A stretch of DNA of 43,224 nucleotides. It comes from an uncultured Eubacteriales bacterium. GTDB taxonomy: Bacteria > Bacillota > Clostridia > Peptostreptococcales > Anaerovoracaceae. Positions 1 through 43,224 of this stretch are shown here, piece after piece. The stretch is taken from the NCBI GenBank assembly GCA_902776725.1, contig CACYQX010000011.1, positions 1 to 43,224 on the forward strand, in the 5' to 3' direction. The notes below the pieces were generated by a model. That model saw nothing but the letters and a program-made list of their open reading frames with translations. It had not been told where the DNA came from and made no database searches. Each line of letters opens with the position of its first letter. Within the stretch, counting starts at the first letter, position 1. A program made the translations under genes and the position numbers.

Positions 1-765
1 CAGAACCTCTGCGCCTATCATAATCGGTATGGATATCAGTAAAATCTTACGTATGATCTTGCTCGTCTCGTCACATGTTTGATCGCCTGTGGCAAGTTTC
101 TTCTTGATGTTATTCCTGTGTAGATAGTAGATGAAGATTATAAATGCAAGCGCTGCCGCAGCTCCGGCAGTCGCACCAAAGGCTGCCCCGGAGGCTGCGC
201 TGTCGAGACCTTTTTTAATAAGGATTCCCGTAAGCGAAAGTCCGACGATTACCCTTACGAGCTGCTCAAGTATTTCCGTTAGAGCCGTCGGGTTCATATT
301 CTGTCTTCCCTGGAAATATCCTCTGTACGCAGAGAGAAGCGATACCAGGAAGATTGCCGGAGCAATCGATCTTACGGCCTTTACCGCAAGCGGATTTCCT
401 ATATAGTTAGAAAGGCTTTCTGCACCAAAGAAGCATATGGCAGCAAACAAAAGTCCGACTCCGGTCATCAGAACCAAGAAGATATTGAATATCTTATGCG
501 CGTTCCTGTTTCTTCCTACCGCGATATTTTCCGATACCATTCTCGAGAGCGCAACCGGAAATCCCGCCGTTGCCATTATGAGAAGCGCAGAATAAATAGT
601 ATAGGCAACCTGGTAATACGACATACCGAGTTCGCCGATCCAATTGGTAAGAGGTATTCTGAAAAACGCACCAATTATTTTAACGACAATACCGGCACCG
701 CTGATAATAGCAGCGCCTTTTATCATAGTCTTTCCGCTTGAACTTGTCGGCCTTTGTTCTTCCAT
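1..765 (-). CDS. MATE/MOP-type lipid flippase, SpoVB/MurJ-like (3' part cut off)
   Basis: The first 255 codons of a polytopic membrane protein are visible and the frame runs off the left edge without a stop. The start is ATG at 765, preceded by an AAGGAT sequence. After a short polar leader the protein has the first helix and loop typical of the polysaccharide-biosynthesis/SpoVB group (KIIGAFFRIPLTNWIGELG at about residues 27-45), then alternating hydrophobic segments, a YRGYFQGRQNMNPTALTEILEQ-like loop split between helices, and FRIPL/RGYFQG landmarks common to SpoVB and MurJ relatives. Such proteins flip undecaprenyl-linked intermediates across the membrane. It follows mfd by 39 bases on the same strand, as in the Firmicute mfd-spoVT-spoVB neighbourhood. 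The exact substrate (lipid II or a spore-cortex precursor) cannot be told from this half. Confidence 0.85.
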   Translation of the reverse strand, partial: MEEQRPTSSSGKTMIKGAAIISGAGIVVKIIGAFFRIPLTNWIGELGMSYYQVAYTIYSALLIMATAGFPVALSRMVSENIAVGRNRNAHKIFNIFLVLMTGVGLLFAAICFFGAESLSNYIGNPLAVKAVRSIAPAIFLVSLLSAYRGYFQGRQNMNPTALTEILEQLVRVIVGLSLTGILIKKGLDSAASGAAFGATAGAAAALAFIIFIYYLHRNNIKKKLATGDQTCDETSKIIRKILLISIPIMIGAEVL

Positions 766-804
766 CGATGCCTAATCCTTTAACAATATTGACAGCACAT
801 TATA

Positions 805-3800
805 TCACAAATCTTCTTTATTTCCCACCGTGGCGCGTTCAATCTGACCTTCGCGCAAAATTGACAAAACACCTATGGCCATATCAAGTTTATCTGCCTT
901 ATAGTCCTTCGGAGGAACGGAGTAAGAGACATACGCCCCCCTTCCCTCATGATATGAAATCCTGTTCTCGTATTCCTCGTTCATCTTAAAAATATCGTAG
1001 GCGCTTATGCTCGTTACTCCCGAAATCGGGATATAGATTTTTCCGTTCTGCTCATACACCTTTTCAACAAAAGCTTTGGTCGCGAGAGCTCTTATGAGAG
1101 AAATCTTAAGAAGGCTATTTGTCTCCTTTGGTATCTCTCCGAATCTGTCCACAAGTTCATCGAGGCAATCATTCATTTCATCTATCGAATCTATATCCGC
1201 AATCTTTTTGTACATGGAAAGCTTTGTTATTTCGTTTTCTATATACCAAGAAGGAATATTGGCGGTACTTTTAATCTCAACCGAAACATCCTCTGTCTTC
1301 TGCGGTATGAACTCTCCGCGCGCCTTTCGAGCAGCTTCGTCGACAAGTCTCATATAGAGCTCATAACCGACGTTCATCATATGTCCGCTCTGCTCGGCTC
1401 CGAGAATATTTCCGGCTCCTCTGAGTTCCATATCTCGCATGGCGATTTTAAATCCTGCACCAAACTCGGTAAACTCCTTAATCGCACGGAGACGTTTTTC
1501 TGAAAGCTCAGAGAGCACCTTATCCTTTTGGTACATCAGATAGGCGTAAGCCATTCTATTGGAGCGCCCTACTCGGCCCCTCAGCTGGTATAGCTGGGCA
1601 AGTCCGCATTTATCCGCATCAAGAACAACCATGGTATTTGCGTTTGGAATATCCAGTCCCGATTCTATTATCGTAGTCGCCACAAGTACATTTATTTCTC
1701 CGTCGATGAATTTATGCATCACCGATTCGAGAGTGCTTTCGCTCATCTGCCCGTGCGCAACGGCAACCTCGGCATCGGGAACAAGTTCTCTAATCTTGTC
1801 GGCAACCGAAAGAATTCCGCGCACGCGGTTGAACACCAAAAATACCTGTCCGCCTCTGTCGAGTTCGCGATTTATAACTTCTCTTATCAGAACATCATCC
1901 TGCTCCAATACATAGGTCTGTACCGGGTATCTTTCTTCCGGAGGTTCGGTTATGAGACTCATGTCACGGATTCCCGTGAGAGACATATTGAGAGTTCTCG
2001 GAATCGGGGTTGCCGATAACGTTAATACGTCAACCCCGGTCTTAAGACCCTTTATTCTTTCCTTATGCGCAACGCCAAATCTCTGCTCCTCGTCTACAAC
2101 GAGAAGACCCAGATCATCAAATTTCACATCCTGAGACAAGAGTCTATGCGTGCCGATAATAAGATCGACTTTACCCTTGGATAGCGCTTCGACAATCTTA
2201 TCCTGTTCCTTGTCGCTCCTGAAGCGAGAAAGCATTTCAATCTTAAACGGATAGTTCTTGAATCTATCCTTAAGCGTCTCATAATGCTGGCTTGCGAGGA
2301 TGGTCGTGGGTACGAGAACAGCCGCCTGTTTTCCCTCAACCAGACATTTAAATATTGCCCTTGCGGCAACCTCTGTCTTGCCGTACCCGACATCTCCGCA
2401 GAGCAGCCTGTCCATGGGTTCATCATCTTCCATATCGGCTTTGATTTCCGCAACAGATCTCAGCTGGTCTTCAGTTTCCTCGTAAGGAAAATCCTCCTCA
2501 AACTCCTGCTGCCAAACAGTATCCGGAGAAAACGCGTACCCCTTCTCCGCCTTTCGCTTTGCATAGAGTTCGACAAGTTCGTCGGTCATCTCGGCAACCG
2601 CCGCTCTGGCTCTCGCCTTTGTTCTCTTCCACTCCTCGCTTCCGAGCTTATTTAGCTTTGGCGCCGCGCCTTCCGAGCCGATATACTTCTGGACGACATC
2701 CATCTGGTCCACGGGCACATAGAGCACACCGTGTCCCGCATATTTAATCTTGATATAGTCTCGTACTACGCCCTGATTTTTTAATGTCTCAATTCCGATA
2801 AATATTCCTATGCCGTGATTGTCGTGCACGACGTAGTCTCCATGTTTGAGTTCGGCAAATGTCTCGAGTTTTCTTCCCTTCGGATGCTTTCTCTTCCTGG
2901 GCAGCCTTGTTTCATTAAATATATTGTTTTCGCTTATGAAGGCGAGCTTCTTATCCGGGAGTATCGTACCCGAAGACAGTGTGCCTCGCCTTATCTTGAC
3001 GACAGCGTCTATATCGTTATCGCGCAGGAATTCTCGGAGCGACTTCTCTCTTCCATCCGCAGCCGCAGAAAGCGTAACTTCATAGCCCTCCGCGATATAT
3101 GTCCTTATATCCTTTGCAAGCACGTCGAGATGCCCGTTATAGCTCATCACGGGTCTTGCAGAGAGGCTGTAATTATCGGTCAAAATTATTTCTTCCGGAT
3201 ACGTTTTTGCAAACGGCTGAAGGAAATATATATCCTCTTTTTTGTACATCGGGACGAGCTCGTCTTTGCCGACTATATACTTCTCGTCGCCCTTCTCAGC
3301 CTCGCCGCGCTCAAGCATTATTTCAAAATCGTTAAACGCTTCCTTCTCATTTAGCTCGAGATGCTCTCTTATCCTGTCGAGATCGTCAACAAAAATAATC
3401 CCATCCCTCATATAGTCCCAGATATGCTCAACGTCGGGGCGCTCACCCTTAAGATATTCTTCGATTCCCTGATCCGACATAAGGTTCATCGGATGTATCT
3501 GAACAGAATCCAACTTTCCCGTACTTCTCTGAGTTTCGGGATCGAAAGTTCTGATACTATCCACCTCGGTATCAAAAAATTCGATTCTGTAAGGCTCCTC
3601 GGCATCCAGTGGGTATATATCAAGAATTCCTCCACGCACTGCGAATCGACCCGGGAACTGCGCGAGATCCGTCCTCTCGTAACCCATGCCGACGAGCGAT
3701 TCTTTGATGCTCTCTATATCAACATCGTCTCCGAGCTTTATGGCAACGCCTCTTCCCGTAAAGAGTCCATGCGGCGGCAGCCTTCTTACGGCAGAAGAAG

Positions 3801-4086
3801 CCGGTGCGATAACTATAACCTCATCATCCTCGGCAAGACTCTTAAGCACCCTCGTACGTTCCACTTCTTTGTCGTTATTCTTTGCATCGTAGCGGAAGAA
3901 AACATCTTCCTCCGGCGGCATTACGAGTATTCTTCTCTCACTAAAAAAAGAAAGGTCCGCAGCAAGTTTTTCTGCGCGATTCCTTCCTGAAACCACTACC
4001 AAGCACTGTCTATTCTTTTCCAAGAGGTCCGATATCACGAAAGCGGAATTGCTTCCAGAGACCCCCGTGATATTAACTCTCTTCAA
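805..4086 (-). CDS. mfd: Transcription-repair coupling factor Mfd
   Basis: This ATP-dependent DNA translocase removes stalled RNA polymerase and recruits UvrA. Domains appear in family order: a UvrB-like N-terminal module (GYERTDLAQFPGRFAVRGGI at about 135-154), a CarD-like RNA-polymerase-interacting domain (KHGDYVVHDNHGIGIF from about 414), a helicase core with Walker A GDVGYGKTE (564-572), DEEQ (665-668) and QLRGRVGR (834-841), and a C-terminal regulatory domain. At 1093 residues it is somewhat shorter than the roughly 1150 usual, mostly at the N-terminus. The start is TTG at 4086 with GAGG nine bases upstream, inside the last codons of pth (14-base overlap), suggesting translational coupling. 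No better start lies upstream without running deeper into pth. Confidence 0.96.
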   Translation of the reverse strand: MKRVNITGVSGSNSAFVISDLLEKNRQCLVVVSGRNRAEKLAADLSFFSERRILVMPPEEDVFFRYDAKNNDKEVERTRVLKSLAEDDEVIVIAPASSAVRRLPPHGLFTGRGVAIKLGDDVDIESIKESLVGMGYERTDLAQFPGRFAVRGGILDIYPLDAEEPYRIEFFDTEVDSIRTFDPETQRSTGKLDSVQIHPMNLMSDQGIEEYLKGERPDVEHIWDYMRDGIIFVDDLDRIREHLELNEKEAFNDFEIMLERGEAEKGDEKYIVGKDELVPMYKKEDIYFLQPFAKTYPEEIILTDNYSLSARPVMSYNGHLDVLAKDIRTYIAEGYEVTLSAAADGREKSLREFLRDNDIDAVVKIRRGTLSSGTILPDKKLAFISENNIFNETRLPRKRKHPKGRKLETFAELKHGDYVVHDNHGIGIFIGIETLKNQGVVRDYIKIKYAGHGVLYVPVDQMDVVQKYIGSEGAAPKLNKLGSEEWKRTKARARAAVAEMTDELVELYAKRKAEKGYAFSPDTVWQQEFEEDFPYEETEDQLRSVAEIKADMEDDEPMDRLLCGDVGYGKTEVAARAIFKCLVEGKQAAVLVPTTILASQHYETLKDRFKNYPFKIEMLSRFRSDKEQDKIVEALSKGKVDLIIGTHRLLSQDVKFDDLGLLVVDEEQRFGVAHKERIKGLKTGVDVLTLSATPIPRTLNMSLTGIRDMSLITEPPEERYPVQTYVLEQDDVLIREVINRELDRGGQVFLVFNRVRGILSVADKIRELVPDAEVAVAHGQMSESTLESVMHKFIDGEINVLVATTIIESGLDIPNANTMVVLDADKCGLAQLYQLRGRVGRSNRMAYAYLMYQKDKVLSELSEKRLRAIKEFTEFGAGFKIAMRDMELRGAGNILGAEQSGHMMNVGYELYMRLVDEAARKARGEFIPQKTEDVSVEIKSTANIPSWYIENEITKLSMYKKIADIDSIDEMNDCLDELVDRFGEIPKETNSLLKISLIRALATKAFVEKVYEQNGKIYIPISGVTSISAYDIFKMNEEYENRISYHEGRGAYVSYSVPPKDYKADKLDMAIGVLSILREGQIERATVGNKEDL

Positions 4087-4666
4087 CCGGTTTTTCCTCT
4101 TTCTTCTTTTTGGGCGGATTGTATTTGTTCATGGCAGTTTCGATTCCGCTTTCGACAAAGCATATCGCGGCATCCGCGGCATTTTCCCAAGCGGCTGCAA
4201 ACTCCTCCATCTTTTCCTTCGGAAGTCCTCCGGTCACATAATTAATCATATCGTATTCGGGTTTTCCGATTCCAATTCTGATTCTCGGAAATCTGTCCGA
4301 ATACAACTGATATATTATCGACTTCATGCCATTATGCGAACCCGAGCTTCCAAACGGTCTAATCCTGATGGTCCCTTCATCAAGGTCTGCATCATCGTAA
4401 ATCACAAGAAGATTCTCTTCTTCTATCTTGTAATACTCGAGAACTTCCCTCGCTGCGATTCCGCTGTTATTCATAAACGTCTGCGGCTTAACCAGGATTA
4501 CTTTTTGTCCGGCAATCATCGTCTCGCCTATGAGCGAACGGAATTTTATCTTCTCGATCTTGGCTCCTGTTTTTTGCGCTAAAATATCAAGGGTCTTGAA
4601 ACCCATATTATGTCTAGTATTTTCGTATTCTTTTCCGGGGTTTCCAAGACCTATGATGGCATACAT
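4073..4666 (-). CDS. pth: Peptidyl-tRNA hydrolase
   Basis: Pth releases tRNA from peptidyl-tRNA that drops off ribosomes. The start is set at the ATG at 4666, giving 197 residues and the family N-terminus MYAIIGLGNPG; a TTG at 4684 in the same frame would overlap prs and lacks a better ribosome site. Catalytic and substrate residues are visible: Asn9, His19 in the NTRHNMGF motif, the FMNNSG segment and the YDDADL aspartate. The C-terminus is a Lys-rich tail (NPPKKKKEEKPVEES) with no family role known to me. The gene begins one base after the prs stop and its end overlaps the mfd start, so prs, pth and mfd are tightly coupled. Confidence 0.95.
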   Translation of the reverse strand: MYAIIGLGNPGKEYENTRHNMGFKTLDILAQKTGAKIEKIKFRSLIGETMIAGQKVILVKPQTFMNNSGIAAREVLEYYKIEEENLLVIYDDADLDEGTIRIRPFGSSGSHNGMKSIIYQLYSDRFPRIRIGIGKPEYDMINYVTGGLPKEKMEEFAAAWENAADAAICFVESGIETAMNKYNPPKKKKEEKPVEES

Positions 4667-4667
4667 A

Positions 4668-5627
4668 TTATTTTTCCGTATCAAAGAGTTTGCTTATCGA
4701 TACATTTGTGAAGACTCTCGTCATAGCTTCCGCAAAGAGTGGCGCAACAGACAGGAATGTCATCTTCTCAAGCCTATGCTCTTCGGGAACCGGAAGAGTG
4801 TTCAAAAGAATAATCTCGTCAATCGCGGATTGCTCAAGTCTCTCAATCGCGGGACCGGAGAGAACCGGGTGCGTAGCCGCCGCGTATACACTCTTTGCTC
4901 CCATTTCGCTGATTGCGTTTGCTGCGTTGGTTATAGTTCCCGCGGTATCAATCATATCGTCGAGGATGATGCAGTTCTTTCCTTCGATATCACCTATGAT
5001 ATTCATTATTTCGCTCTTGTTCGGCTCAGGTCTTCTCTTGTCTACGATTGCGATCGGGCAATTGAGGAACTCAGCCATATTTCTTGCTCTCGTTACGCTG
5101 CCGTGGTCAGGAGAAACCACGCATACATCGTCGAGATTCTTTTCTTTGAAGTATTTTGCGAGAATCGGCATTCCCACAAGATGGTCAACCGGGATGTCAA
5201 AGTATCCCTGAATCTGATTTGCGTGAAGGTCCATGGAAAGAACCCTGTCAGCTCCTGCCGCCGTGAGAAGATTGGCGACGAGTTTTGCCGTAATCGGATC
5301 TCTGGCTTTTGCTTTTCTGTCCTGACGGGCATATCCGTAATAAGGAATAACCGCATTGATTCTTCCCGCCGACGCACGCTTCATCGCGTCTATCATGATA
5401 AGGAGTTCCATGAGGTTGTCGTTTACGGGATCGCATGTCGATTGGATGATATACACATCGATTCCTCTTACGGTTTCCCAAAGGCTTACGGATATTTCAC
5501 CATCGCTGAATTTGGTTACCGTGGATTTGCCAAGAGGCTTACCCATAATGGAAGAAATCTCTTCCGCAAGTTCCTTGTGCGAGTTTCCGGCAAAAACCTT
5601 ATACTCCGTGTAAACGCCGTTCTTCAT
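4668..5627 (-). CDS. prs: Ribose-phosphate pyrophosphokinase (PRPP synthetase)
   Basis: Prs makes PRPP from ribose-5-phosphate and ATP for nucleotide, His and Trp synthesis. The protein has the family core: KFSDGEISV near residue 40, the GYARQDRK flexible loop, the [19 protein letters not shown] segment and the PRPP-binding loop [16 protein letters not shown] at 5627 is chosen because AAAGGAG sits six bases upstream; the TTG directly before it would be too close. It is 319 residues, normal for class I enzymes. It lies downstream of the glmU-like gene and immediately upstream of pth, the conserved Firmicute order. Confidence 0.97.
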
Positions 5628-5661
5628 CAATTACTCCTTTACGTTTCCTTGAACTTTAGTT

Positions 5662-6354
5662 TTATTTTCTATAAAGGCCCTTTTCTTTGGACCAGTTTTG
5701 CTTATTTTCTTGTTTGCTCCTTCCGATTGCCATTGCATCGTCAGGAACATCCTCGGTAACTGTTGTACCCGCCGCTATATATGCGCCCTTTCCGATTTCG
5801 ACAGGAGAAACGATATTGCTGTTGCATCCGATGAATGCACCGTCTCCCACCGTAGACCTATGCTTATTGCTTCCGTCATAGTTAACAAAGACAACACCAC
5901 AGCCAAGGTTGATATTCTTCCCAAGATCCGCGTCGCCGATATATGTCAAGTGTGCGGACTTTGTTCCGTCGCCCATGGTCGAATTCTTAACTTCAACAAA
6001 ATCACCGACCTTGCAATCGTTTCCGATTTTGCTTCCCGGTCTAATATACGCAAAAGGACCGACCGAAGTGTTCTCCCCGACTTCACTCGAAAGGATTACC
6101 GAACTTTGGACGGTTGTGCCCGATGCAATTTTTGAATCAACAATTCTGGTGTTCTGATAGATTGCGCAATTCTCACCGATAAAGGTACTGCCTTCCAGTG
6201 TAACGCAAGGACCCACGAAAGTTCCCTTTCCTATTTGGACCTCATCGTCTATATAGACGCTGTCCAAATCAACAAAATTCACTCCCGATTCCATAAGACT
6301 GAGAGCCTTTTTACGATAAGACTCCCTCTTTAACATATATTCCTGTTCAGTCAT
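5662..6354 (-). CDS. glmU: Stand-alone GlmU C-terminal acetyltransferase (left-handed beta-helix)
   Basis: The 230 residues match only the linker helix and C-terminal hexapeptide-repeat domain of GlmU, which acetylates glucosamine-1-phosphate. Active-site positions known from E. coli GlmU are all present: the Arg of YIRPGSKIG, Lys of VEVKNS, the catalytic His and Tyr of SAHLTYIGDA, Asn of NINLGCG, Lys of SNKHRS, Ala of IAAGTT and the Arg of IGRSKQ. The N-terminal uridylyltransferase (Rossmann) domain of about 230 residues is absent, and the 5' flank is a promoter region, not decayed coding sequence. The start is ATG at 6354 behind GGGAGG with short spacing. It heads the prs-pth-mfd unit, the normal glmU position. 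A separate pyrophosphorylase is presumably encoded elsewhere. Confidence 0.88.
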   Translation of the reverse strand: MTEQEYMLKRESYRKKALSLMESGVNFVDLDSVYIDDEVQIGKGTFVGPCVTLEGSTFIGENCAIYQNTRIVDSKIASGTTVQSSVILSSEVGENTSVGPFAYIRPGSKIGNDCKVGDFVEVKNSTMGDGTKSAHLTYIGDADLGKNINLGCGVVFVNYDGSNKHRSTVGDGAFIGCNSNIVSPVEIGKGAYIAAGTTVTEDVPDDAMAIGRSKQENKQNWSKEKGLYRK

Positions 6355-6405
6355 GAGACCTCCCAAAAAGAGTAATATTACCGCTTTTTCGCGTAATTTG
6401 AGGAT

Positions 6406-6414
6406 ATTATATCA
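6406..6414 (-). promoter_or_regulatory. Extended -10 promoter for the glmU'-prs-pth-mfd unit
   Basis: On the minus strand the sequence reads TGATATAAT, a full extended -10. No good -35 is seen 16-18 bases upstream. The predicted start of transcription near 6399 gives a leader of about 45 bases before the glmU-like ATG. Confidence 0.55.
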
Positions 6415-6445
6415 TATTTTGCGAAAAAAATCTTCTTTACAAACA

Positions 6446-6474
6446 TTGCATTGTGTCAAAAATGATAATATAAT
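6446..6474 (+). promoter_or_regulatory. Sigma-A-type promoter for spoVG
   Basis: TTGCAT (6446-6451), 17-base spacer, perfect TATAAT (6469-6474). It is 33 bases upstream of the spoVG ATG and lies back to back with the glmU promoter. Confidence 0.65.
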
Positions 6475-6507
6475 CACCTTATCTAGATAATCTATAAAGG
6501 AGACACT

Positions 6508-6789
6508 ATGAACATTACAGACGTACGCATCCGTAAAATCAGCGACGAAGGGAAGATGAAGGCCGTCGCATCAGTTACTTTTGACGATGAATTTGTCGTT
6601 CATGACATCAAGGTAATCGATGGCCAAAACGGTTTGTTTGTTGCCATGCCAAGCCGCAAGATGGGCGAAGGCGATTTCAGAGATATCGCTCACCCGCTCG
6701 TTTCGGAACTCAGAAACAGAATCAAGGATGCGATATTTGCGGCATATGATAAGATGCTTGCAGAAGAAAGCGTAGCACCCACCGAATAA
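6508..6789 (+). CDS. spoVG: SpoVG, RNA-binding regulator
   Basis: SpoVG is a small nucleic-acid-binding regulator first known from sporulation and septation, also found in non-sporulating Firmicutes. The 93 residues show the complete family pattern: [11 protein letters not shown] at the start, [17 protein letters not shown], the signature [11 protein letters not shown] and the DIAHPL segment, followed by a C-terminal helix. AAAGGAG sits eight bases upstream of ATG. In many Firmicutes spoVG lies just upstream of glmU on the same strand; here it is divergent from the truncated glmU, which implies a local rearrangement. A terminator follows at 6817. Confidence 0.96.
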
Positions 6790-6816
6790 GATTTCGATGG
6801 TATAATTGCTGCCAGA

Positions 6817-6845
6817 GCAGGTGTTTATCGCCTGCTTTTCTTTTT
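6817..6845 (+). terminator. Intrinsic terminator after spoVG
   Basis: GCAGGTG and CGCCTGC form a 7-bp stem with a TTTAT loop (6817-6835), followed by TTTTCTTTTT. Confidence 0.8.
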
Positions 6846-6868
6846 GAGTTATAATAACGCGCTTCTTG

Positions 6869-6877
6869 TGGTATATT
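6869..6877 (+). promoter_or_regulatory. Extended -10 promoter for the BFD-type gene
   Basis: TGG-TATATT 28 bases before the ATG at 6905, following the spoVG terminator. The -35 region is poor. Confidence 0.45.
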
Positions 6878-6904
6878 AAAGACAGCAGATTACGGAGGAT
6901 ACTT

Positions 6905-7144
6905 ATGGGCACAAACATGGAAAAAATCCTTAACCCCGACTATGAAATCTGCCTTTGCAGACATATCAAAACCCGGGACGTCATAAGCATAATAAAAAAG
7001 AACGATATCACCTCTCTCAGAGCGCTCCAGAAGACGATGAAGATCGGCGATAAATGCGGCGGCTGCAGAAATGAGCTTTCGGCACTTATCGATCATTTTT
7101 TGGACGAAGAGATATTGATGATGGATTTGATTTGGGACGATTAG
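6905..7144 (+). CDS. Small [2Fe-2S] BFD-domain protein
   Basis: The 79-residue protein has the Cys pattern of bacterioferritin-associated ferredoxin and NirB/NifU BFD domains: C16-x-C18, 32 residues, then C51-x-x-C54 (GDKCGGCRNEL). This motif binds a [2Fe-2S] cluster. ATG at 6905 is chosen because GGAGG lies six bases upstream; an in-frame ATG at 6866 has no ribosome site. It is a lone gene between the spoVG terminator and a bidirectional terminator shared with the tRNA operon. No bacterioferritin gene is near, so its electron partner is unknown. Confidence 0.82.
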   Translation: MGTNMEKILNPDYEICLCRHIKTRDVISIIKKNDITSLRALQKTMKIGDKCGGCRNELSALIDHFLDEEILMMDLIWDD

Positions 7145-7189
7145 GTCCAAGCCCGGCCCTACTTTGGATTACAAGAAATATGCAGCATG

Positions 7190-7220
7190 AAAAAAGGACG
7201 AGGTATCTCGTCCTTTTTCT
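7190..7220. terminator. Bidirectional intrinsic terminator (BFD gene / tRNA operon)
   Basis: AAGGACGAG (7194-7202), GTAT loop, CTCGTCCTT (7207-7215), flanked by A-rich and T-rich runs on the two sides, so it can serve the plus-strand BFD gene and the minus-strand tRNA cluster. Confidence 0.85.
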
Positions 7221-7295
7221 TGGCTAGGGTAGCAGGATTCGAACCTGCGGATGACGGAATCAGAATCCGTTGCCTTACCGCTTGGCGATACCCCA
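7221..7295 (-). tRNA. tRNA-Gln (anticodon CTG)
   Basis: 75 bases with encoded CCA. Acceptor arm TGGGGTA/TACCCTA, D arm GCCAAGCGGTAAGGC, anticodon loop TTCTGAT, T loop TTCGAAT. CTG reads CAG; a TTG-anticodon Gln tRNA is not in this window. Last gene of the six-tRNA cluster. Confidence 0.96.
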
Positions 7296-7300
7296 TTATA

Positions 7301-7375
<75 letters not shown>

Positions 7376-7387
7376 AGTTTTACTTGC

Positions 7388-7464
7388 TGGGGTGGGTAGT
7401 GGGATTCGAACCCACGTATACAGGAGCCACAACCCTGGGTCTTAACCACTTGACGATACCCACC
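7388..7464 (-). tRNA. tRNA-His (anticodon GTG)
   Basis: 77 bases including the extra 5' G(-1) opposite C73 that is the His identity element. Anticodon loop TTGTGGC; CCA encoded. Confidence 0.97.
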
Positions 7465-7472
7465 GCGTAGAT

Positions 7473-7549
7473 TGGCGACCTGGAACGGGCTCGAACCGTC
7501 GACCTCCAGCGTGACAGGCTGGCATTCTAACCAACTGAACTACCAGGCC
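7473..7549 (-). tRNA. tRNA-Asp (anticodon GTC)
   Basis: 77 bases with encoded CCA and discriminator G. Acceptor GGCCTGG/CCAGGTC, anticodon loop CTGTCAC. Confidence 0.97.
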
Positions 7550-7566
7550 GCAATGTTTAGAAAAAA

Positions 7567-7642
7567 TGGTGGGCGCTACAGGGCTCGAACCTGTGACCCC
7601 CTGCTTGTAAGGCAGGTGCTCTCCCAGCTGAGCTAAGCGCCC
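7567..7642 (-). tRNA. tRNA-Val (anticodon TAC)
   Basis: 76 bases with encoded CCA. Acceptor GGGCGCT/AGCGCCC, anticodon loop CTTACAA, discriminator A. Confidence 0.97.
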
Positions 7643-7656
7643 ACATAAGTAAAATA

Positions 7657-7733
7657 TGGTAGCGGCGAGTGGAGTCGAACCACCGACCTTCCGGGTATGA
7701 ACCGGACGCTCTAGCCAACTAAGCTACACCGCC
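7657..7733 (-). tRNA. Elongator tRNA-Met (anticodon CAT)
   Basis: 77 bases with encoded CCA. Acceptor GGCGGTG/CGCCGCT with a G1-T72 pair and anticodon loop TTCATAC. It resembles the Bacillus elongator tRNA-Met. It lacks the unpaired C1-A72 of initiator tRNA, and the loop differs from tRNA-Ile2 (CTCATAA). First gene of the cluster. Confidence 0.93.
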
Positions 7734-7763
7734 ACAATTCGCCGCAGAATTACTGCAAGGAAT

Positions 7764-7792
7764 ATATTAACAAAGCAAAGGTTGAAAGTCAA
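7764..7792 (-). promoter_or_regulatory. Promoter of the six-tRNA operon
   Basis: Minus-strand TTGACT (7792-7787), 17-base spacer, TAATAT (7769-7764), about 30 bases upstream of tRNA-Met. Its -35 shares the inverted repeat TTGA-AAG-TCAA with the divergent lgt promoter. Confidence 0.7.
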
Positions 7793-7811
7793 CAGTATTT
7801 TGCTCTATAAT
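7782..7811 (+). promoter_or_regulatory. Promoter of lgt, predicting a leaderless or near-leaderless transcript
   Basis: TTGAAA (7782-7787), 18-base spacer, TATAAT (7806-7811). Transcription would start around 7818-7820, at or next to the lgt ATG at 7821. Confidence 0.65.
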
Positions 7812-7820
7812 GAACGTATT

Positions 7821-8582
7821 ATGAGTGCACCGAATCCTATTGCATTTTCAATATTGGGGATGGATATACGCTGGTACGGCATCCTGGTCGGCCTCGGCTT
7901 TATGATTGCCGTGTATTTGTCGTATAAGCGCGCGCCGATAGTAGGCATGGAGCCGGATCATGTCCTGGATTTTTGCATATTTATGATTCCGATTTCCATA
8001 ATCGGTGCCAGACTCTACTACGTAATATTCGAATGGGAATACTATGCCGGTGATATCAGGAAGATTCTGGATTTCCGCTCCGGCGGACTCGCAATCCACG
8101 GCGGACTCATCGCAGGCCTAATCGTAGCTTGGGCAGTTTCGCGCTACCATAAGTTTAAATTAAGAGACTTGGTAGACGTCGTATTTCCAAATGTAGCCCT
8201 AGGGCAAGCAATCGGCCGCTGGGGAAACTATTTCAATTCAGAGGCACATGGAGGCCCGACTGATCTTCCTTGGGGAATCATGGTTGACGGAGTTAAAGTC
8301 CACCCCACCTTCCTCTATGAATCAATTTGGTGCTTCCTGCTATTCATCTTTTTGACATGGTATTGCAAAAAAAGAAAGTTCTCAGGACAGATTGCCCTGC
8401 TCTACGGAATGCTCTATTCCGCGGAGAGGTTCTTTGTCGAAGCCCTGAGAACCGACAGCCTTATGATTGGACCTTTTAAGCAGGCTCAGGTACTTAGCCT
8501 TTGCGTGATAATAGCCTGTACGGTTATATATTATATTCTAAACAAAAGGGCTACTCAACATAGCCCCTCTACACTTTCCTAA
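7821..8582 (+). CDS. lgt: Prolipoprotein diacylglyceryl transferase
   Basis: Lgt is the membrane enzyme that attaches diacylglycerol from phosphatidylglycerol to the lipobox Cys. The 253-residue protein has the family landmarks: PNPIAF near the start, ARLYYVIFEWEYY (63-75), GGLAIHGG with the essential His93, the signature GRWGNYFNSEAHG (132-144) and ERFFVEALRTD with Arg210, plus about seven membrane segments. ATG at 7821 is chosen because MSAPNPIAF fits the family N-terminus; a TTG at 7782 lies inside the promoter -35 box. There is no Shine-Dalgarno sequence, consistent with leaderless translation. Its 3' end contains a terminator for the opposite-strand island. Confidence 0.95.
   Translation: MSAPNPIAFSILGMDIRWYGILVGLGFMIAVYLSYKRAPIVGMEPDHVLDFCIFMIPISIIGARLYYVIFEWEYYAGDIRKILDFRSGGLAIHGGLIAGLIVAWAVSRYHKFKLRDLVDVVFPNVALGQAIGRWGNYFNSEAHGGPTDLPWGIMVDGVKVHPTFLYESIWCFLLFIFLTWYCKKRKFSGQIALLYGMLYSAERFFVEALRTDSLMIGPFKQAQVLSLCVIIACTVIYYILNKRATQHSPSTLS
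8541..8566 (-). terminator. Terminator for the small island gene, inside the lgt 3' end
   Basis: On the minus strand GGGCTA-TGTTGAG-TAGCCC is followed by TTTTGTTT. It lies within the last codons of lgt and ends the transcript of the 9022-8600 gene. Confidence 0.65.
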
Positions 8583-8599
8583 ACTTATCAATTAAGTTT

Positions 8600-9022
8600 T
8601 CAATCCGACAACTTATTCTTCAGAAACTCCGCAACCTCTTTTCTGTTCCTCATCTTTGCAAGCGGAGTGGCTACTCCCGTGCGGTATCCGACATACTTTG
8701 TTGAATCACCATACATATTGTAGGTGATTGTAATGGAAACGTTTCCGCGTCTGAACCACATAAGGTCATACACCTTGCCATACACCATGCTCGGGCGACT
8801 TTCTGCAGTAAAGTCAACTTCGTCCCAGAACCACTCGTTTCTTTCCTCGCCCTTTTCGGAAGCCTGAATCACCTTCTCAATACTCGCAATCAAGGATATC
8901 GTTCTCTTGAGAACACCTTCAGCCTCCGTGTAACCCATCCAACCAAGTGCTTTAACCATCTCATCAACATCACTCACATTTTTCATTTTCTTGGTTTCTC
9001 TCTTAATTTCTCTCAGTATCAT
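8600..9022 (-). CDS. Small protein of unknown function (island gene)
   Basis: I do not recognise this 140-residue protein. It has a basic, helical N-terminus (LREIKRETKKMKN), a helical middle (residues about 20-60), a WFWDEVDF segment, then likely beta strands (MVYGKVYDLMWFRR, VSITITYNMYG, KYVGYRTG) and a C-terminal helix rich in Lys/Arg. There is no signal peptide or membrane segment and no catalytic motif I can name. AAAGGAG lies five bases upstream of ATG. It is a separate transcription unit: a terminator stands between it and the DUF6994-like gene, and its own promoter carries the same palindrome as the WYL gene promoter, linking it to the island by regulation. Confidence 0.7.
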   Translation of the reverse strand: MILREIKRETKKMKNVSDVDEMVKALGWMGYTEAEGVLKRTISLIASIEKVIQASEKGEERNEWFWDEVDFTAESRPSMVYGKVYDLMWFRRGNVSITITYNMYGDSTKYVGYRTGVATPLAKMRNRKEVAEFLKNKLSD

Positions 9023-9062
9023 GTATTCTCCTTTTGTGACAGAGTTATATCGTTACAGTTGA

Positions 9063-9068
9063 ATTATA
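9063..9068 (-). promoter_or_regulatory. -10 box of the small island gene
   Basis: TATAAT on the minus strand, 41 bases upstream of the ATG at 9022. The normal -35 position is covered by the palindrome at 9080-9093, and no consensus -35 is visible. Confidence 0.55.
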
Positions 9069-9079
9069 CAAATCGCAGC

Positions 9080-9093
9080 CTCAAGAAATTGAG
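9080..9093. promoter_or_regulatory. Operator-like palindrome CTCAA-N4-TTGAG (site 1)
   Basis: CTCAAGAAATTGAG on the plus strand. It ends 11 bp upstream of the -10 box of the 8600-9022 gene, overlapping the -35 region. The same palindrome with the same 11-bp distance stands before the WYL gene (12174-12187). The plus strand continues with T7, so a short hairpin terminator is an alternative reading, but nothing is transcribed into it from the left. Confidence 0.6.
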
Positions 9094-9102
9094 TTTTTTT
9101 GA

Positions 9103-9146
9103 GAAAAAATAAAAAAACCGCCCAAATTTGTAATCCGGTGCGGTTA
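9103..9146 (-). terminator. Intrinsic terminator after the DUF6994-like gene
   Basis: On the minus strand an AACCGC...GCGGTT stem with further CC/GG pairing is followed by T7 and a T-rich run. It separates the WYL-phosphoesterase-DUF6994 unit from the small downstream gene. Confidence 0.65.
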
Positions 9147-9166
9147 TTTGCCTAAAGGTTTTAGTC

Positions 9167-10123
9167 CTATTTGCTTTGTTTAAGTATAGCTTGTATGTTG
9201 CGTGATCTTTCCCCAATTAAACTATTGATTCGATTTAGCATGTCTTCAAGTTTATCAATACTTAAGGCTTTATTTATTTCTATTTGGGGATTCTTCCCAT
9301 TTGGGCCCCATTTGACACCTTCGACCTCTCCTGTCAAAACGCTTACAGGTTTATAATGCTCATCAACAAATATATTAAAAATGAAGAAATCGATATATGT
9401 CTTGAAGTTTTTAAAATGGCCCAACCATAAATCAAGGTTGGAATTCGGTTCGTTACATCTTTTCAATATTGTGTTTTTATCTCTCTCTTCATACCAATAG
9501 TACAGTTCCCACAATGTCAAATCTACACGATCTTGAATATAGTACTGCCGATTGGAATTAATCTTTCCACCTCTTTGAGGATTATAACTATCATAGAACG
9601 GTCTTGGCCATAGAAAGGATCCTCCTATAGTTCTTGATATGGAAATCCATTCCGCCACCTTATTGATAGCCTCTTTCTTGTCCTCACTATCCATGATATA
9701 CAAGTCATAGGGATGAGATTTTTCGTTGGATGGAGCAGAAAAGCCAAACTGATCGGAGCGTAGATAAAACAATTCTATATCTTGACCACATTCATTCTTT
9801 CTCGAAACTTTTATGCCCTCATCTTCAACAAATTGGTAACTGAACTCTCCAGAGAGTTTTTTCTTTCGTTGAAATTCGTTCTCTCGTTCTTTAAGAAATA
9901 ATACTAGTTTTTCAAAAAAAGCATGATCATAGGCTTTTTTATATGTTTTATCCGGGTCACAGTAGTATCTTTGTATATCTAAAGGATCATTATCAAAATC
10001 CACGTATGAACGATTAAAGTCACAGCAATACTGCTCTTGCCAGTCCTTAAATTCCTGGCTCCCCAATTTTACTTCTTTGTTCTTCTTATCTATGACACAA
10101 TACGTGTAAAGATTGTCACTCAT
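9167..10123 (-). CDS. DUF6994-family-like protein (island gene)
   Basis: This 318-residue protein has no recognised enzyme motif. Its pattern recalls the uncharacterised DUF6994 family from memory: a DF...D.DPLDIQRYY region near residues 35-55, an FYLRSDQFGFS strand region, SISRTIGGSFLWPRP (about 163-177), a NPQRGG segment, then IQDRVDLTLWELYYWYEE (about 200-217) and a hydrophobic LGHFKNFKTYIDFFIFNIFV helix. No signal peptide is seen. ATG at 10123 is chosen because AGGAGAGGAG lies eight bases upstream; the in-frame TTG at 10153 falls inside the remnant phosphatase sequence. The start overlaps the remnant's TGA as ATGA. The gene looks more A+T-rich than the flanking core genes, suggesting transfer. 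Function unknown. Confidence 0.72.
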   Translation of the reverse strand: MSDNLYTYCVIDKKNKEVKLGSQEFKDWQEQYCCDFNRSYVDFDNDPLDIQRYYCDPDKTYKKAYDHAFFEKLVLFLKERENEFQRKKKLSGEFSYQFVEDEGIKVSRKNECGQDIELFYLRSDQFGFSAPSNEKSHPYDLYIMDSEDKKEAINKVAEWISISRTIGGSFLWPRPFYDSYNPQRGGKINSNRQYYIQDRVDLTLWELYYWYEERDKNTILKRCNEPNSNLDLWLGHFKNFKTYIDFFIFNIFVDEHYKPVSVLTGEVEGVKWGPNGKNPQIEINKALSIDKLEDMLNRINSLIGERSRNIQAILKQSK

Positions 10124-10218
10124 ACATAAAACTCCTCTCCTGTATCCAAACAAATTGCTGCTAAAGAGCCCCTCATGCTACAGCCGCAATCAATTGCGAT
10201 ATGATTATTCTTTCTAAT
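10120..10218 (-). pseudogene. Orphan C-terminus of a PPP-type metallophosphoesterase
   Basis: Between the phosphoesterase stop and the DUF6994-like start one frame reads 32 codons and then TGA: it contains NNHIAIDCGC, then SMRGSLAAIC and LDTGEEFYV. This matches the closing strands of PPP-type Ser/Thr or diadenosine-tetraphosphate phosphatases (consensus like HIAIDCGCvfGGrLaalcLDtgEefyv). A TAG stands just before it in frame, and it is not in the frame of the intact upstream gene, whose own end (GHFHED...LYDEMIIID) looks complete. The TGA overlaps the next ATG as ATGA, an intact coupling junction. I infer a deletion or replacement that left only the tail. The region has no start codon and no evidence of independent translation. 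Confidence 0.65.
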
Positions 10219-10903
10219 CTATAATAATCATCTCATCATATAGGCAGAAAAAGGTATCTTCCACTTCCGTATCTTCGTGGAAGTGACCAAAGTACCATGC
10301 GGTAAATTCTGTATTGTCGGCCACTCGTTGAAGGTATTGTCGAAGTTCAACTTCGTCATCAGACAGTTCACCATATCCCATCGCGGCAACAACTTCTCGC
10401 GGACCTGTGTGACTTAAAATATAGTCTACCTGAAAATCAACCCTTTCAAGATTATTCCAGCCTTCCTCATATTCTTCTCTTGTAGGTATTTCCTCTGGAA
10501 ACCACGTAATTCCTTCGGCACGTAAATTCTTGTCTATGCTATGTGCTCCACCAAAAGTAAAAAATCGTGTACCATCTATATCAAATACCTGTCCACGCAT
10601 TAAATGTATAATCTTGCTCTCAACAAAATGTACCTTGCCCCCATTCCATATATCCACACCATAGGAATTCAATTGTTCGAAGTTTTCGTGATTTCCATCT
10701 ACGAAGAGAGTCGTTACTGGCAGTTCTCTGAGAACTCTGCGTGCTTCCGCTTCGTCAGAAGTCGAAAAACCACACACACCTACATCACCACAAATTATTA
10801 AATAATCGTCTGATGTATATTCATTCTCATGCTCATTAAAAAATAGCACAATCTTCCTAAGATCAATTGTTCCATGAGTATCCCCAGAAATAATAAAACT
10901 CAT
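10214..10903 (-). CDS. Calcineurin-like metallophosphoesterase (island gene)
   Basis: The 229-residue protein has all metal-binding motifs of the calcineurin-like superfamily: GDTHG (Asp8, His10), ICGDVG (Asp40), DGNHE (Asn71, His72), LSHTGP (His165) and GHFHED (His207, His209). A GGAHSIDKNLR segment (118-128) is typical of a subgroup found in mobile and accessory loci. Substrate could be a nucleotide, a phosphoprotein or nucleic acid; the sequence does not decide. It starts within the WYL gene's stop (ATGA overlap at 10900-10903), so the two are translationally coupled. A remnant of a different phosphatase follows it. Confidence 0.9.
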   Translation of the reverse strand: MSFIISGDTHGTIDLRKIVLFFNEHENEYTSDDYLIICGDVGVCGFSTSDEAEARRVLRELPVTTLFVDGNHENFEQLNSYGVDIWNGGKVHFVESKIIHLMRGQVFDIDGTRFFTFGGAHSIDKNLRAEGITWFPEEIPTREEYEEGWNNLERVDFQVDYILSHTGPREVVAAMGYGELSDDEVELRQYLQRVADNTEFTAWYFGHFHEDTEVEDTFFCLYDEMIIID

Positions 10904-12120
10904 AAACTACGCCCCTTATCTGAATCTTTCATATTTCTTACATCGTATTTATCGTATAATTCCGCCACTCTTTCCCCAATCTTGTCTCTCAACGCTTTAG
11001 GTTCAAGCACTTCTACTCTATCGCTATATTGCATTGCAAAGTTAAACATGCCGAAGGGCGAGCATTTGATCATAACTATATCGTAGTTTGAATCTTCTTT
11101 GTCCACTCTCTGGAAAAGATAATCTTCACCAAAAGCATCATGAATGAATGTATAGTTTGGTTTTATCGGATTTCCTTCTTCATCCTTTTCATTTAAAACT
11201 CTCAGTGTGATCCATTGTGGATTATCGTATGACATATTGTAATGAGTAAGTGGGTATTCGGGTTCCCAATTTTGCGGAAGGTACTTAACCTCTGACTTTT
11301 TGATGTGTTTAATTCCATTCTTTTTTTCACTTCTCTCGGGTATAGAAACATCACTCATAAGATCCACGCGGAGTATGTATGCCGTTTTATATTTGTCGTT
11401 TGCCGCCAAAAGATAGTATCGACCTCTGTCGGCCACCAAATAATATGGGCTTGCGATTCTGAAATAGTCACCCGCAGGCACAAGATTACCCTTGTTATCA
11501 TATCCGTTAAACTTATACTGAATCTTTACACCACCATCTATTGCCTGCTGAATAATGGCGAGGTTTTCTTTAATCGTCTTTCTGTCGTGATTGCCGCTAG
11601 ATTTAACCTTACATATATGACGCGGACTCTGCTTATAATACTTAGAAGTATGTTTCGTCTCCAGAGTATCTACCAATCGCTCCGCTCTTTCTACCTCCAT
11701 TGTCGGCGAGAATCGAATTGCCTCAACAATGGCATCTATATCTTCGTAAGAAAACTCGTGGTTATAATATAGGTTCTTTATTTGCAAAGAGTCTTTCTCA
11801 TGTTCCTTAATTAAATAGTCATCAAAAACTATCTTCCAATCATCCTGATTTATGGGATGCTCATCCTCATCACAGTTTAGCGCATTCGCAAGATGCACTA
11901 TAAGATCATGCAAGGTCGTTGGATTACCTATCTTTACTTTGCTGTATTCAAATGCCGCCCTAATGTCTTCAGGATTAACCTTGTGCTCACTATCGGTGTT
12001 TTCTTTTAAATACTTTAACAGCGCCACAACCTTTTTCTGCTGGCTGCCTGAGCTTCTAGACCTTGGTTTTCCCGATTCTTCCTGCTTGTTGCCTGTGCTT
12101 TTAGTTTTTATTTCTGACAT
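10900..12120 (-). CDS. WYL-domain transcriptional regulator (island regulator)
   Basis: The 406-residue protein starts with a disordered Lys/Ser/Gly-rich segment (1-28), then a winged-helix-like N-terminal region (QQKKVVALLKYLKENT onward), a helical linker, a WYL domain (about 205-265, with YFRIASPYYLVADRGRYYLL) and a WCX-like C-terminal domain (about 295-390). WYL proteins bind nucleic acid or nucleotide ligands and control defence or DNA-damage loci (PafBC, BrxR and CapW groups). AAAGGAG stands five bases before ATG at 12120. It heads the island operon; its own promoter carries the palindrome found also before the 9022 gene, so autoregulation is likely (inference). Confidence 0.88.
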   Translation of the reverse strand: MSEIKTKSTGNKQEESGKPRSRSSGSQQKKVVALLKYLKENTDSEHKVNPEDIRAAFEYSKVKIGNPTTLHDLIVHLANALNCDEDEHPINQDDWKIVFDDYLIKEHEKDSLQIKNLYYNHEFSYEDIDAIVEAIRFSPTMEVERAERLVDTLETKHTSKYYKQSPRHICKVKSSGNHDRKTIKENLAIIQQAIDGGVKIQYKFNGYDNKGNLVPAGDYFRIASPYYLVADRGRYYLLAANDKYKTAYILRVDLMSDVSIPERSEKKNGIKHIKKSEVKYLPQNWEPEYPLTHYNMSYDNPQWITLRVLNEKDEEGNPIKPNYTFIHDAFGEDYLFQRVDKEDSNYDIVMIKCSPFGMFNFAMQYSDRVEVLEPKALRDKIGERVAELYDKYDVRNMKDSDKGRSL

Positions 12121-12156
12121 AAATACTCCTTTAAATATACCTCGTACTCTGTATTT

Positions 12157-12165
12157 AGTATACCA
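12157..12165 (-). promoter_or_regulatory. Extended -10 promoter of the WYL operon
   Basis: TGG-TATACT on the minus strand, 37 bases upstream of the WYL ATG. There is no consensus -35; the palindrome 12174-12187 occupies that position. Confidence 0.6.
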
Positions 12166-12173
12166 TAATCCCC

Positions 12174-12187
12174 CTCAATTTTTTGAG
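12174..12187. promoter_or_regulatory. Operator-like palindrome CTCAA-N4-TTGAG (site 2)
   Basis: CTCAATTTTTTGAG, with both 5-bp arms identical to site 1 at 9080-9093. It ends 11 bp upstream of the WYL -10 box, exactly the spacing seen at site 1. Confidence 0.62.
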
Positions 12188-12208
12188 TTTTTAAGAATCC
12201 CTACACTA

Positions 12209-12237
12209 TTGAGTGAAAGCCGTCTCAATGGTATAAT
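12209..12237 (+). promoter_or_regulatory. Promoter of ychF
   Basis: TTGAGT (12209-12214), 17-base spacer ending in TGG, TATAAT (12232-12237). An imperfect relation to the island operators exists: TTGAG at 12209 and CTCAA at 12224 are inverted, with 10 bases between. Transcription would start near 12244, giving a leader of about 80 bases. Confidence 0.7.
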
Positions 12238-12249
12238 AGGCCCGTTACA

Positions 12250-12270
12250 AAATGGCGTAAAAATGGCGTA
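12250..12270 (+). repeat. Tandem direct repeat AAATGGCGTA in the ychF leader
   Basis: AAATGGCGTA occurs at 12250-12259 and 12261-12270, an 11-base period, in the predicted 5' leader of ychF. Function unknown; no ribosome site is associated. Confidence 0.6.
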
Positions 12271-12323
12271 AAATGAAACCACCAAACTCTACTGCCATTG
12301 AAATCAAAGGAGATTTAGCATAA

Positions 12324-13418
12324 ATGAAACTAGGAATCGTTGGACTTCCAAACGTGGGAAAGAGCACCCTCTTTAACGCGATAACCAAGGCCGGAGCCGA
12401 GGCCGCAAACTATCCCTTCTGCACCATTGAGCCGAATGTCGGTGTAGTTGCGGTTCCGGACGAGCGCGTGGACAAGCTCCATGAGGTTTATAATTCCAAA
12501 AAGACGACTCATACGACGATTGAGTTCTGCGATATCGCAGGTCTCGTAAAGGGCGCGAGCAAAGGCGAAGGACTCGGAAACAAATTCCTGGGCCATATCC
12601 GTGAGGTTGCCGCAGTCGTCCACGTTGTGAGAGGATTTGAGAATGACAATATCGTCCACGTTTCGGGTCGCATAGATCCCCTAGACGACATTGAAACCAT
12701 CAATACGGAACTCATCCTCGCCGATATGGAAGTACTTGAAAAGAGAATCACCAAGGCGACCAAGAATCTAAAGGGCGACAAGAGTCTCCAGAAGGAAATT
12801 GATATACTGAACAGAATCAACGACCACCTCGCCCAAGGTCTTTCCGCGAGATCCATGGACCTTTCGGAAGACGAAGCCGAGTTCGTAAAGACGCTTGACC
12901 TGCTCTCATATAAACCCGTAATCTATGTCGTTAACGTATCCGAGGAAGACGCAAAGGACGACGGCAGCAACGAGAACGTAAAGAAGGTCCGCGAATTCGC
13001 AGCTACCGAAGGCGCAGAAGTCGTGGTAATCTGCGCGGAGATCGAGCAGGAAATCTCGGAGCTTGACCCCGAAGAAAAAGCGATGTTCCTTGAGGACCTC
13101 GGAGTATCCGAGTCGGGACTTGATAAGCTCGTAAAGGCATCCTATAAACTGCTTAACCTAATCTCCTTCTTAACCGCGGGAGAAGACGAATGCCGCGCAT
13201 GGACGATTAAGGACGGAACCAAGGCCCCGCAGGCCGCAGGAAAGATTCATACGGACTTTGAAAGAGGCTTTATAAGAGCCGAAACCATCGCCTACGACAA
13301 ACTTATGGAATGCGAAGGAAGTCTCGCCAAAGCGCGCGAAAAGGGCCTCATCCGCTCCGAAGGAAAGGAATACGTCGTAAAGGACGGAGACGTAATGAAC
13401 TTCCTGTTCAACGTATAA
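12324..13418 (+). CDS. ychF: Ribosome-binding ATPase YchF/OLA1
   Basis: YchF is an Obg-family P-loop protein that hydrolyses ATP and associates with ribosomes. The 364 residues include Walker A GLPNVGKST (7-15), the switch II segment DIAGLVKGASKGEGLGN, an NVSE motif (in place of NKxD, the basis for ATP preference), a coiled-coil arm and the C-terminal TGS domain ending in FLFNV. AAAGGAG lies 11 bases upstream of ATG. It has its own strong promoter, divergent from the WYL operon, and a strong terminator. Confidence 0.96.
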   Translation: MKLGIVGLPNVGKSTLFNAITKAGAEAANYPFCTIEPNVGVVAVPDERVDKLHEVYNSKKTTHTTIEFCDIAGLVKGASKGEGLGNKFLGHIREVAAVVHVVRGFENDNIVHVSGRIDPLDDIETINTELILADMEVLEKRITKATKNLKGDKSLQKEIDILNRINDHLAQGLSARSMDLSEDEAEFVKTLDLLSYKPVIYVVNVSEEDAKDDGSNENVKKVREFAATEGAEVVVICAEIEQEISELDPEEKAMFLEDLGVSESGLDKLVKASYKLLNLISFLTAGEDECRAWTIKDGTKAPQAAGKIHTDFERGFIRAETIAYDKLMECEGSLAKAREKGLIRSEGKEYVVKDGDVMNFLFNV

Positions 13419-13432
13419 CCAACACATAATCA

Positions 13433-13463
13433 AAAGCCCTTTGCCGACGGCAAAGGGCTTTTT
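13433..13463. terminator. Bidirectional terminator between ychF and the 13865 gene
   Basis: A perfect 13-bp stem AAAGCCCTTTGCC/GGCAAAGGGCTTT with a 3-base loop and a T-run serves ychF on the plus strand; A residues on the other side allow use by the minus-strand gene. Confidence 0.9.
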
Positions 13464-13466
13464 AAT

Positions 13467-13865
13467 TCACATAAGCGATAGATTCATCGCCACACCATAT
13501 AAGAATTTCTGCTTCCAAAGTTTCCAGAGCTTCCCCGGATATTTTACCGGCTCATTATAAACTATATTATCCACGATGCATTTTCTGTAGCGCTCAGGAA
13601 TATCTCCCAGAGCGTTTTTAATTCCTTCGACTCGCTCCGAAAGGATTGCCGCTTCCATAGCGCGACGCTCGACTTTGCTCTCCTTATAGCCGGCCTCACG
13701 CTCCATCAGGACGCCTATATCGCCCTCCTGCATCGCTGCTCGGTTAAGCTCTTTTAGTCTTTGTTCCATCCTTTCCAAATCTCGCACGGCCCAGATGGAT
13801 TGATAATAAACAGCATTCGGCATGACGTATTCAGACATTCTGGTTTGCTGCCATTCTCTCGACAT
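13467..13865 (-). CDS. Small helical protein, possibly related to phage RinA/ArpU-like regulators
   Basis: The 132-residue product is almost entirely helical. It has VYYQSIWAVRDLERMEQRL near the N-terminus, a variable charged middle and GIKNALGDIPERYRKCIVDN then LWKLWKQKFLYGVAMNL at the C-terminus. The layout (YYQ..W..RD / IP..YR..I..NI / WK..F...VA..L) recalls small proteins of clostridial phages and genomes often labelled RinA-like; this is pattern memory, not proof. ATG at 13865 is chosen because GAGG stands five bases upstream; the longer frame start lacks one. It is a monocistronic unit with a near-consensus promoter and an inverted repeat in the spacer. Confidence 0.6.
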   Translation of the reverse strand: MSREWQQTRMSEYVMPNAVYYQSIWAVRDLERMEQRLKELNRAAMQEGDIGVLMEREAGYKESKVERRAMEAAILSERVEGIKNALGDIPERYRKCIVDNIVYNEPVKYPGKLWKLWKQKFLYGVAMNLSLM

Positions 13866-13921
13866 ATTTACCTCGCTTCCCCCTCGGTAAATATCGAAAG
13901 CCACTCGTATTGCGCTTTTAC

Positions 13922-13950
13922 ATTTTATCCCAAATGGGAAAATGTGTCAA
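13922..13950 (-). promoter_or_regulatory. Consensus promoter with operator-like inverted repeat
   Basis: TTGACA (13950-13945), 17-base spacer, TAAAAT (13927-13922) on the minus strand. The spacer and -10 hold TTTTCCCA-TT-TGGGATAAAA, an imperfect inverted repeat that could be an operator. Confidence 0.75.
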
Positions 13951-13973
13951 TATGTTAATCGATCGGCGAAGTA

Positions 13974-15698
13974 TTAATAGTGCCTCACTCCCGGATGCTT
14001 TCTGTCGAGCTCGTCCTCTCTCTCCTCATCCACTATCCACCTGTCGGCAAAATGCTCTGTGACGGCAGTTCCGAGGTTTATCGTGGCCTTTTCGAGTTCC
14101 TGAACGATATTCTTAATCTGAACGAGTTGTTCCTCTGAAATATCCTTGCCCATAGCAAGATTTGCATTGTATAGGATCTGCTCGATATCCGAATGCACGT
14201 TGGAAATCTTATTCCTTACCTGCTGGATTTCCTCGTAGAGAGCACCCTCTTCCTTCGCCTCTGCGTAGTTAACCAGAGTAGCCGTCTCCATATCAAGCTC
14301 AAACTCCGAATTTCCCAGAACCACGACAGGTTCATATCCGAGTTTCTCTTTTACGAGTTTGGCAAAGTCAACCTTGCTCTCTTCTTCACCGTGGACGAGG
14401 AAGACCTGCTTGGGCTGGTTTTCAAACGACGCTATCCAAGCAAAGAGTCCGTTCTGATCAGCATGTCCCGAAAAGCCTTCCAAATTGTGAATTTCGGCAT
14501 TTACCGCTATGTCCTCGCCAAATAGACTTACGCTCTCCACGCCTTCGATAATGGCTCTTCCGAGTGTGCCTTCTGCCTGATATCCAACAAAGACTATACT
14601 GTTCTTCTTATCCCAAAGATTATGCTTCAGATGATGCCTGATTCGTCCGGCTTCGCACATTCCGCTTGCGGAGATTATTACCTTTGGTGTCGGATCCATA
14701 TTGAGCGCCTGCGACTCCTCGCTGCTCCTCGTAAACTCAAGGTTCGGGAAATCGAGAGGATTGTCGCCATTCAATATATACTCCTTGGTTTCATCATCGA
14801 ATACCTGTGCATTCTTCTCGAATATCTCCGTGGCATTTGTGGCCATCGGACTGTCTATATATACTTTGATTTTTTCCAGCTCTTCTCTGTACTTTTCGCT
14901 CTCGTTATAGAAGCGGTTGAATTCAAAGATAAGTTCCTGAGTTCTTCCTACGGCAAAGGATGGGATTATTACGTTTCCTCCGCGCTTTGTAGTATTTATA
15001 ACGATATCGAGAAGATCCTGGATGCTCGCCTCGTTTGCCGGATGCAGACGATTTCCGTATGTGCTCTCCATGATTACATAGTCGGCATGCTTGATCATGG
15101 TCGGATCCTTCAGAATCGGTCTTCCCTGAACACCAAGGTCGCCCGAGAAAACGAGTTTCGATTCGTTTCCATCCTCGGTAACCCAAAGCTCAACGATTGC
15201 CGATCCCAAGATATGACCCGCATCGCTGAACACGATCTTCATATTGTCGTTGATATCGATCTGCTGGTCGTATCTTACGGGCTCCACATACTGCAGGGTG
15301 TCAACCGCGTCTTCATATGTATAGAGCGGCTCAAGCATCTCGCGTCCCGCACGCTCACCCTTTCTGTTTTGCCACTCAACTTCCTTCTCGTGAATATATC
15401 CGCTGTCCTTTAGCATAATATCAAGGAGATCGGCCGTCGCATCCGTACAGTAAATTTTCCCCGTGAATCCGCGCTTAACGAGAAGCGGAAGTCTGCCGCA
15501 GTGGTCTATATGAGCATGCGAAAGAACCACACATTCTATCTCCGCAGGATTAAACGGAAATTCTTCATAGTTTAGAGCTTCCTGCGCCTTTCCTCCCTGG
15601 AACTGACCGCAGTCCAGAAGTATCTGATGCTCTCCCGATGTCAGGTGATGGCACGATCCCGTAACTCCGCTTGAAGCGCCCGCAAATTGTATTTTCAT
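13974..15698 (-). CDS. MBL-fold beta-CASP ribonuclease family protein
   Basis: The 574-residue protein has the metallo-beta-lactamase motif HAHIDH (His61, His63, Asp65, His66), AGHILGSA, SGDLG, the beta-CASP signature SASGMCEAGRIRHHL and the RMMBL domain motifs SGHADQ and VHGEEES. These are the marks of zinc-dependent RNA-processing nucleases (CPSF73/YsgA-type). A C-terminal helical extension of about 100 residues (from the NYAEAKEEGALYEEI region) is added beyond the core and may mediate oligomerisation. AAGGAGA precedes ATG. It lies 15 bases downstream of glpP. RNA endo- or exonuclease activity is inferred from family. Confidence 0.9.
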   Translation of the reverse strand: MKIQFAGASSGVTGSCHHLTSGEHQILLDCGQFQGGKAQEALNYEEFPFNPAEIECVVLSHAHIDHCGRLPLLVKRGFTGKIYCTDATADLLDIMLKDSGYIHEKEVEWQNRKGERAGREMLEPLYTYEDAVDTLQYVEPVRYDQQIDINDNMKIVFSDAGHILGSAIVELWVTEDGNESKLVFSGDLGVQGRPILKDPTMIKHADYVIMESTYGNRLHPANEASIQDLLDIVINTTKRGGNVIIPSFAVGRTQELIFEFNRFYNESEKYREELEKIKVYIDSPMATNATEIFEKNAQVFDDETKEYILNGDNPLDFPNLEFTRSSEESQALNMDPTPKVIISASGMCEAGRIRHHLKHNLWDKKNSIVFVGYQAEGTLGRAIIEGVESVSLFGEDIAVNAEIHNLEGFSGHADQNGLFAWIASFENQPKQVFLVHGEEESKVDFAKLVKEKLGYEPVVVLGNSEFELDMETATLVNYAEAKEEGALYEEIQQVRNKISNVHSDIEQILYNANLAMGKDISEEQLVQIKNIVQELEKATINLGTAVTEHFADRWIVDEEREDELDRKHPGVRHY

Positions 15699-15713
15699 AA
15701 TCTTATCTCCTTA

Positions 15714-16271
15714 CTAGATTTCCAAATCCCAAAGTCCAAACTCGCCCGTCGAAACTATATCCGCTCCGGCTTCGAGTGCGGCCCTTACCTCTTCTTCCGT
15801 TTCTATTATTCCTCCTGCGATAATCGGCGTATCCGTTATCGAGGCAAACTCTCTTATTTTCTTTGTTACTATTCCCGGCATAAGTTCGATGATATCCGGC
15901 TTTGATAGCTTTATCGATTCCGCAGATGTTCCCAGTGAATGCGAGTCCACAAGGAAGAATCGCTGAACCGTCACGAGGTCGAACTCTTTTGCCATTCTGA
16001 CGATATTGGTTCTCGTGGTAAGTATCCCGTCCACTCCCTGCCTCGCGAGAAAGTCGACTCCGGCCCTATCCTTTCCAATACCTTCGGCAAAGTCCATATG
16101 CACGAGCGCCTTCTTTCCGGCATCGTGCACGGCTTTTACTCTGTCTCCGACGTTTATAATATTTGAGTATAATAAAAAAATAACATCAACCCGGCTCTTT
16201 AGCGCTGTGCTAAAATCATCTTCCGTTCTAATGGCTGCGGCTATTTTTTTGGCGGTATATTCTTCTATCAT
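15714..16271 (-). CDS. GlpP-family glycerol-3-phosphate-responsive antiterminator
   Basis: GlpP proteins bind mRNA leaders of glycerol genes and prevent termination when glycerol-3-phosphate is present. The TIM-barrel-like sequence shows the family segments: a variable N-terminus, SRVDVIFLLYSNI, ALVHMDFAEGIGKDRAGVDFL, GVDGILTTR, DIIELMPGI and a C-terminal phosphate-binding part TPIIAGGIIE...ADIVSTGEFGLWDL. Start ATG at 16271 (185 residues) is preferred; a GTG at 16280 is an alternative, with AGGAG only two bases before it. No glpF, glpK or glpD is nearby, so its target is elsewhere, or it has another role with the adjacent RNase gene. Confidence 0.85.
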   Translation of the reverse strand: MIEEYTAKKIAAAIRTEDDFSTALKSRVDVIFLLYSNIINVGDRVKAVHDAGKKALVHMDFAEGIGKDRAGVDFLARQGVDGILTTRTNIVRMAKEFDLVTVQRFFLVDSHSLGTSAESIKLSKPDIIELMPGIVTKKIREFASITDTPIIAGGIIETEEEVRAALEAGADIVSTGEFGLWDLEI

Positions 16272-16325
16272 TTTCTCCACTTCTCCTAATGTTCCAACTA
16301 TACCTTATGCACTTTTATTAAATTT

Positions 16326-16994
16326 TTATTTGCTCTTGAACATTCCTTTTTCTCTAGTCATTCCAAGATGCAGATACAAGAACAAAACTATCAATATGAT
16401 TGCAAACACCGATGAGAATACCAGATAGACATTTTCCATCGGACTTCCAAGAATCAGTTTAAGCGACGCTTCGTCGTTTAGTGTGACTCCTATAAAACGT
16501 TCATATAGGCTTGCTCTAAAACCTTGGCTCCTCACGAGTATTATCTTAACGATAAGGGCAACAACCGTTGCGACCGCAGCAAGAATGCCGCTAGTCCTAA
16601 GGTGTCGTTTCTCCCCTCTGACTGTAAGATAGATGTAAGAAGCAAGCACGGCAACAAGGGCGACACCGCCCCCGATTAGCGTCCACTGCATCACCTGCTT
16701 GGCACGCTTCATCGCAAGCACTTCCAGATTGTCAAAGACGGGATCCAAAAACTCCCCGTTCTGCTCGTATATCTGGAATTCTTCATCGCCAAATGAATTG
16801 AAATACCCTGTGATTTCTCCCGCCAGCTCCGAATTGTTCAAGCTGCTGTCAACCAGGTCCGATGCCTGAATGTCGTTGAAATAGTATCCGTATGTCGCCG
16901 ACACCCTAAGCATCGCGTTACCGCTCAAAATCAGAATTGCTATAGGGAGCAAAACGATCAGCAGGGCATATTTTGCCATGCCCTTTTTATTCAT
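16326..16994 (-). CDS. DUF1461/TIGR01906-like membrane protein
   Basis: The 222-residue protein has four predicted membrane segments (about 8-28, 103-123, 135-154, 190-212) with a roughly 70-residue extracytoplasmic loop after the first. Layout and the YGYYFND...ELAGEITGYFNSF loop resemble the DUF1461 family, which includes the lipoprotein acyl-transferring enzyme Lit. However, the two His residues I expect in Lit-type proteins are not apparent at the matching places (EVLAMKRAKQV; ERFIGVTLNDEAS), so catalysis of that kind is doubtful. The gene overlaps the end of hpt by eight bases. Confidence 0.6.
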   Translation of the reverse strand: MNKKGMAKYALLIVLLPIAILILSGNAMLRVSATYGYYFNDIQASDLVDSSLNNSELAGEITGYFNSFGDEEFQIYEQNGEFLDPVFDNLEVLAMKRAKQVMQWTLIGGGVALVAVLASYIYLTVRGEKRHLRTSGILAAVATVVALIVKIILVRSQGFRASLYERFIGVTLNDEASLKLILGSPMENVYLVFSSVFAIILIVLFLYLHLGMTREKGMFKSK

Positions 16995-17526
16995 TGTTCT
17001 CCAAATAACTTATATACGGAAGATTGCGATACTTCTGATCGTAATCAAGTCCGTAACCTATGACAAATAAATCGTCGACCGTAAATCCGATATAATCCGG
17101 TTTTAAATCAATCACGCGTCTTGCGGGTTTGTCGAGAAGCGTGCATATCTTTACGTCCTTCGGATTTCTTTCTTTTAAGTATTCCTTTAGGTAATTTAAA
17201 GTTGTTCCCGTGTCAACGATATCTTCAACTATTATAACATGCTTATTAAAGAGGTCCATATCGACGTCCTTTGTTATAGTAACGACGCCGCTCGTGCTTG
17301 TAGCCGAACCGTAACTGCTCGCCGAAACAAAATCAATTTTGACGTCGAGCGGAATTTCCTTCATGAGATCTGCCATCCAAACAACGGATCCCTTAAGGGT
17401 GCCGAGAAGTATTACTTCCTCGCCCTCGTAATCGCGGGCTATCTCTTCTCCGAGTTCTTCAGCCCTCTTTCTAATCTGTTCCTCGGTAAAGAGAATCTTT
17501 CCCATTGTTTCTCTATTCGCTATCAT
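16987..17526 (-). CDS. hpt: Hypoxanthine phosphoribosyltransferase
   Basis: Hpt converts hypoxanthine or guanine plus PRPP to IMP or GMP (purine salvage). Visible are the LLGTLKGSVVWMADL loop, the flexible SSYGS segment, the PRPP-binding motif VIIVEDIVDTGTT and the C-terminal DYIGFTVDDLFVIGYGLDYDQ-type purine pocket (split here into shorter parts in the real order). ATG at 17526 overlaps engB by 14 bases with GGGA eight bases upstream; ATG at 17505 (MGKILF) is an equally plausible start. 179 residues is normal. It follows engB and the clp/lon genes. Confidence 0.94.
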   Translation of the reverse strand: MIANRETMGKILFTEEQIRKRAEELGEEIARDYEGEEVILLGTLKGSVVWMADLMKEIPLDVKIDFVSASSYGSATSTSGVVTITKDVDMDLFNKHVIIVEDIVDTGTTLNYLKEYLKERNPKDVKICTLLDKPARRVIDLKPDYIGFTVDDLFVIGYGLDYDQKYRNLPYISYLENNE

Positions 17527-18109
17527 CGCTCAGTTCCCTCTCAATAATCGCTAGCAGCTCCTCGCCGCCCGTTCGTTTCATAGCCGATACTGGTATTATT
17601 ATATCATCAGAAGTGAGTTTTAGTTTCTTTTTAATTGCAGAAATGCTCTTTTGGCGCTCATTTCCCGAAACTTTATCGGCCTTAGTGGCGCAAATAACAC
17701 CGGAAAGCCCGTATTCACGAAGGAAATCATACATTTCCACGTCCTGCGCCGTCGGCTCATGCCTGATATCCACAAGCTGAACAACGCGCCTGAGACTCTC
17801 CCTCTTATCAAAGAAATCCGCCATCATCTTGTCCCAGTCCTTGGTGATTTCTCTGGAAACCTTGGCATAGCCGTAGCCCGGAAGATCTACAATCCTAAAA
17901 CTATCGTTTATGCGATAGAAATTGATTGTCCTTGTCTTTCCCGGACTTCCGCTGACCCTCGCGAGCGACTTCCTTCCCGTCAGATAATTGAGGAGCGACG
18001 ATTTACCCACGTTTGATCTTCCAACAAAGGCAATCTCAGGCAAGTCCATCGGCGGATATTGTGCGGGCTTTACCGCCACACATTCGAGTTCGGATTTTGT
18101 TATCCTCAT
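17513..18109 (-). CDS. engB: Ribosome-biogenesis GTPase YsxC/EngB
   Basis: EngB is a TrmE-Era-type GTPase needed for large-subunit assembly. The 198 residues show G1 GRSNVGKSS, G2 GKTRTINFY, G3 DLPGYGYAK, G4 ATKADK and G5 VSAMKRTG. The start overlaps the lon stop by four bases (ATGA), giving translational coupling, as is common for lon-ysxC in Firmicutes. Confidence 0.96.
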   Translation of the reverse strand: MRITKSELECVAVKPAQYPPMDLPEIAFVGRSNVGKSSLLNYLTGRKSLARVSGSPGKTRTINFYRINDSFRIVDLPGYGYAKVSREITKDWDKMMADFFDKRESLRRVVQLVDIRHEPTAQDVEMYDFLREYGLSGVICATKADKVSGNERQKSISAIKKKLKLTSDDIIIPVSAMKRTGGEELLAIIERELSDDSE

Positions 18110-20481
18110 TTCTTTCCTCCGGATTTCTTTGTGGTTTTCTTTTTCGGATGCTTTTTGTCGTCAAGGGCATGCCCAAGCGCTTCCTTGGCATATTCAAGCG
18201 GAACAAATTTAAGCTGCTTAAGAACTGATGCAGGTATCTCCTCTGTATCCTTCATATTCTCCTTTGGCAGAAGAATTGTTTTGATGCCGGCTCTATGCGC
18301 AGCAAGAACCTTTTCTTTGATTCCGCCAACCGGAAGAACTTTTCCGTGAAGAGTAATCTCTCCCGTCATAGCAACTTCCTTCTTCACGGGAACACCTGTA
18401 AGTGCCGACACTACAGCGGTGAACATCGTTACGCCTGCAGAAGGACCATCCTTTGGAACCGCACCCTCGGGAACGTGAATATGAAGATCCATATTCTTGC
18501 TGAATTCGGGATCGACTCCGATTTCTTCCGCGATAGATCTTATATATGTAATTCCTGCCCTTGCGGATTCCTGCATAACCTCGCCGAGGTTTCCCGTAAG
18601 TGAAAGCTTACCTGACCCCTGCACAAATGAGGCCTCAACCGAAAGCGTATCTCCGCCAACGGATGTCCACGCCATTCCGGTTACAACTCCAACCTCTGAA
18701 ACTCCTTTGATGGTATCGTAGTGATACTTTTTCTTGCCGAGGAATTTATCGAGGTTTCTCGGAGAAACCGTAAACGTCTTTTTATTCGATGTGACCGTAA
18801 GGAAGGCAGCCTTTCTGCAGATGCTTCCTATCTCGCGTTCCAGATTTCTTACGCCGGATTCTCTCGTATAATAATTGATGATATCGGAAAGTGCAGGTTC
18901 TGAAAGCTTTACGGCATCCTTCTTGAGACCGTGCTCCTTGATCTGCTTTGGAAGGAGATATTTCTCCGCAATCTGAATCTTTTCCTGCTCGGTGTATCCG
19001 CTTACTTCTATCACTTCCATTCGGTCGAGAAGCGGCCTCGGAATTGTATCAAGCGTATTTGCTGTCGTTATGAACAAGACCTTTGATAAATCAAATGGAA
19101 CCTCAAGGAAGTGATCCGTAAAGGTATTGTTCTGCTCTGGATCTAATACCTCCAGAAGTGCCGACGAAGGATCGCCCTTATAATCTGCTCCGATTTTATC
19201 TATTTCATCAAAGAGGAATACCGGGTTATTAACCCCCACTTCCTTGATGCCGTTTATAATTCTTCCCGGAATAGCTCCTATATATGTTCTTCTGTGACCT
19301 CTTATCTCAGCTTCGTCTCTTACTCCGCCGAGGGACATTCTGATAAACTTTCTTCCCGTCGATTCAGCAATAGACTTTGCGATTGAAGTCTTACCTGTTC
19401 CCGGAGGACCTACGAGGCAGAGAATCGGACCTTTGATAGTCTTGCAAAGATGAATTACCGCAAGATATTCAAGCACCCTTTCCTTTACCTTCTTGAGACC
19501 GTAGTGATCTCTCTCGAGAACCTTTGAGGCCTTATTCAGATTGGTATTAACCTTGCTCGCCGAATTCCAAGGAAGTTCAAGTATCGTTTCAACATAGGTG
19601 CGTATTACGGAGCTTTCCGCTGATGACGGCGCCATGCGGCTAAACCTCTTAATCTCTTTACGCACCTTCGTGTCGACGAGCTCGTCAAGTTTGAGTTCAT
19701 CGAGCTTTTCGAGCCACGCGTCGGCCTCAGCCTGCGCGTTCTCATCCTCCCCGAGTTCCTCCTGAATGACCCTCATCCTTTCCTTGAGGAAGTATTCTTT
19801 TTGATTGTTGTCTACGTTTTCCTTCACCTTCTGCGCGAGTTCCTTCTCAACCTCCGCAATTTCATTCTCCTCCGTAATCACGGAAATGAGGAGCTTAAGC
19901 CTTTCGCTGAAAGGAATAGCCTCAAGGATTTCCTGCTTTCTCTGTACGGAAATCGCAAGTTCCGAAGCCATCTTGTCGACAAGGGCAATTGGATCATCTT
20001 CTGCCAAAGTCTTGTCCACTATCTCGTCCGTAAGCTGCGGCGAAAGTGCCGCATGCTCGATAAAGAGATCCGTAAGCACTCTGAGGCCGGCCTTATCCTC
20101 TACAGAAAGACCGTCCTCTCCCAAATCATCATCTATTTGTTTGAGCGTGCATGACATAAAGTCGCCGCCTTCAAATCCTTCTTCAATCTCAGCGCGCGCA
20201 AGACCGGTAACCAAGACCCTTACGGCATCCCCGTTAATCTTGAGCATCTGGTTAACTCTTATTAGAGTTCCGACTTTATAGATATCGTCAAAGGTCGGGA
20301 TAAGTATGTTCTCGTCCATTTGCGAAGACACAAAAAGAATTCTCTCATCTGCCATAGCAGCCTCGAGCGCCTTGATCGATTTGTCTCTTCCGATATCAAA
20401 GTGAACAACCGTATTCGGGAAGATCGACACTCCCCTGAGCGGCACGCATGGATATATTGTTTTTACTTCTTTCTCTGACAT
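18106..20481 (-). CDS. lon: ATP-dependent protease La (LonA)
   Basis: Lon degrades damaged and regulatory proteins. The 791-residue protein has the LAN substrate-binding N-domain (about 8-205), a coiled coil, the AAA+ module with Walker A GPPGTGKT (358-365) and FDEIDK, and the protease domain with the Ser-Lys dyad Ser681 (PKDGPSAG) and Lys724 (GGIKEK). The last 15 residues are Lys-rich (KKHPKKKTTKKSGGKK region), unusual but not disruptive. GGAG stands before ATG at 20481. It lies between clpX and engB; a hairpin at 20501-20524 separates it from clpX. Confidence 0.97.
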   Translation of the reverse strand: MSEKEVKTIYPCVPLRGVSIFPNTVVHFDIGRDKSIKALEAAMADERILFVSSQMDENILIPTFDDIYKVGTLIRVNQMLKINGDAVRVLVTGLARAEIEEGFEGGDFMSCTLKQIDDDLGEDGLSVEDKAGLRVLTDLFIEHAALSPQLTDEIVDKTLAEDDPIALVDKMASELAISVQRKQEILEAIPFSERLKLLISVITEENEIAEVEKELAQKVKENVDNNQKEYFLKERMRVIQEELGEDENAQAEADAWLEKLDELKLDELVDTKVRKEIKRFSRMAPSSAESSVIRTYVETILELPWNSASKVNTNLNKASKVLERDHYGLKKVKERVLEYLAVIHLCKTIKGPILCLVGPPGTGKTSIAKSIAESTGRKFIRMSLGGVRDEAEIRGHRRTYIGAIPGRIINGIKEVGVNNPVFLFDEIDKIGADYKGDPSSALLEVLDPEQNNTFTDHFLEVPFDLSKVLFITTANTLDTIPRPLLDRMEVIEVSGYTEQEKIQIAEKYLLPKQIKEHGLKKDAVKLSEPALSDIINYYTRESGVRNLEREIGSICRKAAFLTVTSNKKTFTVSPRNLDKFLGKKKYHYDTIKGVSEVGVVTGMAWTSVGGDTLSVEASFVQGSGKLSLTGNLGEVMQESARAGITYIRSIAEEIGVDPEFSKNMDLHIHVPEGAVPKDGPSAGVTMFTAVVSALTGVPVKKEVAMTGEITLHGKVLPVGGIKEKVLAAHRAGIKTILLPKENMKDTEEIPASVLKQLKFVPLEYAKEALGHALDDKKHPKKKTTKKSGGKK

Positions 20482-20500
20482 ATTAATCTCCGTTTATATA

Positions 20501-20524
20501 AGTAGGCGACCTAAGCCGCCTACT
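20501..20524 (-). other. Hairpin between clpX and lon
   Basis: AGTAGGCG and CGCCTACT form a perfect 8-bp stem with an 8-base loop. There is no T-run, so it is more likely an mRNA processing or stability element than a terminator. Confidence 0.5.
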
Positions 20525-20529
20525 CTGTT

Positions 20530-21828
20530 TTAGGAAGCGTTTGCTTCCTTTTTCTTTCCATGAAGAATCAGTTGCGGCTTTACGCCGTCTTCAACCGTTT
20601 CCTTTGTTATGATGCATTTCTGTACATCGTTCCTCGAAGGAATCTCATACATGATATCGCTCATGATTTTCTCGAAGATGCTCCTTAAGCCTCTCGCTCC
20701 GGTCTTTCTCGTTATCGCCTTCCTGGCTATTGCGGAAATCGCATCGTCCGTTATCTCGAGCTCAACATCATCCATACCAAAGAGTTTCTGATACTGTTTT
20801 ACGAGCGCATTCTTCGGTTCTTTCATTATGCGAATAAGCGCATCTTCATCGAGTTCATCCAATGTCACTATAACCGGAAGTCTTCCGATGAGTTCCGGTA
20901 TGAGACCGTACTTCAGAATATCCTGTGGCTCGATAAAGGACAGTGCATTGTCCTTGTCGACCTTTACCGAGTCGTCGTCCGAATTGAATCCGATGACTTT
21001 TTCACCCATTCTTCTCTGGATGATGCTGTTCATTCCATCGAAGGCACCTCCGCAGATAAAAAGCACATTGGTCGTATCAAACTGAAGGAATTCCTGATGC
21101 GGATGCTTTCTTCCTCCCTGTGGCGGAACATTTGCAACTGTCCCCTCGAGTATCTTGAGGAGTGCCTGCTGTACGCCCTCGCCGCTTACATCTCTCGTAA
21201 TAGAAGGATTCTCTGATTTTCTTGCAATCTTGTCTATCTCATCGACATAGATGATTCCGCGCTCTGCCTTTTCGATGTCGTAGTCCGCAGCCTGAACGAG
21301 TCTCAAGAGAATATTCTCAACGTCCTCACCGACATATCCTGCTTCCGTAAGCGTGGTCGCATCGGCAATAGCAAAGGGAACATCCAAAATCTTTGCAAGA
21401 GATTGAGCTATGAGCGTCTTTCCGCATCCCGTTGGACCTATCATTACGATATTGCTCTTCTGGAGTTCTACATCATCGGTTCCGCCGAGGTTATTTATTC
21501 TCTTATAGTGATTGTAAACAGCAACAGAAAGAGCCTTCTTTGCCTCGTCCTGCCCGATTACGTATTCCGAAAGGAAGTCATAGATTTCCTTTGGCTTTGG
21601 AAGTCTGTACTTACCGCTTGCCGGACCCGCCTTATATGCGTACTCCTCCGAAGAAACCTGCGGAACATCATACATGTCCGGTGAAATTTTGTATCCGAGG
21701 AGGTCGTTGCACATATCTATGCAGTTATTGCAAATATAGACATCTGGACCCGCTATAAGTCTTTTGACTTGGTCCTGAGTCTTTCCGCAAAACGTGCAAG
21801 CTATTCTTTCTCCGTTTTTATTTGCCAT
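20530..21828 (-). CDS. clpX: ClpX, ATPase subunit of the Clp protease
   Basis: ClpX unfolds substrates and feeds them to ClpP. The 432 residues include the N-terminal zinc domain (Cys11, Cys14, Cys33, Cys36), Walker A GPTGCGKT (131-138), pore loop GYVGED, Walker B VDEIDKI, the RKH loop (QGGRKHPHQ), and a sensor-2 region [12 protein letters not shown]. The ATG overlaps the clpP stop by one base (TAATG) and AGGAGA precedes it, so clpP and clpX are coupled. Confidence 0.97.
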
Positions 21829-22406
21829 TAATCTCTCCTGATAACTTCATCGATAAGTCCATACTCTACAGCATCTTCCGCTGTCATGAAGTTATCCCTT
21901 TCCGTATCTTTTTCTATTACACTAAGTTTCTTTCCCGTTGTTTCACTCAATATCTTATTGAGTTTCGCCTTGGTCTTCTTGAGCCATTCGGCGTGAATCA
22001 CAACATCGCTCGCCTGTCCGTGAGCGCCGCCGAGAGGTTGATGAATCATAACCTCGGCATTTGGAAGCGCGTAGCGCTTTCCCTTTGTTCCCGCGGACAG
22101 AAGAAGTGCCCCCATGCTCGCAGCCATTCCCACACAGATTGTGGATACGTCTGCCTTGATATAGTTCATGGTGTCGTAAATGGCCATTCCGGCAGTAACC
22201 GAACCGCCCGGGCTATTGATATAGATGTTTATATCCTTCTCGCTATCCTCGGCATCGAGGAACAAAAGCTGCGCAACAACAAGGCTCGCCACGTTCTCAT
22301 CTATCTCGGAACCGATAAATATAATGCGGTCCTTTAGAAGTCTGGAATATATGTCGTACGATCTCTCGCCGCGACTTGTCTGCTCAATTACATATGGTAT
22401 AAGCAT
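21828..22406 (-). CDS. clpP: ClpP, proteolytic subunit of the Clp protease
   Basis: ClpP is the barrel serine protease partner of ClpX. The catalytic triad is Ser97 (GMAASMGA), His122 (MIHQPLGG) and Asp171. The N-terminus [20 protein letters not shown] is the usual one minus one residue; the propeptide is short. 192 residues is normal. It lies between tig and clpX in one unit. Confidence 0.97.
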
Positions 22407-22452
22407 GCGTCTTCCTTCTCTTTCTTGTATTACCTCGGTTTATTCTCTCAGT

Positions 22453-23781
22453 TTACTTTTCGTCTTTTTCTTCTTTTTTCTTGACCTTCTTCACCTTTGC
22501 GTTGTCGTAGAGATAATCTATCGTCTTGGTGATTATGATATCCTTCTTGAAGTTCTCGAGTTCACTTCCGAGGAGGTTCTTCATCTCTTCTACGTCGTAT
22601 TTCTTTTCCGCTGAGGAATACATCTCTGCCATGCGAGCGAGTTCCTTGTCGAGATCTTCGTCGGTAACCTCAAGATTCTCCTGCTCCGCTATCGAACGAA
22701 GAAGAATTCTGCTTGCAACACGCTTCTCGATTTCGGGCTTCATCTCGTTGATCATATCCTCGATGCTTGCGCCGGTATACTGCAGGAACTGCTGGAGAGT
22801 AATTCCCTGATATCTCATCTGCTGATCTCTCTCGGAGAGCGCTCTGTTTAGTTCATCTCCTACCATTGCTGCAGGCGGATCAAATTTGTTATTCTCGTAA
22901 ATCTTGTCCACAAGATCGTCTTTGGCATCGTTAACCACCTGCATCTCCATCATCTCGAGAATCTTGGATCTGATGTCAGACTTCATTTCCTCGAGTGTGT
23001 CGAATTCGCTTACGTCCTTTGCAAATTCATCGTCGAGCTCAGGAAGCTGCTCTTCTCTGATTTCGTGAACCTTGCAGTGGAATACCGCTTCTTTTCCCGC
23101 GAGATTCTCGGCGTGATATTCCTCAGGGAAAGTAACCTTAACGTCGACATCGTCTCCCGGCTTTGCTCCCACGAGCTGATCTTCAAATCCCGGTATGAAC
23201 TGACCGGAACCGAGTTTCAGAGTCTGGTTCTCCGCTGTTCCTCCCTGGAACTGCTCTTCTCCTACAAAGCCAGCATAGTCAAGCGTTAGTGTATCTCCGT
23301 TCTTTGCTTCTCTTTCTACCGGAACCGAACGAGCAACCTTCTTCTGCTCCATCTCGAGTCTTCTCGTAACCGCAGCTTCGTCAACCTCCGCTATGGTCTG
23401 CTCGACAGTCAGGTTCTTATAATCCTTAACCTCGACCTTTGGATATACGTCAACTGTGATGTTAACTACAAGTGGTTCACCCTTCTTGACTTCGCCCGTA
23501 TCAACCTTCGGATAATCTATTACCTCGAGCTTGAGTTCGTCGATTGCTTCCGGGTAACCCTTTCCCAAAAGTTCATTTATTGCATCCTCAAAGAAAACTC
23601 CCTCACCATAGTGCTTTTCGATAATGCTTCTTGGGGCTTTACCCTTTCTGAATCCGTCAATGTTGAATTTATTCTTGTTGGCCTGATAAGCCTTTACCAC
23701 TGCGGATTCAAATTCTTCGGCAGTGTATTCCATGGTGAATTTTGCTACATTGTTTTCCTTGGAAATAAAAGTTGTCTTCAT
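22453..23781 (-). CDS. tig: Trigger factor
   Basis: Trigger factor is the ribosome-bound chaperone and prolyl isomerase. The 442-residue protein has the ribosome-binding domain with the signature GFRKGKAPRSIIEKHYG, a central FKBP domain (about 155-245, GDTLTLDYAGFVGEEQFQGG split into shorter matches) and a helical C-terminal chaperone domain with a Lys-rich tail. ATG at 23781 is chosen because AGGAGG stands nine bases upstream and MKTTFISKENNVAKF fits the family; a 51-codon in-frame extension upstream is promoter and leader sequence. It heads the tig-clpP-clpX-lon-engB series. Confidence 0.96.
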   Translation of the reverse strand: MKTTFISKENNVAKFTMEYTAEEFESAVVKAYQANKNKFNIDGFRKGKAPRSIIEKHYGEGVFFEDAINELLGKGYPEAIDELKLEVIDYPKVDTGEVKKGEPLVVNITVDVYPKVEVKDYKNLTVEQTIAEVDEAAVTRRLEMEQKKVARSVPVEREAKNGDTLTLDYAGFVGEEQFQGGTAENQTLKLGSGQFIPGFEDQLVGAKPGDDVDVKVTFPEEYHAENLAGKEAVFHCKVHEIREEQLPELDDEFAKDVSEFDTLEEMKSDIRSKILEMMEMQVVNDAKDDLVDKIYENNKFDPPAAMVGDELNRALSERDQQMRYQGITLQQFLQYTGASIEDMINEMKPEIEKRVASRILLRSIAEQENLEVTDEDLDKELARMAEMYSSAEKKYDVEEMKNLLGSELENFKKDIIITKTIDYLYDNAKVKKVKKKEEKDEK

Positions 23782-23804
23782 TATAATTATCCTCCTGAAA
23801 TCCT

Positions 23805-23823
23805 GTGGGACATATATACCCAC
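23805..23823. other. Inverted repeat in the tig leader
   Basis: GTGGG-N9-CCCAC in the 5' leader between the promoter and the ribosome site. It could be a small hairpin or an operator. It does not match the CtsR or CIRCE consensus. Confidence 0.35.
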
Positions 23824-23834
23824 ACTGAGTAGTA

Positions 23835-23863
23835 ATTCTATCATTTTTCGACAAAAAAGTAAA
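23835..23863 (-). promoter_or_regulatory. Promoter of the tig-clpPX-lon series
   Basis: TTTACT (23863-23858), 17-base spacer ending TGA, TAGAAT (23840-23835) on the minus strand, an extended -10 promoter about 54 bases upstream of the tig ATG. Confidence 0.6.
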
Positions 23864-23946
23864 TATACCGGCAGTTTAATACCTGAAAAGGATGGTTTTT
23901 TATCATGTTTTGGCAGTAAATCGCCCTTTTTCACCCTTTTATATAT

Positions 23947-23975
23947 AAAAAACGGTCCTTCTTGGACCGTTTTTT
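23947..23975. terminator. Bidirectional terminator after the CYTH gene
   Basis: A perfect stem AAAAAACGGTCC/GGACCGTTTTTT with a TTCTT loop (23947-23975). It ends the minus-strand CYTH gene transcript. Confidence 0.88.
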
Positions 23976-24002
23976 CGTATTTTATACGCGTTTTTTCTCA
24001 AT

Positions 24003-24623
24003 TTATCTGGTTAAATCCATACCTTGCTTGAATTTGCTCCTGGTTTCCGGCTCCAAATTGAATTTTTTTGCCAATTCCTCACCGATACGCTCCAAATCCT
24101 CCTTATCTCCGGAGTAAAGCTCTATCTCAAGCTCGGAAATCGGCGCCTCCTTATCTTCGGCAAAAACCTTGCCCTCATCGTAAGAAATCTCGCAAATTGC
24201 CTTGCCCGTGTCGATTCTAGCCTGTCTTCTGATCACTTCCACCTCTATCAGCTTAGCGAGCTCTCTCTTGCCTATGATGGCCTTAAGTTCCTCGTACATT
24301 GGGGTTTCGGCAAATATCTCTATATCCGGAGTTTCCATCTTTGATTCGTCTAGAACCGGCACATTAAGCTCCTCTCTCTCATATAGGCCGTTTTCGCCCT
24401 GCCCGTTCCATTTTAGAGTTCCAACTATCTTGGAACCTTCTTTTCTCACCCTGAATGCCATGAGTTCACGCGAAAGACGCCTGTCTTCCGTATCAAAATA
24501 AGCCGCCTTCATAGCAATCGACTCATCGGAATTGGGATCCGTGATCGACTTAATCTCGTCCGACTCAAATATCGAATCCGCAATCTCACGGCTCTCAATA
24601 TGGTATTTGAGTTCAATTTCCAT
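24003..24623 (-). CDS. CYTH-domain protein (triphosphate tunnel metalloenzyme)
   Basis: The 206-residue protein begins MEIELKYH, the ExExK signature of CYTH/TTM proteins (Glu2, Glu4, Lys6). Further tunnel residues appear as FDTEDRRL, MAFRVRKEG, LKWNG, YEREELNV, ICEISYDEGKV and ISELEIEL. Family members hydrolyse triphosphates (inorganic, thiamine or nucleoside), and a few make cAMP; the exact substrate cannot be told. GAGGG stands six bases before ATG. It is monocistronic, bounded by a terminator. Confidence 0.88.
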   Translation of the reverse strand: MEIELKYHIESREIADSIFESDEIKSITDPNSDESIAMKAAYFDTEDRRLSRELMAFRVRKEGSKIVGTLKWNGQGENGLYEREELNVPVLDESKMETPDIEIFAETPMYEELKAIIGKRELAKLIEVEVIRRQARIDTGKAICEISYDEGKVFAEDKEAPISELEIELYSGDKEDLERIGEELAKKFNLEPETRSKFKQGMDLTR

Positions 24624-24708
24624 TACTGTCCCTCTTTTTCCTAAAATTCGCCCCTAAAATGCGTTCGTCAATTTCTATCACAAATACATTGGAATGTCAA
24701 TACGTCAA

Positions 24709-24718
24709 GTGGTATACT
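24709..24718 (+). promoter_or_regulatory. Extended -10 promoter of deoC
   Basis: GTGG-TATACT (TG one base from the hexamer, 24713-24718) 34 bases before the ATG. The -35 is weak. Confidence 0.5.
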
Positions 24719-24752
24719 GATAGGTGAATTAATTGGTATAAGGAGGACGCTC

Positions 24753-25406
24753 ATGAATAAGCCGATAAACAAATATATAGATCATACCCTTTTGAAACCG
24801 GACGCAACAAAGTCGGAAATAGAGAAGCTCTGCAAGGAAGCTCTGGAATACGACTTCTACTCCGTCTGCGTAAATTCTTATTGGGTACCGCTCTGTGCTT
24901 CTCTTCTCGAAGGAAGCGATGTCAAAATCGCCGCTGTAGTAGGTTTCCCGCTAGGTGCAATGTCAACAGAGGCAAAGGTATATGAAACCCACGTCGCCTG
25001 CAGAGAAGGCGCCGGAGAAATCGATATGGTTATGAATATTGGTGCGCTCAAGTCCGGAAATCTCAACGCAGTAGAAGATGATATTCATCAGGTTGTAACC
25101 TCTGCCGCAGAATTCGACGCAATAGTCAAAGTAATTCTTGAGACGGGACTTTTGAGCGACGAAGAAATCGTAACAGCATGCAAACTCTCGGAGAATGCCG
25201 GCGCCGCCTTTGTTAAGACATCCACGGGATTTGGACATGGCGGAGCGGAACTTGACAAGGTTAAACTTATGAGAGCTTCCGTATCCGAAAACGTTTTGGT
25301 AAAAGCATCCGGCGGAATAAGAGACAAAGAAGCCGCACTCGCAATGATAGATGCCGGTGCCGACAGAATCGGAACAAGCTCCGGAATGAAAATCGTCGAA
25401 GAATAG
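24753..25406 (+). CDS. deoC: Deoxyribose-phosphate aldolase
   Basis: DeoC splits 2-deoxyribose-5-phosphate to glyceraldehyde-3-phosphate and acetaldehyde in deoxynucleoside catabolism. The 217-residue TIM barrel has IDHTLLKPDAT at the start, VGFPLGA, EIDMVMNIGAL, the Schiff-base lysine in FVKTSTGFG and the second lysine in VLVKASGGIR, and the phosphate site DRIGTSSG. AAGGAGG lies six bases upstream. It is a single gene with its own promoter and terminator. Confidence 0.96.
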   Translation: MNKPINKYIDHTLLKPDATKSEIEKLCKEALEYDFYSVCVNSYWVPLCASLLEGSDVKIAAVVGFPLGAMSTEAKVYETHVACREGAGEIDMVMNIGALKSGNLNAVEDDIHQVVTSAAEFDAIVKVILETGLLSDEEIVTACKLSENAGAAFVKTSTGFGHGGAELDKVKLMRASVSENVLVKASGGIRDKEAALAMIDAGADRIGTSSGMKIVEE

Positions 25407-25423
25407 TTTATGTATTACAAATC

Positions 25424-25456
25424 AAAACGGACCTTCATAAGAAGGTCCGTTTTTTG
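25424..25456 (+). terminator. Terminator after deoC
   Basis: A perfect 13-bp stem AAAACGGACCTTC/GAAGGTCCGTTTT with an ATAA loop, followed by more T. It may also serve the opposite-strand etfA. Confidence 0.9.
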
Positions 25457-25486
25457 GTTTTTTGAGATTGGGTTTAAACGCTTTGA

Positions 25487-26707
25487 TTATTTTGCAAGAT
25501 CCTCAGCCTTGTCCCATGCTTCCATGATTTCAGGAATCACCTTGTAGAGGTCTCCTACGATTCCGTAGTCTGCAACTTCAAATATTGGAGCATCCGGATC
25601 TTTGTTGATTGCAATTATGCAATCCGAGTTCTGCATTCCCGCTAGGTGCTGAATCGCACCGGAGATTCCGCAGGCAAAGTAAATCTTTGGCTTTACCGTG
25701 GTTCCTGTCTGACCAACCTGATGATCGTGACCAATCCAACCGGAATCTACGCATGCACGCGATGAGCCGACAACTCCTCCGACCTTGTCGGCAAACTTCT
25801 GCATAAGCTTGAATCCTTCAGGGCCGCCAAGTCCACGTCCTCCGGAGCAGATTATATCCGCATCCGTAAGGGAAACGAGTTCCTTTGCCGACTTAACAAC
25901 CTTCATTACCTGAACCCTGATATCCTTTGCGGAAATCTCGGGTTTCATCTCTATGACTTCGCCTTTTGCGTTCTTTATAGGCTCGAGTTTTTGCATAACG
26001 CCCGGTCTTACCGTTGCCATCTGAGGACGCGATGTCGGGCTCACGATGGTAGCCATAAGGTTTCCACCAAATGCAGGACGTGTCATCTTGAGCCTGGTAT
26101 CCTTTGGATCCTCGTTTGCAAGACCTGCCGTATTGAGCGTCGTATTCTCTTCATTGAATTCGATATAGCTCGCAAGCGAAATATCAAGATGCGTGCAGTC
26201 TGCTGTCAGTCCTACGTTTGCGCGACCTGCTACGCGAGGTGCCAGGTCTCTTCCTATATGAGTTGCTCCATAGAGGATGATTTCCGGTTTAAACTCTTCG
26301 ATAGCCTGTGTGATTACCTTGGTATATGCGTCTGTTGTGAACTGCTTGAGTAGCGGGTCGGCAACGATATACGCCATGTCCGCTCCGTATTTGAAGCATT
26401 CCTTTGCGAGCGGCTCGATATCCTTCTTGTCGCCAACCAGAAGTGCTCCTACCTTGCATCCGTCACCGCGCTCTGCTGCAAGACGTTTACCCTCTCCTAT
26501 AAGTTCGAGCGCAACGTTCATGATCTTTCCGTCGCGTTGCTCGGCAAATACCCAAATGTTTTTATACTGATCAAAATCATTCTTTGGAGCCTTTTTTACA
26601 GGTGCCTTCTTTGCAGGCGCTTTCTTTGCAGGTGCCTTCTTTGCGGAGGTCTTGGCCTTCGCAGCAGTCTTTGCTTTTGCAGCTTTGCTTACTTTTTTCT
26701 CTGCCAT
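25487..26707 (-). CDS. etfA: Electron transfer flavoprotein alpha subunit with Lys/Ala-rich N-terminal tail
   Basis: EtfA with EtfB carries electrons to and from butyryl-CoA dehydrogenase. Residues from about 48 ([12 protein letters not shown]) to the end form a normal EtfA with the C-terminal FAD-binding segments [36 protein letters not shown] and [15 protein letters not shown] (shown here in parts). Before it lies a 42-residue tail made almost only of Lys, Ala and Pro, with four KKAPA-type repeats, not part of the usual family. AGGAGG stands seven bases before ATG at 26707, so the tail is very likely translated. It starts 12 bases after the etfB stop. Confidence 0.95.
26586..26645 (-). repeat. 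15-bp tandem repeat coding KKAPA units in etfA
   Basis: Three near-identical 15-base units at 26601-26615, 26616-26630 and 26631-26645, plus a diverged fourth at 26586-26600, encode the Lys-Lys-Ala-Pro repeats. Slippage could change copy number without breaking the frame. Confidence 0.85.
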
Positions 26708-26719
26708 TTTTCTACCTCC

Positions 26720-27514
26720 TTAGATTATATGCTTCTGCTTAAGGCTTCCGACGAGTTTCTCGGCGATGTCTTTGTCGCTATCGCCCTCGAGCATCTCGCC
26801 CTTTCCCTTTGGCTTTGGTGTAAACGAACGGAATACATTTGTCGGAGACGGTTTGAGACCTACCGTATTAAGATCAACCTCTACGTCTGCCGCACTCCAT
26901 ACTTTGATATCCTTATCCGGATTGAAGATTCCGCCAATATTCATAAATCTCGGCGTGTTTAACTCCTTGATGCATGTAAGCATGCATGGGAGATTAACCT
27001 TTATTACTTCATAACCGTCTTCGAGCTGTCTCTCGACCTTTACGCTCTTCTTGTCCTTTGAAAGTTCAAAGTTCTGAACGTAGGTAACCTGTGGCAGGTC
27101 GAGCTTCTCGGCAATCTGCGGGCCAACCTGTGCGGTATCTCCGTCGATAGCCTGACGTCCGGCAAAGATAATATCGTATTTTAGCTTTTTGATTGTGGCC
27201 GTAATAGCGTTGCTCGTTGCCCATGTATCTGAACCTCCGACTGCTCTGTCGGAAAGGAGAACTCCTTCGTCGGCTCCCATGGCGAGGCATTCAAAAAGCA
27301 TATCCTGTGCCTGTGGCGGACCCATCGAAACAACGGTAACGTGAACGTTATCGGGATCCTTGTCCTTTATCTTGAGTGCTTCTTCGAGCGCATTGGCATC
27401 GTCGGGATTGAGGATGCTCGGAACGCCGTCTCTTATAAGCGTACCGGTTTCCGGATTGATTTTGATTTCGTTGGTATCCGGAACCTGTTTTGCGCATACA
27501 ATAATGTTAAACAT
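26720..27514 (-). CDS. etfB: Electron transfer flavoprotein beta subunit
   Basis: The 264-residue protein starts NIIVCAKQVPDTNEIKI and has the EtfB core: NPDDANALEEAL, VSMGPPQAQDML, the FAGRQAIDGDTAQVGP segment and NLPCMLTCIKELNTPR. In clostridia EtfAB of this kind bifurcates electrons with Bcd, coupling crotonyl-CoA reduction to ferredoxin reduction; that mechanism is inferred from the gene context. GGAGGG precedes ATG. It sits between bcd and etfA. Confidence 0.96.
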   Translation of the reverse strand: MFNIIVCAKQVPDTNEIKINPETGTLIRDGVPSILNPDDANALEEALKIKDKDPDNVHVTVVSMGPPQAQDMLFECLAMGADEGVLLSDRAVGGSDTWATSNAITATIKKLKYDIIFAGRQAIDGDTAQVGPQIAEKLDLPQVTYVQNFELSKDKKSVKVERQLEDGYEVIKVNLPCMLTCIKELNTPRFMNIGGIFNPDKDIKVWSAADVEVDLNTVGLKPSPTNVFRSFTPKPKGKGEMLEGDSDKDIAEKLVGSLKQKHII

Positions 27515-27529
27515 GTCTAGACCCTCCTC

Positions 27530-28672
27530 CTATTTACCAATGACCGCTGCTGCGATAACCATCTTCTGAACTTCCGAGGTTCCTTCGTAGATTTCCGTTA
27601 TCTTGGCATCTCTCATCATTCTCTCAACCGGATAATCCTTGGTGTATCCGTAACCTCCGTGAAGCTGTACGCATTTTGTCGTAACATCCATTGCCGTTTC
27701 CGCAGCAAAGAGCTTAGCCATCGCGGCATTTACACCGTAAGGAAGTCCTGCGGTTTCGTTATATGCCGCCTTGTATATAAGGAGCCTTGCCGCTTCTATC
27801 TTTGTAGCCATCTCAGCAACCATAAAGCTCAGGTGCTGGAACTGTGAAAGCTTTCTTCCAAACTGTTTTCTCTGCTTCATGTATTCCACGGTCACGTCGA
27901 GCGCACCCTGTGCAATTCCGAGCGCCTGTGACGCTATGCCTATACGACCGCCGTCGAGCGTTGTCATAGCAACCTTGAATCCCTTTCCGAGACCGCCGAT
28001 CAGACGATCTTTAGGAATGCGGCAATTCTGGAAAATGAGTTCCGTTGTTGAAGATGCACAGATTCCCATCTTGTCCTCAGTCTTTCCGATTGAGAATCCT
28101 TTGTCGCCCTTCTCAACGATAAATGCGCTGATTCCGCGTGTCCCTTGTGATTTATCTGTCATAGCCATAACGATAAACACATCTGCATAGCCGCCGTTTG
28201 TGATGAAGCATTTTGCTCCGTTCAGTACCCAGTGGTCGCCGTCGAGTTCAGCTCTCGTCTGCTGTCCCGACGCATCGGTTCCCGCATTCGGCTCCGTAAG
28301 ACCAAAGGCGCCGAGTTTCTTTCCCGAACAGAGATCCGGCAGATACTTTTTCTTTTGTTCCTCTGTGCCGTAGTGATATATAGGCCAACAACAAAGTGAG
28401 GTGTGTGCGGATACGATTACGGCTGTGGATGCGCACACTCTTGCGAGCTCTTCTACGGCGATGGCATAAGAGATATTGTCTCCGCCCGCTCCGCCGTATT
28501 CAGTCGGGAACGGAATTCCCATAAGCCCGTATCTTCCCATCTTCTCTACCGTCTCGACAGGAAATCTATGCTCCTTGTCGATATCGGCTGCGATAGGTTC
28601 AACTTCGGCTATGGCAAACTCTCTCACCATCTTTCTTACGAATTCTTGTTCCTTCGTCAGTTGAAAGTTCAT
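27530..28672 (-). CDS. bcd: Acyl-CoA dehydrogenase, likely butyryl-CoA dehydrogenase
   Basis: Bcd reduces crotonyl-CoA to butyryl-CoA with electrons from EtfAB. The 380-residue protein has the flavoprotein signatures FGLTEPNAGTDASG and QLHGGYGYTKDYPVERMMRD, and the catalytic Glu363 in IYEGTSEVQ. ATG at 28672 with AAGGAGG upstream is preferred over an in-frame ATG at 28729 that lies in the promoter. With etfB and etfA downstream it forms the bcd-etfBA unit; the other butyrate genes (crt, hbd, thl) are not in the window. Other short-chain acyl-CoA specificity is possible. Confidence 0.92.
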   Translation of the reverse strand: MNFQLTKEQEFVRKMVREFAIAEVEPIAADIDKEHRFPVETVEKMGRYGLMGIPFPTEYGGAGGDNISYAIAVEELARVCASTAVIVSAHTSLCCWPIYHYGTEEQKKKYLPDLCSGKKLGAFGLTEPNAGTDASGQQTRAELDGDHWVLNGAKCFITNGGYADVFIVMAMTDKSQGTRGISAFIVEKGDKGFSIGKTEDKMGICASSTTELIFQNCRIPKDRLIGGLGKGFKVAMTTLDGGRIGIASQALGIAQGALDVTVEYMKQRKQFGRKLSQFQHLSFMVAEMATKIEAARLLIYKAAYNETAGLPYGVNAAMAKLFAAETAMDVTTKCVQLHGGYGYTKDYPVERMMRDAKITEIYEGTSEVQKMVIAAAVIGK

Positions 28673-28710
28673 TATATGCCTCCTTGTTATATACATACCA
28701 ATTCTATTAT

Positions 28711-28739
28711 AGTATCCCATTATTGCCACCCTAATTCAA
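28711..28739 (-). promoter_or_regulatory. Promoter of bcd-etfBA
   Basis: Minus-strand TTGAAT (28739-28734), 17-base spacer ending in TGG, GATACT (28716-28711). An alternative TATAAT overlaps just downstream. Confidence 0.5.
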
Positions 28740-28774
28740 GGCTACCTTAGGCCAAGAAGGTTTGAAATTGCACA

Positions 28775-28826
28775 TAAAAAAAGAATGCACCGAAATCGGT
28801 TCAGCGAACCAAAAGCGTTGCATTCT
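28775..28826 (-). terminator. Long branched terminator after thiI
   Basis: On the minus strand AGAATGCA pairs with TGCATTCT (outer 8 bp), and GGTTC-GCT-GAACC forms an inner stem; the outer stem is followed by T7. It ends the rny-desulfurase-thiI unit. Confidence 0.75.
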
Positions 28827-28846
28827 CGTATTATTACCTAATATTC

Positions 28847-30031
28847 TTATGCTTTGATATCTATGATTTCTCTGCTTTCAAAGGCCTTCTCGATAAGAGC
28901 TTCGACGTCCAGCTTGGACTCCGACTCCTGGATTTTTGATAGCTTTGGCTTGGTCGTTGGATGCTTTGGTAAGAATACCGTGCAGCAGTCCTCATAGGGC
29001 TCAATCGAGGTCTCAAATGTCCCAATTTCCTGGGCCTTTGCCATGATATCGAACTTATCCATCGCAATCAGCGGCCTCATTACAGGTAGATTAACAGATG
29101 CGTCCGTTACAACAAGAGCCTCCGCCGTCTGGCTTGCCACCTGTCCAAGGTTTTCGCCCGTAATAAGCATCATTGCATTGCATTCCGCGGCGATTCTCTC
29201 TGCGATTCTCATCATGAATCTCCTCACGTGAATCGTGGTCTCCGCCTCAGGACAATTCTTGACAATCTCCTCCTGAATAGGCAGCAGATTTACCACGTGC
29301 ATCTTGAAATTGCCGCAGTAAGACGCAACAATCCTCGCGAGTTCCTCAACCTTTTCCTGCGCCCTAGGAGAAGTATATGGATATGAATGAAAGTGAACCG
29401 CTTCTATCAGCATTCCGCGCTTTGCCATCATCCATGCCGCAACCGGAGAATCGATTCCTCCTGAGAGAAGAACTAGGCCCTTTCCGTTTGTTCCGAGCGG
29501 AAGTCCTCCGAATCCCGAAATCTTATCCGCGTAGATGAAACTGCCGTCATGCCTAAGATCGACATAGAGTTTTACATCGGGATTGTGCACGTCAACCTTT
29601 AGCACTTTGCAACCGACGAGTACCTTTGCGCCCGTGATTCTGGCTATTTCAGGCGACTCTATCGGGAAGTTCTTGTCTGCACGCTTTGCTTCTACCTTGA
29701 AGGTCTTAACCCCGCGCTCAGCAATCAAAGTATTCATGAAATCAACAGCGACTCTTCCGATATCGTCCATATCGGATTTCGCTTCGACAGCAGGGCTTAT
29801 CGATGCTACGCCAAAGACCTTGGAAATCTCTCCTGCAATTGCGTCGGTATTTATCTCGTGATTATATCTAACAAAGATAAGACCCTCATGCCTCTTTACA
29901 TCCGCAGAAAAGCCGGATGCCTTAAGGCGCTTTCCTATGCGCTCCGTAAGCATCCTCTCAAAATACGGCTTATTCATTCCCTTGAGCGCCACCTCTCCGC
30001 AGCGCACAATCAAAATCCTATCTTTGTCCAA
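28847..30031 (-). CDS. thiI: tRNA 4-thiouridine synthase ThiI
   Basis: ThiI puts sulfur on U8 of tRNA and in many bacteria also serves thiamine synthesis. The 394-residue protein has an N-terminal ferredoxin-like and THUMP region (to about 165) and the PP-loop LLSGGIDSPVAAW (about 187-199). It has no rhodanese domain, like other Firmicute ThiI, so sulfur must come from a partner. The start is TTG at 30031 with AGGAGA upstream; no ATG fits the family start (ILIVRCGEVALKG). The cysteine desulfurase gene is just upstream, the expected dedicated sulfur donor. Confidence 0.95.
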   Translation of the reverse strand: MDKDRILIVRCGEVALKGMNKPYFERMLTERIGKRLKASGFSADVKRHEGLIFVRYNHEINTDAIAGEISKVFGVASISPAVEAKSDMDDIGRVAVDFMNTLIAERGVKTFKVEAKRADKNFPIESPEIARITGAKVLVGCKVLKVDVHNPDVKLYVDLRHDGSFIYADKISGFGGLPLGTNGKGLVLLSGGIDSPVAAWMMAKRGMLIEAVHFHSYPYTSPRAQEKVEELARIVASYCGNFKMHVVNLLPIQEEIVKNCPEAETTIHVRRFMMRIAERIAAECNAMMLITGENLGQVASQTAEALVVTDASVNLPVMRPLIAMDKFDIMAKAQEIGTFETSIEPYEDCCTVFLPKHPTTKPKLSKIQESESKLDVEALIEKAFESREIIDIKA

Positions 30032-30041
30032 GATTTCTCTC

Positions 30042-31181
30042 CTACTGATAGCGGCCGAGCTTTCTGAACTCGCCGACAGCCTTTGCCACTTTATCTATTA
30101 CGTAATCTATCTCTTCTTCTGTATTGAATGCGCCAAAACTGAATCTAATTGCGCCTTCTATTTCTTCCTTGGAAAGCCCCATCGCTTTAAGAACATGGCT
30201 CCCTGCCTTTCCGTTTCTTCCGGATGAACACGCAGATCCCGTCGAAACATAGATTCCTTCCTGCTCTAACTTATGCAGCAGGACCTCTCCCTTTGTTCCG
30301 AGGAAGGAAACATTAAGTATATAAGGGACGCCGTTTTCCGGACTGTTAAATCTTATATCTGATATTTCTTCCGCAAGACCATTTCGCAATTTAAGATTGA
30401 GTCGCTTTATTCTCTCGTATCCGTCCTTGTCCTGCATAGTTCTCTTAACGGCTTCAGCCATTCCCACTATGCCCGGAAGGTTCTCGGTACCGGATCTCAG
30501 GCCTCGTTCCTGACCGCCACCTTCTATCAGCGAAGGAATCTTGACGCCGTTTTTAATATAGAGCGCGCCTATTCCCTTTGGTCCATGAATCTTATGTGCG
30601 CTGACCGAAATCAGATCCGCGGGAAGATTCTCTATCTCTTCTTTGCAAAAGGCCTGAACGGCATCACAGTGAAGAATCGCATTGCCCTTGACTTCATTCA
30701 CAAGGCAAAGCGGCATCATCGCGCCCGTCTCATTGTTTACCGCCATCACACTTATAACGGCAGCACCACCCGATATAGCTTCGCGAAGCGCATCCATATC
30801 GAGCATCGAATTCCTGTCAACGTCGATATATGTGACCTTTGCCCCTTGGCGCTCGAGATTCTTAACAGTTTCAAGCACCGCGGGATGCTCAATCGTCGTC
30901 GTAATTATATGATTGCTCTCGCGCTTGCGTGCGTTATATGCACCAACTATCGCCATATTGTCGCTCTCGGTGCCTCCCGACGTGAATACTATTTCCTTGT
31001 CGTCCGCACCAAAAACGGAAGCAACGGTCTTTCTCGCTTCCTTCAGGAGTTTCTCGGCATCAAGCCCCAAAGTATGAAGAGAAGATGGGTTGCCGTAAGC
31101 ATCGAGCATTACGGCAGCCATCTTCTCAGCTACTTCATCATATACTTTTGTTGTTGCACTGTTATCCAGATAAACGATCAT
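30042..31181 (-). CDS. Cysteine desulfurase (NifS/IscS family), probable ThiI partner
   Basis: This PLP enzyme takes sulfur from cysteine. The 379-residue protein has YLDNSATTKV at the N-terminus, FTSGGTESDN, the PLP lysine Lys197 in SAHKIHGPKG and the catalytic Cys318 in STGSACSSG. It is followed 10 bases later by thiI, an arrangement like Bacillus nifZ-thiI, so a role in tRNA thiolation is likely. There is no iscU or suf gene near. An AGGG sequence six bases before ATG is a modest ribosome site. Confidence 0.94.
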   Translation of the reverse strand: MIVYLDNSATTKVYDEVAEKMAAVMLDAYGNPSSLHTLGLDAEKLLKEARKTVASVFGADDKEIVFTSGGTESDNMAIVGAYNARKRESNHIITTTIEHPAVLETVKNLERQGAKVTYIDVDRNSMLDMDALREAISGGAAVISVMAVNNETGAMMPLCLVNEVKGNAILHCDAVQAFCKEEIENLPADLISVSAHKIHGPKGIGALYIKNGVKIPSLIEGGGQERGLRSGTENLPGIVGMAEAVKRTMQDKDGYERIKRLNLKLRNGLAEEISDIRFNSPENGVPYILNVSFLGTKGEVLLHKLEQEGIYVSTGSACSSGRNGKAGSHVLKAMGLSKEEIEGAIRFSFGAFNTEEEIDYVIDKVAKAVGEFRKLGRYQ

Positions 31182-31199
31182 AGTTAACCCTGTTTGGAC

Positions 31200-32744
31200 C
31201 TATTTTGCGTAATCTGTTGCGCGCGTTTCTCTTACAACGTTTACCTTGATCTGGCCCGGGTATTCCATCTCGCCTTCGATCTTCTTGGCAATATCCCTTG
31301 CAAGAAGCGCTATGCTGTCATCGCCAACCTCGTTCGGATTTGCGATGATTCTGATTTCACGACCTGCCTGAATAGCAAAGGATCTTTCAACGCCAGGCGT
31401 GGTGTTTGCGATTTCCTCGAGTTTCTCGAGACGCTTGATATATGCGTCGAGAGTTTCTCTTCTTGCTCCGGGTCTCGCTGCCGAAAGAGCATCCGCCGCA
31501 GCTATGAGAACCGCTTCCGGAGTCTTTGGTTCATAGTCACCGTGGTGAGCCGCAACGCCGTTGATAACTAGGTCGGATTCCTTGTACTTGGTAAGAACCG
31601 AAATTCCGAGATCCACGTGCGTTCCTTCGGACTCGTGCGTGAGCGCCTTTCCTATATCGTGGAGAAGGCCTGCTCTCTTGGCAAGCTTTACGTTCAGTCC
31701 GAGTTCACCGGCCATAAGTCCGGCAAGGTGGCTAACTTCCAAAGAGTGATTCAGAACGTTCTGTCCATAAGATGTTCTGTATTTAAGTCTTCCGAGAAGC
31801 TTAACGAGCTCTGGATGAAGGTTATGAATTCCGGCTTCGAATACCGCTCTTTCGCCTTCCTCCTTGATCGTATTGTTAACTTCTTTTTCAGCCTTGGAAA
31901 CCATCTCCTCTATGCGAGCAGGATGGATTCTTCCGTCTGTGATCAGTTTCTCCAGAGCGACTCTCGCAATTTCGCGTCTTACGGGGTCGAATCCGGAAAT
32001 GATTACGGCCTCAGGAGTATCATCTATGATAAGCTCCATGCCCGTCTGAGTTTCGATTGCGCGTATATTTCTTCCTTCACGTCCGATGATTCTTCCCTTC
32101 ATTTCGTCGTTCGGGAGGGCTACAACGGATACCGTTGATTCCGCAACCTGGTCGGCAGCACATCTCTGGATAGCTCCGACGATTATATCTCTTGCCTTGG
32201 AATTTGCCTCTTCCTTGGCCTTTTGCTCGATATCCTTAATCATTACGGATGCGTCGTGTCTTACATCCTTTTCAATCTCATCGAGGAGTATCTGCTTGGC
32301 TTCGTCAGCGGTAAGTCCCGAGATCTTCTCGAGTTCCACTACCTTTTTCTCAACAAAGCTGTCAAGCTCCTTCTTCTTATTGGCAATTTCTTGCTGTTGC
32401 CTGTTGATATTTTCTTCTTTTTTCTCGATGCTCTCGAGCTTTCTGTCAATGGATTCCTCTTTCTGCTGAATCCTTCTTTCCGAGCGATTTACCTCGTTTC
32501 TTCTGTCTCTTACCTCCCTGTCCGCGTCATTTCTTATGCGGTGGGCCTCATCCTTTGCTTCCTGGGTTATTTCCTTCCTGATTGCTTCCGCCTTCTTTTC
32601 GGCGTCCAAAATACGGTTTTTTGCCTCTTGTTCGGCATTTCCTCTAACTCTTTCGTCTACGTTTTTTCTGAGAATGTATCCGATAAACAGTCCAAGGACC
32701 AGTGTTAGTACAGCTGACAATACAGTCATTACTACCGGTGGCAT
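31200..32744 (-). CDS. rny: Ribonuclease Y
   Basis: RNase Y is the membrane-anchored endoribonuclease that starts mRNA decay in Firmicutes. The 514 residues show one N-terminal membrane helix (about 5-25), a long Glu/Lys/Arg-rich coiled coil (about 30-190), a KH domain with [15 protein letters not shown], and an HD domain with [10 protein letters not shown] and [12 protein letters not shown], ending in a C-terminal helical part. AGGAGG lies six bases before ATG. A consensus promoter overlaps the divergent rodA promoter. Confidence 0.97.
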
Positions 32745-32812
32745 TTCAGTACCTCCTTCTCTAAAATATTAACTTTTCCTATATCTAAAAAAGTCTGATT
32801 TTTGAATATAAC

Positions 32813-32842
32813 TTGCCATTTTTACACAAATTATATTATAAT
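32813..32842 (+). promoter_or_regulatory. Promoter of rodA
   Basis: TTGCCA (32813-32818), 18-base spacer, TATAAT (32837-32842), start near 32849. Its -10 overlaps the -10 of the rny promoter on the other strand. Confidence 0.65.
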
Positions 32843-32864
32843 GTTTCCCACAACATTATGTCAA
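32835..32864 (-). promoter_or_regulatory. Consensus promoter of rny
   Basis: Minus-strand TTGACA (32864-32859), 18-base spacer, TATAAT (32840-32835), both hexamers perfect. Start near 32828 gives an 84-base leader. Confidence 0.75.
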
Positions 32865-32882
32865 GGAAACAAAACCCAAATC

Positions 32883-33983
32883 ATGAAGTATTTTTCCTAT
32901 TTAAAAAGCGTTGACAAGCTCATATGCCTCACAGTGCTTATTCTGGCTACTGTGAGCATTCTTATGATAGGCAGCACAAGCGTGAACAGCAACTTCTTTT
33001 CGAGGAGCGTTATTGTTCAGATGGCAGCATATGTCATCGGAATCACGGCCGCCCTCGTTTTGATGGCAGTAAATTATAAGATTTTTCAAGAATTTACCAT
33101 CCCACTATATATCTTGGGAATTGGTCTCCTCATGCTCGTCTATGTTCCGGGTCTCGGACTCGAGGTCTCCGGAGCGCGCGCATGGATAGATCTTAGAGTC
33201 GTAACCTTCCAGCCATCAGAGGTTGTAAAACTCATATTTATACTCATAATGGCCGACTATCTCAATAAGCACCACAAGGAGCTGAACACCTTCGGATCCC
33301 TGGTTAAGGCAGGACTTCTCGCCGCTCCCATAATAGTAATAGTCCTTAAAGAGGACTTCGGTAGCGCCATGGTATTCGCCTCAATTTGGCTCGTAATGGT
33401 TTTCTACGCGGGTATCGACCTCAAGGTATTTGCAAAATTCTTTGTTCTGGTCGCAGCCATGGTACCCGTCGGATACTTCTTTATGCACGACTATCAGAAG
33501 GACAGGCTCGAGGCCTTTCTCCATCCGAACAACCTCTCACTCCCCGGAAACTACCAGGTTTGGCAGTCAAAGGTCGCAATAGGCTCCGGCGGAATCTTTG
33601 GCAAAGGTCTTTTTAACGGAACTCTGAAGGATACTGATTTTATTCCTGTACAGACCAGCGATTTTATCTTTGCCGTAATCGGAGAAGAGCTCGGACTCGT
33701 TGGAGGCGTAGCAATCATAGCACTCTTTGGATTCCTGCTTGTAAGGATGATGAAGATTCTCCACAAATCGGTAGATTTTTACGGAGCACTTATAATTTCC
33801 GGAGTCATCGGAATGTTCACCTTCCAAATTTTTGAGAACATCGCCATGACAATGGGCCTGATGCCGGTAACGGGCATAACGCTCCCCTTCCTCAGCTACG
33901 GAGGATCGTCGGTAATCGCCAATGTACTGGCAGTTGCCTTGGTAATGAATATCTATTCAAGAGAAAAAAATCCGCTACTATAG
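32883..33983 (+). CDS. rodA: SEDS-family peptidoglycan polymerase RodA
   Basis: RodA polymerises glycan strands for sidewall growth with a class B PBP. The 366-residue protein has about ten membrane helices, the SEDS landmarks ARAWIDL, FQPSEVVKL, LKEDFGSAMVF, a QKDRLEAFLHP loop and the C-terminal signature VTGITLPFLSYGGSS, which is closer to RodA than FtsW. ATG at 32883 is used because MKYFSYLKSVDK begins the first domain and the predicted transcript start (about 32849) is after the in-frame ATG at 32841; the ribosome site is weak. It converges with minD. Confidence 0.92.
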   Translation: MKYFSYLKSVDKLICLTVLILATVSILMIGSTSVNSNFFSRSVIVQMAAYVIGITAALVLMAVNYKIFQEFTIPLYILGIGLLMLVYVPGLGLEVSGARAWIDLRVVTFQPSEVVKLIFILIMADYLNKHHKELNTFGSLVKAGLLAAPIIVIVLKEDFGSAMVFASIWLVMVFYAGIDLKVFAKFFVLVAAMVPVGYFFMHDYQKDRLEAFLHPNNLSLPGNYQVWQSKVAIGSGGIFGKGLFNGTLKDTDFIPVQTSDFIFAVIGEELGLVGGVAIIALFGFLLVRMMKILHKSVDFYGALIISGVIGMFTFQIFENIAMTMGLMPVTGITLPFLSYGGSSVIANVLAVALVMNIYSREKNPLL

Positions 33984-33995
33984 CGGATTCTTTTG
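33969..33995 (+). terminator. Terminator overlapping the rodA stop
   Basis: AATCCGCTA-CTA-TAGCGGATT followed by CTTTTG. The rodA TAG stop is inside the hairpin. It may also act on minD transcripts. Confidence 0.75.
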
Positions 33996-33997
33996 TT

Positions 33998-34720
33998 CTA
34001 TCTATTCTCTATTCTCTCTGCAATATTTCTGAAGTTCTCAGCTATATAGGTCCCGTCCTTTATTACAATCGGGACACCGAGGTTGGTTGATACCCTGATG
34101 TTTTGGTCGTTTTGGATTACCCCCATAAGTTCAGGTTTGAGCATTCCCGTAATATCCCTGAGCCTTGGAGCATATCCCTCTGCCATTAGTTCCGCATCGA
34201 CATTGTTTACAATCAGAACTCTGTCTGTAACTCCAAGCTTCAGAAGCTCTCTATCCAGATTGTCGGCATCCCTGATTGCGGAATAATCCGGAGTGCAGAC
34301 TATTATTGCCTGGTCTGCTCCCGCGGCAGCAAGCACGAGTCCGTCGTCAATTCCCGAAGGCGCATCGACTATAACATAATCGTATTCCGATTTTATCTTG
34401 TCACAAAGAACCTTCATATGAAGCGGCGTAAGATATCCGTCACTTCTGTCCGGAGAGGAAGCCATAAGATACAGTCCATGGAAATTCTTGTCCTTGATCA
34501 AGGCCTGCTTAATCTTGCAAAGGCCCGTAAGCACGTCGTGAACATCGTAAACCACGTTGTTCTCAAGACCAAAATAGAGGTCGAGATTACGAAGTCCCAT
34601 ATCGAGATCTATCATAACCACGCTTCTTCCCATCTTTGCGAGCGTTGCCCCCAGGTTCACCGAAAACATCGTCTTTCCCGTGCCACCTTTTCCGGAAGCT
34701 ACAACTATTACCTTTCCCAT
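33998..34720 (-). CDS. minD: MinD-like ATPase without C-terminal membrane-targeting helix
   Basis: MinD positions the division septum by binding membrane and activating MinC. The 240-residue protein has a deviant Walker A KGGTGKT (11-17), DLDMGLRNLDLYFGLENNVVYD (MinD-specific, shown in part), CKIKQALIKDK and DAPSGIDDG. ATG at 34720 has AGGAGG six bases upstream; an in-frame extension to 34828 runs into pbp2. It ends at IAERIENR, about 25-30 residues short of typical MinD, so the amphipathic membrane helix is missing. Neither minC nor minE is adjacent, although minC normally lies upstream in this operon. A divergent role is possible. Confidence 0.85.
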   Translation of the reverse strand: MGKVIVVASGKGGTGKTMFSVNLGATLAKMGRSVVMIDLDMGLRNLDLYFGLENNVVYDVHDVLTGLCKIKQALIKDKNFHGLYLMASSPDRSDGYLTPLHMKVLCDKIKSEYDYVIVDAPSGIDDGLVLAAAGADQAIIVCTPDYSAIRDADNLDRELLKLGVTDRVLIVNNVDAELMAEGYAPRLRDITGMLKPELMGVIQNDQNIRVSTNLGVPIVIKDGTYIAENFRNIAERIENR

Positions 34721-34742
34721 CAGGTTCCTCCTAAAAATAGTA

Positions 34743-37484
34743 TTACTGTATATTGTTTGTGCCGTCGTCATCGGTCTTAACATAGACGACGTCATCATTC
34801 TTATATTCCCCAAGACCAAAGTATGCATCTAGCATCGCTTTGACGGCAGATGCGGATTCAGCTCCGTATCCGCCTTCCGGCAGCTGTACCACGATTGCAA
34901 TCTCCGGATCGTAATACGGAGCCAGGGCGACTATGGAAGACATGGTCTCATAACCGCTCTTATATGCATCTATCATACTCTGCGTTATTCTATAGTCACT
35001 AAGCATGATCAAAGCCTCGTCCGCCGTATCGCTCTCCGTCGGGTATTTATTGGCATCGCTCTTCATGAGTTCTTTGATCTTGTTCTCAAATTCCTCAACG
35101 GTTATTGCAGTTTCGGCCTTTGCGTTTATGAGATGCAGGTGATTGATTATGTATTCCTTCTCATCCGCAGGCTGTTTGATACTCTGGTACTCGGCGGTTC
35201 CCGTCTTTGCAGCAACCTCAATAGGATAATCCTTAAACGATGCCGCCAGCGTTCCGTCGGTACATACCCTGCGCATTCCCTTGAGAACGCATTCTCTTTG
35301 GTACTCCGTTATTCCGGTATCATATGGCTCAGCCTTTACTTTTTTCCCTTCGCCTTCTACGCCGTATACGATGCTTACTTTATTTCTCTTTCCGTTGTTA
35401 CCTATAGTCGCAACATAGTTTGCCATTTGGATAGGCGTATAGACGTTATCACCCTGTCCGATACATGTGTTGAATACGTCGTATGTCGTCCACTCCGCCA
35501 TATTGAAATAGTCATACTTGACCATCAATGCGCAATCCTCAGCCATATCGTATATGACGTCCGTCTCCGCACGCAGACGTTCCACAAGGTCCCAGTATTC
35601 CGGATTCTCCTCTATCCAGCTTGCGATTTTATCTATATTGGCTTCGAGTTTTTCCGTATCCCTATATACCTCCTGCGGGAAGTATTTGTTTGCTCCTTCG
35701 TACAGAGCATTCCATGCTCCGTATTTATAGTTTTCCATCTTAGTCTCGGCCGAAACCGGACGCATTGAAACCTCACCGATTTCTATTCCCGTCTTCTCGT
35801 ATAGACCGAATTTTTTGGCTTCCTCGATAATATCGTCAATTTCTATCGTATAGCCAAGTGATGTCTTTGTTCCCCAATCATATCCTGTGGCAATACATGC
35901 AAAGTAAAAATTGCAGGAGTTACCCAGTCCCCATTCCAGGTTTTCTATGCCGTCTGTGGTCTTGCTTTCGTTCCAGGTCGAGCATCCGAACTCCAGCTCA
36001 CCGATTTCTATAAACCCTTCGTCCTTAATCTCTATATCCGGGTCGAGGCCGCATCTGAGCGCGGCAAATGCCGTAATAGGCTTAAAAATCGATCCCGGAG
36101 CAAAGGCCGAAAGCGTCGCATTGTTATAGAGCGGCGCCGGCGACAATGAATCTCTCGGGTTTTCACGCTGCACCGCAGCCCACTCTTCGTCGGAGATTCC
36201 ATCGGCAAAGGCATTTATGTCAAATCCCGGATAGCTTGCCATCGCAAGTACATTTCCGGTCTTAACATCCAGCATAACCGCCGATCCTATACGGCTGTTC
36301 TTATTCGTCGTAACTAGCTCTGCAAGCGCCTTTTCGGTAGCAATCTGGAGATCGATATCTATGGTCATATATGCATCCTTGCCCTTTGCTCCCGCCTGTT
36401 CGCTGAGCGTGGATACATATTCGCCATTGCTGTTTATCTGAACCTCGGTTATGCTTGGCGTTCCGTGGAGGGTTTCCTCGAGTGCTGCCTCGATTCCGGC
36501 CTTTCCAACCATATCGCTGACGGAATAACCGAGCTGATTCACATAATAATCGACTTCGTCGTCCGAAATATATCCGAGGTATCCTATCAAATGACATGCC
36601 GTAACACCATACGGATAATAGCGCATTGTCGACGACACTACATCGACTCCCGGAAGATTGCTCTCCTCCAAGAAAACTACCGACATATCGCTTATATCCG
36701 TAGCTATGGTGAGCGGTATATACTTCTGATAACTGTTGGTCGCAATCTTATTCCTTACGACAAATATCTTACGCGCTTCCCAATTGCTAAGAGTTTCGTC
36801 AATCAGATAATTCTCTCTCAGTATAGCAAAGCACTCGTCGGCACTCAAACCGACTTCCGGATCAATTCCGTATATTCCAAACTTCTCCCAGAAATACTCT
36901 TTGTTCTCAATATAGGTGTATTTCATATTGCGCACATTGATTGGCAAATACACATTATGCCTCTCGCGCAAAGTATTCATGGCTTCATATCTATCTGCCT
37001 CGGCATCCAATCCATAGTAGGCGCATGTCCTCGCAAATACCTCGGAAGCCGTTGTTCCCGTCGGATAATCGTTGTCTTGGAGCCATTTGTCAAGCTGCTG
37101 ATCATAGCTGTAATACATCTGCCCAACTTCGTTGAATTTGATTGGGAAATCATCTATGTATTCATCGCCGTTCTCAATGAGCTTATTAATAAGCGTAAGC
37201 GACGCACTGTTGATTTCATCGGTGGTCAAATTGCTGGCATTAAACTCAACGCTGAATACCTGCCTATTCCCCGCAATGAGCGTTCCGTTTCTGTCGTAGA
37301 TATTGCCTCGTGGCGACGATGAATAAAGCGTCTTGGCAGTCTGCGCGGAGGCTGCGGAATCCCATTTATTTTTCTGGACAACCGTGAGCACAAAAAGTCT
37401 CAGCGCCAAAAGAAGCATCAGCACTACTATAAAAGCAACTATATTCCTGTATCTTATATCTGCATGCTCCGGTTTTCTGTTCAT
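34743..37484 (-). CDS. Class B penicillin-binding protein 2 (elongation transpeptidase)
   Basis: This is the RodA partner that cross-links peptidoglycan. After a short cytoplasmic part and one membrane helix (about 14-37) come the PBP dimerisation region (RGNIYDRNG at 59-67) and the transpeptidase domain with SxxK at Ser465-Lys468 (APGSIFKP), SxN at Ser523-Asn525 (GNSCN) and KTG at 760-762. It is 913 residues, long for the class: about 85 extra residues lie between TGIEIGE and GQGDN (about 576-675), and about 75 between KTGTAEY and the final SIVALAPYYDPEIAIVV strand (about 774-850). Gene order mreD-pbp2-minD supports an MrdA/PbpA role. Ribosome site weak, seven bases after the mreD stop. Confidence 0.93.
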   Translation of the reverse strand: MNRKPEHADIRYRNIVAFIVVLMLLLALRLFVLTVVQKNKWDSAASAQTAKTLYSSSPRGNIYDRNGTLIAGNRQVFSVEFNASNLTTDEINSASLTLINKLIENGDEYIDDFPIKFNEVGQMYYSYDQQLDKWLQDNDYPTGTTASEVFARTCAYYGLDAEADRYEAMNTLRERHNVYLPINVRNMKYTYIENKEYFWEKFGIYGIDPEVGLSADECFAILRENYLIDETLSNWEARKIFVVRNKIATNSYQKYIPLTIATDISDMSVVFLEESNLPGVDVVSSTMRYYPYGVTACHLIGYLGYISDDEVDYYVNQLGYSVSDMVGKAGIEAALEETLHGTPSITEVQINSNGEYVSTLSEQAGAKGKDAYMTIDIDLQIATEKALAELVTTNKNSRIGSAVMLDVKTGNVLAMASYPGFDINAFADGISDEEWAAVQRENPRDSLSPAPLYNNATLSAFAPGSIFKPITAFAALRCGLDPDIEIKDEGFIEIGELEFGCSTWNESKTTDGIENLEWGLGNSCNFYFACIATGYDWGTKTSLGYTIEIDDIIEEAKKFGLYEKTGIEIGEVSMRPVSAETKMENYKYGAWNALYEGANKYFPQEVYRDTEKLEANIDKIASWIEENPEYWDLVERLRAETDVIYDMAEDCALMVKYDYFNMAEWTTYDVFNTCIGQGDNVYTPIQMANYVATIGNNGKRNKVSIVYGVEGEGKKVKAEPYDTGITEYQRECVLKGMRRVCTDGTLAASFKDYPIEVAAKTGTAEYQSIKQPADEKEYIINHLHLINAKAETAITVEEFENKIKELMKSDANKYPTESDTADEALIMLSDYRITQSMIDAYKSGYETMSSIVALAPYYDPEIAIVVQLPEGGYGAESASAVKAMLDAYFGLGEYKNDDVVYVKTDDDGTNNIQ

Positions 37485-37491
37485 ACCAAGT

Positions 37492-38007
37492 CTATAGTTT
37501 CATTTCCTTGAAATAGCTTTCTCTTCTCAACTTGCCCAGCTGTCGTCCCGCAAAGAAAAGTCCGATAAAGGTCACAACTACGTCCACAAATATTCCTGCC
37601 GGAATATTCTTTAGCATATAGAGGAAGCCGTAAGGTGTCCCCATTATTCTGTAAATCACCCAGTACACAATCTCATAGAGAATATGCGTCCCAAGCGCAA
37701 ATCCCAAGAGATAGATTGGGTTTTCCAAATCCAAATGCCTTCTCACGAGAAATGCCACAATCGCCACGAGAAGCATAGATATCGCTACAGCGCCGACAAA
37801 TTGATTTGAAAACAAATCTATAAAAAGCGATGTAATCGTCACAATCATCAGCGGTATAATCGCCAACCTCTCGTCCATTGAAGCAACACAGACAATCAAA
37901 ATGCAAAACCCCAGATTTGGAGCCATCGCTTCGGGAAGCATGCTCAAGAAAAGGGGTTGCATGACAATGGCTATTATGGTTAATATGATTGCCGTCTTCA
38001 GCTTCAT
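37492..38007 (-). CDS. mreD: Rod-shape-determining protein MreD
   Basis: MreD is a small membrane subunit of the elongasome. The 171-residue protein has about five hydrophobic helices, an early APNLGFCILIVCVAS segment and a C-terminal basic tail. The start overlaps the mreC stop by four bases, and pbp2 follows. Sequence conservation in this family is low, so the call depends partly on position between mreC and pbp2. Confidence 0.88.
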   Translation of the reverse strand: MKLKTAIILTIIAIVMQPLFLSMLPEAMAPNLGFCILIVCVASMDERLAIIPLMIVTITSLFIDLFSNQFVGAVAISMLLVAIVAFLVRRHLDLENPIYLLGFALGTHILYEIVYWVIYRIMGTPYGFLYMLKNIPAGIFVDVVVTFIGLFFAGRQLGKLRRESYFKEMKL

Positions 38008-38822
38008 AGTATTACGCTCACCTTGTCTATCGATCCAAAATCGACCTCGGGCTTAACCTCGAGCATTGTAAGCTGTTTGGCGCTGTCATACCAGCTCCTC
38101 GTTACCCTGCCCAAAACTATTCCTTCAGGATATACGCCTATTCCAGACGTGATAAGCCTATCTCCTTCGCTTATATCCACCGTGTCATCCAGCATATATC
38201 CGGTTATCTTGCCGTTTTCGGATCCCTCGATAATTCCCAACATATTTCCCGTAGCCTCCACATAGAAGCTTATGCGACTGGATTCATCGATAATAGGAAT
38301 TACCTTTGACCAATTTGTGTCTGTTGCGGTAATCTTTCCGACAAGACCCCTTCCGCAGATAACTATGTCACCGACTTCGATTCCGCTTTCTGTTCCTTTG
38401 TCGATTACAAATGAGTTTGTCCAGTTTGCAACGTCAAGCGAAATTACGTTTGCCGTTACTATATCCATTCCGCCCTGTACGAATTCATAATTGAGGACCG
38501 TAGACAATTCCTCTAGACGCTGAAGTTCCTTCGCAGAAAAAGTGAGCTGGCTTATTTCGTTCTTTAACGACTCGTTTTCAGCCTTCAACTCCTCATTTTC
38601 AGCCAGGAGTTTTCTGTAGGAAAAAAGGCCCGACACATTTTCCTTTATCTGCGTGCCGAGCGTGGTCATCGGTTTTTCAATCAGCATATACAAGCGATTC
38701 AGGGGGCCAAGTTTTACGGTTCCTCCGGATGCCTTTGTTACACCGAGAAGAACCGTGGCAACTAGAAGCAGAACCACCAGAATGCTTATTATTTTGTGTT
38801 CCTTAATCCATCTGGAAAACAT
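38004..38822 (-). CDS. mreC: Rod-shape-determining protein MreC
   Basis: MreC is the periplasmic-side scaffold of the elongasome. The 272-residue protein has one N-terminal membrane helix (about 12-30), a coiled coil (KLLAENEELKAENESLKNEI region, about 70-105) and a beta-rich C-terminal domain with DIVICGRGLVGKI and VYPEGIVLGRV motifs. It lies 10 bases after mreB and overlaps mreD by four bases. Confidence 0.94.
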   Translation of the reverse strand: MFSRWIKEHKIISILVVLLLVATVLLGVTKASGGTVKLGPLNRLYMLIEKPMTTLGTQIKENVSGLFSYRKLLAENEELKAENESLKNEISQLTFSAKELQRLEELSTVLNYEFVQGGMDIVTANVISLDVANWTNSFVIDKGTESGIEVGDIVICGRGLVGKITATDTNWSKVIPIIDESSRISFYVEATGNMLGIIEGSENGKITGYMLDDTVDISEGDRLITSGIGVYPEGIVLGRVTRSWYDSAKQLTMLEVKPEVDFGSIDKVSVIL

Positions 38823-38832
38823 ATTTATCGCC

Positions 38833-39876
38833 CTATCTTCTCTTTACCGTGGATGCGTGAACTTTTAATCTCTCAACGTCATTAAAGCTGAGGCCCGTAC
38901 CCATCGCAACAGCCTCGAATGCATTCTCTGCCACTCTGGCCTTGATTCCGGTTCTCTTTTCGATTAGCTTGTCGAGATTGTGAATGAGTCCGCCTCCGCC
39001 CGTAAGCACCATTCCGTTATTGGCTATATCGGCAGCGACTTCAGGTTCTGCTTCTTCTATCGTAGCTCTGATTCCGTCAATCACCATATCGATCGATTCC
39101 TGGAGTCCGAGCATTATATCTCTGTTCGTTATGTCAATCGCCTTTGGAAGCCCCGTCAAAAGATCGAGTCCGCTCGCGGAAACAGATTCTATGATTTCGT
39201 TTCCGTCCTCATCCAAGTCCATGCAAGCCGTACCGACTTCTATCTTTAGACGCTCTGCCGTCTTCTCACCGATATTGAGCGAATATCTCTTTCTTACGTA
39301 ATTTATGATGGCCTCGTTAAACTTATCTCCGGCATGTCTTATCGATGTGCTGTTTACGATTCCGCCAAGGTCTATTATTGCTATATCCGTCGTACCACCG
39401 CCGATATCCACAATCATGCAAGCAGTGGAACTGTCGACGTCAAGACCCGCTCCAAGCGCAGCAGCCATCGGCTCCGAAAGAATGTATACGTCCGATGCTC
39501 CCATCTGGCGAACAACTTCCTCTACAGCCTTCTGCTCTACGTTTGTTACACCGCTCGGAACTCCCACAACAACTCTGAAGTTTCTTATGCGGTTTGATGT
39601 TACAGCCTTATCGATGAAAGCCTTCAGCATATCGGCAGTTCTTTCAAAGTCAGAAATAACTCCGTCACGCAAAGGTCTTATCACGTTAATATTTGCCGGC
39701 GCCTTTCCTATCATCGCCTTGGCTTTTTTGCCAACCGCGACAACAACATCGCGCCTTTTGTCTATCGCTATAACAGAGGGTTCGTTAAGAACAATGCCTG
39801 CATCCTTAAGATAAATAAGGGTGTTGGCAGTCCCTAAATCTATTCCCATATCCTTTGCGCCCAAAAAGCTCATCAT
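38833..39876 (-). CDS. mreB: Rod-shape-determining protein MreB (actin homologue)
   Basis: MreB polymerises into membrane filaments that organise sidewall synthesis. The 347 residues show phosphate-1 GIDLGTANTLIY, the VGVPSGVTNVEQKAV segment, phosphate-2 VDIGGGTTDIA and adenosine motif LTGGGGLIHNLD. ATG at 39876 with GGAGG nine bases upstream is used; a second ATG follows at once. It lies between radC and mreC as in Bacillus. Confidence 0.96.
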   Translation of the reverse strand: MMSFLGAKDMGIDLGTANTLIYLKDAGIVLNEPSVIAIDKRRDVVVAVGKKAKAMIGKAPANINVIRPLRDGVISDFERTADMLKAFIDKAVTSNRIRNFRVVVGVPSGVTNVEQKAVEEVVRQMGASDVYILSEPMAAALGAGLDVDSSTACMIVDIGGGTTDIAIIDLGGIVNSTSIRHAGDKFNEAIINYVRKRYSLNIGEKTAERLKIEVGTACMDLDEDGNEIIESVSASGLDLLTGLPKAIDITNRDIMLGLQESIDMVIDGIRATIEEAEPEVAADIANNGMVLTGGGGLIHNLDKLIEKRTGIKARVAENAFEAVAMGTGLSFNDVERLKVHASTVKRR

Positions 39877-39891
39877 TTCTTACTTCCTCCA

Positions 39892-40578
39892 CTAATCCTC
39901 TTTTATGTATCCCTCACCCAGGAGACTTACGTACTTTCCGTCTCCGATTATCACATGATCCAAAACTTTGATGCCTATCAGTCTGCCCGCACTCTGTATC
40001 CTCTTTGTGAGCTCTATATCCGCATTGCTCGGCGTCGGATCTCCGCTCGGATGATTGTGCACCAATACGATGGTCGATGCATTCTTTTTAATGGCAGGCG
40101 AGAAGACCTCTCTTGGATGAACGGCCGTCGAAGTTAGGCCTCCTACCGAAACACCGTCGGCACCTATCACAATGCCTTTGGCGTTCAGCATCAAAATCCT
40201 AAAATGCTCTTTCTTCTCATAGCGCAATTCTTCCATGAAGAATCCCGCAACATCGCTCGCACAGTCAACCCTGTATTTATCGCTTATGGGTTTTAGATGT
40301 ATGCGCTTCGCAAGTTCCCCAAGCGCAGCCACCGCACAGGCCTTGGCCCTGCCTACGCCCTTTATTCCCATAAGCTCCTGCGGTGTAAGTGAAACAAGCC
40401 CCGCAAGACCTCCGTCGACCGACATCAGAATGCTTTCCGCAAGCCCCATAGCCGTTTGGCTCGAGGTTCCGGTCCTGAGTATCAAAGCCAACAGTTCTCC
40501 GTTTGACAATGTGCTTAATCCTTTGTGTAACGCCTTCTCAACAGGGCGCTCCTCTTCCGGCAAAAGTTTTATGCTCAT
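39892..40578 (-). CDS. radC: RadC-family JAB domain protein
   Basis: RadC (Pfam RadC, JAB/MPN metalloprotease-like fold) has an uncertain cellular role, and the old link to DNA repair has been questioned. The 228-residue protein has an N-terminal UPF0758 helical region with a helix-hairpin-helix (GIKGVGRAKA) and the zinc motif VLVHNHPSGDPTPSNAD. The position radC-mreBCD is conserved in Firmicutes. AAGGAGG stands before ATG. A 79-base spacer separates it from cmk. Confidence 0.94.
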   Translation of the reverse strand: MSIKLLPEEERPVEKALHKGLSTLSNGELLALILRTGTSSQTAMGLAESILMSVDGGLAGLVSLTPQELMGIKGVGRAKACAVAALGELAKRIHLKPISDKYRVDCASDVAGFFMEELRYEKKEHFRILMLNAKGIVIGADGVSVGGLTSTAVHPREVFSPAIKKNASTIVLVHNHPSGDPTPSNADIELTKRIQSAGRLIGIKVLDHVIIGDGKYVSLLGEGYIKED

Positions 40579-40657
40579 GTTTCCTCCTTGGACCCACTCG
40601 CATCAAGATTGCCGCAACTCAATATATTTGCTGAACTCCTTGTGATCTTGGCGACCT

Positions 40658-41365
40658 TTAGAGTTCTTCCCTCACACTGAATCCTTCTACGTATTCAAGT
40701 TCACCGCCGTCTATGATTGTCTTGGCATAGCTTACGACTTGATCTATATCCATCTCCGTCGTATCAATGACTATTGCGTCGTCTGCAACCACAAGCGGAT
40801 TTACCTCTCTATGCGTGTCGTTATAATCTCTTTGGTTTATGTCCTCCAGAACCTGTTCGTAATCGGGGTTTTGTCCCTTGCCCTTAAGTTCCAGATACCT
40901 TCTTCTCGCCCTCTCGTCGGCAGACGCGGTGATATATAGCTTATACTCCGCGTGCGGCATTACTATCGTGCAGATATCCCTGCCGTCCATAACAACGCTT
41001 CTGCTTCTTCCAATGGCCTTCTGAATTGAGTCCAGCTTGCTTCTCACTGAAGCAAAGGCGGAACAGTCTGAGGCCATCTTTGATACCTCTTCCGTTCTGA
41101 TAAGATCGCTCACATCTTCGCCGTCGAGATAGACCTTCCAATCTCTGAAGTCGACATCGGTGTTCTCCAACAGTTCGTCGAGCTCGGGGCCTTCTTCACA
41201 GGCGATTCCGCAGTTTATTATTTTGAGGCCCATCGCTCTATACATGGCTCCGGTATCAACATAGTCGATTCCGAATTCCTTTGCTATAAGCTTTGCAACC
41301 GTGCTCTTTCCTGCACCGCTCGGACCATCTATCGCAACTCTCAAAAGCTTAGTATCTTCTGTCAC
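40658..41365 (-). CDS. cmk: Cytidylate kinase
   Basis: Cmk phosphorylates CMP and dCMP. The 235-residue protein has the P-loop IDGPSGAGKST, VDTGAMYRA, the VVMDGRDICTIVMPHA segment, the LID RARRRYLEL and QRDYNDTHREVNPL. It lies 11 bases after nrdR, joining pyrimidine nucleotide supply with the ribonucleotide reductase regulator in one unit. Confidence 0.95.
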   Translation of the reverse strand: MTEDTKLLRVAIDGPSGAGKSTVAKLIAKEFGIDYVDTGAMYRAMGLKIINCGIACEEGPELDELLENTDVDFRDWKVYLDGEDVSDLIRTEEVSKMASDCSAFASVRSKLDSIQKAIGRSRSVVMDGRDICTIVMPHAEYKLYITASADERARRRYLELKGKGQNPDYEQVLEDINQRDYNDTHREVNPLVVADDAIVIDTTEMDIDQVVSYAKTIIDGGELEYVEGFSVREEL

Positions 41366-41376
41366 AGTCGTACCTC

Positions 41377-41853
41377 CTACTGCTTCTTTGTCTGTTTCTT
41401 TCTTCTTCCGACCAGTTCTTCGATTTCCTGGATGAATGTGTTTACATCGGTGAACTGACGGTATACGGAAGCAAATCTTACGTAGGCAACCTCGTCGAGT
41501 TCCTTGAGCTTATCCATAACCAGTTCTCCGATAAAGGAGCTGCTGATTTCTTTTTCCATCATATTGTTGAGACCGCGTTCGATTTCGTCGACAACTCTCT
41601 CGATCTCAGACATGGATACAGAACGCTTGTCGCAGGCCTTTACGATACTGTTCATCAGTTTGTTTCTGTCAAAGGCTTCTCTGCTTCCGTCCTTCTTTAT
41701 AACCATGATAATGGAGGCTTCCACCTTCTCATACGTGGTAAACCTTTTTCCACATTTTTCGCATTCTCTTCTGCGTCTGATCGCACGACCTTCTTCGCTC
41801 GGTCTCGAATCGATTACTTTGCTGTCTTCATAATCACAAAAGGGGCATCTCAT
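41377..41853 (-). CDS. nrdR: Transcriptional repressor NrdR
   Basis: NrdR represses ribonucleotide reductase genes using ATP/dATP sensing. The 158-residue protein starts [18 protein letters not shown] with a zinc ribbon (Cys3, Cys6, and CEKC later), then the ATP-cone ([14 protein letters not shown]...). ATG at 41853 has GGAGG six bases upstream; an in-frame start at 41892 is not supported by the family. It appears to begin the nrdR-cmk-radC-mreBCD-pbp2-minD series, though no convincing promoter was identified. Confidence 0.96.
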
Positions 41854-41970
41854 AATTAACCTCCATCCCTCAATAACCGTTAGAATTGCCACTAGACATG
41901 AACATAAAGTCCCACAATATTTTACAATAAATCTTCTGTCATTTCCACAAAAAAATACCTATATATAAGC

Positions 41971-41998
41971 AAAAAGGGCAGTTTTTTCCAAACTGCCC
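41971..41998 (-). terminator. Terminator after the trigger-factor-like lipoprotein gene
   Basis: On the minus strand GGGCAGTTT-GGAAA-AAACTGCCC is followed by TTTTTGC. It separates the lipoprotein gene from nrdR. Confidence 0.85.
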
Positions 41999-42033
41999 TC
42001 AATATATGCCATTTTCGAGGTCTTTTCAGAGGT

Positions 42034-43224
42034 TTAATTGCCCTCGCCGTCTTCTTCCTCGGCATCTTCAGCTTCTTCTTCGGAATCAGCCTCAGCATCT
42101 GTTTCCTCAGTCGCTGTTTCTTCTTCGAGCACATCATATCCGAGTGCCTCGTTTACATATGCCTCGAATTCTTCCTCGGAGACTTCCTTTCCGTATTCGA
42201 TAACCTTATCCAAAACCTTATCCATCAGGAAGCTTTCCTTCCATCCGTTCTGCTCCGCATATTCGAATATGGTCATTCCGTATGAAGACTGGAAGCTTTC
42301 CTCCGTAAATCCGCTTCCATCAAGGATTTCCTTTGTTTTTTCCTCGAACTCACTCTGGGTTACAGAAACATTTTCGTCCTTCGCCATCTTGTATAGAACC
42401 ATATTGGAAAGAACTATATTGTTGGCATACTCTTCCTTCATGGCCGCAAACTCTTCTGCGTCCATATTCCAAAGAATACTCAGATAATCTTCCCATTCGA
42501 GGCCGTAGAGTGCCGCTTCGTTCTTATATTCCGCTTCCATCTCGTCGGTCGTGGCAACCGCTTCCGCAAGTTCTGTTTCCGGATACTTAACAGCCTCCGA
42601 ACCCATAACTATAACCTGCCAGAGCGCATCCTTAACCTCGGCATCGAGACTCTCCTGTGCCTGCTTTGTAAGCGCTTCCTTGAGGGCTGTCCTATACTCC
42701 TCTGTCGTCTGATACTCAGAGTTTGCCTTTACAAACTCGTCATTGAACTCAGGAACTGTAACCGTTCTCTTGCTGTTAATCGTAACCTCAAATACAACCG
42801 GTTTTCCCGCAACCTCGGCGCTGTGATATTCCTCCGGGAACTGGAGATCCAACGTAACCGTCTCTCCTACGTTCTTTCCGATTAGTCCTTCAACAAAGCC
42901 GTCTATCATGGATGTCGTTCCGACGGTCAGATCGTATGATTCCGACGATCCGCCATCAAAGAGCTCACCGTCTATTCTTCCGGCAAAGGCGATATTGATC
43001 GTATCTCCGTCTTCAACAACACCCGTCGTGGAATTTTCCACCGTCGCCGCATATTCAAGCATGCTCTGGATCTCATTTTCAACGTCTTCATCGGTTACTT
43101 CCGCAGCAATACTTACATAAGGAAGTCCATGATAGTCAGCGACCTTTACATACTCATCCAAATTGTAATCATAGGGAACTTCTTCTTCTACCTTCTTTCC
43201 ACAGCCCGCCATAAGCATTGTCAC
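42034..43224 (-). CDS. Trigger-factor-like FKBP-type lipoprotein (5' end cut off)
   Basis: 396 codons are visible and the beginning lies beyond the right edge. The first residues read MLMAGC, a lipobox with the acylated Cys at visible residue 8, so this is a secreted lipoprotein (made by Lgt, encoded at 7821). An FKBP prolyl-isomerase domain follows (about 70-160: GDTINIAFAGRIDGELFDGG region, then FVEGLIGKNVGETVTLDLQFPEEYH), then a helical C-terminal domain like trigger factor, and a very acidic tail of about 30 residues. There is no ribosome-binding signature, in contrast to tig at 22453. Likely an extracytoplasmic foldase, in the niche PrsA fills in Bacillus (inference). Confidence 0.85.
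   Translation of the reverse strand: MTMLMAGCGKKVEEEVPYDYNLDEYVKVADYHGLPYVSIAAEVTDEDVENEIQSMLEYAATVENSTTGVVEDGDTINIAFAGRIDGELFDGGSSESYDLTVGTTSMIDGFVEGLIGKNVGETVTLDLQFPEEYHSAEVAGKPVVFEVTINSKRTVTVPEFNDEFVKANSEYQTTEEYRTALKEALTKQAQESLDAEVKDALWQVIVMGSEAVKYPETELAEAVATTDEMEAEYKNEAALYGLEWEDYLSILWNMDAEEFAAMKEEYANNIVLSNMVLYKMAKDENVSVTQSEFEEKTKEILDGSGFTEESFQSSYGMTIFEYAEQNGWKESFLMDKVLDKVIEYGKEVSEEEFEAYVNEALGYDVLEEETATEETDAEADSEEEAEDAEEEDGEGN

Follow-up and report, generated by a model that had tools for sequence, protein, structure and literature searches.

Introduction

The WYL regulators of defence islands known so far include repressors, such as BrxR. In the available part of PMC12340889, the sites of DriD are described as overlapping the -35 element at one distance from the -10 box, with -35 matches of 1-2/6. 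The same text describes a bidirectional driD promoter, where DriD switches on the divergent operon without activating its own gene. SiwR and PafBC are reported to act at -26, and activation by SiwR requires the -26 region (PMC10693628, accessible sections). The contact of PafBC is placed at -26 (or -24) in the available parts of PMC11804915, PMC12340889 and PMC10693628.

Here, we analyse a 43,224-nucleotide stretch of DNA (the window) from an uncultured Eubacteriales bacterium, in which a genomic island encodes a WYL regulator. Caulobacter crescentus, the host of DriD, belongs to another phylum. Judging from the DNA, we find it somewhat probable that the inverted repeat CTCAA-N4-TTGAG is the operator of this regulator, which would act as an activator positioned over the -35 region of its targets.

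Results

A WYL operon and a small gene carry the same inverted repeat

The island insertion stands between ychF and lgt. Its WYL operon lies on the minus strand. The WYL regulator (406 aa, 10900..12120, minus strand) contains a WYL domain, a weak WCX match and, in a low-confidence model, HTH-like N-terminal helices. A calcineurin-like metallophosphoesterase gene (229 aa, 10214..10903, minus strand) has its start overlapping the WYL stop codon, and the last gene of the operon encodes a DUF6994 protein (318 or 328 aa by start choice, 9167..10153, minus strand). A DUF6994-like gene likewise occurs in the vicinity of the WYL gene in L048, L049 and L084, and in L034 at a distance of 3.4 kb. As the initial annotation had proposed, a terminator precedes the small gene: a minus-strand stem followed by a U-run at about 9108-9145 is a probable intrinsic terminator of the operon. 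It was absent from the output of a simple terminator scan, perhaps because its stem is bulged. The small gene itself (140 aa, 8600..9022, minus strand) codes for a protein without any match in Pfam, PADLOC or NCBIfam. Besides the WYL gene, PADLOC matches in the window were PDC-S10 and PDC-M19B, as candidate or partial matches only. On the plus strand, a promoter-like TTGAGT-17-TATAAT with TG before the TATAAT (12209..12237) would serve ychF.

Site 1 (CTCAAGAAATTGAG, 9080..9093, minus strand) belongs to the promoter of the small gene and lies 11 bp from its -10 box, TATAAT (9063..9068, minus strand). Site 2 (CTCAATTTTTTGAG, 12174..12187, minus strand) belongs to the promoter of the WYL operon and lies 11 bp from the -10 box TATACT (12157..12162, minus strand), which is of the extended type, with TGG preceding it. 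The positions and the 11-bp spacings initially annotated were thus recovered exactly on re-measurement. The palindromes had also been called identical; this holds for their arms and not for their central four bases, which differ. With the -10 box numbered -12 to -7, site 1 spans -37 to -24 in the promoter of the small gene. A composite pattern consisting of the palindrome, 11 bp and TATAAT is matched by site 1 without mismatch and by site 2 with one mismatch. CTCAA-N4-TTGAG occurs twice in the window as compared to 0.03 expected copies, and none of 100 shuffled windows contained two palindromes. Both sites are intergenic with respect to the predicted minus-strand genes. Two plus-strand open frames, 135 and 140 codons long, extend across them; we consider both spurious.

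The repeat is conserved in an orthologous island

Only one close orthologue of the WYL protein was found, 53% identical, in the genome G041. Its island contains three exact palindromes and one near palindrome, located between predicted genes and ahead of transcription units; at each of the four, a -10 box lies 11 bp off one side. Conservation of the motif at an orthologous locus was thereby verified for the single close orthologue found. Site C is flanked on both sides: the spacing to the -10 box is 11 bp towards the AAA-ATPase gene, and towards the WYL gene a TATAAT follows after 9 bp. The G041 WYL promoter is thus an exception to the 11-bp rule. On the plus side of site B, towards a HipA-like gene, there is no -10 box at 11 bp. 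Besides WYL, the PADLOC matches of G041 include IetA and PDC-M03A (candidate or partial).

The proteins encoded behind site 1 and behind G041 site A showed no significant similarity. The promoters at these two sites have ATTTGTATAATTCAA in common, so some shared promoter ancestry is possible.

The inverted repeats might be weak RNA hairpins or plus-strand terminators and not operators. On the plus strand, both window sites are indeed followed by T-runs; the folding energies of these stretches are -8.5 and -4.1 kcal/mol and those of the G041 A and B stretches -8.3 and -12.8 kcal/mol, as expected of any palindrome. G041 A and B are not immediately followed by a T-run, yet palindrome and spacing are kept, and a terminator needs no fixed 11 bp to a -10 box of the opposite strand. 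We therefore regard this explanation as very improbable.

Promoters at the sites have a -10 box at fixed distance and a poor -35

Each of the six sites, two in the window island and four in that of G041, has a -10 box (at least 5/6 match) exactly 11 bp off one side. Counted by sides, this corresponds to 6 of 12, with a rough chance of 6e-6 when any of 31 offsets is allowed. G041 site D had been found via the composite pattern itself; leaving it out gives 5 of 10 sides and a rough chance of 7e-5. The -35 element was searched as the best match over spacers of 15-19 bp. At seven promoters of the two islands this best match was 2-3/6, for a random mean of 3.0. This bears out the earlier statement that the window promoters have no consensus -35, the best match being at random level. 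An extended -10 (TGn) is present in both WYL-gene promoters versus 0/5 of the other promoters of the two islands, among them that of the small gene. This leaves five of the seven promoters with no -35 and no extended -10. Each site overlaps the -35 region and keeps 11 bp to a -10 box on one side, and the inverted repeat is not downstream of this box. Sites, fixed spacing and absent -35 co-occur with a WYL protein in both islands.

The same arrangement could reflect a WYL repressor that binds the palindrome, blocks sigma at -35 and is released by a ligand linked to infection or damage. Co-occurrence and spacing support binding equally in this case, BrxR represses a defence island and its own promoter (PMC9122601, available part), and the extended -10 boxes of the WYL promoters could function without a -35. 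However, the BrxR box is located just downstream of the -10 and not over the -35 (same part of PMC9122601), the five promoters lacking both -35 and extended -10 should have little unaided activity to repress, and a spacing held at 11 bp in six sites exceeds what a blocker needs. A repressor thus appears possible but doubtful. Activation by the WYL regulator is favoured, by analogy with described activators; as to the two modes, an activator replacing the -35 looks likelier than a repressor except at the WYL gene's own promoter. Fixed spacing as such is also compatible with a repressor over the -35.

In both assemblies, the composite motif is confined to the WYL islands

The window assembly comprises 1.45 Mb and is 85% complete; that of G041 is 92% complete. 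A scan of the window assembly for stray copies returned just one further palindrome outside the window, inside an open frame of 1004 codons. This frame occupies the whole fetched 3-kb stretch. The reversed-pattern control also gave three copies in this assembly, equal to the palindrome count, showing that the palindrome by itself does not exceed background and that the signal resides in clustering and spacing. The palindrome alone is likewise at background in the genus of the window genome. Across 15 genomes it has 0-4 copies per genome, as compared to 0-7 for the reversed control, numbers that would suit chance palindromes in AT-rich DNA. However, under a rough Poisson model with 3 copies assumed per genome, clustering of this degree has a probability of about 2e-5 for the window and 2e-7 for G041, spacing not yet counted, and the orthologous island makes chance very unlikely. 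Coincidence is hardly credible as an explanation.

Composite sites with at most one mismatch were absent outside the islands in the window and G041 assemblies. The exact composite pattern had four matches in 349 genomes of the family, three of them in the two WYL islands, and the reversed control had one. The fourth match, in G900, was rejected: it is inside a 142-codon open frame near a contig end, in a genome without close WYL orthologue. The composite pattern also occurred in 28 viral-contig stretches; a profile search of their open frames gave no relative of this WYL family, and we took these matches as chance.

Another factor, a repressor or an alternative sigma factor, could also bind the palindrome, the WYL gene being a passenger, since binding by WYL is itself deduced from sequence. 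Sites of a host factor would be expected elsewhere too, whereas in both assemblies the composite motif, at up to one mismatch, is island-confined. Moreover, WYL is the only one of the four window island proteins with a match in the G041 stretch, apart from a weak match of DUF6994, and the -10 boxes are of the housekeeping type. Such a factor is improbable. We strongly infer that the WYL protein binds the palindrome; its control of both units, as initially suggested, gains support from the conservation in G041 and the sparse stray copies.

In searches extended to genomes of the order, the class and the phylum and to further genomes of the family, all matches at the cut-offs used were distant or limited to the WYL core, except those in the own genome and in G041. 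No WYL orthologue was found in viral contigs, and plasmids and phages contained only WYL relatives of 22-26% identity. The distant WYL relatives are 22-40% identical to the window protein; the fetched flanks of seven (L048, L049, L050, L051, L084, L085, L086) had no copy of the motif. The operator assignment is therefore limited to the close clade and rests on two islands. Upstream palindromes of the WYL genes were examined in L048 and L049. That upstream of the L048 operon (7-bp arms, N4 gap, about 10 bp from TATAAT) resembles an ordinary terminator and was left out of the count.

The WYL protein and possible sigma-WYL fusions among its relatives

The window regulator matches the WYL domain PF13280 with 26.3 bits (cut-off 21.8) and the WCX extension PF25583 with 21.9 bits (cut-off 23.9). 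Its predicted structure is of low quality, with a mean pLDDT of 54. Helices are modelled at 25-41, 50-58 and 67-81, followed by two strands, with pLDDT mostly below 50 there. With this model, the best 14 Foldseek rows were PafBC or DriD chains and BrxR ranked lower; TM-scores by query length were only 0.18-0.26, the model being poor. Neither phmmer nor profile searches with the protein returned a useful match among solved structures.

In two distant WYL relatives from one genus, weak N-terminal matches suggest a fusion with sigma-70 region 2. By eye, the promoters of these genes (G619, G769) have no common palindrome. Plasmid matches to the sigma-WYL proteins never covered the sigma-like N-terminus, and viral contigs contained no such fusion. 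We found no published report of a sigma-WYL fusion: the fusion list in the available part of PMC4012209 names none, and the accessible sections of PMC12839542 contain nothing on it. It is conceivable, though unlikely, that WYL proteins of this clade stand in for sigma region 4 by reading a palindrome at fixed distance, sigma-WYL proteins being maybe one-chain ligand-gated sigma factors. The probable fusion would offer a natural test of WYL-polymerase engagement.

Discussion

In the favoured activator model, a WYL homodimer would dock its HTH domains on the palindrome at -37 to -24, covering the -35 position, and bound WYL would hold the housekeeping RNA polymerase at promoters having a good -10 and no -35. 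At targets of the small-gene type, WYL would act as activator, probably once its WYL domain binds a nucleic-acid ligand, as proposed by analogy with DriD and PafBC. The WYL gene's own promoters, with their extended -10, would probably fire without WYL; there, the site may be neutral or serve feedback. A Bacillota-island WYL regulator thus gains a candidate operator and a small putative regulon, and the geometry of the sites lets a simple reporter separate activation from repression.

The comparisons below refer to the available portions of the cited articles. BrxR and CapW are likewise WYL regulators, with links to phage defence, and BrxR binds inverted repeats and controls its own promoter (PMC9122601). 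In contrast, BrxR represses, and its box is just downstream of the -10, the repeat being here 11 bp upstream (PMC9122601). PafBC resembles the proposed mode in that sigma adaptation lets the housekeeping polymerase use its promoters (PMC11804915); it differs as a heterodimer with one HTH on the promoter that does not bind its site without polymerase. SiwR is a mycobacterial WYL activator that binds as a homodimer to a palindrome between -35 and -10; its palindrome is imperfect and 19 bp long, and one operon was studied (PMC10693628). DriD of Caulobacter crescentus is a WYL-WCX activator with a wHTH and a palindrome over the -35 (PMC12340889), and its site is shared between the regulator's own gene and an operon transcribed divergently, an arrangement also seen at G041 site C. 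Its operator consensus, ATACGAC-N7-GTCGTAT (PMC12340889), is different, its DNA-damage regulon is chromosome-wide whereas the present one is a small island, and activation has been demonstrated for DriD and is proposed here from sequence. Overall, by site position, poor -35 and fixed spacing, the island sites resemble DriD, SiwR and PafBC promoters more closely than the BrxR site. If activation via the -35 position holds true, the DriD/PafBC mode would extend to a small genomic island.

Palindromes and promoters of the WYL island

The initial annotation had placed the palindrome CTCAA-N4-TTGAG exactly 11 bp upstream of the -10 box of two minus-strand promoters, each devoid of a consensus -35 element. 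Re-reading of the window sequence gave palindromes, -10 boxes and spacing exactly at the claimed positions: site 1 (9080-9093, TATAAT at 9063-9068) and site 2 (12174-12187, TATACT at 12157-12162). The arms of the two sites are identical and their inner four bases are unlike. The absence of a -35 element was confirmed, the best hexamer over spacers of 15-19 bp matching at 2-3 of six positions as compared to a random mean of 3.0. At site 1, a third CTCAA half-site lies 10 bp farther upstream as a direct repeat (9089-9103, minus strand; CTCAAAAAAACTCAA); by eye, no exact third CTCAA half-site was seen at the other sites described here.

Site 2 precedes a minus-strand operon encoding, in that order, the WYL regulator, a metallophosphoesterase and a DUF6994 protein. 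A hairpin with a U-run lies 3′ of the operon, followed by site 1 and by a 140-aa gene having no match in Pfam, PADLOC or NCBIfam. This island (8583-12323) sits between lgt and ychF. In 10 of 11 other genomes of the genus with a ychF locus, lgt is found upstream of ychF; the gap between match ends is at most about 105 bp in nine of them and about 620 bp in G267, and in G248 no lgt was found within 1.5 kb of ychF. Because lgt and ychF are close neighbours in most genomes of the genus, the block, which spans about 3.7 kb with approximate ends and contains the palindromes, looks like an insertion, as judged from gene order. No Pfam match to an integrase was obtained among its genes. The window ychF has its own promoter-like site (12209-12237), in which the half-sites TTGAG and CTCAA stand in reversed order.

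In 100 shuffles of the window, the palindrome matched 0.03 times on average and never twice or more, as compared to two matches in the window. The own assembly (1.45 Mb, 85% complete) contains one further copy, located inside a 1004-codon open frame spanning the whole fetched stretch. A reversed-pattern control also gave 3 counts, equal to the palindrome total. The palindrome alone is therefore at background level, and the signal is carried by clustering and spacing.

Conservation of the sites in an orthologous island

WYL proteins were searched in overlapping sets of 296 family, 393 order, 391 class, 398 phylum and 52 further family genomes, and scans were also run over an 84,980-species collection. 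Across all these sets, a single close orthologue was found, 53% identical, in G041 (the same as L047, Firmicutes bacterium UBA3738, with the same sites). The G041 assembly (92% complete) holds four exact palindromes. Three of them lie between predicted genes in a stretch of 7.1 kb, one end of which is next to the WYL gene; the open frames (55-189 codons) that overlap them were taken as spurious. The fourth is within a 493-codon frame. A composite pattern (palindrome, 11 bp, TATAAT), searched in both assemblies with 0-1 mismatch, retrieved island sites only, two in the window genome and four in G041. One of these, site D, was new; its TTGAG arm reads TTGGG. When up to 3 mismatches were allowed, totals were 7+5 and 15+9, sites included, and the reversed control gave 9+7 and 8+7.

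In the G041 island stretch (L034), site A (3302-3315) lies 11 bp before the TATAAT of a gene of 140 aa that follows an operon. The site 1 and site A promoters have ATTTGTATAATTCAA in common; no significant similarity was detected between the proteins behind them. Site B (6564-6577) stands 11 bp before the TATAAT of an operon encoding a 181-aa, a DUF6994-like and a PcfJ-like protein. On its opposite side, site B faces a divergent gene (6722-7741), which we take to be HipA-like, with the first -10-like hexamer at 23 bp; this gene resembles PADLOC candidate PDC-M03A. Site C (10378-10391) separates the divergent WYL and AAA ATPase genes; towards the ATPase gene, TATCAT is 11 bp away, and towards the WYL gene, TATAAT is 9 bp away. 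Site D (12506-12519) stands 11 bp before a TATAAT. The gene downstream, which matches a zinc finger weakly, is listed with 140 aa and more likely starts at the ATG at 12587 behind AAAGGAG. Between the two islands, only the WYL and, weakly, the DUF6994 proteins of the window found matches in L034.

With all 12 sides examined, each of the six sites has, on one side, a hexamer matching at least five of six positions of TATAAT at exactly 11 bp. The rough chance that six sides out of 12 have one of 31 offsets in common is 6e-6, given the composition of the sites, and 7e-5 without site D, which was found via the composite pattern. Comparison with the one close orthologous island recovered the palindromes and, on one side of each, the 11-bp spacing.

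Specificity of the motif and distant WYL relatives

Among 349 family genomes, the exact composite occurred once in the own genome, twice in G041 and once in G900, and the reversed control once. The G900 match is in a 142-codon open frame near a contig end, and no close WYL orthologue was found in that genome. In the fetched flanks of seven loci of more distant WYL relatives (L048-L051, L084-L086; contigs of only 6.5 and 6.0 kb for L048 and L049), no motif was found with at most one mismatch each in palindrome and -10 box, which argues that the operator is tied to the close WYL clade. Overall, orthologous island, spacing and specificity uphold the proposal that the palindrome is the operator of the WYL regulator, and this protein very likely binds it.

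DUF6994-like genes occur near WYL genes of the family at five loci (L034, L048, L049, L084 and window 9167-10153), adjoining them or at most 0.6 kb away in L048, L049 and L084 and at 3.4 kb in L034; scores in L034 and L049 fall under the Pfam cut-off. A metallophosphoesterase also follows in two of these loci, L049 and L084, which with the window makes three out of five. These loci possibly represent an uncharacterised stress or defence cassette.

In G619 and G769, which belong to the same class and to a single genus, a WYL protein (L085:7630-9129 and L086:8029-9504), about 28% identical to that of the window, carries some 80 additional N-terminal residues resembling sigma-70 region 2. A Pfam search with whole proteins found sigma-70 region 2 in G619 (E 0.0055) and, at a threshold of 0.05, did not find it in G769; when only the N-terminal pieces were searched (E up to 1), both matched, the best at 0.00019, under the Pfam cut-off. 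Against solved structures, a two-sequence profile (E up to 0.5) retrieved seven entries, all sigma factors (best E 0.001); a single sequence (E up to 1) retrieved one unrelated protein besides ten sigma-factor chains. No further sigma-WYL fusions were found in plasmids and viral contigs. From these profile matches, a fusion of sigma region 2 to WYL is probable, and each protein may be a one-chain sigma-like regulator. Such a fusion suggests that, in the wider family, the WYL-linked HTH can replace sigma region 4.

Mode of action and comparison with known WYL regulators

The WYL protein had been proposed to act either as a repressor over the -35 region or as an activator replacing it. With TATAAT numbered -12 to -7, the palindrome spans -37 to -24, with the downstream half-site TTGAG at -28 to -24. 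An extended -10 is present in both WYL-gene promoters and in none of the five other promoters of the two islands, as fits a regulator made unaided and targets needing help. The structure model of the WYL protein is of poor quality, with a mean pLDDT of 54. PafBC and DriD chains occupied its 14 top Foldseek rows, before BrxR and CapW, a ranking of weak support since TM-scores by query length are only 0.18-0.26. We infer dimerisation and a ligand for the WYL protein, and somewhat favour activation over repression at the non-WYL promoters.

The position of the palindrome is where published WYL activators act. DriD sites overlap the -35, at a single distance from the -10, with -35 matches of 1-2 out of six, and from the driD promoter, which is bidirectional, DriD switches on the divergent operon but not its own gene (PMC12340889). 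SiwR requires the -26 region (PMC10693628), and PafBC places itself between domain 4 of sigma and the DNA (PMC11804915). The box of the BrxR repressor, by contrast, is just downstream of its -10 (PMC9122601). In all, a regulator of a known kind very probably uses the palindrome as its operator; the sequence of this operator is new and its regulon is small.
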